64,000 nt of DNA, from positions 5,539,533-5,603,532 of the forward strand of contig NZ_CP009962.1 of assembly GCF_000786695.1 (NCBI RefSeq). Direction: 5' to 3'. The notes beneath the pieces are model-generated. The model was given only the letters and a program-made list of their open reading frames with translations, was not told the DNA's origin and searched no databases. Positions 1 to 64,000 of the stretch are shown piece after piece. The number at the start of each line of letters is the position of its first letter. Position 1 is the first letter of the stretch. This stretch comes from Collimonas arenae. Lineage in GTDB: Bacteria; Pseudomonadota; Gammaproteobacteria; Burkholderiales; Burkholderiaceae_D. The position numbers and the translations under genes are program-made.

Positions 1-26
1 TCGAGGGGAAACTGGAGCCAATAACG

Positions 27-1010
27 TCAACTGATACTGGATGCTCGCTTCTTCAACAAGGCAGATATCTCACCGACAATCCCGCGCCGGAACGCCAGCA
101 CACAAACGATGAAGATGAAACCGGTCACAATAGTTACCGACTCACCCAGGCCGCTAAACCAATCAATGTGCGTCACTGTGGCGAGCCAGTTACCGATATC
201 GCCCAGCTTGTTTTCCAGCACGATAATGATCACCGCACCGACAATCGGTCCGACGATAGTGCCCAAACCTCCCACCAGTGTCATCAATACCACCAGGCCG
301 GACATGGTCCAGTGGACGTCGGTCAGGGTTGCAAAACCCAGCACCAGAGTCTTGGTAGAGCCCGCCAGACCAGACAACGCAGCCGACAAAACGAAAGCCA
401 GCAACTTGTAGCGATTGACGTCATAACCAAGGGAAATAGCGCGCGGCTCATTTTCCTTGATGGCTTTCAGCACCTGGCCGAATGGAGAATTCACCGTGCG
501 GACAATTAACGCAAAGCCAGCTACCGCAATGGCCAGCACGATGTAGTACAAAGTCAGGTCGTTGCCGAGATCGATGAAACCCAGCAGATGTCCGCGTGGC
601 ACTCCCTGCAAGCCATCCTCGCCACCGGTGAATGGCATCTGCAGGCAAACGAAATACAGCATCTGCGCCAGCGCCAGGGTGATCATGGTGAAATAAATTC
701 CCTGGCGCCGGATCGCCAGGCTCCCCATCACCAAGCCAATCAGCGCCCCGGCTGCGGTACCAACGATCAATCCAAGTTCGGTCGGCAAACCCAAAGTCTG
801 CAAGGCATATCCGGCAATGTAACCGGCGCCGCCGAAGAAAGCGGCATGTCCAAACGACAACAAACCGGTAAAGCCGATCAGCAAATTGAAGGCGCAGGCA
901 AACAGCGCGAAGCAAATGATCTTCATCAGGAACACAGGATAAATACCGAACGGCGCCGCCAAGGCAGCCAGCAGCAATATGCCGTAACCAATTTTCTTAT
1001 TCATGTTCAT
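27..1010 (-). CDS. livM: Branched-chain-type ABC transporter permease LivM
   Basis: Inner-membrane permease of a LivFGHMK-type importer, 327 aa, the usual LivM length. It is highly hydrophobic with about eight to ten membrane segments and contains the LivM-like stretch NLLIGFTGLLSFGHAAFFG near residues 42-60. It forms the translocation pore with LivH (22 bp upstream on the same strand) and is energised by LivG and LivF. It is the last gene of the minus-strand cluster inside the window. ATGs at 1010 and 1004 are both possible; a GGGAAAG stretch lies just before 1010. The substrate cannot be read from the permease: family members carry branched-chain amino acids, amides or small organic acids. 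Confidence 0.93.
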   Translation of the reverse strand: MNMNKKIGYGILLLAALAAPFGIYPVFLMKIICFALFACAFNLLIGFTGLLSFGHAAFFGGAGYIAGYALQTLGLPTELGLIVGTAAGALIGLVMGSLAIRRQGIYFTMITLALAQMLYFVCLQMPFTGGEDGLQGVPRGHLLGFIDLGNDLTLYYIVLAIAVAGFALIVRTVNSPFGQVLKAIKENEPRAISLGYDVNRYKLLAFVLSAALSGLAGSTKTLVLGFATLTDVHWTMSGLVVLMTLVGGLGTIVGPIVGAVIIIVLENKLGDIGNWLATVTHIDWFSGLGESVTIVTGFIFIVCVLAFRRGIVGEISALLKKRASSIS

Positions 1011-1032
1011 CGCTTTCCCATCGCTCCGGTTT

Positions 1033-1917
1033 TCATTTTTCTTTACCGAACAAGCCGGCGGGCCGGATCATCAGCACAATCGCCATCACCACGAACACCA
1101 CCGTGGCCGAGGCTTCCGGATAGAACACCCGCGTCAATCCCTCGATCACGCCCAGCGCCAGGCCGGTGATGATGGAGCCCATGATGGAACCCATGCCGCC
1201 GATCACCACAACCGCGAAGACGACGATAATAAGGTTGGAACCCATCAGTGGCGAGACCTGGATCACCGGCGCCGCCAGCACCCCGGCAAAAGCCGCTAAA
1301 GCGACGCCGAAGCCATAGGTCAAGGTCACCATCAGCGGCACGTTGACGCCGAACGCCTCGACCAGTTTCGGGTTCTCGGTGCCGGCGCGCAGGTAAGCGC
1401 CAAGCTTGGTCTTCTCGATCACGAACCAGGTGGCAAAACATACCGATAGCGAGGCCAGCACCACCCAGGCGCGATAATTCGGCAGCACCATGAAGCCGAG
1501 ATCGGTAGCGCCGCTCAAGGCATCCGGCACTGAATACGGCTGGCCTGAGACGCCATAGAACGAGCGGAAGATGCCTTCCACCATCAAGGTGATGCCAAAA
1601 GTCAGCAGCAACCCGTAGACATGATCCAGCTTGTATAGCCAGCGCAACATGGTCTTCTCGATGATGATGCCGAACAGCCCCACCAGCACCGGCGCGAGAG
1701 CCAGCATCACCCAGTAGTTCAGGTTGAAATAGGTCAGCCCGATCCAGGCCAGGAATGCGCCCATCATGTACAGCGCGCCATGGGCGAAGTTGATGACGTT
1801 GAGCAGGCCGAAGATCACTGCCAGGCCGAGCGACAGCATGGCGTAGAACGAACCGTTGACCAGTCCCAGCAACAGCTGGCTCATCAAGGCTTGAAGGGGA
1901 ATGCCGAATATTTCCAT
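1033..1917 (-). CDS. livH: Branched-chain-type ABC transporter permease LivH
   Basis: Second inner-membrane permease of the importer, 294 aa, typical of LivH. The N-terminal region shows the family stretch LVNGSFYAMLSLGLAVIFGL and then NFAHGALYMMGAF. The region near residues 215-250 carries the cytoplasmic loop that contacts the ATPases (MGSNLIIVVFAVVVIGGMGS). It follows the binding-protein gene after a gap of about 150 bp and precedes livM by 22 bp, so co-transcription is likely. The Shine-Dalgarno sequence before the ATG at 1917 is weak. LivH and LivM should form the heterodimeric channel. Confidence 0.93.
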   Translation of the reverse strand: MEIFGIPLQALMSQLLLGLVNGSFYAMLSLGLAVIFGLLNVINFAHGALYMMGAFLAWIGLTYFNLNYWVMLALAPVLVGLFGIIIEKTMLRWLYKLDHVYGLLLTFGITLMVEGIFRSFYGVSGQPYSVPDALSGATDLGFMVLPNYRAWVVLASLSVCFATWFVIEKTKLGAYLRAGTENPKLVEAFGVNVPLMVTLTYGFGVALAAFAGVLAAPVIQVSPLMGSNLIIVVFAVVVIGGMGSIMGSIITGLALGVIEGLTRVFYPEASATVVFVVMAIVLMIRPAGLFGKEK

Positions 1918-2070
1918 GGCAATATCATCAAAAAATCACTCGTGCGAGTGAAGAACAATCAAACAGCGCAACAGCGTGCAGATCCCGTCAAGGAACTGCA
2001 CGCCTATATACACGCCAAACACACACCAGATACACGCTGGCTAAAAGCCGTTGAAGCGATCAGCGCGCCG

Positions 2071-3285
2071 TTATTTCCACAATGTGCATTTACTCTCAGC
2101 CTTCGGCGTGAACGCCTGCTCGCCTGGAATGGTCTCGATCTTGTTCAGATAGTCCCAAGGATATTTCGAATCGGCCGGCGCCTTGACCTGGTACAGCATC
2201 ATGTCGTGCACCACACGGCCGTCAGGACGCAAGTAAGCGTTCTTCGCATACATATCGTTGAACTTGCTCTTGCGCAGCTGCGCCATGACCTTGTCGCCGT
2301 CGTCGGTGCCGATGGCTTTGACAGCGGTCAGGTATTGCATCGCTGCCGAGTAATCACCTGCCTGCAAGCTGGAAGGTTCTTTTTTCATCTTCTCAAAATA
2401 ACGTTTCGCCCAAGCGCGCGATTCGGCATTCTGATCCCAGTACCAGCTGTCGGTCAGGTACATGCCCTGCGTCTGCTTCAGCGTCAGCGAATGGATGTCG
2501 TTGATGAACACCAGCAAGCCGGCCAGCTTGGCATTCTTGGTGACGCCGAATTCATTCGCTGCCTTCACTGCATTGATCAAGTCGCCGCCAGCATTCGCCA
2601 GTCCGATGATCTGTGCCTTGGACGATTGCGCCTGCAACATGAACGAAGAAAAATCGGAGGCGTTGAGCGGATGCTTGACCGAACCCAATACCGTGCCGCC
2701 GGAGGCCTTCACTACTGCGGTGGTGTCCTTTTCCAGCGAGGCGCCGAACGCGTAATCGGCGGTAATGAAATACCAGCTCTTGCCGCCCTGCTTCACCACC
2801 TGCGAACCTGTGCCATGCGCCAGGGCGTAGGTATCGTAAGCATAGTGCACGGTGTAAGGTGTGCATTCTTCATTGGTCAGGCGGGTGCTGCCGGCGCCGA
2901 TTTCAAAGAACGGCTTCTTCTTCTCTGCTGCGATTTTCGCCATCGCCAATGCGGTACCGGAATTGGTGCCGCCGATCAGCATGTCCAGGCCTTGCTGGTC
3001 GAACCACTCGCGTGCTTTGCTCGAAGCGATATCCGCTTTGTTCTGGTGGTCTGCCACAACCAGTTCGATCTTCTTGCCGTTGATGCTGCCGCCCATATCC
3101 GCAATCGCCATCTTGATTGCTTCAGCGCCGCCAGGGCCGTCGATATCCGAATAGACGCTCGACATGTCGGTGATGAAACCGATCTTGACCACATCGCCAG
3201 AAATCTGCGCTGCTGCAGGCAACGCAACACCGAGGGCGATCGTGCTGCTCACTGCAACTGCCAACGTCTTTAATTTGATATTCAT
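2071..3285 (-). CDS. Periplasmic binding protein of the Liv-type ABC transporter
   Basis: Type-1 periplasmic binding protein, 404 aa from the chosen start. The N-terminus is a classical signal peptide (MNIKLKTLAVAVSSTIALG, then an Ala-rich segment ending near AAAQ). The mature part starts with VVKIGFITDMSSVYSDIDG, the ligand-lobe opening typical of amide/urea/branched-chain binding proteins. The start at 3285 is chosen because a GGAGA Shine-Dalgarno motif lies five bases upstream; upstream starts would put non-signal residues in front. It sits between livF and livH in the same orientation and gives the importer its specificity. The ligand is unknown; next to hydroxy-acid oxidation genes, a small organic acid or amide is a reasonable guess. 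Confidence 0.9.
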   Translation of the reverse strand: MNIKLKTLAVAVSSTIALGVALPAAAQISGDVVKIGFITDMSSVYSDIDGPGGAEAIKMAIADMGGSINGKKIELVVADHQNKADIASSKAREWFDQQGLDMLIGGTNSGTALAMAKIAAEKKKPFFEIGAGSTRLTNEECTPYTVHYAYDTYALAHGTGSQVVKQGGKSWYFITADYAFGASLEKDTTAVVKASGGTVLGSVKHPLNASDFSSFMLQAQSSKAQIIGLANAGGDLINAVKAANEFGVTKNAKLAGLLVFINDIHSLTLKQTQGMYLTDSWYWDQNAESRAWAKRYFEKMKKEPSSLQAGDYSAAMQYLTAVKAIGTDDGDKVMAQLRKSKFNDMYAKNAYLRPDGRVVHDMMLYQVKAPADSKYPWDYLNKIETIPGEQAFTPKAESKCTLWK

Positions 3286-3366
3286 TGTCTTCTCCATTTT
3301 GTAAACGACCCGTTGTCCTGCACGCGCATTACAAGCTTGCAAACGCAGGACCTCCCTTACATAAAT

Positions 3367-4122
3367 CTACACACCCAACAAAGCATTCAACACCGGCATC
3401 TTTTCTTCCAGCTGCGACGAGGCAAAAGACTCGACGATCTGGCCGTGCTCCATCACATAAAAACGGTCCGCCAACGGCGCCGCAAAACGGAAGTTTTGCT
3501 CCACCATCACGATCGTATAGCCCTTGGATTTGAGGGTCGTAATCATGCGCGCCAACGCTTGCACGATCACCGGCGCCAGGCCTTCGGAAATCTCGTCGAG
3601 CAGCAGCAGCCGCGCACCCGTGCGTAATATCCGCGCAACCGCTAGCATCTGCTGCTCACCGCCTGAAAGCCGTGTGCCCTGGCTGTTCCTGCGCTCTTTC
3701 AGGTTGGGAAACATGTCGTAGATTTCCTCTACCGACATGCCCTTTTCGGTCATCGATAAAGACGGCGGCAACAACAGGTTTTCCTCGGTCGAAAGCGAAG
3801 AAAATATCCCGCGTTCTTCGGGACAATAACCGACGCCATGATGCGCAATCTTGTAGGTCGGCAGCGCGATAGTCTCGACGCCGCCAATCTTGATCGAGCC
3901 CTGGCGCGCACCGGTCAAGCCCATGATCGCGCGCATGGTGGTAGTGCGGCCGGCCCCGTTGCGGCCCAGCAGCGTCACCACCTCGCCCGTGTGCACGCTC
4001 AGGTTCACGTTATGCAAAATGTGCGATTCGCCGTACCAGGCTTGCAGATTTTCGATACTGAGCGCTACTGCGCCATTGCCGGCAACGGCCGCATGGCTTG
4101 ATGAAGAATGAACAGCAGACAT
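3367..4122 (-). CDS. livF: Liv-type ABC transporter ATPase LivF (variant Walker A)
   Basis: Cytoplasmic ATPase of the importer, 251 aa from the ATG at 4122. The ATG overlaps the livG stop codon (TGATG), so translational coupling is likely. Signature motif LSGGEQQMLAVARIL and Walker B LLLLDEISEGLAP are intact. The Walker A is unusual: it reads GRNGAGRTTT, with arginine where the family normally has the catalytic lysine (codon CGC). I cannot see this elsewhere in the window; LivG has a normal GPNGAGKTT. The gene may still function in an asymmetric heterodimer in which LivG hydrolyses ATP. Confidence 0.92.
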   Translation of the reverse strand: MSAVHSSSSHAAVAGNGAVALSIENLQAWYGESHILHNVNLSVHTGEVVTLLGRNGAGRTTTMRAIMGLTGARQGSIKIGGVETIALPTYKIAHHGVGYCPEERGIFSSLSTEENLLLPPSLSMTEKGMSVEEIYDMFPNLKERRNSQGTRLSGGEQQMLAVARILRTGARLLLLDEISEGLAPVIVQALARMITTLKSKGYTIVMVEQNFRFAAPLADRFYVMEHGQIVESFASSQLEEKMPVLNALLGV

Positions 4123-4892
4123 CAATGCGCTCCCACCAGTGCTTCGGTCGTGGTGCCCATATAGGCTTCCATGACCAGCGGATTCTTCGAGACTTCCTCG
4201 TAACGCCCTTCCGCCAGCATCGCGCCACGCTGCAGCACGCTGATTTTGTCGCAGATGCCGGACACCACGTTCATATTGTGTTCCACCATCAGGATCGTGC
4301 GGCCGACAGAAACTTTCTTGATCAGCGCCGTGACCCGATCTACATCCTCATGGCCCATGCCCTGCGTCGGCTCGTCCAGCAACATCAGTTCCGGCTCCAT
4401 GCCTAGCGTAGTAGCTATCTCCAGCGCCCGCTTGCGGCCATAGGGCAGATCGACTGTCAGGGTATTGGCAAACTCAGTGAGGTCGACTTCGGCCAGCAAT
4501 TCCATGGCGCGCTGGTTCAACTGCCCCAGCGATTTGCCGCTCTTCCAGAAATGATAGGAAGTGCCAAGCGTGCGCTGCAAGCCGATACGCACGTTCTCCA
4601 TCACGCTCAGGTGCGGAAACACTGCCGATATCTGGAATGAACGGATGATGCCCTGACGCGCGATCTGGGCCGGGGCATCAGCGGTAATGTCGCGGCCATT
4701 GAACAGGATCTGGCCGGAAGTCGGAATCAGGAATTTAGTCAGTAAATTGAAGCAAGTCGTTTTCCCGGCGCCGTTAGGACCAATCAACGCATGGATATGG
4801 CCACGCTCAACCTGCAGGTTGACGGCATTGACGGCCGTAAACCCCCTGAACTCCTTCGTCAGGTTTTTTGTCTCCAAGATGATGTCGGTCAT
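4122..4892 (-). CDS. livG: Liv-type ABC transporter ATPase LivG
   Basis: ATPase partner of LivF, 256 aa. Walker A GPNGAGKTTCFNLLTKF, followed by the LivG-type long insert with RSFQISAVFPHLSVMENV. The signature region is degenerate (VDLPYGRKRALEIATTLG), as is common in LivG, and Walker B is LMLLDEPTQGMGHED. The frame is open further upstream to 5102, but the start is placed at 4892 because GGGAG lies six bases before this ATG and the homologous region begins with MTDIILETKNLTKEF. It is the first gene of the transporter unit; about 210 bp separate it from the GMC gene upstream. Confidence 0.92.
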   Translation of the reverse strand: MTDIILETKNLTKEFRGFTAVNAVNLQVERGHIHALIGPNGAGKTTCFNLLTKFLIPTSGQILFNGRDITADAPAQIARQGIIRSFQISAVFPHLSVMENVRIGLQRTLGTSYHFWKSGKSLGQLNQRAMELLAEVDLTEFANTLTVDLPYGRKRALEIATTLGMEPELMLLDEPTQGMGHEDVDRVTALIKKVSVGRTILMVEHNMNVVSGICDKISVLQRGAMLAEGRYEEVSKNPLVMEAYMGTTTEALVGAH

Positions 4893-5105
4893 CTGGTCTC
4901 CCATTGATGTTGCTTTGTTCGGAACATCCCGCGCTGACGGATGACATGGCAGCCACCTTATCAGCCTTATATTTTTTACGGATACTACCGGCGCCACTCT
5001 AACGGGGCAATACGTAGAAATACTATACAAAAAATGAGAGGAAAATCCGTCATGTCTTACAAAATAATTTAAAACGTACAACAAGCCGCATAACAAGCCC
5101 AAATA

Positions 5106-6731
5106 TCACGAGCGCTCTTCCCGGATGAACTTTGCCGCCATTTCAGCAATCATCAGGGTCGGTGAATTAGTGTTACCGGAGGTGATAGTCGGCATCACAG
5201 AGGCATCAACCACACGCAAGCCCCCTACCCCCTTGACTCGCAATTTGCTGTCAACCACGGCCATCCTGTCGTCCGCTCGACCCATCTTGCAAGTCCCCAC
5301 GGGATGGAAGATCGTGGTGCCGACTTCCCCGGCTGCCTTGATCAAATCTTCCTCGGTACGATATTGCAGGCCAGGTTTGAATTCTTCAGGAGCGAATTTT
5401 TTCAGGGCCGGCGCAGCAACGATTTTGCGGGTTAATAATACCGAAGCCGCCGCGACTTTACGGTCCTCATCGGTCGCCAGGTAATTCAATGTAATCTTAG
5501 GTGTGCTCTCCCCTAGGCCAGAGCCAATCCGCACATGGCCGCGCGAAGTCGGCCGCAGATTGCAAACACTGGCGGTAAAGGCTGGAAATGCATGCAGAGG
5601 ATCACCGAACTTTTCCAGCGATAACGGCTGTACGTGATACTCCAGATTAGCCGTTGCTTGCCCCTGATCCGACTTGGCAAACGCTCCCAGCTGCGAAGGC
5701 GCCATCGACATCGGGCCGCTCTGGGTCAGCAGATATTCCATGCCGATTCTAGCCTTGCCGAACCAGCTGCTGCTCATCGTATTCAAGGTGCTGACGCCGC
5801 TGACTTTGAACGCCATGCGGATCTGCAAATGGTCTTGCAGGTTCTCGCCGACGCCCGGCGTATCCTGCATCACAGGAATCTGATGCTGCTGCAATAAAGC
5901 TGCCGGACCGATACCCGACAGCTGCAAAATATGCGGTGAGCCGACAGCACCCGCACTTAGCAACGTTTCGCGATCTGCCTCGGCATTCCATTCCTTGCCT
6001 CCGCCAGAAAACTCAACGCCTTTGCACACCAGCCCCTGCTCGCCACGCTCAAGCATCAGGCGCTTGACCTGACAGCCGGTCATGATCTCCAGGTTGCCGC
6101 GCCGCGCCGCAGAACGTAAAAAAGCCTTCGATGCATTCCAGCGGATACCGCGCTTTTGATTGACGTCGAAATAGCCGGATCCTTCATTATCGCCACGATT
6201 GAAATCATCGATTTTAGGAATACCGGTTTCCGCTGCTGCGTCCTGGAATGCGTCTAGTATTTTCCATGAGAGACGCTGTTTTTCCACGCGCCATTCGCCG
6301 CCTGCGCCATGGAATTCATTGGCGCCGTTATAGTGATCCTCGCTCTTTTTAAACAGCGGCAGCACCTGCTCCCAGCGCCATGAAGGATCATCCGTCAGCT
6401 GTGCCCATTGATCATAATCACGAGCCTGGCCACGCATGTATATCATGCCGTTGATAGAAGAACTTCCGCCTAATACTTTACCGCGCGGATAAAGCAAACT
6501 GCGGCCATTCAAACCGACATCAGGTTCAGTCCGGTACAACCAGTCGGTGCGGGGATTATTGATGCAATACAGGTAGCCGACCGGAATATGGATCCAGATG
6601 TAATCGTCCTTTGCGCCCGCTTCAATCAGCAGCACCCTGACCGAACTATCCTGCGTCAAACGATTAGCCAGCACACAACCGGCAGTCCCCGCACCGATGA
6701 TGATGTAGTCATACTTACCCGCTGATTCCAT
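5106..6731 (-). CDS. GMC-family FAD alcohol dehydrogenase, possible 3-hydroxypropionate dehydrogenase
   Basis: Flavoprotein of the glucose-methanol-choline family, 541 aa. The N-terminal FAD site is YIIIGAGTAGCVLANRL (about 7-23). GMC signature 1 is GKVLGGSSSINGMIYMRG (about 84-101) and signature 2 is GAVGSPHILQLSGIGP (about 262-277). The catalytic pair is the His of HPVGTCKMG and the Asn of SGNTN near the C-terminus. It oxidises a primary alcohol to an aldehyde. Pairing with an MmsA-type dehydrogenase and a divergent LysR gene matches the known hpdH-mmsA arrangement for 3-hydroxypropionate in Pseudomonas and Cupriavidus, so that substrate is inferred. A choline dehydrogenase role is less likely because no betB or betI is nearby. 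An AGAGG motif precedes the ATG. Confidence 0.85.
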   Translation of the reverse strand: MESAGKYDYIIIGAGTAGCVLANRLTQDSSVRVLLIEAGAKDDYIWIHIPVGYLYCINNPRTDWLYRTEPDVGLNGRSLLYPRGKVLGGSSSINGMIYMRGQARDYDQWAQLTDDPSWRWEQVLPLFKKSEDHYNGANEFHGAGGEWRVEKQRLSWKILDAFQDAAAETGIPKIDDFNRGDNEGSGYFDVNQKRGIRWNASKAFLRSAARRGNLEIMTGCQVKRLMLERGEQGLVCKGVEFSGGGKEWNAEADRETLLSAGAVGSPHILQLSGIGPAALLQQHQIPVMQDTPGVGENLQDHLQIRMAFKVSGVSTLNTMSSSWFGKARIGMEYLLTQSGPMSMAPSQLGAFAKSDQGQATANLEYHVQPLSLEKFGDPLHAFPAFTASVCNLRPTSRGHVRIGSGLGESTPKITLNYLATDEDRKVAAASVLLTRKIVAAPALKKFAPEEFKPGLQYRTEEDLIKAAGEVGTTIFHPVGTCKMGRADDRMAVVDSKLRVKGVGGLRVVDASVMPTITSGNTNSPTLMIAEMAAKFIREERS

Positions 6732-6923
6732 GCGCCTCTTTCTATTTTTATGTGATTTTTTTCTTGTAATTTTTATTCAAAAACAGAAAAAACCTGCCCG
6801 TTAAAATTACGGAATGCATGAAAAAAATCAAAAGATATTCTTAAGATTTTCTCCATGCGCTATGTGCTTTTTGTTGACAGGATTTTCAAATAATTAAATA
6901 ATTATTTATATCATTTATACTAT

Positions 6924-8450
6924 TTATTTAGCGACCGGCATGGTGAACTCCGCTCCCTTTGAAATCGTCTGCGGCCAGCGCTGCATGATCGATTTGTAAC
7001 GCGTATAAAACCGCACGCCTTCTTCGCCATAGGCATGCGCATCGCCAAACAACGAGCGCTTCCAGCCGCCGAACGAATGCCACGCCATCGGCACGGGAAT
7101 AGGCACGTTGACGCCAACCATACCGACTTCTACCCGACGTGAAAATTCGCGTGCCGTATTGCCGTCGGATGTAAACAGCGCCACGCCATTACCGAATTCA
7201 TGTGCGTTAATCAGATTCACTGCAGATGCAAAATCGGGAACCCGCACAATGCACAGGACCGGGCCGAAAATCTCTTCCTGGTAGATTTTCATTTCCGGCG
7301 TAACCCCGTCAAACAACGATCCGCCAAGGAAGAAGCCCTGCTCCAGACCCGGTACTTTCAAACCACGGCCATCGACCAGCAACCTGGCGCCGGCAGCGAC
7401 GCCGCTCTCGATATAGCCTTCTATTTTTTCCTTATGCACAGCGGTGACCACCGGCCCCATTTCAGCATCGGCTTCCATGCCATTCTTGACCTTCAAAGCC
7501 TTGACGCGCGGAATCAAAGCCTCAATCAATTTATCTGCAACATTGCCTACCGCGACAGCAACCGAGATCGCCATGCAACGTTCGCCGGCTGAACCATACG
7601 CCGCACCCATCAAGGCATCCACAGCCTGGTCCAGATCCGCATCCGGCATCACCACCAGATGATTCTTGGCGCCGCCCAACGCTTGCACCCGCAATGGATA
7701 TGCGCCTTTGCGCTTGGCGCCTTCCTGGTAAATATATTCTGCAATCGGTGTGGATCCGACGAAGGACACTGCCTTGACGTCAGGATGCTGCAGCAAGGTA
7801 TCCACCGCCAGCTTGTCGCCCTGCACCACATTGAATACGCCATCCGGCAAGCCCGCTTGCTTGAACAAGTCCGCCATCATCAGCGAAGCTGACGGATCGC
7901 GTTCCGACGGCTTCAAGATGAACGTATTGCCGGTCGCAATCGCCATCGGCGCCATCCACAGCGGCACCATCACCGGAAAATTGAAAGGCGTAATTCCGAC
8001 GGTAACGCCAAGCGGCTGGCGCAGATTCCAGTTATCGATACCACCGCCGATATTGTCTGTAAATTGGCTCTTCAACAGTTGCGGTGCGCCACATGCAAAC
8101 TCGACGATTTCAATACCGCGGGTGACCTCTCCCTTGGCATCGGAAAACACCTTGCCATGCTCACGCGTGATCGCGGCTGCCAATGCATCATGATTTTGCT
8201 CCATCAATTCCTTGAACCTGAACATCACCCGTGCACGCTTTAGCGGTGCGGTATCTGCCCAGGCCGGCGCCGCTGCAGATGCCGCGGCAACCGCTGCGTT
8301 CACTTCCTCGATGCTACCCAACACAACCCGGGCGGAAACCGCGCCGGTCGCCGGATTGAAAACATCTTGCTGGCGGCCGCTGGCCGATTCAGTCACTTTG
8401 CCGTTGATGTAATGTTGAATCAGAGGGGTGGAGCTTGATGAGGTAGTCAT
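6924..8450 (-). CDS. mmsA: CoA-acylating (methyl)malonate-semialdehyde dehydrogenase
   Basis: Aldehyde dehydrogenase superfamily enzyme, 508 aa. It converts methylmalonate or malonate semialdehyde, NAD+ and CoA to propionyl- or acetyl-CoA and CO2. Cys292 in [11 protein letters not shown] is the nucleophile. The segment LGGAKNH near 258-264 replaces the ELGGK of ordinary aldehyde dehydrogenases, which is the hallmark of the CoA-dependent MmsA group that lacks the general-base glutamate. [12 protein letters not shown] around 154-165 is the oxyanion/NAD region. AAAGGA lies six bases before the ATG. The gene is divergent from the LysR gene (148-bp gap) and upstream of the GMC dehydrogenase, which would supply malonate semialdehyde. 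Valine catabolism is the alternative, but no other valine genes are present. Confidence 0.93.
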
Positions 8451-8598
8451 AAGGATTCCTTTGGTTGGGTCCGGGTTGGATTTACGTCGTATTTTTTGCC
8501 CAGAATATCGTTAGCCATACCAACAATCCAATGAGTTATGATCAACACCATTATAAGGATTACTAATAATCAACCCATCATGATGAAAATTTAAGCAA
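8451..8598. promoter_or_regulatory. Divergent mmsA / lysR control region
   Basis: 148 bp between two divergent starts. The lysR-proximal half is AT-rich and contains ATGAGTTATGATCAACACC followed by ATTATAAGGATTACTAATAAT, with several T-N11-A spacings of the kind LysR proteins bind. No experimentally known site can be assigned. In known hpdH/mmsA systems the LysR protein activates the catabolic genes in response to 3-hydroxypropionate. Confidence 0.5.
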
Positions 8599-9486
8599 AT
8601 GGACCTCACCCAACTTCGCGCTTTCGTCACGGTTGCCCGTGAAGGAAATCTGACACGAGCAGCTGAATTGCTGCATGTCACCCAACCGGCGGTCAGCCTG
8701 CAAATCAAATCGTTGCAAACCAGCCTGAACCTCCAATTATTCATTCGCGTCCCCAGCGGCATGGCGTTAACCGACGAAGGCATCAAGTTACTGCCTTTTG
8801 CAGAACGTGCAATTGCCGTCATGTCCGAACTACGCCAACAAGCCGCCAGCTTACATCCAGGAAACTCAAAAATATTGAGTGGAAAACTCGCGATCGGCAC
8901 CATTCTCGATCCGGAATTTATCCGTCTAGGGGCTTTTCTCCAGCGACTTGTCGAAAGTTATCCACAGCTTTCTACACAATTACAGCACAGCATGTCAGGC
9001 GATGTTTTGCAGCAAATCAAGTCTGGCCATCTCGATGTCGGCTACTACCTTGGTACGCCAAACAAGAGTTTTCACCGCCTGACATTGACACAATTTACTT
9101 ACTGCGTGCTTGCACCGTCCGGTTGGAAAAGCCGGATTTCCGGAAAAGACTGGCCTGCTTTGGCAAAACTTCCTTGGATCTGGACACCGCCAGAGTCGGC
9201 ACATCATCGTTTACTCAGTAAAACGTTTGCACAATATAAAGTTATTCCGAATAAAGTTGCCTTGGTTGACCAGGAACCATCAATGCTAGACCTAGTGAAA
9301 TCCGGCGTCGGACTTTCACTTGTCAGAGAATCAATTGCATTGCGTGAAGCGCATGCGCATGGCCTGGTCATTTCCGACACGGTCAATTTATCGACAGAAC
9401 TTTCGTTTATTACACTGGATAAACGTAAAGATGAACCGGTTATTGCCGCAGTCTTTGCCATATTGAAAACAATCTGGAAAACCTGA
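8599..9486 (+). CDS. LysR-family regulator of the mmsA cluster
   Basis: LysR-type transcriptional regulator, 295 aa. The N-terminal winged helix-turn-helix (residues about 1-60) contains LTRAAELLHVTQPAVSLQIKS, the family recognition helix region. A LysR substrate-binding domain follows from about residue 90. It is transcribed away from mmsA, the standard arrangement of a LysR activator and its target. By context it should sense the substrate or CoA intermediate of the adjacent dehydrogenases. The start at 8599 gives the canonical MDLTQLRAFVTVA opening; the Shine-Dalgarno region is weak. Confidence 0.9.
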   Translation: MDLTQLRAFVTVAREGNLTRAAELLHVTQPAVSLQIKSLQTSLNLQLFIRVPSGMALTDEGIKLLPFAERAIAVMSELRQQAASLHPGNSKILSGKLAIGTILDPEFIRLGAFLQRLVESYPQLSTQLQHSMSGDVLQQIKSGHLDVGYYLGTPNKSFHRLTLTQFTYCVLAPSGWKSRISGKDWPALAKLPWIWTPPESAHHRLLSKTFAQYKVIPNKVALVDQEPSMLDLVKSGVGLSLVRESIALREAHAHGLVISDTVNLSTELSFITLDKRKDEPVIAAVFAILKTIWKT

Positions 9487-9561
9487 TCTTCTGAAAGCTG
9501 GTTTTGAGGGGTACATTCACCCTTTTTTCAGTTTTCTCGCCTCTTCGTGTTTACGTTTACT

Positions 9562-9707
9562 GATTTATATATATGAATAGTAGTAATAGTTAACACCCTG
9601 CTTTTCTGTGGATAAGTCGAAATTTGACTATTCATTCAATCACTTACAACTTGGATAAGCGCTGAGTAAACCTTGTATCTGGAAAGAACATTTCTTGGAT
9701 AAAAATA
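9562..9707 (+). repeat. Direct repeat copy 1 of DnaA-box block
   Basis: Begins GATTTATATATA and runs through GTTAAC, CTGCTTTTCTGTGGATAA, TTCATTCAAT, CTTGGATAA and a second CTTGGATAA followed by an A-tract. The same elements recur in the same order 393 bp downstream, with substitutions between copies. It contains one perfect and two near DnaA boxes. Confidence 0.85.
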
Positions 9708-9954
9708 GGGTTGTGAATAACAGCTTCGCTTATGCACATTGGATTCCTATAGTTATCCAAAGACTTATCCACAGTTGCATTTTTGCAGTTCTTCTAAATT
9801 ACCTTTCTGTGTCGATTTTTCTTTTACTTTGTTAAAAGCCTTTCTTGAGAAAACACCGTTTTTTTTCATAAAAATTGCTTTTCTAACCTCAATTCTGAAA
9901 TTGTTTTTTTTAAGACAACTTCAAAAGAAAAAGCTTTTCGGTTTTGTATTTAAA

Positions 9955-10100
9955 GATTTATATATATAAATAGTAATAGTAGTTAACGTCCTGCTTTTCT
10001 GTGGATAACCAAGAATTTGACCGTTCATTCAATGACTTACTACTTGGATAAACGCTTGGTAATCGGTGTATCACAGCAGAATAATTCTTGGATAAAAAGT
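9955..10100 (+). repeat. Direct repeat copy 2 of DnaA-box block
   Basis: Second copy at a 393-bp offset: GATTTATATATA, GTTAAC, CTGCTTTTCTGTGGATAA, TTCATTCAAT, CTTGGATAA, and CTTGGATAAAAA at the end. The DnaA-box-like 9-mers and TA-rich start are conserved better than the sequence between them, which suggests the boxes are under selection. Confidence 0.85.
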
Positions 10101-10304
10101 CGTCTGTGGAAAACTAAGTACGATATTCACAATGAGAAAACAGGATTTCCACAGGTTTATCCACAAAATGACGAAAACAAGACATTTTTAATGCTTTTAA
10201 AGCAATAAATGTCTTAGTTCCAAAAAAAATCGTTATCTGCGTAAAAAATGGGCATCGCAGTGGGATGCGAAAAATCTAGACAAGTGAAATGCTATCCTTT
10301 AATG

Positions 10305-10321
10305 TACGCAAAGCGTATATA
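10305..10321. promoter_or_regulatory. Palindrome upstream of the HTH/ATCase gene (site 1)
   Basis: TACGCAAAGCGTATATA: inverted repeat TACGC/GCGTA with a 3-base spacer, ending just before the Shine-Dalgarno motif AAGGAG. A nearly identical sequence recurs inside the N-terminal coding region (10540-10556). A pair of matching palindromes flanking the start of a gene whose product has a helix-turn-helix-like domain suggests an autoregulatory operator. This is inference. Confidence 0.5.
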
Positions 10322-10333
10322 AAGGAGAAGCGA

Positions 10334-11635
10334 ATGATCGATCAGCAGACTTTTCTTCGCGATGCGATGCGTCGCCTTAACCTGACCAGAGAAAATTTTT
10401 CGGACCGGATTGGCATCCGAAAGCGCGCGCTGGATACTTGGATTTTGCCCGAAACATCTGGTGAATTCAGGGTTATGCCAGACATTGTGACAAAATTTGT
10501 CAGTGAAATTTTGCATGGTAGTTTGGTCGAATTAAGTAATACGCAGAGCGTATATATCCCTGATCCGAACACACCGCTCCGCTCACGTATCGGCCATGAC
10601 GGCAAACCACAATTGCTTTCTGTAGATCAGTTTTCACGCGATTCGCTCGAAGAACTGTTCCGGGTCGCTGACATCATGCAGCCCATTGCAAGGCGCCAGA
10701 AGGTCTCACGCATCCTCGAGGGGGCCGTACTAGCCAATTTGTTCTTTGAAGCCAGCACGCGCACGCGTATCAGCTTTGGTGCGGCTTTTTGCCGGCTGGG
10801 TGGCTCGGTGTGCGATACCACCGGCTTTACTTTCTCATCGATGACCAAGGGCGAGTCGATTTACGACACCAGCCGGGTTATCAGCGGTTATGTCGACGCA
10901 TTGGTGGTACGCCACCCGGAGCAAGGCGCCGTGGACGAATTCGCTCGCGCCACCAACATCCCTGTGATTAACGGCGGCGACGGACCAGGCGAGCATCCAA
11001 GCCAGGCGATTCTCGACCTGTACACCATCCAGCGCGAGTTCTCCCGCTTGGGCAAACTGGTCGACGGCGCTCACATCGTCATGGCCGGCGATCTGAAGTA
11101 CGGACGCACGGTGCATTCTCTGATCAAGTTGCTGGCACTGTATTGTGGTCTCAGGTTCACCCTGATTGCGCCAACCGGCCTTGAGATGCCAGCGCACATC
11201 CTGGAACGCATCGCCCGCGGCGGCCATGTAGTGGAAACCTCGACCTCATTGGCGCACGGCTTGAAAGGCGCGGATATCGTCTATGCAACGCGAATTCAGA
11301 AAGAGCGCTTTGCAGATGAAGCGATCGAAGGCTATACCCCGGATTTCCAGATTAATCAGGCCTTGATCAATGCCACCTGCAGTGCCGATACCATCGTCAT
11401 GCATCCCCTGCCGCGCGACGGTCGGCCAGGGGCAAATGACCTCAGTACAGACATGAATCATGATCCACGGCTGGCGATCTTTCGCCAGACCGATAACGGG
11501 ATCCCGGTAAGAATGGCGATTTTCGCGACCTTGCTAGGCGTGGAAAACCAGGTACAGCACTCGATGCGCGACGTGACCTGGCGTTCGCCCCACCATGTGG
11601 GGCCTGATGATGCGGCGTTTGACGGTTTGGATTGA
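10334..11635 (+). CDS. Aspartate carbamoyltransferase with N-terminal helix-turn-helix-like extension
   Basis: 433 aa, against about 310 for a standard PyrB catalytic chain. Residues about 95-405 hold all ATCase hallmarks: STRTR (141-145) for carbamoyl phosphate, TKGES with Lys172, RHPEQGA (193-199), GDGPGEHPSQAILDLYTI, GDLKYGRTVHSL (252-263), ATRIQKERF and HPLPR (357-361). It should make N-carbamoyl-L-aspartate for pyrimidine synthesis. Residues 1-62 resemble a small helix-turn-helix domain (ENFSDRIGIRKRALDTWILP). The start at 10334 is set by AAGGAG seven bases upstream. No pyrI, pyrC or pyrR lies nearby, so the main PyrB may be elsewhere. The long form is known to me from other Burkholderiales; the role of its extension is not. 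Confidence 0.85.
   Translation: MIDQQTFLRDAMRRLNLTRENFSDRIGIRKRALDTWILPETSGEFRVMPDIVTKFVSEILHGSLVELSNTQSVYIPDPNTPLRSRIGHDGKPQLLSVDQFSRDSLEELFRVADIMQPIARRQKVSRILEGAVLANLFFEASTRTRISFGAAFCRLGGSVCDTTGFTFSSMTKGESIYDTSRVISGYVDALVVRHPEQGAVDEFARATNIPVINGGDGPGEHPSQAILDLYTIQREFSRLGKLVDGAHIVMAGDLKYGRTVHSLIKLLALYCGLRFTLIAPTGLEMPAHILERIARGGHVVETSTSLAHGLKGADIVYATRIQKERFADEAIEGYTPDFQINQALINATCSADTIVMHPLPRDGRPGANDLSTDMNHDPRLAIFRQTDNGIPVRMAIFATLLGVENQVQHSMRDVTWRSPHHVGPDDAAFDGLD
10540..10556. promoter_or_regulatory. Palindrome inside the HTH/ATCase gene (site 2)
   Basis: TACGCAGAGCGTATATA, 16 of 17 bases identical to the site at 10305-10321, centred 235 bp away. Including the preceding base, the arms are ATACGC/GCGTAT. 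It lies at codons 69-75, at the junction of the extension and the catalytic domain. Spacing is suitable for looping between two operator sites. Confidence 0.45.
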
Positions 11636-11703
11636 AATTTGCCGATCCGGCCGTTACAACAACGGCCGGAGGCGGGAGAATAGATAAGAAATTGTACTTG
11701 CGC

Positions 11704-13725
11704 TTATTTCTTTGGACGGCTGGTTTTGCCCGGCGGCGGCGCCACCGGTTTTTGCTTTTGCTGCGCCAGCAGAGCCGCGCAATCGTTCTCCTGGGCCGGC
11801 GTGATATTGATCAAAGGGATTACTGCCGCCACCGGCGCCAGTATGCCCAGCGCAATCGCGCCGCCAGCCTTCAAAGCCAGTATGCCCTTGTCTACCCCTA
11901 CGTCAGGGTTCTTAAAGCTGCCTGTGACGTGTAGCGGCGATCTAAGCGAGAAAATCCGCATACCCTTGCTCTCGGGCTTGATCTGCAACGCCAGCGTTTC
12001 CTGGGCCAGGTTGATTTGACCTTGCACGTTGATGACGGCGTCCTCCGTATCCATCACAAAGGTGCGCGTCTGCATCACCCCGTTGTTCACCGCAAAATCG
12101 CTGGCCAGGCAGTTTAGTTTGACTTGCTTGTCGCCGAACAGTTTGGAAATCACCACATTGCCGATATTGAGGCCGGCGGCCTCCAGCAGGAATTTACTGA
12201 TAGTGCCTTGGTTGATCACAGTTTTCAGCTCGCCATTCGATGCGCCAAGCAGCGTCGCAACCGAATTGCCGACGGCGCTCAGGGACGCATCGCCATTCAC
12301 TTCGCCCAGGCTGGCCTGCGCCGATTCAAAGGTCGGGAACAACTGTTTGATTTTCAGATGGCGCGCCGAAATTTTCATCTCCGCCTTGATCTGTTTGTTG
12401 TTGCCGTCCAGTTTGATGGTCGAAATCAGGTTGCCGCCGGCTACGCCGAAATTCAAGGGGGTAAGGGACAGCACACTGTCCTTCAGGTGCAGATCGGCGA
12501 CCAGATCCTGGATCGGCAACTCCTTGCCGCGAATGATCTTGCGCCCGGTGAACTTGACGTCGGCGTCGATGCTGCCCCAGCGGCTCGTATCGAACTGCTC
12601 CACCGGCAGCACCTTGTTGGCGGGTTGCGCCGCACCGTCGCCGCGATTGGCTTTGCTGGCGTTGGAGTCGGCGCCGATCAGCGGCGCCAGGTCTTCCAGC
12701 CTGAGTTGGTTGGAAAGCAGCGTGCCTTTCAACAAAGACCGCGGTTTTTGCGCAATAAATTCCAGTGTGCCGGATAAATCGCTGGAGCCGACGCGGCCGC
12801 TGAACCTATCGTAAGTCCAGTCGCCGCCGGCGCTGTTGAGTTTGCCGATCAGCCGGCCTTCGGTAGAAAACGGTGGTGTCGCCGGCAGCACGATGCCGGT
12901 CAGCGGATACAGGTTGGACATGCTGGCGCCCGACAGTTTCAAGCGCAGGTCGAGCGCGGCCAAGTCGCTTGGCTTGGTCAACGTCCCTTTTACGCCAATC
13001 GATGTTTTGCCGATGCGGACATTGGCTTGCAGCGGGAACGGCGTGCTGCTGTTTTGCAGAGACAGCACCGCGCCGGCCTTGCCGTCGCCGCTGACGGGCG
13101 TTTTGTTAAAGGTACCCGCGACTTTCCAGCCGATGCCGTAGCCTTCGGTAGTGATGGCTGGCAGGCTGTCGATGTCGGCTTTGATATCTACTTTGCTGAT
13201 GGGATCAAGCAGGCGCACCGTGCCCTTGGCGAGTACCAGCTTTTGCAGTTCCATCTGCCAGGCTGAAGGTCCGCTGGATGCGAAAGTCCAGTTATTGTCG
13301 CCATCCGGCTTGCGTTCCAGCGCGACAATGGGAGAGTCCAGCTCCAGAGACGGCACCACGATGCGGTGCGCCAGCAGCGGCAAGGGATTCAATGAAAACG
13401 TCAGCTGGCCGATTTCCGCCGTGTGCGGTCCAGTCTTGGCCCAGGCAGGATTGTCGAGCACGATGTCTTTTGCACTCAGGCGTGGCCACGGCACCCAGCG
13501 TCGCCAGCTATCCTGGTCGGTTTGCGATGCTTGCCAGGTCAGCGACAAGTCGCCGCGAATTGCAAACGGCCGGCCGGTGGCCTCACTGACACGCTGGTTA
13601 AGCCACGGTTTGGCGCGATTCCAGTCGAAGGTAAGAAGTAACGCCACGCACAAGGCAATCAACCCCGCCAGGGCAGCAATCGACCACAGGAAAATTTTTG
13701 CCGGACGAAATTTAGAGATAGTCAT
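11704..13725 (-). CDS. AsmA-family protein
   Basis: 673 aa, one N-terminal membrane anchor (residues about 12-33, IFLWSIAALAGLIALCVALL) and a long periplasmic region rich in beta strands. It opens with the AsmA-type segment FDWNRAKPWLNQRVSEATGR and carries AsmA-like C-terminal repeats. Family members are thought to act in outer-membrane assembly and lipid traffic between the membranes. The last residues are Lys/Pro rich (PPPGKTSRPKK). It is convergent with the carbamoyltransferase gene (about 70 bp apart) and stands alone on its strand. The exact subfamily is not resolved. Confidence 0.85.
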   Translation of the reverse strand: MTISKFRPAKIFLWSIAALAGLIALCVALLLTFDWNRAKPWLNQRVSEATGRPFAIRGDLSLTWQASQTDQDSWRRWVPWPRLSAKDIVLDNPAWAKTGPHTAEIGQLTFSLNPLPLLAHRIVVPSLELDSPIVALERKPDGDNNWTFASSGPSAWQMELQKLVLAKGTVRLLDPISKVDIKADIDSLPAITTEGYGIGWKVAGTFNKTPVSGDGKAGAVLSLQNSSTPFPLQANVRIGKTSIGVKGTLTKPSDLAALDLRLKLSGASMSNLYPLTGIVLPATPPFSTEGRLIGKLNSAGGDWTYDRFSGRVGSSDLSGTLEFIAQKPRSLLKGTLLSNQLRLEDLAPLIGADSNASKANRGDGAAQPANKVLPVEQFDTSRWGSIDADVKFTGRKIIRGKELPIQDLVADLHLKDSVLSLTPLNFGVAGGNLISTIKLDGNNKQIKAEMKISARHLKIKQLFPTFESAQASLGEVNGDASLSAVGNSVATLLGASNGELKTVINQGTISKFLLEAAGLNIGNVVISKLFGDKQVKLNCLASDFAVNNGVMQTRTFVMDTEDAVINVQGQINLAQETLALQIKPESKGMRIFSLRSPLHVTGSFKNPDVGVDKGILALKAGGAIALGILAPVAAVIPLINITPAQENDCAALLAQQKQKPVAPPPGKTSRPKK

Positions 13726-14031
13726 GGATTTGTGAGGTAGGCAACGCTAAAAAGTTCAATTCGACAAGTATCCTCCGGATTCGTCAGTTAGTGCTTTACC
13801 AATTTCAGCCGGGTCACGCAATCACCGTTCACAACGTACAACGTATGTCATCGGGATATCGTTTACAGGCGTTAACACAAAATACAGCGCAAAACATTGG
13901 CGAATCCCGTCAACGGCTTACAGTTTGTGAGACATGCAAGAGTTTGTAACCCAGTGTAGTCAATACAAATTGCCGTGCTAGCTTGTAAACAGTGCACATT
14001 CACTGTCCATTCCCGATGTATGGAGTAAAAA
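13726..14031. other. Intergenic region between asmA-like and DUF3300 genes
   Basis: About 300 bp between two divergent starts; it should hold both promoters. I see no hairpin terminator, repeat or RNA gene. TTGCCG at about 13969 with a downstream TTGTAA-rich stretch is a possible but weak promoter for the DUF3300 gene. Confidence 0.4.
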
Positions 14032-15900
14032 ATGACTAACAATAAGAAACCCATGAAGCTGTTGCAGAGCGCTTCCATTTGCGTCGCTCTGATGTCGCTA
14101 GCCGGCTGTGACAAGAAACTTGACGCGCCGGCGCAGGCATCCGTGCCGCCGGCGCCGCAAGCCCAAGCTGCTCCCGCCTATGTACCGCCAACCGCTGATC
14201 AGTTGTATCAGCTGGTAGGCCCGATTGCCTTATTCCCGGACAAGCTGGTGGCGCAAGTGCTGGCTGCGTCCAGTTATCCCGACCAGGTAAGCGCGGCAGA
14301 CAACTGGCTGGCGCAAAACAAGAATTTGAAAGGCAACCAGTTGCAGGACGCCGCCAACCAGCAGCCATGGGACGTCAGCGTCAAAGGCTTGACGCAGTTT
14401 CCTAGCGTGCTGGATCAGATGGCACATAACATTCCTTGGACCTCGGCGCTCGGCGATGCCTATGTCAACGATCCGACGGACGTCATGAACGCGATCCAGG
14501 TGATGCGCCAGCGCGCCGCCGCCAGCGGCAATCTGAAGAACAGCAAGCAGCAGCGGATTGCTGTCGCGCCGCGGGTGCAGGAAGAGCCGCCGAGCGGCTA
14601 CGCGCCGCCGCCTGATGAACCGCCGATCTATGACGGCCCGGAAGTGATTCCGCCGCCTCCGCAAACCTATGTGATCGAGCCGGCTGAACCCGATGTGGTC
14701 TACGTGCCGGCCTACAATCCAGGCGTGGTGTATGGTGAGCCGCTACCTGTCTATCCGGGTTATTACTACGAACCGCCACCAGTCTATTACCCGCCGGGTG
14801 AAATCATTACGGCTGGCGTACTTACCTTTGGCTTGGGGGTTGCCGTCGGCGCCGTGATCGAGAATCACGGCTGGGGCTGGCATTCCTGGGGTATGCATTG
14901 GGGCGGTGGTGGCGGAGGCGGCAACTGGAACGGCGGTGGAGGCGGCGGTGGTTGGCACCGGCCGGCGGTGGTGTATAACAACAACACTTATGTGTCGCGT
15001 TCCACCACGATCATTAACCGTGTGACCAACAACTATAACAACAGCACCGTCATCAACAACAATACGCGGAATAATTTCGGACCCGGGCAGGCCAACAACC
15101 AGGCCTTTCCCAATGGCCGTCCTGGCGGCCAGCCGGGCGGGGGCGCGGCGAATTTCAGCGCAGCCCGGCCGAACATGGCCCAGCCTAATGTGGCCCGACC
15201 TAATTTCGCACCACAGGGAAATTCGCAGCAACAGCATCCTGGGCCGAATGCCGCGCCGTTTGCTGGCGGGCCACGGCCTAACCATCCGCAGCCGGATTTC
15301 AACCACATGACACGGCCTAATTTCGGCAAGGTTCCGCAAGCCGGCGGCCCGTCTGCTGCTGCCAGCGCGAATCAGCTGGCGCGGCCGGGTTTTGGCCAGC
15401 CAGGACAGAATGGCAATCCGGTGCCGAACCATTTGCAGCAAAACGCCTTGAGCCATACTCCTGCCATGCAACGAAACCTGGGTGGTGAAAGGCCGCCGGT
15501 GAATTTGAACCAGCATCCTTTTGGTGGTAACCAGCCGCGGCCTGAGTTTAACCGCCCGGCCCCTGCTCCCGCTCCGATGGTCAAGCCGCAGCCAAGCCCC
15601 GTACCGCAAAATGTGCAAAACCGACCGCCTCAGCAGTTCGAGAACAGGCCTAACGGTGGCCAGCAGATGCATCAGGAAATGAACAGGCCGGCACCCGCTC
15701 CGCCAGCTGCGTTCAATCGTCCACAACCACAGCCGCAAATACGTCCGCAGCCACAACCACAGCCCCAGCCACGGCCGGAACCGCGGCCACAGCCACAACC
15801 ACAGATGCAGGCGCCGCATCCAGCGCCGCCGCAGCAAAATCACGAGGTGCATCACGACGGTGGCAACGGGCATCCCGACAAGCGGGACGAACATAAATAA
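14032..15900 (+). CDS. DUF3300 lipoprotein with long Pro/Gln/Asn-rich tail
   Basis: 622 aa. The N-terminus is a lipoprotein signal with the lipobox LAGC (Cys about 26). A DUF3300 domain follows (about 60-250), with DQLYQLVGPIALFPDKLVAQ and NDPTDVMNAIQVMRQRA. A short hydrophobic glycine stretch (about 262-275) and a Gly/Trp-rich segment come next. The last ~280 residues are low-complexity, rich in Asn, Pro and Gln, with repeated RPNF/RPNxA units and PQPQP runs. GGAGT precedes the ATG. The function of DUF3300 is unknown; the tail suggests a surface or periplasmic scaffold. A palindromic terminator follows. Confidence 0.85.
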   Translation: MTNNKKPMKLLQSASICVALMSLAGCDKKLDAPAQASVPPAPQAQAAPAYVPPTADQLYQLVGPIALFPDKLVAQVLAASSYPDQVSAADNWLAQNKNLKGNQLQDAANQQPWDVSVKGLTQFPSVLDQMAHNIPWTSALGDAYVNDPTDVMNAIQVMRQRAAASGNLKNSKQQRIAVAPRVQEEPPSGYAPPPDEPPIYDGPEVIPPPPQTYVIEPAEPDVVYVPAYNPGVVYGEPLPVYPGYYYEPPPVYYPPGEIITAGVLTFGLGVAVGAVIENHGWGWHSWGMHWGGGGGGGNWNGGGGGGGWHRPAVVYNNNTYVSRSTTIINRVTNNYNNSTVINNNTRNNFGPGQANNQAFPNGRPGGQPGGGAANFSAARPNMAQPNVARPNFAPQGNSQQQHPGPNAAPFAGGPRPNHPQPDFNHMTRPNFGKVPQAGGPSAAASANQLARPGFGQPGQNGNPVPNHLQQNALSHTPAMQRNLGGERPPVNLNQHPFGGNQPRPEFNRPAPAPAPMVKPQPSPVPQNVQNRPPQQFENRPNGGQQMHQEMNRPAPAPPAAFNRPQPQPQIRPQPQPQPQPRPEPRPQPQPQMQAPHPAPPQQNHEVHHDGGNGHPDKRDEHK

Positions 15901-15908
15901 GCAGATGG

Positions 15909-15995
15909 GAAAGAAATCCGGGCGGCTGGATTTCTTTAGTACTTGATGTCTTTGATAAAAAAAGCTGGCTGAACTTAAGTTCAGCCAGCTTTTTT
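15909..15995. terminator. Two terminator hairpins between DUF3300 and putA
   Basis: The first hairpin, AAGAAATCC/GGATTTCTT (15911-15936), lies just after the DUF3300 stop. The second (15957-15995) is a perfect 13-bp stem GCTGGCTGAACTT/AAGTTCAGCCAGC flanked by A7 and T6, so it can work on both strands for the convergent genes. Confidence 0.9.
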
Positions 15996-16040
15996 ATTGC
16001 ACACGAGGCGTATCAACTACATTGACATTGGTGAAGTGTT

Positions 16041-19000
16041 TTACGCTTGCAAAGTCATCAGGCTGGCATTGCCGCCGGCGGCCGTGGTGTTGACGCAGAC
16101 AGCACGTTCGGCGAGCAAGCGCCATAGCGGAATCGAAGCGTATTCCGAGGTTTCCAGCAAAGGCACCAGCGCGCCGGATCTTTCACTCAGCGCCGTCAGC
16201 AAAGGACGCAAGCGCAAGGTGCCTGCGCCGTCCACCAGGGCCAGTTGCAGGCGCAAGGAGTGGCCGTCGGCGTCGAGCGTGTCGACCATACGGATGGACG
16301 CGCGCACCGATTTCGGCAAACCGTCCGGTATCATCGCCGCAGACGTCTTTTCGACGACGGGGAAATTACCGGTGGCAAACACCGCAGCCAGTTGATTCAG
16401 CATGGCGCCGACATTATCTGCGCTGCACAGAATTGCACCACGCGGCGCAAACGACAGGCTGTTGCGTTCGCCCGTCGGGCCAGGCAACACCAGCGAAGTG
16501 CCGAGCCAACTGGCGTGCATGTATTCTTCGCCGAGCGCCGCAATCCGCTGATGACCGTGGGTCTTGGCCCAGCCCAGCAAGGCTTGCAGGACCGGCGTGT
16601 CGATGGTTGCATCGGCATTCGGCGCATGAATCGTGTGCGCTCCCAGCGACACCGAAGGATTGCGCTGCAGGCGCTTCAGGTAAAGCGGGCCGCCAGCCTT
16701 GGGGCCGGTGCCGGATTTTCCTTCGCCGCCGAACGGCTGCACGCCGACCACCGCGCCGACGATATTCCGGTTCACATAAATATTGCCGACGTGGGCGTGG
16801 CCGACGATGTAATCGATGGTTTCATCGATACGCGAATGGATGCCCAGCGTCAGGCCGTAACCGCTGCCGTTGATCGCCTCGATCAGTTGCGGCAGTTCAT
16901 TGCGGGCGTAACGCAGCACGTGCAATACCGGGCCGAATACTTCGCGTTTCAGTTCCGACATCGAACCGATTTCGATCAGCGTTGGCGCCACAAAAGTGCC
17001 ATTGGCTTGCTCTGGCGGCAGCGGCAACTGGAAAAAATTCTTGGCGGTGCTGCGCATTTTTTCGATGTGCGCCAGCAATTGACCTTGTGCTTCGGCATCG
17101 ATCACCGGCCCGATATCCGTCACCAGGCGATCCGGATTGCCAACCCGCAGTTCCTGCATGGCGCCCTTGAGCATATGCAAGGTGCGGTCGGCGATATCGT
17201 TTTGCAGGCACAGCACGCGCAACGCCGAGCAACGCTGGCCTGCGCTGTCGAAGGCCGAACTCAGCACGTCTTGCACCACTTGTTCCGGCAAGGCGCTGGA
17301 ATCCATGATCAAGGCGTTCTGGCCACCCGTCTCAGCGATCAGCGGCAAGTCCACCGACTCTTCCAAAGCGCGTTTTGCCAGTGTGCGGTTGATGATCTGC
17401 GCGACTTCCGTCGAGCCGGTAAAGATCACGCCCTTGACGCGTGGATCGGCCGTCAGCGTGGCGCCGACGGTATCGCCCTGTCCCGGTAAAAATTGCAAAG
17501 CCGCATGCGGCACGCCCGCTTCATGCATCAGTTGCACCGCACGTGCGGCGATCAGCGGGGTTTGTTCCGCTGGCTTGGCCAGCACCACATTCCCTGCCGC
17601 CAGCGCAGCGCTGACTTCACCTACAAAAATCGCCAGCGGGAAATTCCACGGGCTGATGCAGACGACCGGCCCCAGCGCCAGCGCATTTTGCGTGTGGCGG
17701 ACCTGCGCCGCGTAATAGCGTAGAAAATCAACCGCTTCGCGCACTTCGGCGATGGCGTTAGGCAGCGATTTCCCTGCCTCCCGGATGGCCAGTGCAATCA
17801 GTTCCATCTGATGTTCTTCAAACAGCGCTGCCGAACAATCGAGTTTTTCGGCGCGCTCCGCCGGCGGCAGGGTTTGCCAATCCATGGCGTAGACGCTGGC
17901 CGCATACAGGGCTTTATCGACATCGCCGACGCTGGCTTCGACTACACTGCCGACTACATCGCGATGATCCGCCGGATTCAGCACCGGACGTGCGGACTGA
18001 TCGTAGGTTTGCGGATCGCTCAACAATGGCGTGACATGCCATTGCTGCTGGCCGAAAACGCTGAAAGCGCTATCGACCTGGCGCAATACTTCTTCGTTGC
18101 TCAAATCAAGACCGGCCGAATTCTTGCGTTCCGCGCCAAACATCGCAGGCGGCAGGGAAATCTGTGGATGCGGCTCGCCGCCCAGTTGCTGTGCGGCTTG
18201 CAGCGGATCGGCGATCAGTGAATCGATCGAGACATTTTCATCGACGATCTGGTTGACGAAGGAAGAGTTGGCGCCGTTTTCCAGCAAGCGGCGCACCAGA
18301 TAGGCCAGCAAGGTTTGATGTGAACCGACCGGCGCATAAATCCGGCATGGCTTGTCCAGCATGTCTTTTCCGACTACCTGGTCGTACAAGGTTTCACCCA
18401 TGCCGTGCAGGCACTGGAACTCATAATCTGTGATGTTTTTTTCCTTGGCCCAGCTATAGATGGTCGCCAGCGTATGTGCGTTGTGCGTTGCAAACTGCGG
18501 ATAGATCACATCGGTGGACGCCAGCAATTTCTGCGCGCAAGTCAGGTAAGAAACGTCGGTGTAAACCTTGCGTGTATAGACAGGGAAGCCAGGCAGGCCG
18601 TCGACTTGCGCACGCTTGATTTCAGAATCCCAATACGCGCCCTTGACCAGCCGCACCATGAACTTGCGGCCGCTGCGGCGCGCCAGGTCGACCAGGTAAT
18701 CGATTACAAAAGGACAGCGTTTCTGATACCCCTGCACCACGAAACCGATACCCTCGAAGCCGGCCAGATCGGCATCGAAGGCCAGCGCTTCCATCAGGTC
18801 CAGCGACAGTTCCAGGCGGTCCGCTTCTTCGGCGTCGATGTTGAGGCCGATGTTGTATTGCTTGGCCAGCAGCAGCAACTGCTTCAGGCGCGGCAACAGT
18901 TCTTGCATGGTGCGTTGGCGTTGCGCGCGCGAATAGCGCGGATGCAGCGCTGACAGCTTGACCGAGATGCCTGGCCCCTGCTTGATGCCGCGTCCGGCCG

Positions 19001-19769
19001 AGGCCTTGCCGATGGCATGGATCGCATCTTCATAAGAACGGTAGTAAGCCGCCGCATCTTCTTCGGTCAGCGCCGCTTCGCCCAGCATGTCGTACGAATA
19101 GCGATAGCCGCGCTTTTCGTTGTCGCGGCTGTTGCTCAAGGCTTCGGCGATGGTCTGGCCAGTGACGAACTGGTTGCCTAGCATACGCATGGCAACATCG
19201 ACACCTTTGCGAATCAGCGGCTCGCCGCCGCGGCCGATCAGTTTGGTCAGCGCCGAACCCAGCCCGCTTTCGCTATTGGTGGAGACCAGCTTGCCGGTAA
19301 TCAGCAAGCCCCAGGTAGCTGCATTGACGAACAGCGATGGCGATTCACCCAGATGGCTACGCCAGTCGCCCTTGCTGATCTTGTCGGCGATCAGACGGTC
19401 GGCGGTTTGGTGATCGGGAATGCGCAACAGGGCTTCTGCCAGGCACATCAAGGCCACGCCTTCTTCCGACGACAGTGAAAACTCATGCATCAAGGCGTCC
19501 ACGCCCGATGCGCGTGTGCGCTTTTCACGTACTGCCTGCACCAGCTTGCGCGCCAGCGCCTGGCTGGCGGCATACGAACTGGCGCTGGTCTGCACTTGCG
19601 ACAGCAGCCATTGCACGGCCAGCGTTTCGTCGCGGCGATAAGCAGCGGTAATGGCGGCGCGCAGCGGCGTGGCGTCGGCCATCATCTCGGCGTGGAAAGC
19701 GGTGAAGGCGGTGCTGAATGGTGAGGGAGTACTGCTGGACGGCTGGGATGCGGGCTGTAGCGGCGGCAT
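16041..19769 (-). CDS. putA: Bifunctional proline dehydrogenase / P5C dehydrogenase PutA
   Basis: 1242 aa. It oxidises proline to glutamate in two steps: FAD-dependent proline dehydrogenase, then NAD-dependent L-glutamate gamma-semialdehyde dehydrogenase. The PRODH barrel (about 200-480) has the conserved segments DAEEADRLELSLDLME, LVKGAYWDSEIKRAQ and FPVYTRKVYTDVSYL. The ALDH domain (about 560-1020) has CISPWNFPLAIF and the catalytic Cys in SAGQRCSALR. A C-terminal extension of about 200 residues remains, as in long PutA forms. The N-terminus starts with a Ser/Pro-rich stretch and lacks the ribbon-helix-helix DNA-binding domain of E. coli PutA, so it should not self-regulate. The divergent Lrp-type gene fits as the regulator. 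Confidence 0.96.
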   Translation of the reverse strand: MPPLQPASQPSSSTPSPFSTAFTAFHAEMMADATPLRAAITAAYRRDETLAVQWLLSQVQTSASSYAASQALARKLVQAVREKRTRASGVDALMHEFSLSSEEGVALMCLAEALLRIPDHQTADRLIADKISKGDWRSHLGESPSLFVNAATWGLLITGKLVSTNSESGLGSALTKLIGRGGEPLIRKGVDVAMRMLGNQFVTGQTIAEALSNSRDNEKRGYRYSYDMLGEAALTEEDAAAYYRSYEDAIHAIGKASAGRGIKQGPGISVKLSALHPRYSRAQRQRTMQELLPRLKQLLLLAKQYNIGLNIDAEEADRLELSLDLMEALAFDADLAGFEGIGFVVQGYQKRCPFVIDYLVDLARRSGRKFMVRLVKGAYWDSEIKRAQVDGLPGFPVYTRKVYTDVSYLTCAQKLLASTDVIYPQFATHNAHTLATIYSWAKEKNITDYEFQCLHGMGETLYDQVVGKDMLDKPCRIYAPVGSHQTLLAYLVRRLLENGANSSFVNQIVDENVSIDSLIADPLQAAQQLGGEPHPQISLPPAMFGAERKNSAGLDLSNEEVLRQVDSAFSVFGQQQWHVTPLLSDPQTYDQSARPVLNPADHRDVVGSVVEASVGDVDKALYAASVYAMDWQTLPPAERAEKLDCSAALFEEHQMELIALAIREAGKSLPNAIAEVREAVDFLRYYAAQVRHTQNALALGPVVCISPWNFPLAIFVGEVSAALAAGNVVLAKPAEQTPLIAARAVQLMHEAGVPHAALQFLPGQGDTVGATLTADPRVKGVIFTGSTEVAQIINRTLAKRALEESVDLPLIAETGGQNALIMDSSALPEQVVQDVLSSAFDSAGQRCSALRVLCLQNDIADRTLHMLKGAMQELRVGNPDRLVTDIGPVIDAEAQGQLLAHIEKMRSTAKNFFQLPLPPEQANGTFVAPTLIEIGSMSELKREVFGPVLHVLRYARNELPQLIEAINGSGYGLTLGIHSRIDETIDYIVGHAHVGNIYVNRNIVGAVVGVQPFGGEGKSGTGPKAGGPLYLKRLQRNPSVSLGAHTIHAPNADATIDTPVLQALLGWAKTHGHQRIAALGEEYMHASWLGTSLVLPGPTGERNSLSFAPRGAILCSADNVGAMLNQLAAVFATGNFPVVEKTSAAMIPDGLPKSVRASIRMVDTLDADGHSLRLQLALVDGAGTLRLRPLLTALSERSGALVPLLETSEYASIPLWRLLAERAVCVNTTAAGGNASLMTLQA

Positions 19770-20080
19770 GGCGATTGTCTCGGTAAGGGTATTTGTTTTG
19801 TCAACTTGCTATGTTTTCAAGCAAGCTGCCGGCAAGCCGACGCCTGGCGGCAATGCCGGGATTTCCTGCGCAATGTGTGGCGGGAAATGCAACATCGCCG
19901 CCCGGCGTTCAGTTTGCCGGCAAGCATTGCTTTCAATGATTCTTCTAGCCTTCCAGGAAAGCTGAGTTGTTCGATTGTAGGCGGCATCGGCATGGATTAA
20001 TTCTGGTAATAATGCCTGCTATCAAAATTTTGTTATTGGTGAGAAAATTTAACCGAATAAAATTTTTCGGAAGAGTGCGC
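19770..20080. promoter_or_regulatory. Divergent putA / lrp-type control region with AAAATTT boxes
   Basis: 311 bp between the two starts. Near the regulator start are three AT tracts, AAAATTTT (20024-20031), AAAATTT (20044-20050) and AAAATTTTT (20059-20067), spaced by about 15-20 bp. Such phased AT-rich palindromic half-sites are typical for Lrp/AsnC octamers. No gene is visible in this stretch. Confidence 0.55.
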
Positions 20081-20539
20081 ATGCTTGACAAGATCAGTAA
20101 GAAAATCCTGGCCGAACTGCAAAATGATGGTCGCATCAGCAATGTCGACCTCTCGGCCCGCGTCAACTTGTCGCCCGCCGCCTGCCTCGAACGCGTGCGC
20201 AAGTTGCAGGATGCCGGCTACATCCTGCACTACAGCGCCCAGCTTAATCCGCAGTTGCTGGACGTCGCGCTGCTGGTGTTCATCGAGGTAGTGCTGGACC
20301 GCACCACGCCGGAAGTATTCGAAGCCTTTAGCCAAAGCGTGCAGATCATCCCCGAGGTGCTGGAATGCCACATGGTGGCCGGCGGTTTCGATTACCTGGT
20401 CAAGGCGCGGGTCAAGGACATGAACGCCTACCGCGAATTTCTCGGCAAGTCGCTACTGCAGCTCAAAGGCGTGCGCGAGACGCATACCTATGCAGTGATG
20501 GAAGAGGTCAAGCACACGACCAAATTGCCTATCCGCTGA
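20081..20539 (+). CDS. Lrp/AsnC-family regulator (PutR-like)
   Basis: 152 aa Lrp-type regulator. The helix-turn-helix is at about 5-60 (LDKISKKILAELQNDGRISN, then LSARVNLSPAACLERVRKLQ), and a C-terminal RAM/ligand domain covers about 70-145. The start at 20081 gives the canonical MLDKISKKIL opening, with GGAAGAG upstream; the frame is open further upstream but without homology. It is transcribed divergently from putA. In many proteobacteria an Lrp-type activator placed like this (PutR/BkdR type) turns on putA in response to proline. That role is inferred from position. Confidence 0.9.
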   Translation: MLDKISKKILAELQNDGRISNVDLSARVNLSPAACLERVRKLQDAGYILHYSAQLNPQLLDVALLVFIEVVLDRTTPEVFEAFSQSVQIIPEVLECHMVAGGFDYLVKARVKDMNAYREFLGKSLLQLKGVRETHTYAVMEEVKHTTKLPIR

Positions 20540-20583
20540 AACGCGGCGAACAATCTACCAGAGCATGATAAGTGAGAACCACA

Positions 20584-20895
20584 ATGAATCGACTGATATT
20601 GGCGGCGGCATGTTTCGCCGCCCTGCAAGGATGTGCCAACATGGCTGACCCGGCCCCGGCTCCCCAATCCGACCCGCACGCGGTTAATTCAGCTGAAGGA
20701 TGTGCGGCGGACAAACAAGATGACAATGCGCTGATCGGCAAGACCGAACAGCAGGCCATTGCGCAGCTGAGCGGATGCCTATGGCGCATCGGCGAGCGTG
20801 ATGGCGAGCAGTTTGCAGGGACAATGGATTACCGGGAAGCGCGGCGGACCTTGGGTATCGCCGCCGGCAAGGTGATCTGGGTGCGGCGCGGTTGA
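20584..20895 (+). CDS. Small lipoprotein, I78 peptidase-inhibitor-like
   Basis: 103 aa with a lipoprotein signal (lipobox LQGC at about 17-20). The mature part shows features of the I78 inhibitor family: Cys then LIGKTEQQAI, and the C-terminal pattern TMDYREARRTLGIAAGKVIW. I78 proteins are periplasmic inhibitors of serine proteases. The usual terminal Cys-Gly is replaced by RRG, so the disulfide seen in some members may be missing. It lies 44 bp after the Lrp gene; a GTG 12 bases upstream is an alternative start. Confidence 0.7.
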   Translation: MNRLILAAACFAALQGCANMADPAPAPQSDPHAVNSAEGCAADKQDDNALIGKTEQQAIAQLSGCLWRIGERDGEQFAGTMDYREARRTLGIAAGKVIWVRRG

Positions 20896-20910
20896 TTATC
20901 TGGGGTGACG

Positions 20911-21090
20911 ATGAGAATATTATTTTTGGTACCGGCTGTGCTCGTGACTGTTCTGATGACAGCCTGCACAAGCCCGCCGCCAGCTGCCATGCCAGGCAGC
21001 GACCGCGATGCGCATGGGTGTATTCCTTCTGCCGGATACCAGTGGGATGAAGCGCAACAGCAATGCGTCAGGCCGTGGGAAAAGAAATAA
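20911..21090 (+). CDS. Small lipoprotein with GC-SAGY-W motif
   Basis: 59 aa. Signal segment MRILFLVPAVLVTVLMTAC with a lipobox ending at Cys19. The short mature part is DRDAHGCIPSAGYQWDEAQQ followed by CVRPWE; two cysteines about 14 residues apart could form a disulfide. Similar tiny periplasmic lipoproteins occur widely in proteobacteria without known function. It follows the I78-like gene by 15 bp and is probably co-transcribed. A GTG two codons upstream is an alternative start. Confidence 0.65.
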   Translation: MRILFLVPAVLVTVLMTACTSPPPAAMPGSDRDAHGCIPSAGYQWDEAQQQCVRPWEKK

Positions 21091-21143
21091 CCGCAGGTCT
21101 TGTTATCGCGGATGGCCAAGACAGGCGCTTGGCCAATATGGCG

Positions 21144-23270
21144 CTACTGACTAGAGCTTGAGCGCAGCGCTAATCCGGTCAAGCCGAGTCCCAGGTTGCG
21201 GCTGTCGGCACTTAAACCCAGGGAAGCAGGAGAAACCGGGTTTTCCATTTCAAATTCGATCTTGAGCAGACCTTTGCTCTTCGCAACCAGGTCACCAGGA
21301 ATCTTTACCGTTCGCACACTGTCGGCTGCATCAAGGGGGTATTGATATTTGAATGTACCAAGTTTCTGGTCATTGACGAAAACAAGGACATTCAATGTTT
21401 GATGCGTCGGTACAAGAAAAGCACGAGAGTTGAATTCAAGGTCGATGGCGCTGCCCTCGGCAGCCGCAACCCGCATGATTAAACTGGCGGTTCGCGCACC
21501 AGTCCATCTGCCCCAATCCTCGGCCGGCGACCAGCCATCCAGGATAAATTTCTCACCTGTGCCATCTTTTGAAAATGAAACTGCTTCCCCAAATTGGTAG
21601 CCGGCCGTTTCGGAGAGATAATTTATTTCTCCCGGAGTGAGCCATTTATTATTGCCGATATCGTATTCGCAGACGCCCTGCAGATTGTGACTACTGACAT
21701 AGTTTCCCACGCGATAAACATACATGGGCCTGTCTTCAAATATCCAGTCCGGCGGATTGAAGGTGGCAAAACCATTCAGCGTCGGGATGCCGAACGTATC
21801 TGAAAGCAGCATCGCTTGCACATTCTGTCCATACAAACTCGAAATGAAATCGCCTGATTTTGGCACCGGGTTGGTGACAAAAAAGGAAGTGCATTCCTTG
21901 GAAGACGGCGCCGCGTTGTTCACCATTGCCATGTGTTTTTTTACTTCCAGGCCGACTTCCTTGTGCACATTAATCTGGCCGAGACAAACCAGCGATAGCA
22001 AGGCGAAGATTGGCATCCTGAATTTTTTAAACAGCGTCCATAGGTTGGAAAAATATACCGCGATCAAAATGGAGACTGGGAATGCCAGGAAAATATAGAA
22101 CCTGGCAATGACACGCAAGCCGCGGCCCCCTGGGACCAATGAACGAACGAAGAACCACAGCGAATGACCCGAAAACGAGAGCGGTAGCAGCATTGCAAGC
22201 AAGGTTGCGCAAGCGAGGACCTTGAACCAGCGCGGACTAGCGCTGGTTTTTTTTAAAATCAGGCTAAAGATGATGAATATGGCCAGTATAAAGACATCCG
22301 GGGTGAACCCGACTTGATATTCTCCAGGCCGCCACATTCCCGGAAAACGGTTGTCGATAAATTCAAAGAGCCGCCCCCACAGCAAACTGCCTTTGCCGTA
22401 GTTAAGAATATCAAGATAGTGAAGACTGTAAAAAATCTGACTGTCATAACCTTGACCTCCCGTCTCCTTTAATTTTGGCAAATAGACGTACAGAAAAGGG
22501 GCTATCGCGAACAGGAAAATCGACGCAATCAAAACAATTTGCCATTTCGAAGAAAGGGCGAGATTGAAAAATGTCTTCATCTTCCCGAAATCAAAATAAG
22601 CATAGAAAATGATGCAAATTATTAAAAACAGTCCAAAAAACCAGGCCATGTAAAAGCCTGTGATCAGCATGGCGCCATACAGCAAGGAAAACGCTGTGCT
22701 GTACAAAAGCATGGCTTTCCGCTTGCTTGAAAAAACGCTTTGCACGGTTTCAAGCAAAAGAAAAGCCAGCAATGGTAAAAACGCGACGCTGAACAATTGC
22801 GCATGTTCAGCACGTGCAGATGAACTGAGAAACAAAGTGAACAACGCAGCGCCCAACAGCGCGATGATATTTTTTTGTTGCAGCCGCCCCAGCAGAGTCG
22901 CCATTGAAAGAAAGCCGATGGCCTTGACGGTCATGTGCACCAATTCCTGAGTGACCAGCAGATCGAATCCCAACAGACGATATGGAATCCCAATTACTCC
23001 ATAAAGAAAGTAGCCATCGTTATATCCAAGAATGTCTTGGTAAGGGTAAAAATACAGAGGCTGGTTCCAGGCCTGGTTGAATTCAAAAACGCGATACCAG
23101 TGGGACACCAGAACTGCTTCAATCACGGCGTCGTAATCGCCGCCAAAAATCCAGGAAAAATGGGAATTTATTTGTTGATAGAAGAAAAAATAGATAGATA
23201 GCATGCCGATGGCTATCAAGAAGAAGTAATAGCTCGTACTTTGCGTGGCGGGCTCTATTTTTTTTATCAT
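21144..23270 (-). CDS. Large polytopic membrane protein, GT-C-like
   Basis: 708 aa. The first ~450 residues are very hydrophobic with about ten to twelve membrane segments; the last ~230 residues are soluble and probably periplasmic, with beta-rich segments such as SAIDLEFNSRAFLVPTHQTL. An acidic loop after the first segment (FGGDYDAVIEAVLVSHWYRV) resembles the Asp-containing first loop of GT-C glycosyltransferases and related YfhO-type proteins. Base composition and codon use are visibly more AT-rich than the flanking genes, suggesting transfer. No sugar or glycan genes lie next to it, so the acceptor is unknown. Function is inferred from architecture only. Confidence 0.7.
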   Translation of the reverse strand: MIKKIEPATQSTSYYFFLIAIGMLSIYFFFYQQINSHFSWIFGGDYDAVIEAVLVSHWYRVFEFNQAWNQPLYFYPYQDILGYNDGYFLYGVIGIPYRLLGFDLLVTQELVHMTVKAIGFLSMATLLGRLQQKNIIALLGAALFTLFLSSSARAEHAQLFSVAFLPLLAFLLLETVQSVFSSKRKAMLLYSTAFSLLYGAMLITGFYMAWFFGLFLIICIIFYAYFDFGKMKTFFNLALSSKWQIVLIASIFLFAIAPFLYVYLPKLKETGGQGYDSQIFYSLHYLDILNYGKGSLLWGRLFEFIDNRFPGMWRPGEYQVGFTPDVFILAIFIIFSLILKKTSASPRWFKVLACATLLAMLLPLSFSGHSLWFFVRSLVPGGRGLRVIARFYIFLAFPVSILIAVYFSNLWTLFKKFRMPIFALLSLVCLGQINVHKEVGLEVKKHMAMVNNAAPSSKECTSFFVTNPVPKSGDFISSLYGQNVQAMLLSDTFGIPTLNGFATFNPPDWIFEDRPMYVYRVGNYVSSHNLQGVCEYDIGNNKWLTPGEINYLSETAGYQFGEAVSFSKDGTGEKFILDGWSPAEDWGRWTGARTASLIMRVAAAEGSAIDLEFNSRAFLVPTHQTLNVLVFVNDQKLGTFKYQYPLDAADSVRTVKIPGDLVAKSKGLLKIEFEMENPVSPASLGLSADSRNLGLGLTGLALRSSSSQ

Positions 23271-23280
23271 TATTCAAATT

Positions 23281-23487
23281 TTATTTAAAGAAATCGATTG
23301 TGACGTACCCGGAATGGAACGCCTCAGCCAATCTGATCCATTCGGGAGTTTTGTGGCCGTGACCAAGCTTGTACATTTCTTCGTCGGTTGAATTATAGGC
23401 CGAGTATAGACCGAGGAATGTTGACCACATCCATGGCAATTCACCGGATATGAAAATGGCGACGACGGAGAACACCGACGTCGCCAC
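23281..23487 (-). CDS. Small hypothetical protein, possible gene remnant
   Basis: 68 aa from a GTG start, lying between the LacI-family gene (27 bp upstream) and the large membrane protein (10 bp downstream). The N-terminus is hydrophobic (ATSVFSVVAIFISGELPW) and the C-terminus polar (EEMYKLGHGHKTPEWIRLAE). Composition looks protein-like, but no clear Shine-Dalgarno motif precedes the start. It could be the 3' part of a decayed membrane-protein gene that came in with the AT-rich neighbour. I do not recognise a family. Confidence 0.35.
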   Translation of the reverse strand: MATSVFSVVAIFISGELPWMWSTFLGLYSAYNSTDEEMYKLGHGHKTPEWIRLAEAFHSGYVTIDFFK

Positions 23488-23514
23488 TGCTTTTTCAGGA
23501 ACGCTCCTGCCCGC

Positions 23515-24549
23515 TCAGGTACTGCTACGTATCGCCAGCCGGAAGCCGAGATCGACGCTGGTTTTTTCCACGGCTTCACGCCTGAGCATCTTGATCAGCA
23601 ATTGCGCCGCAGTGAAGCCGATGTCGTAGCGTGGCGTGACGATAGTGGTGATGCCCGGATTAGCGTAGGCCGACCAGGGCAAGTCGTTGAAGCCGGCGAT
23701 CGCCATCTGGCCCGGGACTGACAGGCCGCGGCGCTGGCATTCAAACAGCACGCCAAGCGCCAAGTCGTCATTGCAGCAAAAAACCGCATCGCAATCAGGC
23801 GTCTGTTGCAAGATCTGGCCCAGCATCTTGGTGCCGAGTTCGACTGTCGACGGCGCAGGCGTCAGGACTTCTATGCTGTCGTTCAGGCCGGCTTCGGCCA
23901 GCGCCCGGCGATAGCCGTGGCGCCGTTTCATCATGCGCGGATCGAGCTGGGCACCGAGAAAACCCGGGCGGCGGTAGCCGCGCTCAATCAGATGGCGGGC
24001 GATGCTGTAGCCGGCCTCTTCATGCGAAAAGCCCACCGCGACATCGCAACCTTCAGGATTGATGTCGAACATGCGCACTGCCGGCACATTGTGCGTCGCC
24101 AGTTGTTCGCGTAGCGTATCTTGCTGCTCTATCCCGCTCAACAGGAAACCATCCGGCGCGTGCGCCAGGTAGGTACTGATCAACTGGCTCTCCTTGTCCG
24201 GCGAATAACCGCTTTCACCGATCAGGAATTTATAACCATGCTGGTTCAAGCTGTCGCGAATCCCGGTCAAGGTTTCGACGAACACCGAATTGCTGAGCGA
24301 TGGCACGATGACGCCGATCACCTGCGATTTAGCCGAGGCAAGCGTACTGGCGGCCTGGTTCGGTACGTAGCCGAGTTGCTTGATCGCGGCGGTAATCCGC
24401 TCGCGCGCTTCCAATTGCACCAGCGTCGGCGTTTTCAGTGCCCGCGATACTGTCATCGGGCTGACCCGCGCCAGGCGTGCGACATCGACGATTGTTACCC
24501 TGCCGCTAGCGCGGCTATGACGTGGTTGTTTGAGTTCCGGACTGTTCAT
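23515..24549 (-). CDS. LacI-family repressor, gluconate GntR type
   Basis: 344 aa. The LacI-type helix-turn-helix VTIVDVARLARVSPMTVSRA (about 18-37) includes the recognition helix, followed by the hinge region and a periplasmic-binding-like sensor domain (IGVIVPSLSNSVFVETLTGI). It is divergent from gluconokinase. The 16-bp palindrome at 24779-24794 matches the style of gluconate-responsive GntR operators, so this protein most likely represses gntK and is released by gluconate. The ATG at 24549 opens with MNSPELKQPRHSRASGRVTI. Confidence 0.88.
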   Translation of the reverse strand: MNSPELKQPRHSRASGRVTIVDVARLARVSPMTVSRALKTPTLVQLEARERITAAIKQLGYVPNQAASTLASAKSQVIGVIVPSLSNSVFVETLTGIRDSLNQHGYKFLIGESGYSPDKESQLISTYLAHAPDGFLLSGIEQQDTLREQLATHNVPAVRMFDINPEGCDVAVGFSHEEAGYSIARHLIERGYRRPGFLGAQLDPRMMKRRHGYRRALAEAGLNDSIEVLTPAPSTVELGTKMLGQILQQTPDCDAVFCCNDDLALGVLFECQRRGLSVPGQMAIAGFNDLPWSAYANPGITTIVTPRYDIGFTAAQLLIKMLRREAVEKTSVDLGFRLAIRSST

Positions 24550-24778
24550 TGGACAATGGAATGGTTGTGGTCTCTATGCACTTGGTCGTTTGCCTGAGGC
24601 TATTTTGTTTTACTTGTTTTCGGCAGACCGGCTTGACAGCGGCATCGGCAGCGAAATCTTGTCCGTTTAACTAGAACGTCCAATGTTACACGCAAGCCGC
24701 GTTTGATAGTTATGGTTTCCTTGGAGTAAGGATACTATCTGCTCCAGTAGCTTAGCTTCAGATTTACTTGAAGATACA

Positions 24779-24794
24779 ATGTTAGCGCTAACAT
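24779..24794. promoter_or_regulatory. GntR-type operator palindrome
   Basis: ATGTTAGCGCTAACAT, a perfect 16-bp palindrome in the divergent region between the LacI-family gene and gluconokinase. E. coli GntR binds the closely similar ATGTTACCGGTAACAT. It lies about 135 bp upstream of the gntK start; the rest of the 378-bp gap shows no gene. Confidence 0.85.
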
Positions 24795-24927
24795 GTGTTG
24801 TATCATCTCGCTTCGGCAAGTACTGCACAAGTACTAGAATAGACGGCTGAAGCTGATCCAAAACCCGATCCAAAGCCAGTTCCGCAGCAGCCGTCTCGTC
24901 AATGATTCATCGATTAAGAGGACGTTC

Positions 24928-26484
24928 ATGCAAGACCAGCCAGAATACATGCTCGGCGTAGATATCGGCACCACCAGCACCAAGGCGGTGTTGTTTACTA
25001 CCCAGGGCAAAATCGTTGCGCAGCATGCAGTGGAATATCCCCTGCTCTGTACTACGCCTGGCATGGCTGAGCAGGATCCTGTGCAGATTTATGAAGCGGT
25101 GCTGACCGCGATCCGTAACGCCGTCAGCGCCAGCCGTGTCGATGCCGGCCGGATCGCGCTGGTATCCTTCAGCGCCGCCATGCATAGCGTGATTGCGGTC
25201 GACAAGGATGGAAATCTGCTGAGCAACAGCATCACCTGGGCCGACAACCGCGCCGGCGCGTGGGCCATCCGGATCCGCGACGAGCTGGACGGCAACGCAA
25301 TCTACCGACGCACGGGCACGCCGATTCATCCGATGTCGCCGCTGTGCAAGATCATGTGGCTGCGGCACGACCAGCCGCAACTGTTTGCCCGTACCGCACG
25401 TTTCGTCGGCATGAAGGAATATGTGCTGTACCGCTTGTTTGGAGAATGGCTGGTCGATCATTCGATAGCCTCGGCAACCGGTATGTTCAACCTGCAGCAG
25501 CTGGATTGGGATGACGGTGCGCTGGCCCTGCTCGGTATCAGCCCCGTGCAATTGTCGACGCTGGTCCCCACCACGCATCATCTGACCGGCCTGTCGCCGG
25601 CTATCGCGCAGCAATTGGGTCTGTCGCCGGCCACGCCGTTTGTGATTGGCGCCAATGACGGCGTGTTGTCCAACCTGGGCGTCAATGCCATCGGTCCGGG
25701 CCAGGTGGCCGTCACCATCGGTACTTCCGGCGCGATGCGTACCGTGATCGACAAACCGCTGACCGATCCTGCGGGGCGCACGTTTTGTTATGCGCTGACC
25801 GCCAGGCACTGGGTGGTCGGCGGCCCCACCAACAACGGCGGCAGCATTTTCCATTGGGTGCGTGAGGAGCTGGCTACCACTGAATCGGCGGCCGCCAAGC
25901 TGGCCGGAAGCGATCCATATGACGCCTTGACCAAGATAGCAGAGGGCGTGCAGGCCGGTGCCGAAGGCTTGTTGTTTCATCCCTATCTGGCTGGTGAGCG
26001 GGCGCCGTTGTGGAATGCAGATGCCCGTGGCTCCTACATCGGGCTGGCGACGCACCATGGCAAGGAGCATATGATCCGGGCCGCGTTGGAAGGCGTCATT
26101 TTCAGCCTGTACAGTATTTTGCCCGCAGTCGAAGACCTGATCGGACCGACCACACGCATGATGGCGACCGGCGGCTTTGCCCGGTCGGCGCTATGGCGGC
26201 AAATGATGGCGGATATTTTCGAACGTGAAGTGGTGGTGCCGGAAAGTGTGGAATCGTCTTGCCTGGGCGCCGCGGTGCTGGGTTTGTACGGCCTGGGCAA
26301 AATCGATTCGCTGGATGCCATCGGCGGCATGGTGGGCGCCACACACCGGCATTTGCCCAATCCGGAGAATGTCGCGCTGTACCGCCGTCTGTGGCCGATC
26401 TACGAAGCGATTCCGAAGTTGCTGGAGCAGCAGTACAGGGAGTTGTCGCAGTTTCAGCGCGAAACTGCGGCAAAAAAATTCTAG
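24928..26484 (+). CDS. gntK: Gluconokinase, FGGY family
   Basis: 518 aa FGGY carbohydrate kinase. The phosphate-1 motif GVDIGTTSTKAVLF is at about 10-23; SFSAAMHSVIAVDKDGN and GTPIHPMSPLCKI are segments typical of the Bacillus-type gluconate kinases, and TIGTSGAMRTV is the phosphate-2/adenosine region. It phosphorylates gluconate to 6-phosphogluconate for the Entner-Doudoroff and pentose phosphate routes. AGAGGA precedes the ATG. The upstream operator and the divergent GntR-type repressor support the substrate. No gluconate permease is next to it. Xylulokinase is the main alternative, judged less likely by the motifs and operator. Confidence 0.9.
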   Translation: MQDQPEYMLGVDIGTTSTKAVLFTTQGKIVAQHAVEYPLLCTTPGMAEQDPVQIYEAVLTAIRNAVSASRVDAGRIALVSFSAAMHSVIAVDKDGNLLSNSITWADNRAGAWAIRIRDELDGNAIYRRTGTPIHPMSPLCKIMWLRHDQPQLFARTARFVGMKEYVLYRLFGEWLVDHSIASATGMFNLQQLDWDDGALALLGISPVQLSTLVPTTHHLTGLSPAIAQQLGLSPATPFVIGANDGVLSNLGVNAIGPGQVAVTIGTSGAMRTVIDKPLTDPAGRTFCYALTARHWVVGGPTNNGGSIFHWVREELATTESAAAKLAGSDPYDALTKIAEGVQAGAEGLLFHPYLAGERAPLWNADARGSYIGLATHHGKEHMIRAALEGVIFSLYSILPAVEDLIGPTTRMMATGGFARSALWRQMMADIFEREVVVPESVESSCLGAAVLGLYGLGKIDSLDAIGGMVGATHRHLPNPENVALYRRLWPIYEAIPKLLEQQYRELSQFQRETAAKKF

Positions 26485-26539
26485 CGAGAATTGTGTGCGG
26501 GGCGGACAGGCATTGCGCCCTATCCGCCAGCGGCTTAAT

Positions 26540-27505
26540 TTAGTCTTCGTCTTCCGGGTCGATCAGGTTGAATTTCTCGTGCGCGGTTTCGCTCAGGTGT
26601 CCGCGCAGCCATTTATGCGCCGGGTTGCGCGCATCCCTTTCGTGCCACAACATGTCGACATGGACTGCCGGCGTTGGGAAGGGCAGCTCGCGCGCCACCA
26701 GCACGTCCGTCATGCCGGTCGCGCCGATCAGGTGACGCGGCAACACCGTCAGCAAATCGGAACTGGAGACTACCCGGCCAGCCGTAAAGAACTGGTTCAC
26801 GGTCAGCAGGATGCGCCGCTCGCGTCCCATCGCCGCCAGGGTCTCGTCGATCAAACCGTGCGCACGGCCGGAAAAACTCACCAGCAAATGATGCGACGCG
26901 CAGTAGTTATCCAGGGTCAGCACCTGGTTGGCCAGCGGATGATCCTTGTGCATCACGCAGACATATTCGCCGGTGTAGAGCCGCTCATGGTGAATCGGCG
27001 AGGCGCTGGTAGTCTGGCCTCCCGCCAGTTGCGCAGCAACTCCCGGGAAAAAACCGACTGCCAGGTCGACGTCGCCACGCAGCAGCATTTGCCGCGGGTC
27101 GCGCGTGGTCAGCGGCACCATGCGGAGATTCATTTGCGGCGCGTTGCGCTCGATGGTGCGCACCAGCGCCGGTAGCCACAGCGCGGCGGTAGCGTCCGCC
27201 ATCGCCATCTGGAAAGTCGTGTGGGCGCGCGAGACATCGAAAGTCTCGGGCGTGATAGCCGTTTCCAGGTCGGTCAATGCGCGCCGCACCACCGGCCATA
27301 ATTCTTCGGCGTGTTGGGTCGGTTTGACGCCGTGCGCGGTGCGAATCAGCAATTCGTCGTTGAGCGTATCGCGCAGGCGTTTCAAGGCGTTCGATACCGC
27401 CGGCTGCGTCATCGCCAGCCGGCTGGCTGCACGGGTCAGGTTTTGCTCGGTCATGACGGCATCGAAGACGCGCAGCAAATTCAAATCAAGCGTTAAAAAA
27501 CTCAT
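26540..27505 (-). CDS. LysR-family transcriptional regulator
   Basis: 321 aa. N-terminal winged helix domain with LDLNLLRVFDAVMTEQNLTR and AMTQPAVSNALKRLRDTL, the NodD/SyrM-like LysR subgroup. The substrate-binding domain follows. It is convergent with gluconokinase (55 bp apart) and preceded by a ~400-bp gap that contains an ATATCAG/CTGATAT inverted repeat, a plausible autoregulatory site. No obvious divergent metabolic target is present; the next gene to the right encodes a small membrane protein. The target is therefore unknown. Confidence 0.88.
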   Translation of the reverse strand: MSFLTLDLNLLRVFDAVMTEQNLTRAASRLAMTQPAVSNALKRLRDTLNDELLIRTAHGVKPTQHAEELWPVVRRALTDLETAITPETFDVSRAHTTFQMAMADATAALWLPALVRTIERNAPQMNLRMVPLTTRDPRQMLLRGDVDLAVGFFPGVAAQLAGGQTTSASPIHHERLYTGEYVCVMHKDHPLANQVLTLDNYCASHHLLVSFSGRAHGLIDETLAAMGRERRILLTVNQFFTAGRVVSSSDLLTVLPRHLIGATGMTDVLVARELPFPTPAVHVDMLWHERDARNPAHKWLRGHLSETAHEKFNLIDPEDED

Positions 27506-27903
27506 GGTCGGATTTATCGTGTGTTTTGTTGTGTGTTCTTGGGCGAGATGCGGTGGAAATTATTTAGTCTGAAAGCAATATTCACAGATTTTATAACTGT
27601 TATATGAAAACACAATGACAGATTTCAAGATACACAAAAATATTGCATTGCCGCATAAACCGCATATCAGGCTAGATTATGTCTGATATATAAAATCGTT
27701 GCAGACGCGAAACCAAAGCAATCAGCTCTGGGCGGCCCTCCTTCTATCCTAGGCGTGAGATGGCGAGACAGGCATCGGGCCAGCTCCCGACTCCGGGCGC
27801 CATTATTCGTCGAACACATAACTGATATCCCAAATCGAAATTGGATAGCTACTTAGGTAATGCATATACTGCAATGCAACAACACCATTGAGAAGTAGTT
27901 CGC
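27506..27903. other. Non-coding gap with inverted repeat ATATCAG-N12-CTGATAT
   Basis: About 400 bp without a gene. The left half is AT-rich. The inverted repeat at 27664-27689 could bind the LysR protein on its left. A GAGAAG ribosome-binding site for the next gene lies at the right end. No RNA gene seen. Confidence 0.45.
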
Positions 27904-28221
27904 ATGTCTTTACTCGCTTTTGCCCTGCCCGCTGAAATAGCACTGTTCGACGCATCGGCGTTACTTGCCGCCGCTGCAAGTGCGTTACGGCCGTTGCTGG
28001 GTTTGGGGGTACTGGCGACCTTGATGGTGTATTTCAGACCGCTCTGGATGGGGATCTTGCGTGCAGCCTTGATGTTGATCAAGCCGCGTAAATCGCTGGA
28101 ACAGCGGATTGCCCGCAGTAAGTTCAAAGGGCAGCAACTGATGCGCCGCCTGGCTAATGACCAGGCCCTCAGCCAGCCTAACCTGGCTAACGAACTGCGC
28201 ATGCTGGCTGGCCGTGATTAA
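27904..28221 (+). CDS. Small membrane-associated hypothetical protein
   Basis: 105 aa. One or two hydrophobic segments (about 5-25 and 29-58, LLGLGVLATLMVYFRPLWMG) are followed by a basic amphipathic region (KPRKSLEQRIARSKFKGQQL) and a helical C-terminus. I do not recognise a family; similar short proteins are common in Burkholderiales. It is followed after 16 bp by a 37-aa gene with a strong Shine-Dalgarno site and then a terminator, so the two form a small operon. Confidence 0.6.
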   Translation: MSLLAFALPAEIALFDASALLAAAASALRPLLGLGVLATLMVYFRPLWMGILRAALMLIKPRKSLEQRIARSKFKGQQLMRRLANDQALSQPNLANELRMLAGRD

Positions 28222-28237
28222 CCTTAAGGAGTTTGCC

Positions 28238-28351
28238 ATGCACCAATACATTTACCACGACGAAGACGGCTTCCCGACTTTTGCAGTCATGCAATGGCTG
28301 CGCGCACAAGTGACTCGCGCACTGGCCTGGATGGGTTTGAACGGTCTGTAA
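28238..28351 (+). CDS. 37-aa small protein
   Basis: Opens with MHQYIYHDEDGFPTFAVMQW and ends in ALAWMGLNGL. A strong AAGGAG site lies seven bases upstream of the ATG. It is 16 bp after the preceding small membrane-protein gene and about 70 bp before a terminator. The acidic N-terminal half and the Trp/Leu-rich amphipathic C-terminal half suggest membrane-surface association. It is too short for most gene callers. Function unknown. Confidence 0.6.
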   Translation: MHQYIYHDEDGFPTFAVMQWLRAQVTRALAWMGLNGL

Positions 28352-28419
28352 GACTTCGTCTTCCGCTTTACCGTATTTGATTTTCTGACGTCTCCTCTTT
28401 CCCGCGATGGAAGGATTCA

Positions 28420-28452
28420 CCCTACTGCCCTCTGGCCAGTAGGGATTTTTTT
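28420..28452 (+). terminator. Rho-independent terminator of the small-protein operon
   Basis: CCCTACTG (28420-28427) pairs with CAGTAGGG (28437-28444) and is followed by seven T residues. Confidence 0.9.
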
Positions 28453-28471
28453 AACTCAGGAAACGCAGCAT

Positions 28472-28501
28472 AAAAAACGCCCGCAATCTGCGGGCGTTTT
28501 C
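28472..28501. terminator. Terminator hairpin downstream of pckG
   Basis: AAAAAACGCCCGC-AATCT-GCGGGCGTTTT: GC-rich stem with A-run on the left and T-run on the right, placed 23 bp after the pckG stop. It can act on both strands. Confidence 0.88.
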
Positions 28502-28523
28502 TATGAGACAGAGCGGCGGAGAG

Positions 28524-30395
28524 TTACTTCGCCAGATGCTGTTCCAGCGTCTGCTTCACATCCGCGAGTTCTTGCGGCAGGTGATATTTCAACTTCTCGA
28601 ACAGTTCGGTATGCAAGGCGGTTTCAGCTTGCCAGGCCGCCTTGTCGATTGCGGTAATCGTCTCGAACTGCTGCTCGCTGAAGTCCAGGCCTTCCCAGCT
28701 CAGGTCGGCATAGCGCGGTGTGACGCCGAACAGGTGCTCGACGCCGCCGGCGCTCGCTGCACTGCTGCCGTCCAAACGCTCCAGCATCCATTTCAGCACG
28801 CGCATGTTGTCGCCAAAGCCAGGCCAGACGAATTTGCCGTCGGCGTCGGTGCGGAACCAGTTGACGCAGAAGATCTTCGGCAACTCAGCTTTGCTTTGCG
28901 CCGCCAGTTTCTGGCCCAGGGTCAGCCAGTGCTGGAAGTAGTCGCTCATGTTGTAGCCGATGAAAGGCAGCATCGCGAACGGATCGCGCCGCACAATACC
29001 TTGCTGGCCGGCAGCGGCAGCAGTGGTTTCCGAACCCATGGTGGCAGCCATGTAGACGCCTTCGACCCAGTTGCGGGCTTCAGTCACCAGCGGCACGGTA
29101 GTGGAGCGGCGGCCGCCGAAGATGAAGGCGGAAATCGGTACGCCGGCCGGATCATCCCAAGCCGCGTCGATTACCGGGTTCTGGGTTGCAGCAACGGTGA
29201 AGCGTGCGTTCGGATGGGCAGCCTTGGCGCCGGTTTCCTTGGCGATCGCAGGCGTCCAGTCACGGCCTTGCCAGTCGACCAGATGGGCCGGCGCTTCCTT
29301 GCTCATGCCTTCCCACCAGACGTCGCCGTCATCGGTCAGGGCGACATTGGTGAAGATGGTGTTTTCACGCATCGACGCCATGCAGTTGTGGTTGGTCTTG
29401 TCGTTGGTGCCCGGGGCGACGCCGAAATAACCCGCTTCCGGATTGATCGCATACAGGCGGCCATCGGCGCCCGGCTTGATCCAGGCGATATCGTCACCAA
29501 TGGTGGTGACTTTCCAGCCTTCGAATCCGACAGGTGGAATCAGCATGGCGAAATTGGTTTTGCCGCAAGCCGAAGGGAAAGCCGCCGCCACATAGTGCTT
29601 TTTGCCTGCAGGCGATTCAACGCCCAGGATCAGCATATGTTCAGCCAGCCAGCCCTGGTCGCGGCCCATGGTGGACGCGATGCGCAAAGCGAAGCATTTC
29701 TTGCCGAGCAGGGCGTTGCCGCCATAGCCTGAACCGTAGGACCAGATTTCGCGGGTTTCCGGATAGTGGACGATGTACTTGGTCGGGTTGCATGGCCATG
29801 CCACGTCTTTCTGACCAGCCGCCAGCGGTGCGCCGACGCTGTGCACGCACGGGACGAAGTCGCCATCGCTGCCCAGCACGTCATACACGGCCTTGCCCAT
29901 GCGGGTCATGATGCGCATGTTCACCGCCACGTAAGGCGAATCCGAGAGTTCAACGCCGATGTGCGCAATCGGCGAACCCAGCGGGCCCATCGAGAACGGC
30001 ACGACATACATGGTGCGGCCTTGCATGCAGCCGTCGAACAGGCCGTGCAGCGTGTTGCGCATTTCCGCCGGATCGGTCCAGTTGTTGGTCGGGCCGGCAT
30101 CTTCCTTCTTGGCTGAGCAAATGAAAGTGCGGTCTTCGACCCGCGCCACGTCCGACGGATCGGAGCACGCCAGGTAGCTGTTCGGACGTTTTTCCTGGTT
30201 GAGTTTTTTCATGGTGCCAGCAGCCACCATTTCGCTGCACAGGCGATCGTACTCGGCCTGCGAGCCGTCGCACCAGTAGATTCGCTCCGGCTTGGTCAGC
30301 GCCGCGACTTCGGCGACCCAGCTGATCAGCTTTTGCTGTTTGACATATTCCGGCGCGTTGATTGTGGCGATGCCACCCATGCGTGGTTGATTCAT
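28524..30395 (-). CDS. pckG: GTP-dependent phosphoenolpyruvate carboxykinase
   Basis: 623 aa, normal for the GTP form. It interconverts oxaloacetate + GTP and phosphoenolpyruvate + CO2 + GDP. The P-loop region [16 protein letters not shown] (about 280-295) includes the conserved ACGKTN with the reactive cysteine. Substrate regions [27 protein letters not shown] and [14 protein letters not shown] segments are present. GGAGGTAAG lies before the ATG. The gene stands alone with its own terminator and supplies gluconeogenesis when the cell grows on organic acids or amino acids, which fits the many acid and proline catabolic genes here. Confidence 0.97.
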
Positions 30396-30751
30396 GACTA
30401 CTTACCTCCAATACCAATAAAGAAATCTTCTTCTTGCCAGCCTGAGGGGCGCGGATGATGGGCGCGGTCGGCTGGCTGAATTCTGTTGCGCTCACTGCGA
30501 GCGGCAAAAAATGAAATAATGGCCGGGTTTCGATCAACAATGATCGCCAAGGTTTTACTGCTGGCAGAGCCGCACACCATAGGCTGACATTGTTTATTTT
30601 ATATACATTGTCTTGGAAAAGTCGGCCGATTGTACACCCGATTTGTAGTGAAAATGACCAACTATTGTAGTAAGGTATTTCCCATTTTCCGGATGCTGTT
30701 GCTTTATTACGCGACGGCCATTTTTTTACTGTTTTTGATTGAAAAGCCGCT
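30396..30751. other. Divergent pckG / 2-hydroxyacid dehydrogenase intergenic region
   Basis: About 356 bp. It holds the strong pckG Shine-Dalgarno site and two CATTGT repeats around an AT-rich core at about 30588-30612, a likely promoter area. No gene, terminator or RNA is evident. Confidence 0.4.
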
Positions 30752-31744
30752 ATGAAAATTGCCGTATTGGATGATTATCAAGATTGCATCCGTCATCTCG
30801 ATTGCTTCAAACTGTTGGATGGACACGAGGTCAAAGTGTTCAATAATTCCGCGCGCGGGCTTGGCCAGCTGGCGATTCGCCTGGCCGATTTCGAGGCGCT
30901 GGTGCTGATACGGGAACGCAGCAGTTTTTCCAAAGCATTGCTGCAAAAATTGCCGAAGCTGAAGCTGATTTCGCAAACCGGCAAGGTCAGCGGTCATATC
31001 GATGTCGAGGCCGCCACCGCTGCAGGTATTGCGATCGTTGAAGGCGTCGGCGATCCAACTGCCCCGGCCGAGTTGACCTGGGCCTTGATCATGGCTGCCA
31101 GCCGGCGCATTCCGCGCTATGTCAGCAATTTGCAGGAAGGCCAATGGCAATCGGTTTCGGCGCTGCCGCAAAACAATGTGCTTGGCACGGTGCTCAAGGG
31201 TCGCACGCTGGCGATCTGGGGCTATGGAAAGATCGGCCGCATGATTGCCGGTTACGGCAAGGCGTTCGGCATGCGTGTGCTGGTCTGGGGCCGCGACGCC
31301 AGCCGCGCTGCTGCAATCGCAGACGGTTATCAGGCCGCAGAGTCGAAACAACAGTTTTTTGCTGAAGCGGATGTGCTGACGCTGCATTTGCGTTTGAACG
31401 ACGCCACCCGCGGCATAGTACAAGCTGCCGATCTGGCCTTAATGAAGCCCAGCGCGATTTTCGTCAACACCAGCCGCGCCGAACTGGTCGCCGAAGATGC
31501 CCTGCTGCCCGCGCTGCAACAAGGCCGGCCGGGCTATGCCGCCCTGGATGTCTACGAAACCGAGCCGCTGACGCCGGATTCGCCGTTGTTAAGGATGGAG
31601 AACGTGCTGGCTTCGCCACATCTTGGCTATGTAGAAAAAGACAGCTATGAATTGTACTTCCGCGCGGCGTTCCAGAACGTGGTTGAGTTTGCCAAGGGCA
31701 CGCCGAAGAATGTCTTGAATCCGGATGCGCTTCTTCCTAAATAA
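30752..31744 (+). CDS. D-2-hydroxyacid dehydrogenase family protein
   Basis: 330 aa NAD(P)-dependent oxidoreductase. The Rossmann motif GYGKIGRMIAGYGKAFGMRV is at about 156-175, with an acidic/basic end at VWGRD. Catalytic-domain segments LISQTGKVSGHID, TLHLRLNDATRG, FVNTSRAELV and SPHLGYVEKDSYE (catalytic His) are intact. Substrate specificity cannot be read: members reduce 2-keto acids such as hydroxypyruvate, glyoxylate or 2-ketogluconate. It ends 21 bp before the convergent next gene. Its nearness to sugar-acid genes makes 2-ketogluconate reductase an option. Confidence 0.85.
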   Translation: MKIAVLDDYQDCIRHLDCFKLLDGHEVKVFNNSARGLGQLAIRLADFEALVLIRERSSFSKALLQKLPKLKLISQTGKVSGHIDVEAATAAGIAIVEGVGDPTAPAELTWALIMAASRRIPRYVSNLQEGQWQSVSALPQNNVLGTVLKGRTLAIWGYGKIGRMIAGYGKAFGMRVLVWGRDASRAAAIADGYQAAESKQQFFAEADVLTLHLRLNDATRGIVQAADLALMKPSAIFVNTSRAELVAEDALLPALQQGRPGYAALDVYETEPLTPDSPLLRMENVLASPHLGYVEKDSYELYFRAAFQNVVEFAKGTPKNVLNPDALLPK

Positions 31745-31765
31745 TAGGGAAGAAAACGAAGAAAA

Positions 31766-32524
31766 TCAGTCGTCGCCGGCGCCGGCGCCGCTAGGCAGGA
31801 ACAGTTTATTCAGCCTGGCGGAAGGCATAGCTAGCGACGTATCGCGCCACATGCCTTGCCAGCCCGGCGGCCATGGCAGCGGCGGCCCGCTGTATTCGGG
31901 CACATTCTGGCGTACTGGAATGACTGGAAGGCTTTCTGGCATCGGGCCTTCGCTCCAGCCCAGGCTGAAGGCGTAGTCCGGCAACAGAGCGTCGCACACT
32001 TTGGCGAACCAGTTGCTGTGATCCTCGTCGCGCCCCAATGCCTGCGCCAATCCATGCGGATCGAATTGCGCCAAGGCGCTGGCCAGTTCCGGGATGGTGG
32101 CACCCGGTTGGTCATTCCAGCCCATCACCGGATTGAAGATATAGTCGGCGCCGGAGCCATACCAGCCTTCGCGCCGCGCTCTTTCCATCCAGCTGCGGCG
32201 GCCGCAAAACAAATGCCAGCGCCAGTGCAGGCCGGACGGTTTGGGCCAGCTGTACAGGTACAGCCGTTGATAGCCGGCGCGATGCAGCTCACGCACCATG
32301 CCCATCAGGCGGGCATGCGGCATACGGTCCGGCGGCGCACGGCGGAACAGGATAGGCTCGCCGTCCGCATGCTGTACTTCATCGGTGGACAGGTTCAGGT
32401 CAAGTGTCCGCTTCTCGCTGCCGAAACGCGCAGCGACCCAACCGGTCAGCAGGTTGACCGACGTAATGACGCCGTAACCGCGGAAGCGGTGGAAAATGAC
32501 GGTGCCGGGAGCGATGGGTTTCAT
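31766..32524 (-). CDS. Conserved hypothetical protein with SH3-like N-terminus
   Basis: 252 aa from MKPIAPGTVIFHRFRGYG. The first ~50 residues look like a small beta-barrel (GTVIFHRFRGYGVITSVN, then TGWVAARFGSEKR) similar in style to CarD- or KOW-type modules. The rest is rich in Trp and Tyr, with LYLYSWPKPSGLHWRWHLFC as a conserved-looking core. No signal peptide or membrane segment. The frame is open upstream to 32623 without protein-like sequence, so the start at 32524 is preferred. I know similar uncharacterised proteins only from Burkholderiales-type genomes. Function unknown. Confidence 0.65.
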   Translation of the reverse strand: MKPIAPGTVIFHRFRGYGVITSVNLLTGWVAARFGSEKRTLDLNLSTDEVQHADGEPILFRRAPPDRMPHARLMGMVRELHRAGYQRLYLYSWPKPSGLHWRWHLFCGRRSWMERARREGWYGSGADYIFNPVMGWNDQPGATIPELASALAQFDPHGLAQALGRDEDHSNWFAKVCDALLPDYAFSLGWSEGPMPESLPVIPVRQNVPEYSGPPLPWPPGWQGMWRDTSLAMPSARLNKLFLPSGAGAGDD

Positions 32525-32680
32525 GATCTGGAGCTCTTGCAAAAATGCATGCGTACAAAAATCAAATGTTACCAGTGTAGACGCTGCGGCGTATTTTCCT
32601 AGGGGCGCAGGATGGCGCAACAATGATTTGTTTTGCTGAGTATAATCAGCCTACCCCCAAAGGCAGAAAGGACTAGCCAC

Positions 32681-33295
32681 ATGAAGCAACGTCCACAAGC
32701 AATCGACGAGAAATCCAGCGACCAGCCCAAAGCCATCGGCAGCGGCGCGGTCTCCGCCAGCAGGCGCAATCTCATGTTGTTGGCCGGCGCAAGTTTCGCG
32801 ATGATGAGCATTCCCCACTGGCTGCAACAAGCCTCGGCTCAAAGTACCACCCCCGCCAACCCGCCCCCCGCAGCGAACACCCAGCAACTGTCGAATTTCA
32901 TGGCCTTGTCGGCATTGCTGACCGCCACGCCCAAACTCAATCCGCGTACCGGCGCAAGAATCTACAGCGCGCTCAGTACGCAGGCGATCGAGTTTGAAAA
33001 ACAGACGGCGGCGCTGTGGCAATACAGTCAGGATCACAAGATCCAGGATGTCGAGAACCTGGCCGCCGCGCTTGCCAGCGACAGCGCGTTGTCGCTGCTA
33101 CTGCACCGGATTATCAGCGCCTGGTATCTCGGTGTGGTTGGCGACGGCGGTGTGACTGGCGGCGCCAAGGTGATTGCGTTCGAACAAGCGTTGATGTTCG
33201 ACCAGGTACGCGATGCCGTGGTCGTCCCTACCTATTGTCGTGCCGCTCCCGGTTACTGGGTGACCCAGCCGGCAGTCTTGAAAGCGAGGGTTTGA
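32681..33295 (+). CDS. FAD-dependent sugar dehydrogenase, small (gamma) subunit
   Basis: 204 aa. A twin-arginine signal (SASRRNLMLLAGASFAMMS, about 24-42) exports it to the periplasm folded. The C-terminal region ends with the family features WYLGVVGDG, EQALMFDQVRDAVVVPTYC and APGYWVTQPA, as in the gamma subunit of Burkholderia FAD-glucose dehydrogenase. It acts as a chaperone and Tat hitch-hiker for the FAD subunit encoded two bases downstream. The start at 32681 is set by AAAGGA upstream and the basic n-region. Confidence 0.88.
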   Translation: MKQRPQAIDEKSSDQPKAIGSGAVSASRRNLMLLAGASFAMMSIPHWLQQASAQSTTPANPPPAANTQQLSNFMALSALLTATPKLNPRTGARIYSALSTQAIEFEKQTAALWQYSQDHKIQDVENLAAALASDSALSLLLHRIISAWYLGVVGDGGVTGGAKVIAFEQALMFDQVRDAVVVPTYCRAAPGYWVTQPAVLKARV

Positions 33296-33297
33296 CG

Positions 33298-34899
33298 ATG
33301 GCTGATAACTTGTCTGCAGATGTGGTGATTGTCGGCTCCGGCGTAGCCGGCGCTTTGGTGGCGCATCAACTGGCCTCATCAGGCGCTTCGGTGCTGGTGC
33401 TGGAAGCCGGACCGCGGCTCGAGCGCTGGCGCATCGTTGAAAACTACCGGAATACGCCTAGCAAAGACGATTTCATGGTGCCTTACCCGTCCACCAAATA
33501 TGCGCCGCATCCCGAGTACACGCCGGAAAACAACTACCTGATCCTCAAGGGAACGCACAAGTACAACTCGCAATACATCCGCGCAGTCGGCGGCACTACG
33601 TGGCACTGGGCCGCTGCGGCCTGGCGTTTCTTACCCAACGATTTCAGGATGAAAACGCTGTACGGCGTCGGCCGCGACTGGCCGATCAGCTACGACGAGC
33701 TGGAACCCTACTACTATCGGGCCGAAGTCGAGCTGGGCGTTTCCGGCCCCAATGACGGCACCGATCTCGGTTCGCCGCGCAAGCAGCCTTATCCGATGGA
33801 GCATTTGCCGCTGTCGTGGAATGACCAGCGCTTCAGCGCCGTGGTCAACGCCAATGGCCACAAAGTAGTGTCGGAGCCGGTGGCGCGCAATAGCCGAGCC
33901 TACGATGAACGGCCTAACTGCTGCGGTAACAACAACTGCATGCCGATCTGCCCGATCGCCGCCATGTATAGCGGCATCATTCACGTCGAGAAGGCCGAAA
34001 AGGCCGGCGCCAAGGTGCTGGCCGATGCCGTGGTGTACCGCATCGAAGTGGATGCCAAGGAACGCATCAGCGCGGTTCACTACAAAGACCCGGAAGGCGT
34101 CACGCACCGCGTCACCGGCAAGTATTTCGTGCTGGCGGCAAACGGTATCGAAATCCCCAAGCTGATGCTGATCTCGACAGACGACCGCCATAAGAACGGC
34201 GTCGGCAATAGTTCGGATCAGGTTGGCCGCAACCTGATGGACCATCCGGGCACAGGCGTCACTTTTCTCGCCAATGAAGACTTGTGGCCGGGGCGCGGGC
34301 CGATAGAAATGACCTCGATGGTGGATATGCGTGATGGTCCTTTCCGTGCGCAATACGCCGCCAAGAAACTGCACCTGAATAACATGGCGCAGACCAACCA
34401 CGCCGCGCAGAGCGCATTGAAGGAAGGCCTGGTCGGCCTCAAGCTGAACCAGGAAATCCGTCGCCGTGCGGCGCGCACGGTCAATATCAACAGCTTCCAC
34501 GATATCCTGCCGAATCCGGAAAACCGTATCCGGCCGAGCAGCGACAAGCGCGACGCGTTGGGCATTCCGCAGCCGGAAATCACCTATTCGATCGACGATT
34601 ACGTCAAGAAGAGTGCCGTGCTGACGCATGACACCTACGCCAGCATCGCCGCCATGTTCGGCGGCACCGAAGTCAAGTTCGACGACGATTTCGCGCCCAA
34701 CAACCACATCATGGGCGCGGTCATCATGGGCGGCGATCCGCGCGACTCAGTGGTCGACGCCCATTGCCGCTCGCATGACCACGAAAACCTGTTCATCGCC
34801 AGCAGCGCGGTCATGCCGGTAGCCGGCACGGTCAACTGCACATTGACGATTGCGGCGCTGTCCTTGCGTATCGCCGACACCTTGAGGACAGTGCTATGA
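33298..34899 (+). CDS. FAD-dependent sugar dehydrogenase, catalytic (alpha) subunit
   Basis: 533 aa GMC flavoprotein. FAD motif VVIVGSGVAGALVAHQLASS (9-28). Cys208, Cys209, Cys214 and Cys218 in CCGNNNCMPICP match the 3Fe-4S ligand site described for Burkholderia FAD-glucose dehydrogenase. AVGGTTWHWAAAAWRF, VGRNLMDHPGTGV and the C-terminal NNHIMGAVIMGGD and GTVNCTLTIAAL complete the family pattern, including the catalytic His/Asn region. It oxidises an aldose or polyol in the periplasm and passes electrons through the Fe-S cluster to the cytochrome c subunit. Glucose is likely; sorbitol or gluconate cannot be excluded. Its stop overlaps the next start (ATGA). Confidence 0.92.
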   Translation: MADNLSADVVIVGSGVAGALVAHQLASSGASVLVLEAGPRLERWRIVENYRNTPSKDDFMVPYPSTKYAPHPEYTPENNYLILKGTHKYNSQYIRAVGGTTWHWAAAAWRFLPNDFRMKTLYGVGRDWPISYDELEPYYYRAEVELGVSGPNDGTDLGSPRKQPYPMEHLPLSWNDQRFSAVVNANGHKVVSEPVARNSRAYDERPNCCGNNNCMPICPIAAMYSGIIHVEKAEKAGAKVLADAVVYRIEVDAKERISAVHYKDPEGVTHRVTGKYFVLAANGIEIPKLMLISTDDRHKNGVGNSSDQVGRNLMDHPGTGVTFLANEDLWPGRGPIEMTSMVDMRDGPFRAQYAAKKLHLNNMAQTNHAAQSALKEGLVGLKLNQEIRRRAARTVNINSFHDILPNPENRIRPSSDKRDALGIPQPEITYSIDDYVKKSAVLTHDTYASIAAMFGGTEVKFDDDFAPNNHIMGAVIMGGDPRDSVVDAHCRSHDHENLFIASSAVMPVAGTVNCTLTIAALSLRIADTLRTVL

Positions 34900-36332
34900 C
34901 GGCCCGCTCCCAACTTTCCCTCTGGTTCGGCGGCGCGGCCCTGGTCGCCGGTATGATGCACGCGGCCATTGCTGCTGATGCTGCTGGTACTGGTGCAGCT
35001 GCGGCGCCAATTACCCCGCCGAACGCCGACCAGATCAAGCGCGGCGAGTATCTGGCCAAGGCGGCGGACTGTATCGCTTGCCACACGGTTGACAAGGCCA
35101 AGCCTTTCGCCGGCGGTTATCCGCTGGCAACGCCTTTCGGCACCATCTACGGCCCCAACATCACGCCGGATAAGGAAACCGGCATCGGCAACTGGAGCGA
35201 CGAGGATTTCATCCGTGCGCTGCATAACGGTGTCGACGATGAAGGCCAGAATCTCTACCCTGCCTTTCCGTACGCCTCGTTCACCAAGCTGTCGCGCGAC
35301 GACGTCCTGGCGATCAAGGCATATCTGTTCAGTTTACCGGCGATCTCGCAACAGACTCCGGAAAACAAGCTGCCGTTCCCGCTCAACCAGCGTTGGATCC
35401 TGTCCGGCTGGAAGCTGTTCAACTTCACGCCGGGCGAATGGAAGGCCGATCCCGCCAAGAGCGCCGAATGGAACCGTGGCGTGTATCTCGCGGAAGGATT
35501 AGCGCACTGCCAGGAATGCCATACGCCGCGTAACCTCACCATGGGCATTGACGGTAAGCGCGCGTTCGGCGGCGCGCAACTAGGTGGCTGGACCGCGTTC
35601 AACATCACGCCGGATCCGGTCAGCGGCGTCGGCGGCTGGAAAGACGAAGAGTTGATGCAGTACCTGAAAACCGGCCTGGTTCCGGGCAAGGCTTCTGCTG
35701 CCGGCGGCATGGCTGAAGCCATCGAACATAGCCTGCAATACCTGAGCGATGACGACCTGAAATCCATCGTCACCTATGTACGCAGCGTGCCCGCCATCAA
35801 CGACGTGGCCGACAAGAAGCCGCGTTATGCCTGGGGCCAGGCGGCAGACGACGATGCCGATATCCGCGGGGTTGCCGCCGTGTCGGTCAGCAGCAATGCT
35901 TCCGGCGGCGCTGAACTGTTTAGCGGCAACTGCGCCAGCTGCCACTCCGCCAGCGGTAGCGGCGTTGTGGGCGGCTATTACCCTTCGCTGTTCAGCAACA
36001 GCGTGGTCGGCGCCCGCGATCCCGGCAATCTGCTGATGGTCATACTGCATGGCGTGCAACGCGGAGGTGCGAAAGAAGAAACTTTCATGCCCGGCTTTGC
36101 CGATCATCTGAGCGATGGCCAGATCGCCATGCTGGCCAATTACGTGGTCAAGCAATATGGCAATGCCGACACACCCGCCATCACACCGGAGCAGGTCAAG
36201 GTACAGCGCCAAGGCGGCCCGGCCTCGCCCCTCCTGACTTTAATGCCTGTAGGACTGGCGGCAGCGGCGCTGATCGTGGTATTTATATTGTTTTCCCTGT
36301 TCCGGCGCATCGGCCGTCGCCGGCCGAAGTAA
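34896..36332 (+). CDS. Tri-haem cytochrome c subunit of the sugar dehydrogenase
   Basis: 478 aa, with an N-terminal signal peptide and three CxxCH haem sites: CIACH (59-63), CQECH (205-209) and CASCH (346-350). A C-terminal membrane anchor (about 447-466) is followed by a basic tail. It takes electrons from the FAD/Fe-S subunit and delivers them to ubiquinone or the terminal oxidase in the inner membrane. It is translationally coupled to the alpha subunit by a 4-base overlap. Same domain order as the beta subunit of FAD-GDH and alcohol dehydrogenase cytochromes. Confidence 0.94.
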   Translation: MTARSQLSLWFGGAALVAGMMHAAIAADAAGTGAAAAPITPPNADQIKRGEYLAKAADCIACHTVDKAKPFAGGYPLATPFGTIYGPNITPDKETGIGNWSDEDFIRALHNGVDDEGQNLYPAFPYASFTKLSRDDVLAIKAYLFSLPAISQQTPENKLPFPLNQRWILSGWKLFNFTPGEWKADPAKSAEWNRGVYLAEGLAHCQECHTPRNLTMGIDGKRAFGGAQLGGWTAFNITPDPVSGVGGWKDEELMQYLKTGLVPGKASAAGGMAEAIEHSLQYLSDDDLKSIVTYVRSVPAINDVADKKPRYAWGQAADDDADIRGVAAVSVSSNASGGAELFSGNCASCHSASGSGVVGGYYPSLFSNSVVGARDPGNLLMVILHGVQRGGAKEETFMPGFADHLSDGQIAMLANYVVKQYGNADTPAITPEQVKVQRQGGPASPLLTLMPVGLAAAALIVVFILFSLFRRIGRRRPK

Positions 36333-36361
36333 TCACATTATAAAAAAGGAAACGGATTCTC

Positions 36362-36847
36362 ATGGCTTTACGCATCATCGCCACCGGCGGCACCTTCGAC
36401 AAGCACTACGACGAGATCGCCGGCAAATTGACTTTCGCCGCCAGCCATCTGCCGCAAGTGATCCAGCGCGCCCGCATTACCGCGGAAATCGCGCTGGAAG
36501 AACTGCCGCTGCTGGATTCGCTCGACATGCAAGACATTGACCGCCGCCGCGTGCTGGCCTCCTGCACGCACGCCAAGGAAGAGGCCATCGTCATCATCCA
36601 CGGCACCGACACCATGCGCGAAACCGCAGCCGTGCTAGGCGCCGCCGCGCTGGAGAAGACCATCGTGGTGACCGGCGCGATGATTCCCTACGCCATCGTC
36701 AATTCCGACGCCCTGTTCAATTTCGGCTTCGCCTGCGGTGTTGCGCAAGCCTTGCCGCATGGCGTGTATGTGGCGATGAACGGCAAGATCTTTGCCTGGG
36801 ATAAAGTGGAAAAGAACCGGACCGCGGGCGTTTTCGAGCCGTTGTAA
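36362..36847 (+). CDS. Short asparaginase-domain protein
   Basis: 161 aa, only the N-terminal lobe of an L-asparaginase (usual length about 330). ATGGTFDK (about 7-14) carries the first catalytic Thr, and IIHGTDTMRETA (about 78-89) the second Thr-Asp pair, so both active-site triad regions are present. Such single-domain forms are common in proteobacteria, without a proven reaction. It lies 29 bp after the cytochrome gene with AAGGAAA before the ATG and is followed by a terminator, so it is probably the last gene of the sugar dehydrogenase operon. The functional link is unclear. Confidence 0.8.
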   Translation: MALRIIATGGTFDKHYDEIAGKLTFAASHLPQVIQRARITAEIALEELPLLDSLDMQDIDRRRVLASCTHAKEEAIVIIHGTDTMRETAAVLGAAALEKTIVVTGAMIPYAIVNSDALFNFGFACGVAQALPHGVYVAMNGKIFAWDKVEKNRTAGVFEPL

Positions 36848-36873
36848 CAACGCCTTCCGGACAATGCGAGCGT

Positions 36874-36906
36874 AAAAAAACGGGACAGAATTTCTGTCCC
36901 GTTTTT
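36874..36906. terminator. Terminator after the sugar dehydrogenase operon
   Basis: A7, then CGGGACAGAA/TTTCTGTCCCG, then a T-run. The same hairpin recurs at 38044-38075. Confidence 0.92.
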
Positions 36907-36967
36907 ATTTCCACCTAAGTACTTGCCATTACCTGGCGGCGGCAGTCAGACCACGGGCTTCAAGTAA
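36874..36967. repeat. Diverged direct copy of peptidase 3' end and terminator (copy 1)
   Basis: Aligns without indels to 38044-38137 at an offset of exactly 1170 bp: the terminator hairpin is identical and the segment after it (GGCGGCGGCAGTCAG..CCACG) is about 75-80% identical. On the minus strand it encodes LEARGLTAAAR and a stop, against DARGLTAAAK at the end of the intact M3 peptidase. It is therefore a remnant of the peptidase gene end. The insert between the copies holds two unknown ORFs. Confidence 0.85.
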
Positions 36968-37091
36968 AAATTCGACTGTCGTTGCTCACGCCAAACGCCC
37001 CTTTTCCACGAATGCAGATATAGAAATAATTGACTTTGTCGCAATAAATTCTGCTAAAGTCGGAATGTTGTTATTTTTATATTGACGCGAT

Positions 37092-37427
37092 ATGAGAGCT
37101 TGCCCCGACATCCCGCATTTGCGCTTAGATCACAGGAGCCAGCAAGGGCTCGATGAGATCAGAAGCAAGCTTGCGTTAGCGAAATTTGGCGCTGCTATTA
37201 CAGGCGGCGGTGTTCTTGCCCAGATCTTCTACCGCAGTAGTTCGGCACACGCTGCTTATAACATCACGCAAACAGATTGGAAGTTGATGGCCGAAAGCAT
37301 GAGTGCCTGGCCTGTCATTTCACAAAAAGTTGTGAGAGACATTGCTCTTTATCAGGCCTTGGATCATCAGAACGATCTTGCTCAACGGCGTTTTTGGGAG
37401 GCAATGGCAGATGGCTGTACCCCTTAG
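37092..37427 (+). CDS. Hypothetical protein
   Basis: 111 aa, no family recognised. It contains a moderately hydrophobic stretch (LALAKFGAAITGGGVLAQIF, about 29-48) and a helical C-terminal half (MAESMSAWPVISQKVVRDIA). No good Shine-Dalgarno motif is visible before the ATG, so the start is uncertain. It overlaps the start of the next ORF by 17 bp in a different frame. It lies between the two 1170-bp-offset repeats, so it may have arrived with that segment. Confidence 0.4.
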   Translation: MRACPDIPHLRLDHRSQQGLDEIRSKLALAKFGAAITGGGVLAQIFYRSSSAHAAYNITQTDWKLMAESMSAWPVISQKVVRDIALYQALDHQNDLAQRRFWEAMADGCTP

Positions 37428-37965
37428 GCTGGTCGGCTTGCTTCTCCTTTTTCCCAGTCTGGCGATTGCCGATAACGGGATAGCGGATCAGCAAGCGCAA
37501 ACTCTGATGCGTTCTTTCGTTGCGACTCAATTGCAGGAAGCCAGGACCAAGGCTGAAGCCGCGTATGTGAATTGCAGTGACTCGGCGATGAAGGCGCCGG
37601 CATTGACCGCCAACGTCTTCGATCGTATTGCGCTGACCAATGACGAGAAGAGAATGGTATTGTTTTATTTTTCTGCACATGCGCTGAGATTGTGTACGGA
37701 AAAAACCGCACAGGCGTTATTGGTTGCTGCCCAGCTCGCCAGAATGGTGGATCTGCCGGAGTATTCCGTAGCGGACGATCCTCATGGCGAAATGGTGACC
37801 GGGTTTGCTCTCGGCGAATACCGGCGTGAACTAGGCTACAAGGTCCGTTACTATGCCTTGCCGACACGTAAACGCCTGGAGTTGGAAGCAATCGATGTTT
37901 TGCAGCAGCCGTTCAATTTACGTGAATCGGCGCGGAATCTGGGGTTATGGTCTGGCGGGCAATAA
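37411..37965 (+). CDS. Hypothetical periplasmic protein
   Basis: 184 aa from the ATG at 37411, with GGGAGG about ten bases upstream. A signal peptide is clear (MAVPLRLVGLLLLFPSLAIA, cleavage after about residue 20). The mature part is helical with two conserved-looking cysteines (about 52 and 95, in YVNCSDSAM and ALRLCTEKT). No enzyme motif seen. It overlaps the preceding ORF and lies between the direct repeats. Function unknown. Confidence 0.55.
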   Translation: MAVPLRLVGLLLLFPSLAIADNGIADQQAQTLMRSFVATQLQEARTKAEAAYVNCSDSAMKAPALTANVFDRIALTNDEKRMVLFYFSAHALRLCTEKTAQALLVAAQLARMVDLPEYSVADDPHGEMVTGFALGEYRRELGYKVRYYALPTRKRLELEAIDVLQQPFNLRESARNLGLWSGGQ

Positions 37966-38043
37966 ATGCGCTTGTCGTTATGAGCGCATAGCCAGAGATA
38001 CTGCGGATGTTGTGAGTGGCTGTGCTTCGCTTTTGCTGCAGAC

Positions 38044-38137
38044 AAAAAAACGGGACAGAATTTCTGTCCCGTTTTCATTTCCGACCAGGCCCTGGAGATT
38101 ACTTGGCGGCGGCAGTCAGGCCACGTGCATCCAGCAA
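38044..38137. repeat. Peptidase 3' end and terminator (copy 2, intact side)
   Basis: Contains the terminator CGGGACAGAA/TTTCTGTCCCG (38051-38071) that serves the M3 peptidase gene and the last codons of that gene. Direct-repeat partner of 36874-36967. Confidence 0.85.
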
Positions 38138-40291
38138 CGGCCCGACGTCGGGTCCGCGGCCGTAGAAATCCTTGAACAATGCACTTGGATCGTCACTGAA
38201 GCCGCGCGACAGCACCTTGGCGCGCAACAGATCGCCATTGGCGCGTTTCAAGCCGCCGTGGGCATTCATCCAGTACTCCGTGTCCTTGGCCAGCACGTCG
38301 CTCCAGATATAGGCGTAGTAACCGGCGGAATAGCCGCTGGCGAACACATGCTGGAAGTACGGGGTGTGATAGCGCGGCGGCACCACGTAACCCTTGGCGC
38401 TGGCGGTACCCAATGCCTTGGCTTCAAACGCCATCACGTCGGTGACATCCGGGGTCTGGTTCACAGACAACTGGTGCCAGGACTGGTCCAGGATTGCAGC
38501 TGACAGATATTCGGATGTGTCGTAGCCGGCATTGAATTTGCGCGCAGCCAGCACCTTGTTGACCAGCGCCCGCGGCATCGGCTTTCCGGTTTCATAGTGC
38601 TTGGCGTAGTGTGCCAGCACCTTCGGATTGTGCGACCACATTTCATTGAATTGCGACGGATATTCAACAAAGTCAGGCGGCACGGAAGCTCCGGAGAACA
38701 TCGGATATTCGACGTTGGAGAACAGACCGTGCAAGGCGTGACCGAACTCGTGGAACATGGTGTTGACTTCGTCGAAGCTGAGCAGCACCGGCTTGCCTGC
38801 TGGCGGTTTGGCGATGTTGATGTTGTTCGATACGACCGGCTTGGTGCCGAACAAGCGCGACTGCGCAACGTAGGTGTTCATCCAGGCTCCGCCCTGCTTG
38901 TTGTCGCGTGCGAACGGGTCGAACAGGAACAGGCCCAGCGCGGAATCGTCTGCGTTAAATACCTCGAACACGCGCACATCCTGCTGGTATACCGGCAAAT
39001 CGGTGCGTTCCTTGAAAGTCAGGCCGTACAGCTCATGCGCTGCGTAGAACACGCCGTCCTGCAGCACATTGTTCAGCTCGAAGTAAGGTTTGATCTGGGA
39101 TTCGTCGAAGTTGTAGCGCTCCTTGCGCACCTGTTCCGAATAGAAGCCCCAGTCCCATGGCTGCAATTTGAACGGTTTGCTATGTTTTGCCTTCGCCTGG
39201 CGGTCGATCAGCTGCTGCATGGCGGCGGCTTCCTTGCGGGCGTTTGCGGCGGCTGGCGGCGCCAGTTGGGCCAGCATTTTATTCACAGCGGCCGGGGTGC
39301 CTGCGGTTTCCTCTTCCAGCACATAGGCCGCATGGTTCGGGTAGCCCAGCAGCGCTGCTCGTTGAGCGCGCAGCTTGACGATTTGCGCGACATTGCCAAC
39401 GTTGTCGCCGGCGCCGCCGTCGCCACGGCTGATCGAAGCTTTATAGATACGTTCGCGCAACGCACGATTCTTGAGTTGCGCCAGTACTGGTTGGTCTGTG
39501 GTGTTTTGCAGCGGGATCAGCCATTTGCCGTCCAGCTTGCGTGTTTCCGCAGCTTGCGCGGCAGCGGCGATTTCCTCTTTCGACAAACCGTCCAGGTCGG
39601 CCACCTTGTCGACCACGATCGCGCCATCGTTGCTGGCTTTCAGCAGGTTTTGCTGGAATTGCGTGGTAAGCGAGGAAATCTGCTGGTTCATCTTGCGCAG
39701 CTGGTCTTTTTCAGCAGGGGACAGACGCGCGCCGGCGCGGACGAAATCGGTCCGATAACGTTCCAGCAGCCGCAGCGACTCGGCATCGAGGCCAAGGCTG
39801 GCGCGTTGCTGGTACAACGTTTCGATGCGGGCGAACAGGATCGGATCGAGGAAGATGGCGTCTTCATGCTCCGCCAGCTTGGGAGCGATGTCTTGCTGGG
39901 TCTGGTCCATCACCGGACTGGTATTTGAGCTGATGAGATTGAAGAAGACGTCTTTGACGCGGGTCAGCATCAGGCCGGAGCGCTCCAGCGCAACAATCGT
40001 GTTATCGAAAGTCGGCGCCGCCGGATTGGCGGCAATCGCATTGACTTCCTGGCGCTGCTGCGCCATGCCGGCCTCGAAGGAAGGTTTGTAGTCGCTGTCC
40101 TTGATCTTGTCGAAGGGCGGCAGGTTGTACGGCAAGGAGCTGACCTGGGCAAAGGGCGAGGACGCCGCATAGGCTGCGGTCGCGGCGGCGGCGGACTGAT
40201 CGGGCTTGGTCGGCATGTCGCAGCCCATCAATCCTGCTGCAGCGCCGAGCATTAATCCGCATACCGAGATATGTCTTGTAGAAACTTGCAT
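38099..40291 (-). CDS. M3-family zinc metallopeptidase, Dcp-like, lipoprotein
   Basis: 730 aa. The zinc motif HEFGHALHGLFSN and the downstream Glu region (FNEMW, about 25 residues later) are the M3 (thimet/Dcp/OpdA) active site. The N-terminus is a lipoprotein signal (SVCGLMLGAAAGLMGC), so it should be anchored in the periplasm, where it would trim peptides. The start at 40291 is set by AAGGAG; the frame is open further upstream without support. Dipeptidyl carboxypeptidase is the closest description, but some members are oligopeptidases. A terminator follows, and a diverged copy of its last codons lies at 36.9 kb. Confidence 0.9.
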   Translation of the reverse strand: MQVSTRHISVCGLMLGAAAGLMGCDMPTKPDQSAAAATAAYAASSPFAQVSSLPYNLPPFDKIKDSDYKPSFEAGMAQQRQEVNAIAANPAAPTFDNTIVALERSGLMLTRVKDVFFNLISSNTSPVMDQTQQDIAPKLAEHEDAIFLDPILFARIETLYQQRASLGLDAESLRLLERYRTDFVRAGARLSPAEKDQLRKMNQQISSLTTQFQQNLLKASNDGAIVVDKVADLDGLSKEEIAAAAQAAETRKLDGKWLIPLQNTTDQPVLAQLKNRALRERIYKASISRGDGGAGDNVGNVAQIVKLRAQRAALLGYPNHAAYVLEEETAGTPAAVNKMLAQLAPPAAANARKEAAAMQQLIDRQAKAKHSKPFKLQPWDWGFYSEQVRKERYNFDESQIKPYFELNNVLQDGVFYAAHELYGLTFKERTDLPVYQQDVRVFEVFNADDSALGLFLFDPFARDNKQGGAWMNTYVAQSRLFGTKPVVSNNINIAKPPAGKPVLLSFDEVNTMFHEFGHALHGLFSNVEYPMFSGASVPPDFVEYPSQFNEMWSHNPKVLAHYAKHYETGKPMPRALVNKVLAARKFNAGYDTSEYLSAAILDQSWHQLSVNQTPDVTDVMAFEAKALGTASAKGYVVPPRYHTPYFQHVFASGYSAGYYAYIWSDVLAKDTEYWMNAHGGLKRANGDLLRAKVLSRGFSDDPSALFKDFYGRGPDVGPLLDARGLTAAAK

Positions 40292-40425
40292 CAATTCTCC
40301 TTGTGTAATTATTGGATACCGGCAATTATTTTTTTGACGAAACATTTTACGCCGCATTCGAGAAGTGGTGGTTGTCGTATTTTCAGCTCAAAAGCCACCC
40401 GCAAAAGCCACCCATAAAAGCAAGA

Positions 40426-40460
40426 AAGACACGAACACCCAGGCGGGTTGTTCGTGTCTT
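40426..40460 (-). terminator. Hairpin downstream of the porin gene
   Basis: AAGACACGAACA pairs with TGTTCGTGTCTT around a GC-rich loop. On the minus strand it is followed by a T-rich stretch, so it should terminate the porin transcript. Confidence 0.75.
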
Positions 40461-40511
40461 CGTGATGGAAAAGCCGCCCGCACAATACTGTCGCCGGCTT
40501 CCCGTTTAACG

Positions 40512-41585
40512 TCAGAAGCGGTGCTGCATCCCCGCAATTACCCCGGTCTGGCTGCTGCCGTAGGCAATATCGTCGCGCGACAGGCCGACCAGCTGCTGGT
40601 TCTTGGCTTTGGCATACGCCGCGCTCAGGTACAGGTCGGTGCGTTTCGACAGTGCATATTTGCCGCGCACCGAATACATGATCGGATCTGCATCCTTGCC
40701 GCTGGCGACGTTCTTGATGTTCTGATAGTAGATCGCGCCTATCAGCGTCACCACCGGCGTTGCCTTGTAGCTGGCGCCGCCCCAGAACAGGTCGCTGCGC
40801 AGGTCTGGCGCATTGGATGCCAGCGTCTTCTTGTAGTTGCGATAGCCCAGATTCAAATCCAGTCCGCCCAGCTGGTAGTCGCCGGCCAGGTGGATGGTCG
40901 TGGTCTTGTCGTAAGCGCTGCTGGCAGGGCTTGCCGCCGCACCGTTGACCCGGTCGTAGGTGGCCGCGATACGGAACGGGCCGCTTTCGTAGCCGACACC
41001 GAAATCGTACTTGGCGCTGTCGCTATTGCTGCCGGCAGTCTCGCCGAAGCCATACGTTGCGCCCAGCTTGAAGCTGCCGAATTTTCCCTGGTACTTGAGG
41101 ATATTCTGCAAATTGGTTGGCATGCCGTCCTTGCGGCCACCGGTGGCGCCGGCCGAGGTCGCCCAGGAATACTGGCCTGAGTAACCCATCGGATCGAATG
41201 GCAGGATGAAATCGTAGGTGGTGGTGAAAGAACGACCCGCCACCAGCCGCCCGAAGCTGCCTTCCAGGCCGACGTTGGCCTGGCGGTTAAACAGCACGCC
41301 TGCGCTGTCGAACTCGCCGGTATCGACCTTGAAGCCGTTTTCCAGCTGGAACACGGCTTTCAGTCCGCCGCCCAGGTCTTCGGTGCCGCGAAAGCCGATG
41401 CGCGAAGTATTCATTGCACCGGAACTGAGGCGCAGCAGGCCATCCTTATTGGCATTGGCGTTATTCACATATTCGACTCCGGTGTCGATGATGCCGTAGA
41501 TGCTGACATTGGTTTGCGCATGCGCGCCAGACGCCAATGCGCCGAGTGCGGCGAACGTTGCCGTCGCCAGGTACTTTCTCTTCAT
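40512..41585 (-). CDS. Gram-negative outer-membrane porin
   Basis: 357 aa. Signal peptide MKRKYLATATFAALGALASG ending at AHAQ, then NVSIYGIIDTGVEYV, the standard opening of betaproteobacterial 16-strand trimeric porins. GFRGTEDLGGGLKAVFQLEN and the C-terminal Phe (QHRF) needed for BAM insertion are present. GGAGGAAG precedes the ATG at 41585. It follows the ABC ATPase gene (about 115 bp gap) in the same orientation and may be the outer-membrane door for that transporter's substrate. Confidence 0.93.
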   Translation of the reverse strand: MKRKYLATATFAALGALASGAHAQTNVSIYGIIDTGVEYVNNANANKDGLLRLSSGAMNTSRIGFRGTEDLGGGLKAVFQLENGFKVDTGEFDSAGVLFNRQANVGLEGSFGRLVAGRSFTTTYDFILPFDPMGYSGQYSWATSAGATGGRKDGMPTNLQNILKYQGKFGSFKLGATYGFGETAGSNSDSAKYDFGVGYESGPFRIAATYDRVNGAAASPASSAYDKTTTIHLAGDYQLGGLDLNLGYRNYKKTLASNAPDLRSDLFWGGASYKATPVVTLIGAIYYQNIKNVASGKDADPIMYSVRGKYALSKRTDLYLSAAYAKAKNQQLVGLSRDDIAYGSSQTGVIAGMQHRF

Positions 41586-41699
41586 GTTGCTTCCTCCGTT
41601 GTAGTAATTTTTGTTGGCTGTGCGTTTACTGCCTGGCTGCACAAAGGCCGTTGCATGACATTGATGTCTCCCTCCCCTTTCCATGTGTTCAACCCCTGA

Positions 41700-42785
41700 T
41701 CAAAAAGCCCATAGCGCGTCTTTCGGCAACTGCAGCCAGTACTCGCCGGGGGCCAGCCTTTGTCGCGCGTAGGCCCGCAAAACGCTGCTGTCGGCGCCGC
41801 TGTCGGCTGTATTGCGAAACACGCATTCCCAGCGATCGCCCAGATACATGCAAGTCGCCAGCGGCAGCTTGATGCTGTTTTCTACGGGGGCATCGGAAAT
41901 GTTGACCTGCTCGACGCGGATAATGGCGACCGCATCCTTGCCGCCGGCGCCGGAACCACGCAGCGTTGCCGTGACATTGCCGCCCTCCACCTGCAGCAGC
42001 GCGTGGGAGTCGTCGCAATGCAAGACCTTGGCCGGCAAGCGGTTATTGCTGCCCATGAATTCCGCAGTGAACAGGGTGTCCGGCGTCTCATACATGCGCT
42101 GCGGCGTGCCCTGTTGTTCGATCTTGCCATTGTTCAGCAGCAGGATGCGATCCGAAATCGCCATCGCCTCTGCTTGGTCATGCGTCACCATCAATGCTGA
42201 CAAGCCGAGCCGTACAATCAGCTCGCGCAGGAAGGCGCGCGCTTCTTCGCGCAGCTTGGCGTCGAGATTCGATAGAGGTTCGTCCAGCAGGATCACAGGC
42301 GGGTTGTAGACCAGCGCGCGGGCGATGGCGACGCGTTGCTGTTGGCCGCCGGAGAGTTGATGCGGAAAGCGGTCGCCCAGATGGCCGAGGCCGAGCTGGC
42401 CGAGTACGGTTTTTACGCGTTCGGCAATGTCGCTGCCGTTCATCTTGCGCAGCTTCAAACCATAGGCGACGTTATCGAACACCGTCTTGTGCGGCCACAG
42501 CGCATACGACTGGAACACCAGTCCCAGATTGCGTTCTTCCGCCGGAATTTCCAGCTTGCGTGCGCCATCGAACATGATCCGTTCGCCAATCTGGATGCTG
42601 CCTGACTTCGGCGATTCCAGGCCGGCGACGGCGCGCAGCAAGGTGGTCTTGCCGCTACCGGAAGGTCCCAGCAAGGCGACCACTTCGCCGCGCTGCAATT
42701 CCATCGATACGCCCTTGAGAATCGGGTTGGCGCTGGCGCCGCTGCCGTAATCGAGATGCAGGTTGTTGACACTTAATTCGCTCAT
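41700..42785 (-). CDS. ABC transporter ATPase, Fe3+/polyamine type
   Basis: 361 aa. Walker A GPSGSGKTTLLRAVAGL, signature LSGGQQQRVAIARAL, Walker B PVILLDEPLSNLDAKLREEA and the H-loop MVTHDQAEAMA are all intact. A C-terminal TOBE-like domain (about 250-355) marks the FbpC/PotA/PhnT group. The start at 42785 gives MSELSVNNLHLDYG; AGGAAA lies upstream. It energises the two-domain permease encoded just upstream on the same strand. Confidence 0.92.
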   Translation of the reverse strand: MSELSVNNLHLDYGSGASANPILKGVSMELQRGEVVALLGPSGSGKTTLLRAVAGLESPKSGSIQIGERIMFDGARKLEIPAEERNLGLVFQSYALWPHKTVFDNVAYGLKLRKMNGSDIAERVKTVLGQLGLGHLGDRFPHQLSGGQQQRVAIARALVYNPPVILLDEPLSNLDAKLREEARAFLRELIVRLGLSALMVTHDQAEAMAISDRILLLNNGKIEQQGTPQRMYETPDTLFTAEFMGSNNRLPAKVLHCDDSHALLQVEGGNVTATLRGSGAGGKDAVAIIRVEQVNISDAPVENSIKLPLATCMYLGDRWECVFRNTADSGADSSVLRAYARQRLAPGEYWLQLPKDALWAF

Positions 42786-42830
42786 GATGATTTCCTGTGT
42801 TTGTTTTCTGTGCACGCTTGATCGTCGACG

Positions 42831-44636
42831 CTAGTCGTGCAACTTGATGCCGAAGCGCAGCGCGATGCCGAGACCGATGGCCACCAGCGTGATGTTGATA
42901 AAGGACAGCGTTGCGACCAGGTCGACCGAACCGGAAGCCCAGAGCGACACGATCAGCGCGCCGATCACTTCCGTACCCGGCGACAGCAGATAGACGCCGG
43001 TGGAGTACTCGCGTTCGAAGATCAGGAACACCATCAGCCAGGCGCCCAGCACGCCGTAGCGCACCAGCGGCAGGGTGACGTCGCGCGTGACTTGTGAACG
43101 GCGGGCGCCGACTGCGCGCGCGGCTTCTTCCAGTTCCGGGCCGACTTGCAGCAGCGCCGTCGTGATCAGGCGCAGGCCGTACGCCAGCCACACCACCGAG
43201 TACGCCAGCCACACCGAGAAAATGGTGGAGCGCAATTCGCGCAATTGCGGAATGAGGTTTTCCACCAGCCAGTTGGCGACGGCGTTGTCATAACCCTTGA
43301 GCAGGCTGTCGAGGAAAGACGGCACGAACAGGAATACCCACAGGAAAGACAAGCCGGCCAGCAAACCCGGAACGGCGCGCGGGATCAGCACGCTGTAGTC
43401 GAGGAAACGGGTGATGCCGTCGGCCTTGCGATGCATGGCCAGCGCGATACAGCAATAACAAGCCACCGCAATCGCGCCGCCGATGACGCCGATCAGGATC
43501 GTGTTGACGATGCCGCGCATCAGTGACGGTTGATCCCAGATATCGCGGAAGTGCTGGAAGGTCATTGCATCCAGCAGCGATACGCCGTAGCCCCAATGCG
43601 AAACGAAGGCGCGCAAAGCGATGCCGGACAACGGAATCACGATGGTGAAGATCAGCCAGGCAGCGATCAGGCTGAACGCCAGCCATTTCCATTTACCCAG
43701 CGGCAGTGCTTTCTGCCGCGCGCCCTTGCCCTTGATCGAGACATATTTGTTGGCAGAACGCAGCAACCAGCGCTGTATCATCACCAACGGTAACGTTACC
43801 GCCACCAGGCATACCGCCACCGCCGCCATCAAATGGTAGGAAGGCGTGCCGAGCTTGTTGGTCAGTTTGTACAAGTAGGTCGGCAATACCAGATGGCCTT
43901 CCGGATCGCCCAGCACCAGCACCAGTCCAAATACTTCGAAGCCAAGGAAAAATACCAGCACGCCGGCATATGCCAACGCCGGCATGATCATCGGCAGCGA
44001 CACATTCAACGCCACTTGCAAAGGCGAAGCGCCAGCCACGCGCGCCGCTTCTTCCACATCTGCGCCCAGGCTTTTCAGCGCCGCCGAAGCGTACAGGTAA
44101 ACGTGCGGCACGTGGGTCAGGCCGGCGATGATGACGATGCTGGGAAAGGCGTACACATTCCATGGCGTCGCCTCTATGCCGACCATGCGCAGCAGGTCCT
44201 GCATCCACACGGTATAGAAGCCGACCGGCCCCATCGACACCACGTAACCGAAGGCGATCACCATCGGCGATACGAAAATCGGCACCAGTAGCATCGGCGC
44301 AATCCAGTTGCGGCCAGGCAGGTCGGTGCGCACCATCAGGAAAGCCAGCATGCCGCCCAGCGGCACGGCGATAAAGGCCAGGCCGCTGGCGAGCAGCAAG
44401 CCGTTAATGAAAGCCTGGCGGAAATCGGGATCGTCGAAAATGAAACGATACGGCTCCAGGCTCAGGGCCTTGACCGGCGCAAAAAACGGCGCGGATAAAA
44501 AGCTTTGATAAAAAATCAGCACCAGCGGCAGGAAAATCGCTACTGCCGCCAGCGTGACCACCAGTCCGCGCGGCCAGTTAAGGCGCGCCAGCCGGGAGCG
44601 GCTGGCCAGCGGATGGGGGATTGAATGAGAAGTCAT
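42831..44636 (-). CDS. Fused ABC permease, FbpB type
   Basis: 601 aa, roughly twelve membrane segments in two homologous halves, the fused permease layout of Fe3+, thiamine or 2-aminoethylphosphonate importers. Each half has an EAA loop: EEAARVAGASPLQVALNVSL (about residue 190) and EEAARAVGARRSQVTRDVTL (about residue 515), where the ATPase docks. It lies between the ATPase gene (45 bp) and the binding-protein gene (about 75 bp), all minus strand. Confidence 0.92.
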   Translation of the reverse strand: MTSHSIPHPLASRSRLARLNWPRGLVVTLAAVAIFLPLVLIFYQSFLSAPFFAPVKALSLEPYRFIFDDPDFRQAFINGLLLASGLAFIAVPLGGMLAFLMVRTDLPGRNWIAPMLLVPIFVSPMVIAFGYVVSMGPVGFYTVWMQDLLRMVGIEATPWNVYAFPSIVIIAGLTHVPHVYLYASAALKSLGADVEEAARVAGASPLQVALNVSLPMIMPALAYAGVLVFFLGFEVFGLVLVLGDPEGHLVLPTYLYKLTNKLGTPSYHLMAAVAVCLVAVTLPLVMIQRWLLRSANKYVSIKGKGARQKALPLGKWKWLAFSLIAAWLIFTIVIPLSGIALRAFVSHWGYGVSLLDAMTFQHFRDIWDQPSLMRGIVNTILIGVIGGAIAVACYCCIALAMHRKADGITRFLDYSVLIPRAVPGLLAGLSFLWVFLFVPSFLDSLLKGYDNAVANWLVENLIPQLRELRSTIFSVWLAYSVVWLAYGLRLITTALLQVGPELEEAARAVGARRSQVTRDVTLPLVRYGVLGAWLMVFLIFEREYSTGVYLLSPGTEVIGALIVSLWASGSVDLVATLSFINITLVAIGLGIALRFGIKLHD

Positions 44637-44711
44637 AGTGTGTACCTTGCAAAAGCCCTGCTTGAATTCGCGGGCCGGAGGAATGCGGCGTGGTCCGGCC
44701 TGCGTCCTGCT

Positions 44712-45824
44712 TTACTTCTTGCCTGCCGCGGCTTTCCATTGCTTGAGGAAAGCCAGGCGTTTGGTTTGATCCAGGTATTGCAGCAGCGCCGGGGTGATTG
44801 GAATCGGCTTGAGCGCGCTACCGAGCTGGGTAGTCAGGCTGGCCAGCGTTGCATTGCCGCTGACGTCCGAGCGCAGCGAATACAGCTGCGATTCCGTCGA
44901 GATGATGGTTTGGCCGCGCTTGGACAGCAGATAGTCGATCCACAGTTTCGCCGCATTCATGTTCTTGGCCGACTTGTTGATGAACGCTACGCGTGACAGC
45001 ACCAGGTTGTAATCCTTGGTGAACGCCACGCCGATCGATGGGTCTTTTGCTGCCCGCGCTTGCGCATAGGAGCCGATGACGTTGTAGCCGATCAGGTTTT
45101 CACCGGAAGAAATACGTTCTAGCATGGTGCCGGTGGACGATTGCACGCGGATGCCGACATCGCCGAAGGTCTTGGCCATGTCCCAGAACTGCGGATAGAT
45201 TTGCGCGTCTTCTGTAATGAAAGAAAAGCCGACGCCGGATTTTTCAATATCGTATGTGGTGACCTTGTTACGGAATTTGTCAGCCTTGGCAGTCAGCAGC
45301 TTGACCAGGTCGGCATGGGTGGAAGGTACTTCGTCGGCGCTGACCAGGCGTTTGTTATAGACGATCGCCAGCGGTTCGAAAGTGGTGCCGTAGGCGCTGT
45401 CCTTATAGTTGGCCCAGGCTGGAATTCCTGCAGCTTCCGGTGATTTGTATACCGCGCCATAGCCTTCGCTAACCAGTTTGAATTGCAGGTCCATCGCCGA
45501 TGACCACAGCACATCGGCGGTGGCGCCGCCAGCTGCCGCTTCCGAAATGAATCGGTTGTAGACCTCCGTCGAATTCATGTCGTTGAATTCGACCTTGACT
45601 CCTGGATAGAGTACGCCGAAATCCTTAAGCAACGGCTCTACCGCCTTCGAATCGGTGGCGCTGTAGATCACTAGCTTGCCTTCTTTCTTGGCGCCGTCGA
45701 CGATCTTGGCATAGTCTGCCGGGTAGTTGGCAGAAGCGCCCGTGGGGGTTTGCGCCGAGGCGTTCAAGGCCAGGCTCATTGAGAAGACCGCGAGTGCGGC
45801 GGCTAAAGGTTTCTTGATCAACAT
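44712..45824 (-). CDS. Periplasmic binding protein of the FbpABC-type transporter
   Basis: 370 aa with a signal peptide (ends at NASAQ). The core KKEGKLVIYSATDSKAVEPL and ADVLWSSAMDLQFKLVSEGY is typical of the Fe3+/phosphonate group of extracellular solute-binding proteins. The tyrosine pair used for ferric iron in FbpA is not obvious, so the ligand may be an organic phosphate, phosphonate or carboxylate rather than free iron. AGGAG is eleven bases before the ATG. First gene of the ABC unit, downstream of the Bug protein gene. Confidence 0.9.
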   Translation of the reverse strand: MLIKKPLAAALAVFSMSLALNASAQTPTGASANYPADYAKIVDGAKKEGKLVIYSATDSKAVEPLLKDFGVLYPGVKVEFNDMNSTEVYNRFISEAAAGGATADVLWSSAMDLQFKLVSEGYGAVYKSPEAAGIPAWANYKDSAYGTTFEPLAIVYNKRLVSADEVPSTHADLVKLLTAKADKFRNKVTTYDIEKSGVGFSFITEDAQIYPQFWDMAKTFGDVGIRVQSSTGTMLERISSGENLIGYNVIGSYAQARAAKDPSIGVAFTKDYNLVLSRVAFINKSAKNMNAAKLWIDYLLSKRGQTIISTESQLYSLRSDVSGNATLASLTTQLGSALKPIPITPALLQYLDQTKRLAFLKQWKAAAGKK

Positions 45825-45975
45825 GGGTGTCGTCTCCTAATGGTTATGGGTGTTGCAGGTGGTTCGAATCGGGTGCATCTTTTCAAAAGGCGCAGGCGTG
45901 CCGGTGCCAGCCTGGATATGGCTGCCATTTGCGATTGCCTGCGGAGTTATGCCGGGCCTGAAGCCACGGCGGGAC

Positions 45976-46956
45976 TTATCTGATTAAGCCAAGCTGGTCG
46001 GATTGCCTGCGGTAGTCTTCCACTGTCTTTTTTATGTATACGGTCAGTTTGTCGCCGCTCAGCGCGAACGGCGAAAGGCCGGTAGCGGCGCGCAGGCGGC
46101 TGAACTCGGGCGTCGCCATCATGGCGTCAAAACGGCTCACCCAGCGCTTGTAGTCGGTATCGGTGACGTCCGGCCCGAGATAGACGCCGCGTATGATCGG
46201 CCAACTGACCGCCAAGCCTTGCTCACGGGCGGTCGGTACAGCTGCAAGCGCACCTGGCAGGCGTTGCTCGGATAGCACAGCGAGGACACGGATCTCGCCG
46301 TCCAGCGTATGCAAGATGGCTTCCGACGCATCGCCAGATACCACCTGCACATGGCCGGCGCGCAAGGCGGTAAATGCTTCGCCACCGCCTTCCAGTGCGA
46401 CGAAACGTAAATCCTTGGGATTGATCTGGCTCTGTTTGGCCAGCAAGGAGATCTTCAGCCAGTCCTGGCTACCGACGGTGCCGGCAGCGCCTATCGTGAC
46501 ATTCGACGGATTTTTCTTGAGCGCATCCAGCAAGTCGCGCAAGGTCTTGTAGGGCGAATCGGCGCGCACTGCGATCATGCCGTAGTCGACGCCGATAGCG
46601 GCCACCCAGCGCACATTGCCGACATTGGTATCGCCGTATTTTCCCTGCGCCAGATTCATCAGCGACCCACCGGAAAACGCCACCAGCGTATCGGCTTCGG
46701 CGCGCCGCTGCGTGACGATGGAATTCCAGGCGACGGCGCCGATGCCGCCGGGCAGGTAATTGATTTTGACAGGAGCATCTTGCGATGCGGCAACAGTTGG
46801 TATCTGCAAACCTTTCTGGACCAGCTTGCAGGTAACAGCCATGCCGCCGCCTGGTTTGGCGGGCGCAAGGCATTGCAGCGGCGCAGCGTGCGCGCTGAGC
46901 GTGATGGATGCACTGAGTGCGCCAAGCGCACAAATCCAGGCGATTGCGGAAGTCAT
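45976..46956 (-). CDS. Bug/TctC-family periplasmic binding protein
   Basis: 326 aa, signal peptide ending near AHAAPLQ. Bug features: CLAPAKPGGGMAVTCKLVQK (the ligand-lobe start), NYLPGGIGAVAWNSI and VTIGAAGTVGSQDWLKIS. Bug proteins bind carboxylates. No TctA or TctB membrane subunits are here; the gene is divergent from a TctDE-like two-component system, as with bctC/bctDE in Bordetella, where the Bug protein helps the sensor detect citrate. A sensory role is therefore likely. AGGAG precedes the ATG. Confidence 0.9.
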   Translation of the reverse strand: MTSAIAWICALGALSASITLSAHAAPLQCLAPAKPGGGMAVTCKLVQKGLQIPTVAASQDAPVKINYLPGGIGAVAWNSIVTQRRAEADTLVAFSGGSLMNLAQGKYGDTNVGNVRWVAAIGVDYGMIAVRADSPYKTLRDLLDALKKNPSNVTIGAAGTVGSQDWLKISLLAKQSQINPKDLRFVALEGGGEAFTALRAGHVQVVSGDASEAILHTLDGEIRVLAVLSEQRLPGALAAVPTAREQGLAVSWPIIRGVYLGPDVTDTDYKRWVSRFDAMMATPEFSRLRAATGLSPFALSGDKLTVYIKKTVEDYRRQSDQLGLIR

Positions 46957-47076
46957 TGTCTCCTACCCATTCTGTTGTTATTCCTCCTGCGAGCGTCGAT
47001 GGCTGCAGGAGTGAAATCGGGCTTTTATACGTTTTTTTGCATCATAACGGGCTCAGTCTTTCATTTTCCTTTCACT

Positions 47077-47259
47077 AGAGCCTGTTAGCAATGAATCTGG
47101 TTTGAACCCTTCGTGAACGGCTGCAGGCGTCGCATGCCGTTGTTACAACCGGGCGGCCATCCGCTCCTTGCCGTAGCACCGCTACGTCGCGTCGTTGCGC
47201 CTAGGCCTGCAACGCCTGCCGCACGTTCGCACTCCCAGATTCATTGCTAACAGGCTCTA
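47077..47259. mobile_element. MITE-like palindromic element A (183 bp)
   Basis: Terminal inverted repeats TAGAGCCTGTTAGCAATGAA (47077-47096) and its complement ending at 47259 match over about 24 bp; a TA dinucleotide lies at each outer end. The interior is GC-rich with sub-palindromes (GTAGCACCGCTAC) and no ORF. It sits in the tctC/tctD intergenic region. Its interior shares an ordered pattern with the two elements near 49.6 and 58.9 kb. Confidence 0.75.
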
Positions 47260-47328
47260 ATTTTTGCCAACGGCAGTTTTCTGTGTGAGTATTGGCGACC
47301 CCTATTTTATTTTTAATCGCCCCAAGCC

Positions 47329-48012
47329 ATGCGGATTTTGCTGATCGAAGACCACGTCGAACTATCGCGCTGGCTGTCCAAAGCCTTGCGAGACGCTCAC
47401 TGGTCGGTCGAATGTGCGATGAACGGCGCCGATGCCGATAGCTTGCTGCATACCCAGCAGTATGCCTTGGTAATACTCGATCTGAGCTTGCCGAAAATGG
47501 ATGGCCTGGAAGTCTTGAAGCGTTTGCGCGCGCGCGGCAGTAAAACCCCTGTGCTGATCTTGACGGCGCGCGGCGGCCTGCAAGACCGGGTGCAAGGCTT
47601 GAATCTGGGCGCCGATGATTATCTGGCCAAGCCGTTTGAACTGGTCGAACTGGAAGCGCGCGTCAAAGCCTTGTTGCGCCGCGCCCAGGGCGGAGAAGCG
47701 CCGGTCTACAGTTGCGGCGCGCTGCAATTCGATACGGTCACGCGCATGTTCAGCTATGGCGGCGTGGCGTTGGCGCTGACGCCGCGCGAACACGCTGTGC
47801 TGGAGGTGCTCATCAGCCGCGCCGGCCGGGTGGTATCCAAGGAGAAATTGTTCGACGAAGTGTTTTCGCTGGTCGATGACGCCAACCCCGATGCAATCGA
47901 AATCTATATCCACAGGCTACGCAAGAAACTGATCCGCAGCGGCACGGAGGCAGTCGCCATCACTACCTTGCGCGGCCTCGGTTATCTGTTGGAAGTCGCC
48001 GTTGAAAAATGA
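47329..48012 (+). CDS. tctD: OmpR-type response regulator (TctD-like)
   Basis: 227 aa. Receiver domain with the phospho-acceptor Asp in LVILDLSLPKMDG (about 51) and Lys in LAKPFEL (about 101), then a winged-helix DNA-binding domain (about 130-222) with LTPREHAVLEVLISRAGRVV. It overlaps the kinase gene by 4 bases. By position it should control the divergent Bug/ABC/porin genes in response to a carboxylate. Confidence 0.93.
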   Translation: MRILLIEDHVELSRWLSKALRDAHWSVECAMNGADADSLLHTQQYALVILDLSLPKMDGLEVLKRLRARGSKTPVLILTARGGLQDRVQGLNLGADDYLAKPFELVELEARVKALLRRAQGGEAPVYSCGALQFDTVTRMFSYGGVALALTPREHAVLEVLISRAGRVVSKEKLFDEVFSLVDDANPDAIEIYIHRLRKKLIRSGTEAVAITTLRGLGYLLEVAVEK

Positions 48013-49535
48013 ATGCGCCCGCCAACCCGGCTGAAGCCGAATCTGAATCCGAACCTGAATCCGTGAAATCCCTGGGCAGTTTGCGTAGCCAGTTATTGAG
48101 CTGGCTGTTGATTCCGTTGCTGCTGTTGGTGGCGCTGGATGCATTTTCGGTCTACCGCAACGCGCTGGACGTGGCCGACCTGGCTTACGATCGCGCCCTG
48201 CTCGCCTCGACCCGCGCGCTGGCAGAGCGCGTCTCTGTAGTCGACGGCAAGGTTGTCGCCGATGTTCCCTACGTGGCGCTGGACAGTTTTGAAACCGATA
48301 CCTTGGGTCGCATCTACTACAAGGTCACCGGCACCCGCGGTGAATTTGTTTCCGGCTACGAAGATTTGCCGCCTTTGCCGCCAGATGTTCCGCGTTCGGA
48401 AATCTATCCGGCGCTAGTGCGGTTTTATCACGCCAACTATCATGGTCAGCCGGTGCGAATCGCTGCCCTGCATCAACCGGTCTACGACGATTCCATGCGT
48501 GGCATCGCCATGATCCAAGTCGCCGAAACCATGGATGCGCGCAGCGATCTGACCCGCAAGATCCTGTTCAGCACCCTATGGCGGCAAGGCTTGCTGGTAA
48601 CCGTGGCGGCCTTGCTAGTGTGGTTCGCGGTGCGCTTTGTGCTGCGGCCGCTGATGCAACTGAAAGCCTCGGTGGAAGCGCGCGCGAGCACCGACCTGAG
48701 CGATTTCGACGCTAACCAGGTGCACAAGGAAGTCAGGCCGCTGGTGGTGGCCATGAATGGCTACATGGGGCGTTTGCAAGCGTTGATCAGCGGTCAGCGC
48801 CGTTTCATCGCGGACGCTTCGCATCAGCTGCGCACGCCGCTGACCGTGCTCAAGACACAAGCCGAGCTGGCCTTGCGCGAGCTCGACCGCAATCCCAACC
48901 GCAGCGCCAGTGATATGCAGGCCTGGCAAAACATGCGCGAAATTGTCGCCAGCATCGCCGGCACCACCGACGCTACGGTGCATCTGGCAAATCGTCTGCT
49001 CACCCTGGCGCGCGCCGAACATGGCGTGGCCGAGAGCGGCGTGACGCCGGTGTCGCTGACAGATATCACGCGCCAGGTCGGCCTCGAACATGCACTCGCG
49101 GCGGTAAAAAAACAGATCGATTTGTCGTTCGACGCTGAACAGGGACTGCTTATCGACGGCAATGCCTTGTTGTTGCATGAACTGATCAGCAATCTGCTCG
49201 ACAACGCGATTTGCTATACGCCCGCCGGCGGCAAGATCATCCTGCGCGTGCGGCGCGACAGCATCGCGCAACGCGCCATCCTGGAAGTCGAAGATAGCGG
49301 CATGGGCATTGCGGAAGAAGACCGGGAACGGGTTTTTTCCGCTTTTTATCGAGCGCCATCGGCGCAGCAGCAAAACCCCAGCGGCGCCGGCCTCGGCTTA
49401 TCGATTGTGCGCGATATCGCCAGCGCGCACGGCGCAGAGATCACGCTTTCCGGCGCCAACGATGCCAAGGATGGCGTTCCCGGCCTGAAGGTGACGCTGG
49501 GTTTTACCCTGTCTTCGTCCCCCAATGTCGCTTAG
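48009..49535 (+). CDS. tctE: Sensor histidine kinase (TctE-like)
   Basis: 508 aa. Two membrane segments (about 31-53 and 190-215) flank a periplasmic sensor region. The H-box is FIADASHQLRTPLTVLKTQA; the ATP-binding domain has NLLDNAICYTP (N-box), DSGMGIAEEDRERV (G1) and GAGLGLSIVRDIA (G2). It phosphorylates the overlapping response regulator. Its stop codon TAG at 49533-49535 coincides with the outer TAG of the MITE-like element B1, so the element may have set the present C-terminus. Confidence 0.93.
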   Translation: MNAPANPAEAESESEPESVKSLGSLRSQLLSWLLIPLLLLVALDAFSVYRNALDVADLAYDRALLASTRALAERVSVVDGKVVADVPYVALDSFETDTLGRIYYKVTGTRGEFVSGYEDLPPLPPDVPRSEIYPALVRFYHANYHGQPVRIAALHQPVYDDSMRGIAMIQVAETMDARSDLTRKILFSTLWRQGLLVTVAALLVWFAVRFVLRPLMQLKASVEARASTDLSDFDANQVHKEVRPLVVAMNGYMGRLQALISGQRRFIADASHQLRTPLTVLKTQAELALRELDRNPNRSASDMQAWQNMREIVASIAGTTDATVHLANRLLTLARAEHGVAESGVTPVSLTDITRQVGLEHALAAVKKQIDLSFDAEQGLLIDGNALLLHELISNLLDNAICYTPAGGKIILRVRRDSIAQRAILEVEDSGMGIAEEDRERVFSAFYRAPSAQQQNPSGAGLGLSIVRDIASAHGAEITLSGANDAKDGVPGLKVTLGFTLSSSPNVA

Positions 49536-49716
49536 AGGCTGTTGCAAACACAGCTGACTAGGCGCGCCGACGAAGACAGTACGAGTAGTACGGCTAGGAG
49601 GGTGTAGCAGGGGTTTCAGACGACACTGTCGTCTGCCTGCGGAACGGCCCGGACTTGCAAGCCCGGGTGCGCCCTGCAAGGGCAACAACGCCAGATGTGT
49701 TTGCAACAGCCTCTTA
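49533..49716. mobile_element. MITE-like palindromic element B1
   Basis: Terminal repeats AGAGGCTGTTGCAAACACAG (from 49534) and its complement (ending 49714) agree in about 20 of 22 positions, with TA at each outer edge. The interior contains CAAGCCCGGG and CAGACGACACTGTCGTCTG sub-palindromes. A second copy in opposite orientation is at 58774-58956. No coding capacity. It overlaps the kinase stop codon. Confidence 0.85.
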
Positions 49717-49739
49717 GATGAGCGGACTTGTGTTTTGCG

Positions 49740-49768
49740 TTGACCTTGGTAATCTACCTGCATGATGT
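49740..49768 (+). promoter_or_regulatory. Candidate promoter of the CsoR-family gene
   Basis: TTGACC (49740-49745), a 17-bp spacer, then TGATGT (49763-49768), in the short gap between element B1 and the start codon. Confidence 0.4.
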
Positions 49769-49799
49769 TACCGCTGCAGGAACAACGAGGAGACTGGCT

Positions 49800-50111
49800 T
49801 TGAGCGATACGCCCACACAAATGGTTCACGGTACGGCACTCACGGATGTGCAGAAAAAAGATTTGCTGCACCGGTTGGCGCGGGTAGAAGGCCAGATCCG
49901 CGGTGTCCAGAAACTGATCGCCGCCGCTGCCGTGCCGGCTGATTGCAATAGCGTTGCCCAACAACTGGCGGCCGCACGCAAGGCGCTCGACCGCGCCTTC
50001 ATCACGCTACTCACCGATGCCATCGTGACGCATACGGCGACGGCCGCCACGCCGGAAGAGGTGCAGCAAAGCGCCAGCGCCATTGCGACATTGCTGGATA
50101 AATTTGCCTAA
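49800..50111 (+). CDS. CsoR/RcnR/FrmR-family protein with altered ligand set
   Basis: 103 aa from a TTG start at 49800, chosen because GAGGAG is about eight bases upstream; an ATG at 49821 is possible. The helical DUF156 core LLHRLARVEGQIRGVQKLI is typical. Cys49 matches the conserved ligand cysteine. The next ligands at +25 and +29 are Ala74 and His78 instead of His/Cys (CsoR) or His/His (RcnR), so the metal site is incomplete. It could be a formaldehyde/persulfide-type or degenerate sensor. No transporter or dehydrogenase target lies next to it. Confidence 0.85.
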   Translation: MSDTPTQMVHGTALTDVQKKDLLHRLARVEGQIRGVQKLIAAAAVPADCNSVAQQLAAARKALDRAFITLLTDAIVTHTATAATPEEVQQSASAIATLLDKFA

Positions 50112-50223
50112 AGCCGTTTTCTCAAAAGATGTGCCTGCACTTTAGGCGCATTTCCTATTCCTTTGTCCCGGCGTGATTTCTATAATTCTTTTCAGAAAAT
50201 GTTGCACTGAAAAGGAGTAAGGC

Positions 50224-50766
50224 ATGATCGTGGCCGGTAATGACATTGCGGTGCAGTCTGGAGCAGGTTTGATAGAAGTGCTGGTGGCGATGGTGATCGT
50301 CGCTTTCGCCCTGTTTGCCTTGATCGACGTGCAGACTACAGCCTTGCGTTACCAGAAGGCGGCGCATGTGCGTACCGTGGCCAGCCAGTTCAGCGCCGAT
50401 CTGGCCGACCGCGTACGCGCCAATATCCGTGGCGCGCATGAAGGCGTCTACAACTTGCCGCAGCAGAGCTATCCCACGCTCGACGAAGTTTCGCCATCTT
50501 GTTTCAATCCAAATCATTGCACTGCGCGTGAAATCGCGGCAAAGGATATCCACGTTTGGCGAAACCAGCTAAGCAGAGCGGTGAGCGGCGGCTGGGGTGA
50601 AATCAGCGGTTCGGTGACTGATGGTTTTACGACGCGCGTGTACTTTCGCGATGTGATCGCCCAAGGCAGCGGTTTCGGCTTGGCTGCTGAAAGCTGCCAA
50701 CCCCGCGCGGCCAATCTGTCCATCGACAAAGATGTGCGTTGTTACGCAACGATCTTTTTCCCATGA
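50224..50766 (+). CDS. pilV: Type IV pilus minor pilin PilV
   Basis: 180 aa. The prepilin peptidase site is the Gly before LIEVLVAMVIVAFALFALID; Glu at mature +3 is present. The leader is about 14 residues. The rest has the PilV-like region YQKAAHVRTVASQFSADLAD. AAGGAG precedes the ATG. First gene of a compact operon pilV-pilX-pilY1-pilE; minor pilins prime pilus assembly and carry PilY1 at the tip. A TATAAT at 50181-50186 may be its -10 box. Confidence 0.88.
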   Translation: MIVAGNDIAVQSGAGLIEVLVAMVIVAFALFALIDVQTTALRYQKAAHVRTVASQFSADLADRVRANIRGAHEGVYNLPQQSYPTLDEVSPSCFNPNHCTAREIAAKDIHVWRNQLSRAVSGGWGEISGSVTDGFTTRVYFRDVIAQGSGFGLAAESCQPRAANLSIDKDVRCYATIFFP

Positions 50767-51314
50767 GTGCGCTTGCATGCTCGGCCATCGCAGTTTCATC
50801 TCCACCATGCAGGAAGATCTATCGGCAGCGCGGCGTGTTGCTGCCGACATTGCTGATTTGCCTGCTGGTGATGGGTTTTCTCGGCATCAGCGCTTTACGT
50901 ACAGCACTGTTCGAAGAAAAGATGGCGGCTAACGCCGCTAGCCAGCAACTGGCATTTCAATCCGCCGAGCATGCTTTGCGCTTTTGTGAAAACCAGATAC
51001 AGCTGACGCCGATTGTGATTCCACAACTCAGGCAGGGCCCGATTACTGCGGACGGCGCAGACAGCGAGCAATACTGGGAAATGGCCGAGAGCTGGCGTAA
51101 TGACCTGATATCCGTGCCGGTACCTAGGATCGGCGATGAAGGTATTACGTCAGCTGCACCGGCGCGCTGCCTGGTCGAGCGGCTGCAGTTTGAAACGGAT
51201 ATGCAATTTCATCTTTACACGCCGCAACCGCGCCCGGCTTTCCGGATTACCGCGCGCGGCGTTGGCGCCAGCAACGCAGCGGTGGTGTTATTGCAAAGTT
51301 ATCTGCTGTTGTAA
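50763..51314 (+). CDS. pilX: Minor pilin PilX-like
   Basis: 183 aa. The start overlaps the pilV stop (ATGA). The leader ends at RQRG, followed by the hydrophobic segment VLLPTLLICLLVMGFLGISA; then the PilX hallmark EEKMAANAASQQLAFQSAEHAL. The +5 Glu of major pilins is replaced in this segment, as in PilX/GspK types. The leader is longer than usual (about 24 residues). It works with PilV and PilY1 in priming the pilus tip. No PilW gene lies between pilV and pilX. Confidence 0.82.
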   Translation: MSALACSAIAVSSPPCRKIYRQRGVLLPTLLICLLVMGFLGISALRTALFEEKMAANAASQQLAFQSAEHALRFCENQIQLTPIVIPQLRQGPITADGADSEQYWEMAESWRNDLISVPVPRIGDEGITSAAPARCLVERLQFETDMQFHLYTPQPRPAFRITARGVGASNAAVVLLQSYLLL

Positions 51315-51344
51315 CCCAAGCTCTTACCGAGAAGGCGCTATCCC

Positions 51345-53189
51345 ATGAAAGCCACGTTCTCTGGCGTCTGCGCCATCGTTTTGTCCTCGTTCCTTGTCTA
51401 TGCCCGGGCTGCTGAGACGCCGGACCTGCCGCCCTTCATCTATACCAGCAGCTATGACGCCGTATCATGGCAAGGCCATGTCAAAGCCTATCCGATCGGC
51501 AAAGATGGCGTTTCCAGCATCGCGCAATGGGATGCGGCCGATCTCATCCCGCCTTGGCAGACCCGTCATATTGATATCGCCACCGCATCGGTCGACGCGA
51601 ACACCGCTCCATTCGAATGGTCGCAACTGAACGATGCGCAACAAGCCGCACTGTTATCTGAATATGTGCTGGAATACCTGCGAGGCAGCGATAAGCTGGA
51701 AGTTTTGCACGGCGGCGGTTTCCGTAATCGCAAGGGAAAACTGGGCGACATCATTTACTCTGCGCCGTTGTATGTCGGTCGCTCCGATTCCGCCTATCAT
51801 TTGATGTCCGCCAGCGAAGGCGGCAATACCTATCCGCGGTACGTCAATAGCAAGAAGCAGCGCCAGGCAATGCTTTATGTCGGCGCCAACGACGGCATGC
51901 TGCATGCGTTCGACGCCCTCAGCGGCGTGGAAACCGCAGCTTTCATTCCCTATGCAATATTCGATGCGCTGCCCGGATTAAGCAGCACAGACTACGTTCA
52001 TCGCCCGTTCGTGGATGGCTTGCTTACGGTGGGCGACGCGTATCTGGGAAATCCCGGCAGCGCGGCATGGAAGACCATCCTGCTTGGCTCAACCGGCCGC
52101 GGCGCAAAGAGCGTGTTTGCCCTCGATGCCAGTAATCCGCCTGCCGCCGCACCGCTGCTATGGGAAAGAAGCGCTGCAGATGACGGCAAGGGAAAAAAGG
52201 ATGACGATATGGGCTACCTGACCGGGGAAGCGTTCGCAATCCGCCTGTCGAACAGTAAGTGGGCGGCAATCTATAGCAACGGTTACGAAAGCGAGAACCT
52301 GGATGCCGTGTTGTATCTGGTCGAACTGGCTAGTGGCGGTCTGATCAGGAAAATATCTGTCGGGAAGGGCGACGCCGAAGCGCCGAACGGCTTGGCGACA
52401 CCGGCCTTGGCGTTCAACCAGCAGCGCGCAGTCAGTACGGCCTACGCCGGCGATTTACAAGGCCGTCTCTGGAAGATAGATTTAAGCGCCAATGAAGCGC
52501 CGGGATGGCAAATCGCATTTAACAACCAGCCTCTGTTTATCGCTACCGATAGTGCTGGCAAGCTGCAATCGCTCCCCCTGCAACCCTTGCTTGAGCATCA
52601 TGCCAAGGGCGGGACGTTTGTCATGTTCAGCGGCGGCAAAGCCGGCGATGGCCGGATTCCCGGCGTGGCGCAAAAGCAAAGCCTGTACGGCATCTGGGAA
52701 AAGCCGGGTAGTGGCCCGGTGAGCGGCAGAAAAGAATTACGGCAGCAGACGTTGACCGAAACCAGCGAGGGTTTGTGGCAACTCAGTAGCAACGGCGTCA
52801 ACTGGACCACCTCGCGCGGCTGGTATATCGATCTGCCTGCCAAACTCGGCTATGTCGTCGGCAAACTGCAAATCATCGATGGCGTGTTGTGGGTGATGAC
52901 ATATTCACCCGTACAAGAAAAATCCTATCTGGTTGCGATCGACTACAACACCGGCGGCGCTACCAGCGATGCTGTGCTGACCGGTCATCCAAAGAGCACC
53001 CCAGTGATAGAAGTCCCCGCCTCAATCGTCCCGCCAATGTTCATCAAGCTGCCGGATGGCCGCAAGCAACTGGTGGTCAGCGGCCGCGACGGCGCGCCGC
53101 AGGCGGTTGACATCAACCCGGCAAGCCAACGCCCGCTACGGACCTGGCATCAACTGCCAGTACCGTCGTCTGTTGTCGATCCCGACTGA
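51345..53189 (+). CDS. pilY1: Short PilY1-type pilus tip protein
   Basis: 614 aa with a signal peptide (ends near YARAAE). It corresponds to the C-terminal beta-propeller half of PilY1: segments RKGKLGDIIYSAPLYVG, RQAMLYVGANDGMLHAFDA and DMGYLTGEAFAIRLSNSKWA are typical. The N-terminal von Willebrand A domain of full PilY1 (usually above 1000 aa) is absent and the protein starts directly in the propeller region, so the adhesive head is missing. It may keep only the calcium-dependent pilus-extension role. It lies 30 bp after pilX and 26 bp before pilE. Confidence 0.85.
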   Translation: MKATFSGVCAIVLSSFLVYARAAETPDLPPFIYTSSYDAVSWQGHVKAYPIGKDGVSSIAQWDAADLIPPWQTRHIDIATASVDANTAPFEWSQLNDAQQAALLSEYVLEYLRGSDKLEVLHGGGFRNRKGKLGDIIYSAPLYVGRSDSAYHLMSASEGGNTYPRYVNSKKQRQAMLYVGANDGMLHAFDALSGVETAAFIPYAIFDALPGLSSTDYVHRPFVDGLLTVGDAYLGNPGSAAWKTILLGSTGRGAKSVFALDASNPPAAAPLLWERSAADDGKGKKDDDMGYLTGEAFAIRLSNSKWAAIYSNGYESENLDAVLYLVELASGGLIRKISVGKGDAEAPNGLATPALAFNQQRAVSTAYAGDLQGRLWKIDLSANEAPGWQIAFNNQPLFIATDSAGKLQSLPLQPLLEHHAKGGTFVMFSGGKAGDGRIPGVAQKQSLYGIWEKPGSGPVSGRKELRQQTLTETSEGLWQLSSNGVNWTTSRGWYIDLPAKLGYVVGKLQIIDGVLWVMTYSPVQEKSYLVAIDYNTGGATSDAVLTGHPKSTPVIEVPASIVPPMFIKLPDGRKQLVVSGRDGAPQAVDINPASQRPLRTWHQLPVPSSVVDPD

Positions 53190-53215
53190 AAAATTTGGCA
53201 GAGGATTAAACCCAT

Positions 53216-53644
53216 ATGAACAAACAATCCGCACCCGGATTCACCTTGCTGGAATTGATGATCGTGATCGTGCTGGTCGCCATCCTGAGCAGCGTGGCGT
53301 TAGCCAATTACGGCGAACATGTCAGACGCAGCGAACGCGTCGCCGCGCGCGCCGTGCTGCTGGAGGCCGCCAACTGGATGGAGCGCCGTTTCTCGATGCA
53401 ACATAGTTATCTTGGCAAGGATGGTCAAATCCCGGTGTTGCCGGCCGGTTTGAACCAATCGCCGAAGAACGGCGCAGCAAAGTATGAAATCAGCCTGGTA
53501 AGCGGACAAACGCAAGCCACAGCGTATGCGTTAATGGCAGCGCCGCTCCGTGCGGATAAATGCGGCGTCCTGACCCTGGATCACACCGGCGCGCGTGGAT
53601 TGCTAGACAATACCGCTGAGCTGGAGGAATGCTGGGGGCGGTGA
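53216..53644 (+). CDS. pilE: Type IV pilin-like protein PilE
   Basis: 142 aa. Short leader ending in Gly8, then FTLLELMIVIVLVAILSSVA with Glu5 of the mature protein. Two cysteines (about 117 and 139, in DKCGVLTLDH and LEECWGR) would form the C-terminal D-loop disulfide of pilins. Position after pilY1 marks it as the PilE-type minor pilin rather than the main fibre subunit. GAGGA is upstream of the ATG. Confidence 0.88.
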   Translation: MNKQSAPGFTLLELMIVIVLVAILSSVALANYGEHVRRSERVAARAVLLEAANWMERRFSMQHSYLGKDGQIPVLPAGLNQSPKNGAAKYEISLVSGQTQATAYALMAAPLRADKCGVLTLDHTGARGLLDNTAELEECWGR

Positions 53645-53694
53645 AGCCGCATCCGTCCATAGAAAAGCCCGCCGGTTGGTCGGCTCCAGATGAT

Positions 53695-54015
53695 TTAATC
53701 CCTATCGTCGTAATAGCGGCGACGCTCATGCCGTTCATGCTGGCGACGCCATTCTTCGCGACGCCACTGCTCGTCGCGCCGCTCGCGCCAGCCCGGCACC
53801 ACATAGACTTCCTGCGGCGGTGGGTAATACACAGGCGCCGGAACGTAACGCGGTTCGTATTGCACCACCGGCGGGTAATACGGTTGAGGTGGAGGGTAGT
53901 ACGGCAGAGGCGGCGGCACGTAAACGCCGAGGTCGACATGTACACCGGCCGCAGCGCTGCCACACGCGCCCGCAGCGAGGGCGCCAAACGCCAGACATGC
54001 TAAAAGTTTTTTCAT
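53695..54015 (-). CDS. Secreted Pro/Tyr-rich small protein
   Basis: 106 aa. Signal peptide MKKLLACLAFGALAAGACGS (cleavage near AAAG). The mature part has repeated PPYYPP-type units and a basic/acidic coiled tail (RREEWRRQHERHERRR). Similar small periplasmic proteins are widespread in Burkholderiales and have no known function. It is convergent with pilE (about 50 bp apart). Confidence 0.75.
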   Translation of the reverse strand: MKKLLACLAFGALAAGACGSAAAGVHVDLGVYVPPPLPYYPPPQPYYPPVVQYEPRYVPAPVYYPPPQEVYVVPGWRERRDEQWRREEWRRQHERHERRRYYDDRD

Positions 54016-54234
54016 TTGATTTCCTGTTTCGCTACCTGCGGCAATTTCGCCATTTCACAGCCCCAGTCTACTGGCTGGCGCGCGCCAATGTTACTCTGAG
54101 GAGCAACAATTGTAATGTTAAGTAAAATATTGTGGCAAAAACGAATGCGCGCTAGCATGCAATTTCGAGGAATTGCAGAGATGGCAACCGTCCTTTAGGC
54201 GACAATGGGCATTTGAATCAACGAGGAAGCACGC

Positions 54235-54816
54235 ATGGGCATGGGTAAGAGTCGTCTGGAAGCGTTTAGCGATGGCGTCATCGCCATCATCATCACCATC
54301 ATGGTGCTGGAGATGAAAGTACCGCATGAAGCCAGCCTGGCGGCGCTGTGGCTGATCTATCCAGTGTTTGTCAGCTACATACTGAGCTTTGTGTACACCG
54401 GCATCTACTGGAACAACCACCACCACATGCTGCATGCGGTACAGAAGATCAACGGCCCGGTGCTGTGGGCCAACCTGCACCTGCTGTTCTGGCTTTCTCT
54501 GATCCCGTTCGCCACCGGTTGGATGGGTGAAAACCATTTCTCGGAAGTACCTGTCGCCCTGTACGGCGTGGTGCTGATGATGGCCGGCGTCGCTTATTAC
54601 ATCTTGAGCAACACGCTGATCAAATTGCATGGCAAGGAATCAGCCTTGGCCAAGGCCGTCGGCAACGATGTCAAAGGCAAGCTCTCCGTGATCGCCTATG
54701 CGCTGGCGATCCCGCTCACTTTTGTGAACCGCTGGATCGGACTGGGGCTGTATGTCGTGGTCGCCATCATGTGGCTGATTCCGGACCGCCGTATTGAGAA
54801 AGTGATTAGTAGTTAA
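54235..54816 (+). CDS. TMEM175/DUF1211-family membrane protein, putative K+ channel
   Basis: 193 aa. RLEAFSDGVIAIIITIMVLE near the N-terminus is the conserved FSDG first helix of bacterial TMEM175 channels; five or six membrane segments follow. Family members form potassium-selective channels without the usual TVGYG filter. GAGGAAG precedes the ATG. It lies 53 bp upstream of a DUF6404-like gene in the same direction. Confidence 0.87.
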   Translation: MGMGKSRLEAFSDGVIAIIITIMVLEMKVPHEASLAALWLIYPVFVSYILSFVYTGIYWNNHHHMLHAVQKINGPVLWANLHLLFWLSLIPFATGWMGENHFSEVPVALYGVVLMMAGVAYYILSNTLIKLHGKESALAKAVGNDVKGKLSVIAYALAIPLTFVNRWIGLGLYVVVAIMWLIPDRRIEKVISS

Positions 54817-54869
54817 TAGTCGTTAGTATTAATTAATAACGACCTTACATTTTCATCGGAGTGATTGGC

Positions 54870-55211
54870 ATGCCGTATCCGCAAGCAGTAAATGAAGCCT
54901 TGGAAAAACTGGCGACAACCGGTATCTGGCGCAGCAATTACGCGCCGCCGGTGTATCGCTTGCTCTGGTGGGCCGGAATCAGCGTACCTCCACCGCATTT
55001 TGTCGGCTTTGTGCGCAATTTCGTATTCAGCGGGGGTGTTTTCGGCATCGCTTGGGGCGCGATCATGTGGTTTGGCATCTGGTCGCATGGCGGGATGAGC
55101 GCTTTGCACGCGGCATGCGCAACGCTGTTTGCCGGCGTATTCTTTGGACTGGTCATGGCGCTTTATTACCGGCATGGAGCCCGGAAATACCAGCTGGCGC
55201 AATGGAAATGA
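54870..55211 (+). CDS. DUF6404-like small membrane protein
   Basis: 113 aa. The N-terminal part MPYPQAVNEALEKLATTGIW and APPVYRLLWWAGISVPPPHF matches the DUF6404 pattern; two membrane helices follow (about 50-70 and 80-100). The start at 54870 is favoured by CGGAG eight bases before it; a GTG three codons upstream is possible. A terminator overlaps the stop region. Function unknown. Confidence 0.72.
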   Translation: MPYPQAVNEALEKLATTGIWRSNYAPPVYRLLWWAGISVPPPHFVGFVRNFVFSGGVFGIAWGAIMWFGIWSHGGMSALHAACATLFAGVFFGLVMALYYRHGARKYQLAQWK

Positions 55212-55237
55212 AAAAGCCCCGCCTGGTGCGGGGCTTT
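55211..55237. terminator. Terminator after the DUF6404-like gene
   Basis: AAAAAGCCCCGC-CTGGT-GCGGGGCTTT, directly after the stop codon. Confidence 0.9.
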
Positions 55238-55533
55238 GGCGTTACCGAGATGTGAGAAGATTCTAGCCGTCCAGTGCTATCTGCAAAGTGACAAGGCTAT
55301 GAATGAATCTACTCACATATCGATACGCTGGAGCAGCTCAGCTGGAGCAGATCAGTGAAGCTATCTTAGCTGGCGAATATGACAGGAGTTTGACATAGCA
55401 AGATTTCCTGATCGAGCCTCAAGCTGTCGTCCTCCGCACGGAAACCTCTCTGCCCGGCTCACTCGATAGTCAAATCCCCCAAATTTCCTTCATAATCAGC
55501 CAGATATTTTGTCCTAATCTCATTCGGATCTTC
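55238..55533. other. Intergenic region with a 31-codon ORF
   Basis: About 300 bp. A short frame at 55303-55398 starts MNLLTYRYAGAAQLEQISEA and then ILAGEY. It faintly recalls the start of HetP-like domains but stops early and has no clear Shine-Dalgarno site. Otherwise the region holds only the presumed promoter of the phosphatase gene. Confidence 0.35.
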
Positions 55534-56163
55534 ATGAAACGCTCATCGTCGCGCCTTACCCAGCTTCTCGTCGGTATTTCCATAGTCGCCAGCATGCAGG
55601 CTCCTGCAAGTGCAGCAAACCCGGATGTTGAAACCATCGTGCTGATACGCCACGGCGAAAAGCCCGACGCCGGCCTTGGCCAGCTGAATTGCCAGGGCCT
55701 CAATCGCGCATTGGCGCTGCCGCGCGTCATTGAAGCGAAATACGGCAAGCCCGATTTCATTTTCGCCCCCGATCCGGCCACGCAAAAGAAAGACCGTGGC
55801 ACCAGGTACGACTATGTTCGTCCGCTGGCTACGGTCGAGCCGAGCGCTATTTATTTTGGCCTGCCGGTGAATGCATCGATCGATTTTTCCAAGATCGACG
55901 ATCTGCGTACCGCGCTGCTGGCGCCGCAATACCGCAACAGCCTGTTGCTGGTCGGCTGGGAACACAAGATTATCGAGAAGCTGGTGCGGCAAATCGTGGT
56001 GGAACATGGCGGCGACCGTAACAGCGTGCCACATTGGGACGACACGGATTTCGACAGCATCTACCTTCTCCGCATCACGCGCGATAACGGCAAGGCCAGG
56101 ATCAGTTTCAGCGTCGAACAACAAGGCTTGAACAACCGTCCACTGACCTGCCTCGGCGCTTAA
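55534..56163 (+). CDS. Periplasmic histidine-phosphatase-family protein
   Basis: 209 aa. Signal peptide ends near ASAAN. The catalytic motif LIRHGEKPDAG (His about 38) and the second His region LLVGWEHKIIEKLV fit the histidine phosphatase fold, though spacing is unusual and the phosphatase activity is unproven. It precedes the AI-2E-family gene by 17 bp and may be co-transcribed. Confidence 0.8.
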   Translation: MKRSSSRLTQLLVGISIVASMQAPASAANPDVETIVLIRHGEKPDAGLGQLNCQGLNRALALPRVIEAKYGKPDFIFAPDPATQKKDRGTRYDYVRPLATVEPSAIYFGLPVNASIDFSKIDDLRTALLAPQYRNSLLLVGWEHKIIEKLVRQIVVEHGGDRNSVPHWDDTDFDSIYLLRITRDNGKARISFSVEQQGLNNRPLTCLGA

Positions 56164-56180
56164 ACCAGAAAAGAGATGCC

Positions 56181-57251
56181 ATGACCCAACGCAAACAAGT
56201 TGATGCCGAGCCGGGCAACAAGAAAATCCAGAACGCCGCATCGGCCGGGCTCTACGCCCTGCTGGTCTTGCTTGCGCTCTGGGTCATGCGCGATTTCATC
56301 CCCGCCGTGGCATGGGCCGGGGTCATCGCCATTGCCCTGTGGCCCCTGCTGCAGCGCCTGGAAACCCCGCACGGATCACGCGCCCGCAGGGTCGGCGTCG
56401 CCTTGTTGCTGACGGCCGCGGTTGCCTTGTTCGTGGTGTTGCCCTTTGCATTGGTCATCACGCAAGCCGCGCGCGAGTCGCACGATTTCATCGAATGGTT
56501 CAAACAGGCGGAAGCCAGCGGCATCCCCTTGCCCGGTCTGGCCGAACACCTGCCTTTCGGCGCGCAGGTCGTCAGCTGGTGGCAAGAAAATCTCGCCGGG
56601 CCTTTGCATGATTCACCATTCATCAAGGGACTGCACGTCGAAGCCGCAGTTACCGCCGGCCGCCATTTCGGCGCAGTCGCCGCCCACGGCTTGATACTGT
56701 TTGGCTTCATGCTGCTGACGCTATTCGTCATCTTCCAGGCCGGCTCGAGGATGAGCGGCAACCTGGTCAAGGCAACCCACCGTGGTTTCGGCGCCGGCGG
56801 CGCCCTGCTCGCCAGCCAGATGACGGCGGCAGTGCGCGGCACCGTCGCCGGCCTGGTCGTAGTCGGCATCGGCGAAGGCGCGTTATTGGGCATCGCCTAC
56901 GCGATCACCGGCGTCCCGCACGCCACCCTGCTCGGCCTGCTGACGGCGATTGCCGCCATGCTGCCGTTTTGCGCACCGGTGATTTTTTGCGGCGCAGCCC
57001 TTTGGCTGTTTGCCCAGGGCGCCACTGCCGGCGCCATCGGCGTCGTCGTTTTCGGCTTCATCGTGGTCCTGATCGCCGAGCACTTCGTACGGCCGCTGCT
57101 GATCGGCAGCTCGACCCGCCTGCCCTTCCTGCTGGTCCTGTTCGGCATCCTAGGCGGCGCCCAGACCTTCGGGCTGCTGGGCCTGTTCATCGGCCCGGCG
57201 CTGATGACCGTGCTGACGGTGTTGTGGCGCGACTGGGTCGGGCAAGATTGA
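56181..57251 (+). CDS. AI-2E family (UPF0118/YdiK-like) transporter
   Basis: 356 aa with about seven to eight membrane segments and the family's large loop after the third one (residues about 100-150). Segments AAVRGTVAGLVVVGIGEGALLG and GSSTRLPFLLVLFGILGGAQ, then GLLGLFIGPALM, are diagnostic for the AI-2E/PerM family. These proteins export small molecules or ions; the substrate of most is unknown. AAAGAGA precedes the ATG. Confidence 0.92.
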   Translation: MTQRKQVDAEPGNKKIQNAASAGLYALLVLLALWVMRDFIPAVAWAGVIAIALWPLLQRLETPHGSRARRVGVALLLTAAVALFVVLPFALVITQAARESHDFIEWFKQAEASGIPLPGLAEHLPFGAQVVSWWQENLAGPLHDSPFIKGLHVEAAVTAGRHFGAVAAHGLILFGFMLLTLFVIFQAGSRMSGNLVKATHRGFGAGGALLASQMTAAVRGTVAGLVVVGIGEGALLGIAYAITGVPHATLLGLLTAIAAMLPFCAPVIFCGAALWLFAQGATAGAIGVVVFGFIVVLIAEHFVRPLLIGSSTRLPFLLVLFGILGGAQTFGLLGLFIGPALMTVLTVLWRDWVGQD

Positions 57252-57346
57252 GACGAGGAAGGTGTCGGGCGAAGGTTTTTTTGTGGGTCGGAAGGTGTCG
57301 CCGAGCTTGTTCATCGTTGGGTAGCGGTCCACGCGGAATTTCGGGT

Positions 57347-57769
57347 CTAGTACGCAAGAAGGAAGGTAATCGCGCGTCGATATTTCTCGATACGCTCAAG
57401 ATCCTTTTGGCCCGGTGCCGGTATCCGCGAAAGATCGCTGTTCTCTGCAAGGTCGGCAAGCTTGACGGCTTTGCCAATGGGATTCCTGGCAGCACGGGCG
57501 ACAAAGTCCTCGTAGGTTTCACCGTTCACCTTGGTCACGGACCGTAGCGCGTCAATAATGTCGGCTGTAAATCCCTCGCCTGCCAAGTTCTCGAATGTGA
57601 CGTTGCTGTCTTCGGCAACATCATGAAGAACGGCGACGATTTGCTCAGCGCCTGGACGCACACGCATCATGACTCGCAGCGGATGCAAGATATATGGCGC
57701 GCCGCCCTTGTCGGTCTGACCTTCATGGGTCTGTGCGGCAATGGCGATTGCACGTTCAAGAGTAGACAT
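57347..57769 (-). CDS. HD-domain phosphohydrolase, MESH1/SpoT-like
   Basis: 140 aa. HD motifs: His in QTHEGQ, His in YILHPLRVM, the HD pair in AVLHDVAEDS and the later Asp in VKLADLAENSD, as in the hydrolase domain of SpoT and the small alarmone hydrolase MESH1. It may hydrolyse (p)ppGpp or another nucleotide. It has no synthetase or TGS domain. The ATG at 57769 gives the canonical MSTLERAIAIAAQTHEGQ. Confidence 0.85.
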   Translation of the reverse strand: MSTLERAIAIAAQTHEGQTDKGGAPYILHPLRVMMRVRPGAEQIVAVLHDVAEDSNVTFENLAGEGFTADIIDALRSVTKVNGETYEDFVARAARNPIGKAVKLADLAENSDLSRIPAPGQKDLERIEKYRRAITFLLAY

Positions 57770-57825
57770 TTTAGAGTGTGATTTTAGTTAAAGATCGTTG
57801 TGACGTAGGGCCAGCATACCGGTGA

Positions 57826-58431
57826 TTAGGCAAACGATTGAATGAAAGCGAAACCGTTCTGGGCAAATAGCCAGACAAGTGCGCAAAAATTAAGCAGTAC
57901 TGTGATCCAGAATACCAGTTGAAATTTTTGTTTTTTAGACTTGTGGCGCAAAATTCCCTGCGCCAGCAAAGCGCCCGGCCAGCCACCGATCAACGCCAGC
58001 ACATGTAATGTACTTTCCCTGGTTCGCCATTGCCGGCTCTGCGAAGCGGCTTTGTCGATGGCATAGGCAATGAAAGCAATCGTGCTTGCTACGGCATAGA
58101 GGCCGGTCACAGCCAAGGGGATCCGGCCCGTAAAGCCGAGTAGCGCCAGGACACAGCAAAATAAGATGGCAAAGACCGTTTTCAGCGAACCGGATCCGCC
58201 AGGTACCTTGGCTATGACACCTTCCTCTACAAACTTTACCTTGTCTGCGCGATAGCGCCCTTTTTCTTCAAGAGTCAGTTCGTAGGTGACGAGGTCTCCC
58301 TCGGCGGGCCGTCGAGCGTGGTTGGTAAAGGCCTTGATATGGACAAAGGCCTTTTCGCTGCGGCCATTGGTGGCGATGAAGCCAAAACCCTTGTCGTCCT
58401 TCCAGCTGGTAATTTTTCCTTGATAGCGCAT
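57826..58431 (-). CDS. Cold-shock domain fused to DUF1294 membrane domain
   Basis: 201 aa. Residues 1-67 form a cold-shock fold with RNP motifs KGFGFIA and FVHIKAF. Residues about 85-200 hold four membrane helices of DUF1294 with IDKAASQSRQWRTRE and LIGGWPGALLAQGILRHK. The fusion is common in proteobacteria; it may tether RNA binding to the membrane. The start at 58431 is chosen for the MRYQGKITSWKDDKG opening. A ~66-nt small RNA candidate ends about 30 bp upstream of the start, so its terminator might also attenuate this gene. Confidence 0.88.
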   Translation of the reverse strand: MRYQGKITSWKDDKGFGFIATNGRSEKAFVHIKAFTNHARRPAEGDLVTYELTLEEKGRYRADKVKFVEEGVIAKVPGGSGSLKTVFAILFCCVLALLGFTGRIPLAVTGLYAVASTIAFIAYAIDKAASQSRQWRTRESTLHVLALIGGWPGALLAQGILRHKSKKQKFQLVFWITVLLNFCALVWLFAQNGFAFIQSFA

Positions 58432-58460
58432 AAATGCCTGGATAGCTTCAAAAGTCGGGT

Positions 58461-58526
58461 AAAAAAAAGCCCGCCAGCCATACGGCAGCGGGCTAAGTCC
58501 AAAACTTAGGGAGAGTTGGAGGAGAC
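58461..58526 (-). ncRNA. Candidate small RNA with CTCCTCC anti-Shine-Dalgarno motif
   Basis: On the minus strand: TTGAAA (58560-58555), an 18-bp spacer, TATGAG (58536-58531), then a putative transcript starting near 58526. Its 5' part GTCTCCTCCAACTCTCC is single-stranded and complementary to GGAGGAG. A small hairpin CTAAG/CTTAG (58493-58509) and a GC-rich terminator CCCGC/GCGGG with eight T residues (58461-58494) follow. This is the layout of Hfq-dependent sRNAs that block ribosome-binding sites. No reading frame fits. Confidence 0.6.
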
Positions 58527-58593
58527 AAAACTCATATTGCGTCGCGGTAGCAAATTTCAATATCCCATTTCAGTTATTTACATCTGCGGAATG

Positions 58594-58731
58594 AAAAAAG
58601 CCTCGCATCGCTAAAGATGCAAGGCTTTGGAATGTGGTGCCTGCGGCAAGGAGCAGTTGCTTTTACGAATGACCGTGCAGGCTGATCTCCTCGCCTGCCA
58701 TCGTAACAATGCTCCCTGGCAGGCTGAGGAT
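58594..58731 (-). ncRNA. Possible second small RNA / structured transcript
   Basis: A second terminator on the minus strand: GCCTTGCATC/GATGCGAGGC with six T residues (58594-58625). Upstream are stem regions GCCTGC/GCAGGC and CTGCCA/TGGCAG and a TATGAT box (58743-58738) without a good -35. No gene lies on this strand between the dodecin and this terminator except element B2, so a short transcript is the simplest explanation for the terminator. It could instead belong to read-through from dodecin. Confidence 0.35.
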
Positions 58732-58773
58732 AGTTTGATCATAACAAAACCGTCGCAGCGATCTTCCCTTACT

Positions 58774-58956
58774 GAGAGCCGGCTTCAAACACACCTGGCG
58801 TTGTTGCCCTTGCAGGGCGCGCCCGGGCTTGCAAGCCCGGGCCGTTCCGCAGGCAGGCGACAGTGTCGTCTGAAACCCCTGCTACACCCTCCTAGCCGTA
58901 CTGTTCGTACTGTGTTCGTCGGCACGCCTAGCCAGCTGTGTTTGAAACCGCCTCTA
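58774..58956. mobile_element. MITE-like palindromic element B2 (inverted copy of B1)
   Basis: The interior (CAGGGCGCGCCCGGGCTTGC, CAGTGTCGTCTGAAACCCC, CTACACCCTCCTAGCCGTAC) matches the reverse complement of element B1 closely. Ends are GAGAGCCGGCTTCAAACACA on the left and the TAGAGGCGGTTTCAAACACA complement on the right. The right end provides the TAG stop of the dodecin gene. Confidence 0.85.
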
Positions 58957-59172
58957 AGAAGCGCCATCCAAAAGCCTGAAACCCACTTTGAGCGTGACCT
59001 GGTAGTGAGCGACCTTGCCATCGGCGATATGCCCGCGCGTTCCCAAGACTTCAAACCAGTCCATGTGCTTTATCGTGAGTGAAGCCTTGGAAATTGCGTT
59101 CTGAATTGCATCATCAGATCCGATCGTAGACGACCCAACGAGCTCAATGACCTTGTAAGTATGCGCAGACAT
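58954..59172 (-). CDS. Dodecin
   Basis: 72 aa flavin-binding dodecamer subunit. YKVIELVGSSTIGSDDAIQN, then FEVLGTRGHIADGKVAHYQV and TLKVGFR, match the dodecin family, including the Trp (DWFEV) that stacks on flavin. It stores or buffers FMN, riboflavin or lumichrome. AAGGGGA precedes the ATG at 59172. The stop TAG is formed by the edge of element B2, so the last residues (LLDGAS) may be shaped by the insertion. Confidence 0.92.
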   Translation of the reverse strand: MSAHTYKVIELVGSSTIGSDDAIQNAISKASLTIKHMDWFEVLGTRGHIADGKVAHYQVTLKVGFRLLDGAS

Positions 59173-59395
59173 AAGAATCCCCTTTGTTATTTGATGTTTT
59201 AACGAAGGCACTCGTGCTGATTCACTGTACTCCTGTCATAGCGTAATGCAAGCAATGCGGCTTGTGAGGAACGTGGCAGTTTTGGCCAGTTAACTACCGG
59301 CACATTAAGGACGCATTGTTTTGTATACCGTGGGGTATCGATTTAATTAGACGGATGTCAACGGCGGCCGATATTGGTCGGCCCCCGAAGACTAC
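59173..59395. other. Gap between dodecin and mnmE
   Basis: About 220 bp with dodecin's promoter at the left end. No gene, repeat or hairpin recognised. Confidence 0.4.
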
Positions 59396-60793
59396 TCACT
59401 TACCGATACAAAACCGCGAAAAAATCACCCCCAGCAAATCATCCGGCGTAAACGCCCCGGTAATGCTGCTCAAGCGATCCTGCGCCAACCGTAATTCTTC
59501 CGCAAACAAATCCAGCGATTGGTCATTCACCCGGTTATCGAGATTCGCATGCTGGTCGGCAATCTCCAGGTGATCGCGCGCTGCCTTCAGTGCAATCAGA
59601 TGCCGTTCGCGCGCGAGGTAGCGCGATTCGCCGGTTTGTTGCCAGCCGGCGATGCGCAGCAGTTCCGAGCGCAGCAAGTCGATACCGAGATGGTCGGTGG
59701 CTGACAGATAGATGTGGGTGGCGTCGCCCATGACGTCCACTGCGGGTTTGTGGCCGGACTGGTCGATCTTGTTCCAGATGCGGATCACCGGCGCATTGCT
59801 CGGAAAACGGGCGACGATTTTCTCGTCTGCCAGCGCCGGGCCGTGGTTGGCGTCCAGCATGTGGAGGATTACGTCGGCCTTGGCCACTTCCGCCCAGGTG
59901 CGTTCGATGCCGATCCGTTCGACATCGTCATTGGCGTCTTCCGCCTCGCGGATGCCGGCGGTGTCGATGATGTTGAGCGGGATGCCTTCCAGCTGGATGG
60001 TTTCGGTGACCTTGTCGCGGGTGGTGCCGGCGATCGGCGTGACGATGGCGACGTCGGATCCAGCCAGTACGTTCAGCAAGGACGATTTGCCGACGTTCGG
60101 CTTACCTGCCAATACGATGTTCAAGCCGTCACGCAACAAGGCGCCTTGCGCCGCCTGGCTGAACACATTGTCCAGCGTGCTGCGGATGGTCGCCAGCTGG
60201 CCGCGGGCGTCGGATTTTTCCAGGAAGTCGATTTCCTCTTCCGGGAAATCCAGCGTCGCTTCCACCAGCATGCGTAAATTGGTGACCTGCCCGACCAGCG
60301 CATGGATCACTTTGGAAAACGCGCCCGACAGCGATTCCGACGCCGATTTGGCGGCGGCTTCAGTGGAAGCCTCGATCAGATCGGCCACCGCTTCCGCCTG
60401 CGCCAGATCCAGCTTGTCGTTGATGAACGCCCGTTGCGTGAATTCGCCCGGTTCCGCCATGCGCAGCCCGAGTTCCTGGCCGGCCGCCATGCAGCGGCTC
60501 AACAGCATCTGCAATACCACCGGACCACCGTGGCCCTGCAGCTCCAACACGTCTTCGCCGGTATAGGAATGCGGCGCCTTGAAATAGATCGCCAGACCCT
60601 GGTCAATGACGCTGCCGTCGGCATTCTTGAAAGGCAGATAGGTAGCGTGGCGCGGGGCCAGCTTGTTTTCCGGGATGCCGCAAACTGCTTCAATTATTGC
60701 GCCAAGATGTTTGCCGGAAATGCGTACTACGCCGATGCCGCCGCGTCCGGGAGCGGTGGCGATGGCGGCGATGGGAGAGGAATCGAAAGACAT
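59396..60793 (-). CDS. mnmE: tRNA uridine-5-carboxymethylaminomethyl GTPase MnmE
   Basis: 465 aa. With MnmG it modifies wobble U34 in tRNAs. An N-terminal tetrahydrofolate-binding domain is followed by a helical domain with an inserted G domain: G1 [12 protein letters not shown]3 DTAGI, G4 NKID. The C-terminus ends in CIGK, the invariant catalytic cysteine motif of MnmE. It is transcribed toward lower coordinates; a bidirectional terminator separates it from yidC. Confidence 0.97.
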
Positions 60794-60849
60794 GGAATTA
60801 TTCTACGAGGGTTGTTGGATAATAGAAACAACGACAAGCACAAGCCAAC

Positions 60850-60888
60850 AAAAAAGCCCGTGAATTCTTGATTCACGGGCTTTTTTAC
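60850..60888. terminator. Terminator between yidC and mnmE
   Basis: AAAAAAGCCCGTGAATTC-TT-GATTCACGGGCTTTTTT: long stem with A- and T-runs. It ends the rpmH-rnpA-yidD-yidC transcript, so mnmE needs its own promoter in the following ~50 bp. Confidence 0.92.
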
Positions 60889-60918
60889 GACAAACGCGAT
60901 TTATTGATTCATACCGTT

Positions 60919-62604
60919 TTATGCTTTCGCAGGAGCCGTTCCCATCTTGCGGGTAATTACCCATTGCTGCGCAATCGACAGCACGTTGTTGGTAACCCAG
61001 TACAGCACCAGGCCCGACGGGAAGAAGAAGAACATGACCGAGAAAATCAGCGGCATGAACAACATCACCTTCGCTTGCATCGGATCAGGCGGCGTTGGGT
61101 TCAGCTTGGTCTGGATGAACATCGACACAGCCATCAGCACCGGCAGGATGTAGAACGGATCGGGTGCAGCCAGATCGTGGATCCAGCCCAGCCACGGCGC
61201 GTTACGGAACTCCACGCTCGACAGCAATACCGAATACAGCGACAGGAACACAGGAATCTGGATAACGATCGGCAGACAGCCGCCGAGCGGGTTGATCTTC
61301 TCGGTCTTGTACAGCTCCATCATCGCCTGGTTCATCTTTTGCGGCTCAGACTTGAAGCGCTCGCGGATCGATGTCATCTTCGGCGTCACCAGCTTCATCT
61401 TCGCCATGCTGCGATAGCTGGCAGCCGACAGTGGGAAGAACGCCAGTTTGATCAGCACCGTCAGAGCGATGATGGTCCAGCCCCAGTTGCCCAGCGCCTT
61501 GTGGATCTGCGTCATCAGCCAGAAAATCGGTTCAGCGATAATTTTCTGCCAGCCATAATCCTTGACCAGTGTCAGGCCAGGAGCGATCTTTTCCAGCACG
61601 GCGGTTTCTTCCGGACCGGAATACAAACGCGCATCCATGGTCACGCTGGCGCCCGGAGCAATCGTGCCCATCGGCAGGATGTTACCCACTGCATACAGGT
61701 TGGTCGCCAGTTTCTTCGTGAAGATTTCGCGTGGCGAATTGCCTTGCGGGATGAACGCCGACACAAAGTAATGCTGGATCAATGCAAACCAGCCATCGTC
61801 GGATTTGGTCGCATGGTCAGCCTTGCCGCCTTCGATTTTGTCGAAAGTGAATTTCTGGAACTTGCTGCCATCGGTATATACCGCAGCGCCGGTGAAGGTA
61901 TGTACAAAACGCTGCTCGCCTTCAGGCGCATTGCCGTCACGCACCAGTTGCAGGTACAGCGAAGGCGAAATCGGCGCGCCGCTGTCGTTGGTGACGGTGT
62001 GCTTGACGTCGATCGAGTAGTCGCCGCGGGTGAAAGTAAAGGTCTTGGTCAGCTTGACGCCGCCTTCGGTCGATTCCAGCACCAGTTGCACCTGGTTGCC
62101 GTTGTCCAGCGTACGTGCGCCAGGCAAGGCTGTGAACAGCGACTTGTGGTTAGGGAAAGGACCGCCGATCAGGCCGGTTTCAGCCAGGTAGGTACGGGTC
62201 GCGCTGGAATCGAACAACACCAGGTTCTTCGACGAATCGACAGTGTCCTTCTGTTTCAACAGTTCCAGGCGTTTCAGTTCGCCGCCAATGGTATCGATGT
62301 CGGCTTTGACGACGTCGGTAGTGATGGTGATGATCTGGCCCTTGACGTCAGCAGCGGCAACAGCCGGCACGGCGCTGGCCGATGCGGCTGGCGCACCGCT
62401 AGCTGAAGCTTGCGGGACATCGGTGCTGGCGCTAGCGCCGGCGGCTGCATTTGCAGGGCCGGTAGGGCCGGTAGCAGCGGGAGCAGTCTGGGTAGTGCCT
62501 GGGAAGAACAGCGAAGGCTGGCCGTTATGGCGCTGCCACTGGTCCCAAAGGAACAATAGCGAGACCGAAAATACAACCCACAGGACGGTACGTTTGATAT
62601 CCAT
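60919..62604 (-). CDS. yidC: Membrane protein insertase YidC
   Basis: 561 aa. An N-terminal membrane anchor ([17 protein letters not shown]) is followed by an Ala/Pro-rich linker, a large periplasmic domain (about 80-340) and the conserved five-helix insertase core from about 350. It has segments [40 protein letters not shown] and [15 protein letters not shown]. It inserts and folds inner-membrane proteins with or without SecYEG. It lies 19 bp after yidD. Confidence 0.97.
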
Positions 62605-62623
62605 AAGAGTATTTATCTATGAT

Positions 62624-62911
62624 TCAGGAATGGCTGCAGCCGCAGGATCGGGAAGCCGAGCTTGCGGTTTTGGTAGCAGATGGAGATGTGGATGACTGGT
62701 GAGGAGGCACGGGATCGAGTCCGCCCGCATGCCAGGGATGGCATTTGCACAGGCGACGTCCGGCCAGCATGCTGCCCTTCAGGGCGCCATGCGTACGGAT
62801 TGCTTCGGCTGCGTAATCGGAGCAGCTGGGATAAAAACGGCAATTCTGTCCCAGAAACGGGCTGATGCCCAGTTTGTAGAGTCGCAACAGGAACAGTAGA
62901 GGCATTTTCAT
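62624..62911 (-). CDS. yidD: Membrane protein insertion efficiency factor YidD
   Basis: 95 aa. N-terminal amphipathic helix ([17 protein letters not shown]) then the conserved [15 protein letters not shown] and RRLCKCHPW. It assists YidC-dependent insertion. ATGs at codons 1 and 3 are both possible. It lies between rnpA and yidC as in most proteobacteria. Confidence 0.93.
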
Positions 62912-62992
62912 GACAGCTTTTTCCCTTCTTCTTCCAGTCCGGCCCTATATATAGGCGGATCGGAACAATACAAGCCGGAGCCTGGATTCGGA

Positions 62993-63412
62993 CTACGGCG
63001 TGCCAGCCGCCAGACGTTGCGACGCGAACAGTTGCTTCAGCTCGCCGTGCAATTCCCGCTTCAAGCGTGCGGTGGTAGCCGGACCTGCCTTGGTGTTTAC
63101 CGGTTTCGATAAACGCACAACGCAGTCGATAGGCGGCAACGGCGTCAGACGAAACAGCTCTCGCGTAACCCGTTTGACGGTATTACGCGTAACAGCGCGC
63201 GGCGCCAGCCGCTTCGCCGCCACCACGCCAAGACGGGCATGCGGCAAACTGTTGCGGCGGGTATACAGGACGAAATGCGCTGTTCTAAAGACAGGGCGCA
63301 AACGAAAAACGGATGAAAACTCATCCGTTTTAACGATGCGCCGGTCGCGTGAAAAATCCTGGATGGAGTTCGCGTTTTGAGCAGAACTGCAATCGTCGGG
63401 TTTATCTGTCAC
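62993..63412 (-). CDS. rnpA: Ribonuclease P protein component
   Basis: 139 aa from a GTG at 63412; the frame is open further upstream into rpmH, so the start is uncertain. The RNase P signature RNTVKRVTRELFR is present, with the central cleft region FVLYTRRNSLPHARLGVVAA. It binds the catalytic RNA and 5' leaders of pre-tRNAs. It is 28 bp downstream of rpmH. Confidence 0.9.
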   Translation of the reverse strand: MTDKPDDCSSAQNANSIQDFSRDRRIVKTDEFSSVFRLRPVFRTAHFVLYTRRNSLPHARLGVVAAKRLAPRAVTRNTVKRVTRELFRLTPLPPIDCVVRLSKPVNTKAGPATTARLKRELHGELKQLFASQRLAAGTP

Positions 63413-63440
63413 GCAAACAACGCAATAGCGTCCGGCTTGA

Positions 63441-63575
63441 TTAAGCTGCCAGACGTTTGCGGCCTTTAGCGCGGCGTGCATTGAGCACAGCGCGGCCACC
63501 GCGGGTTGCCATACGGGCGCGGAAGCCGTGAGTACGCTTACGGCGCACGACGGAAGGTTGGTAAGTACGTTTCAT
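63441..63575 (-). CDS. rpmH: Ribosomal protein bL34
   Basis: 44 aa: [20 protein letters not shown], then [15 protein letters not shown] and a basic end GRKRLAA. This is the complete bL34 of the large ribosomal subunit. First gene of the rpmH-rnpA-yidD-yidC unit. Its place next to dnaA is nearly universal in bacteria. Confidence 0.97.
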
Positions 63576-64000
63576 GTTGGTCTCGCTAATCAGCAAAAAT
63601 AAATCGGATCTTCACACTCAGAGCGCTGAGTTTCTACCCTTTCGCTACCTGATCTGGGCCTGGGTATCACGACGTACAACTACGAAATCGGGACAGTGGC
63701 AGGAGACAGTCAACGCACAAACGAGCAATTCAGCGGACAGTGAACCTTGAATTAGAACGCATTTTCTGCTTGTTTGTCAATCACTTAGCGCTCTTTTCCA
63801 CAAGGTCTTTTTCGCCGGGGAGGCCGCAATAATTGGCTTTGCCTGTGGATAACTTGCGCCAGCAAGGGTAGAATAGCGACTTATGTGTGGCACGCCCGCC
63901 AGTTATGCATTGCGTAGTAAGACTGAACACCGCGTGCAATAAAAAGACCAAGCCAGGGCGTAAAGAACCTCATCCCGCACACCTTCACTTAGAACGATTC
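63576..64000. promoter_or_regulatory. rpmH promoter region and left part of the expected oriC/dnaA leader
   Basis: 425 bp without a gene up to the window edge. It contains a perfect DnaA box (TGTGGATAA, 63844-63852) and a TTTTCCACA (63792-63800). This is the standard rpmH-dnaA interval; dnaA itself would start beyond the window. Promoters for rpmH are expected on the minus strand. Confidence 0.7.

Follow-up and report, generated by a model that had tools for sequence, protein, structure and literature searches.

The window, the whole stretch of 64,000 nucleotides that was analysed, is the final 64 kb of the 5.60-Mb contig of Collimonas arenae; the genus is placed in the Oxalobacteraceae of the Burkholderiales. 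dnaA begins at contig base 1 and thus, provided that the contig is a closed circle, lies just past the window end. A cluster of 14 DnaA boxes occupies non-coding DNA 54 kb from dnaA, between the gene of a LysR-family regulator on the left (8599–9486, + strand; Pfam HTH_1 and LysR_substrate) and a pyrB-type aspartate carbamoyltransferase gene on the right (10334–11635, + strand, with an inferred start codon). The latter matches NCBIfam PRK11891.1 at 788 bits when the translation is taken from 10331. Its PyrB-like protein is 89–93% identical in six named Collimonas records and at most 79% identical in the other 74 loci kept. pyrB was tried as a general marker of the array and rejected, the array lying upstream of it in the 6 Collimonas of 80 named loci and in 0 of the 74 others, five of which had less than 4 kb of upstream DNA. 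Two sites matching the parS motif are located 11 kb to the left of the cluster; the sole other match to this motif is at 1.26 Mb. An Rfam search gave nothing at the cluster, its only match being a Betaproteobacteria toxic small RNA far away (RF02278, 58461–58527, − strand, 51.5 bits).

A sequence scan recovered all four perfect DnaA boxes of the original prediction (9607, 9765, 10000 and 10157) as well as TTATTCACA at 9712. The predicted density is also borne out, the tally of boxes with up to two mismatches in 9562–10165 being 14 rather than 13 (four perfect, four with one mismatch and six with two). Eight of these have at most one mismatch, against a mean of 0.19 and a largest value of 3 when this 604-bp stretch was shuffled 500 times by mononucleotide. 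This density is exceptional, as any 604-bp span starting outside 9000–10300 (50-bp steps) holds at most two such boxes. Genome-wide (5.64 Mb) there are 34 perfect boxes, four of them in this cluster. An extra perfect box within the lysR gene (8958–8966, + strand), found also in other Collimonas loci, may be a coding coincidence. We note that a second DnaA-box cluster lies outside the window, around 55 kb to the left of the putative origin described below (G000:C1:5493912-5494462; L033:14380-14930). It contains an internally repeated box pair, its flanks read by eye as priA and hemE, and it matches 14 of 14 same-genus relatives, in G001 as two short pieces only. This second cluster could be a datA/DARS-like site; the putative oriC that has been placed beside hemE in Ralstonia pickettii may be compared with it (PMC4403523).

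The 9562–10165 cluster contains a direct duplication. Its predicted offset of 393 bp is correct and its length is slightly greater than the 145 bp claimed, with 181 bp matching ungapped at 77% identity; by profile the repeat unit extends further, to about 214 bp. What the original prediction missed is that each repeat amounts to a whole origin module. Module A (9561–9775, + strand, unwinding side left) and module B (9953–10166, + strand, same orientation) match the profile with E values of 7e-52 and 2e-46, and a whole-genome model built from 48 modules with 1.1e-38 and 2.4e-34. Searching the genome with this model located two full modules, both in the cluster; the next matches (E 0.33 and 0.45) are fragments. 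From left to right both modules comprise an AT tract, DnaA-trios, TTAAC, a GC-rich spacer ending in TTTTC, an R1-like box, an IHF-like site, weaker boxes and an R4-like box. In module A the AT tract (9564–9577, + strand) is followed by four trios, TAGTAGTAATAG (9578–9589, + strand), and then TTAAC, assigned from sequence and conservation. The perfect R1-like box (9607–9615, − strand) comes next, then the IHF-like site 27 bp from R1 (9634–9646, + strand), five weaker boxes from the box scan (9650, 9694, 9712, 9730 and 9753; together 9650–9761, no strand assigned) and, 158 bp from R1, the perfect R4-like box (9765–9773, + strand), which is invariant in 13 Collimonas genomes. Module B repeats this arrangement with four trios, TAGTAATAGTAG (9971–9982, + strand), and then TTAAC, likewise assigned from sequence and conservation, R1 (10000–10008, − strand), the IHF-like site again at 27 bp (10027–10039, + strand), weaker boxes at 10043, 10087, 10105, 10123 and 10145 (10043–10153, no strand assigned) and R4 at 157 bp from R1 (10157–10165, + strand), the last two kinds of box and R1 all coming from the scan. 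The spacer from trios to R1 is 17 nt in both. The modules are thus in tandem, 393 bp apart, with a linker (9776–9952) that is gene-free in Collimonas. The IHF-like sites are predicted from the IHF consensus, to which each has one mismatch. A site with at most one mismatch is present in 42 of 48 modules, compared to 2.8% of shuffles, and sits at offset 27 from R1 in 45 of 48; the offset in E. coli oriC is also 27. As sequence-level features of an origin, a box cluster in non-coding DNA and an AT tract with DnaA-trios beside a box are observed for both modules.

The strand asymmetry was compared at the cluster and at dnaA, where oriC had been expected. In C. arenae (G000) GC skew was computed over 20-kb pieces. 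All 10 of those between 5.34 and 5.54 Mb have negative values, and all 3 that cover the remainder of the contig after 5.56 Mb, the final one of 4 kb, have positive values. The cluster lies in a piece whose overall skew is negative, with −0.101 over the 10 kb left of the cluster and −0.002 over the 10 kb right of it. The first 20 kb past dnaA has a skew of −0.026, after which 8 of 8 pieces are positive to 180 kb. Elsewhere in the sampled chromosome 20 of 21 pieces are positive (0.24–2.86 Mb) and 18 of 19 negative (2.97–5.29 Mb). The best change point falls at 18.0 kb of the window (95% bootstrap interval 5.4–39 kb), 8 kb to the right of the cluster, with a score of 20,686; the cluster itself scores 20,325 and dnaA 15,368, and 0.5% of bootstraps fall at or beyond 60 kb. 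When five Collimonas genomes were fitted over a shorter range, the cluster outscored dnaA in all five. The best change point lies +0.4, +7.6 and +6.8 kb from the cluster in G000, G005 and G009, and +71 and +79 kb from it, beyond dnaA, in G003 and G012. The check that had been suggested, whether the skew minimum is near 10 kb or near dnaA, therefore gives a change point near the cluster and not at dnaA, with a resolution of several kb and with two of the five Collimonas genomes fitting another point. The 20 kb past dnaA is negative in all five genomes with both flanks positive, a pattern that fits no simple reading; in C. arenae the same stretch (G000:C1:1-20000) has a low GC content of 0.508. 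The cleanest skew case among the genomes sampled is G085, which belongs to a different genus of the family and has about 362 kb between dnaA and its array. All 6 samples taken in that interval are negative, and all 4 taken on the far side of the array are positive. G032 is negative in 3 of 3 samples before its array, gives +0.014, 0.000, −0.003, +0.057 and −0.019 from array to dnaA, and +0.057 and −0.009 beyond; G067 is noisy in 8-kb samples. KOPS counts near the cluster are sparse.

The two boxes predicted in the rpmH–dnaA interval are there, one perfect (63844) and one with a single mismatch (63794). Boxes are present in the dnaA–dnaN interval as well, but no run of three trios and no module was seen in either interval. 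An origin at dnaA was therefore rejected. DnaA-control loci of the datA or DARS kind lie outside the origin; they have DnaA boxes (and IHF) but no unwinding element. The dense boxes and IHF-like sites of the cluster would suit such a locus, and the boxes of the rpmH–dnaA and dnaA–dnaN intervals would suit an origin at dnaA. We nevertheless consider this combination improbable: both copies have a trio-bearing AT tract, the skew switches near the cluster rather than at dnaA (in G085 likewise), the parS sites are 11 kb from the cluster and no module is found near dnaA.

Relatives retain the array, as the suggested check of synteny and conservation shows. Its DNA matches 12 of 14 same-genus genomes at 77–83% identity and, in part, 11 other genomes of the family. 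A strict two-box pattern of R1, 144–152 bp and R4, in which the spacing is thus preselected, is present in 199 of the 294 genomes of the family, spread over 26 of 44 genera, and outside the family in 6 of 290 genomes of the order; the reversed control pattern is found in none of the family genomes listed. When 20 loci were retrieved by similarity alone, the R1–R4 spacing was 156–158 bp in 34 pairs of perfect boxes; three pairs are 122–123 bp apart by way of an extra box and 16, at 528–636 bp, span two modules. Profiling of 66 arrays from pattern-matched genomes gave one module in 10, two in 46 and three in 10, counted within the fetched stretch. The 56 multi-module arrays are head-to-tail in 53 cases and have modules facing each other in three. 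For three of the ten single-module arrays (G077, G149 and G103) a second module is located 2.3–3.2 kb away. At least three trios accompany 127 of 128 modules, compared to 0 of 62 other boxes in sampled G000 stretches; the profile was seeded with trio-bearing modules and so favours trios among its matches, four of the 132 modules were dropped because R1 was too diverged, and some of the 62 control boxes were counted twice. A looser model found a module in 38 of 47 genomes, a set that comprised 38 without the strict pattern and 15 from other families. The nine without a match were the same-genus G001 (1.7 Mb) and G004 (86% complete), six other family genomes and G331. Among 24 genomes the distance from dnaA to the array ranges from 6 kb (G263) to approximately 362 kb (G085), some values being approximate. 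Outside the family, in f31, origin-like modules are observed on opposite strands around 3 kb apart (G409:C2:85664-89060 and G570:C1:84772-88011; L353 and L354). In G409 both modules have trios and a YbdK-type carboxylate-amine ligase gene and an antiporter gene lie between them; in G570 the second module is weak and without recognisable trios. A third f31 genome (G482, 1.2 Mb) has two-box modules at C2:41575 and 58853, 17 kb apart and identical over the 80 letters listed.

This conservation also bears on whether an integrated plasmid or phage replicon left the cluster behind. AT-rich DNA and repeats in tandem are features that plasmid origins can show, but the array persists in 12 of 14 same-genus genomes and partially in 11 further family genomes. 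It is flanked by the LysR-family and aspartate carbamoyltransferase genes, the ten ORFs scanned include no replication initiator, and the 64-kb window has no tRNA. We regard an integrated replicon as extremely unlikely. Among the three options that the original prediction left open, a functional origin is well supported, to judge by anatomy, strand asymmetry, the position of parS and conservation, and the control locus and the integrated replicon are both disfavoured. The cluster is thus very probably the chromosomal oriC of C. arenae, located 54 kb from dnaA and composed of repeated complete modules.

The two modules were compared across 13 Collimonas genomes by mean pairwise difference. The AT tract differs by 0.041 in A (over 9561–9573) and 0.045 in B, the trio region by 0.040 and 0.023, R1 by 0.017 in both and R4 by 0.000 and 0.017. 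The linker is fast-evolving at 0.315 (over 9774–9952) and the outside DNA at 0.34–0.37. The statement that the boxes are better kept than the DNA between them therefore holds for the four R1 and R4 boxes (0.000–0.017). The IHF-like site, with 0.105 in A and 0.172 in B per pair against 0.121–0.182 in its surroundings, is not singled out in Collimonas. Departures in single genomes are seen in G009, where R1 of A is altered, and in G008, where R1 of B is. In a FastTree tree of 132 modules, used for topology only, the A copies (13) and the B copies (13) fall into two separate groups; the duplication is thus older than the radiation of the sampled Collimonas and the copies have not been homogenised. 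Concerted evolution was considered and rejected, A–B identity being 0.767 within and 0.762 between Collimonas genomes. In genera g4, g6 and g12 the first modules cluster apart from the last modules in the same tree (topology again). The 215-bp tree gives no decision on the ancestral copy across genera.

The similar constraint on the trios of A and B argues, without amounting to proof, that both copies are able to serve as opening sites. The main rival accepts the locus as oriC but has one module opening, the other being an accessory DnaA-binding array that loads or titrates DnaA, like the half of bipartite origins that lacks a DUE. Bipartite origins with a single unwinding element are known (PMC8235120), and the second module of G570, outside the family, has no recognisable trios. 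In Collimonas the AT tract and the trios are, however, equally kept in A and B, and we therefore hold the accessory role to be possible but somewhat doubtful. From the similar constraint we infer instead, with moderate confidence, that both modules take part, either as alternative opening sites or in one cooperative orisome.

DnaA and IHF binding, unwinding and firing at the modules are here predicted from sequence. In each module, DnaA would load on R1 and R4 and then occupy the weaker boxes between them, and IHF may aid this filling by bending the DNA 27 bp from R1. The DnaA filament on the R1 side would then pass onto the strand of the DnaA-trios, and opening of the AT tract would be followed by helicase loading. 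With two units 393 bp apart, either one could open, or DnaA on one could assist the other. Whether this family, and perhaps much of the Burkholderiales, has a natural multi-unit origin in which two or three complete modules can each open seems to us an evenly balanced question. Such a multi-unit origin would place initiation control over two or three adjacent opening sites, where the E. coli model has just one, and the modules would have been separate functional units since before the Collimonas radiation. G409, from another family, would then represent a divergent, split start region with a module either side of two genes, around 3 kb apart.

The usual model of oriC has a single unwinding element. 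An oriC away from dnaA is of an already known kind; what looks new is the repeated complete module that is kept across Collimonas and recurs through the family. Searches of the open-licence literature turned up no account of complete oriC modules repeated in tandem for this family. If correct, a family-wide origin of two or three complete units, each conserved in its own right, would mean that opening sites can change in number during evolution, and it would offer a natural system for asking how initiation is then kept to one event per cell cycle. The combination of trios, R1, an IHF-like site and R4 at about 157 bp also provides a sequence rule that locates the candidate origin even in genomes whose dnaA is as much as about 362 kb distant. 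The rule may help with origins left uncertain, for example that of Burkholderia cenocepacia c1, whose features seemed dispersed (PMC4948915). In Janthinobacterium HH01 the likely origin was placed by skew and by dnaA, dnaN and gyrB (PMC3566124).

The oriC of E. coli is itself not adjacent to dnaA. It (NC_000913) shares with the Collimonas modules R1 on the side that unwinds, R4 at the opposite end, weaker boxes between and the IHF-like site 27 bp from R1. It is, however, one unit with R1 and R4 180 bp apart, whereas Collimonas has two units with 157–158 bp (156–158 bp across loci), and the Collimonas modules, unlike E. coli oriC, have TAG trios with GTTAAC. The basal unwinding system (BUS) has the DnaA box, the spacer and the repeated DnaA-trios in the identical order and orientation; the spacer limit given for the BUS search is 16 nt, one below the 17 nt of Collimonas, and that survey, as described, kept one BUS per origin so that repeats would go uncounted (PMC8287927). 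The bipartite origins of Helicobacter pylori and Bacillus subtilis likewise have two DnaA-box clusters per origin, but with dnaA between the clusters and the DUE in one half (PMC8235120); in Collimonas dnaA is 54 kb away, the AT tract and trios are in both units and the linker is gene-free. On chromosome 1 of Cupriavidus metallidurans the skew switches around 90 kb from dnaA, adjoining 213 nt with three perfect DnaA boxes; no modules, trios or duplication are described in the excerpted text of that report (PMC2864759). Regarding double origins, Gao 2015, in the part excerpted, states that the use of two functional origins by one chromosome then lacked evidence, and gives a list of DoriC candidates (PMC4403523). 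A tandem duplication in M. bovis BCG is among the putative double origins (PMC4403523; PMC2448323), and a later paper mentions a single-chromosome V. cholerae strain as having two functional origins (PMC10225481). As far as these sources describe them, the double-origin cases are far-apart, gene-cluster or fused-chromosome duplications, whereas those of Collimonas are short modules 393 bp apart, genus-wide and recurring in the family.
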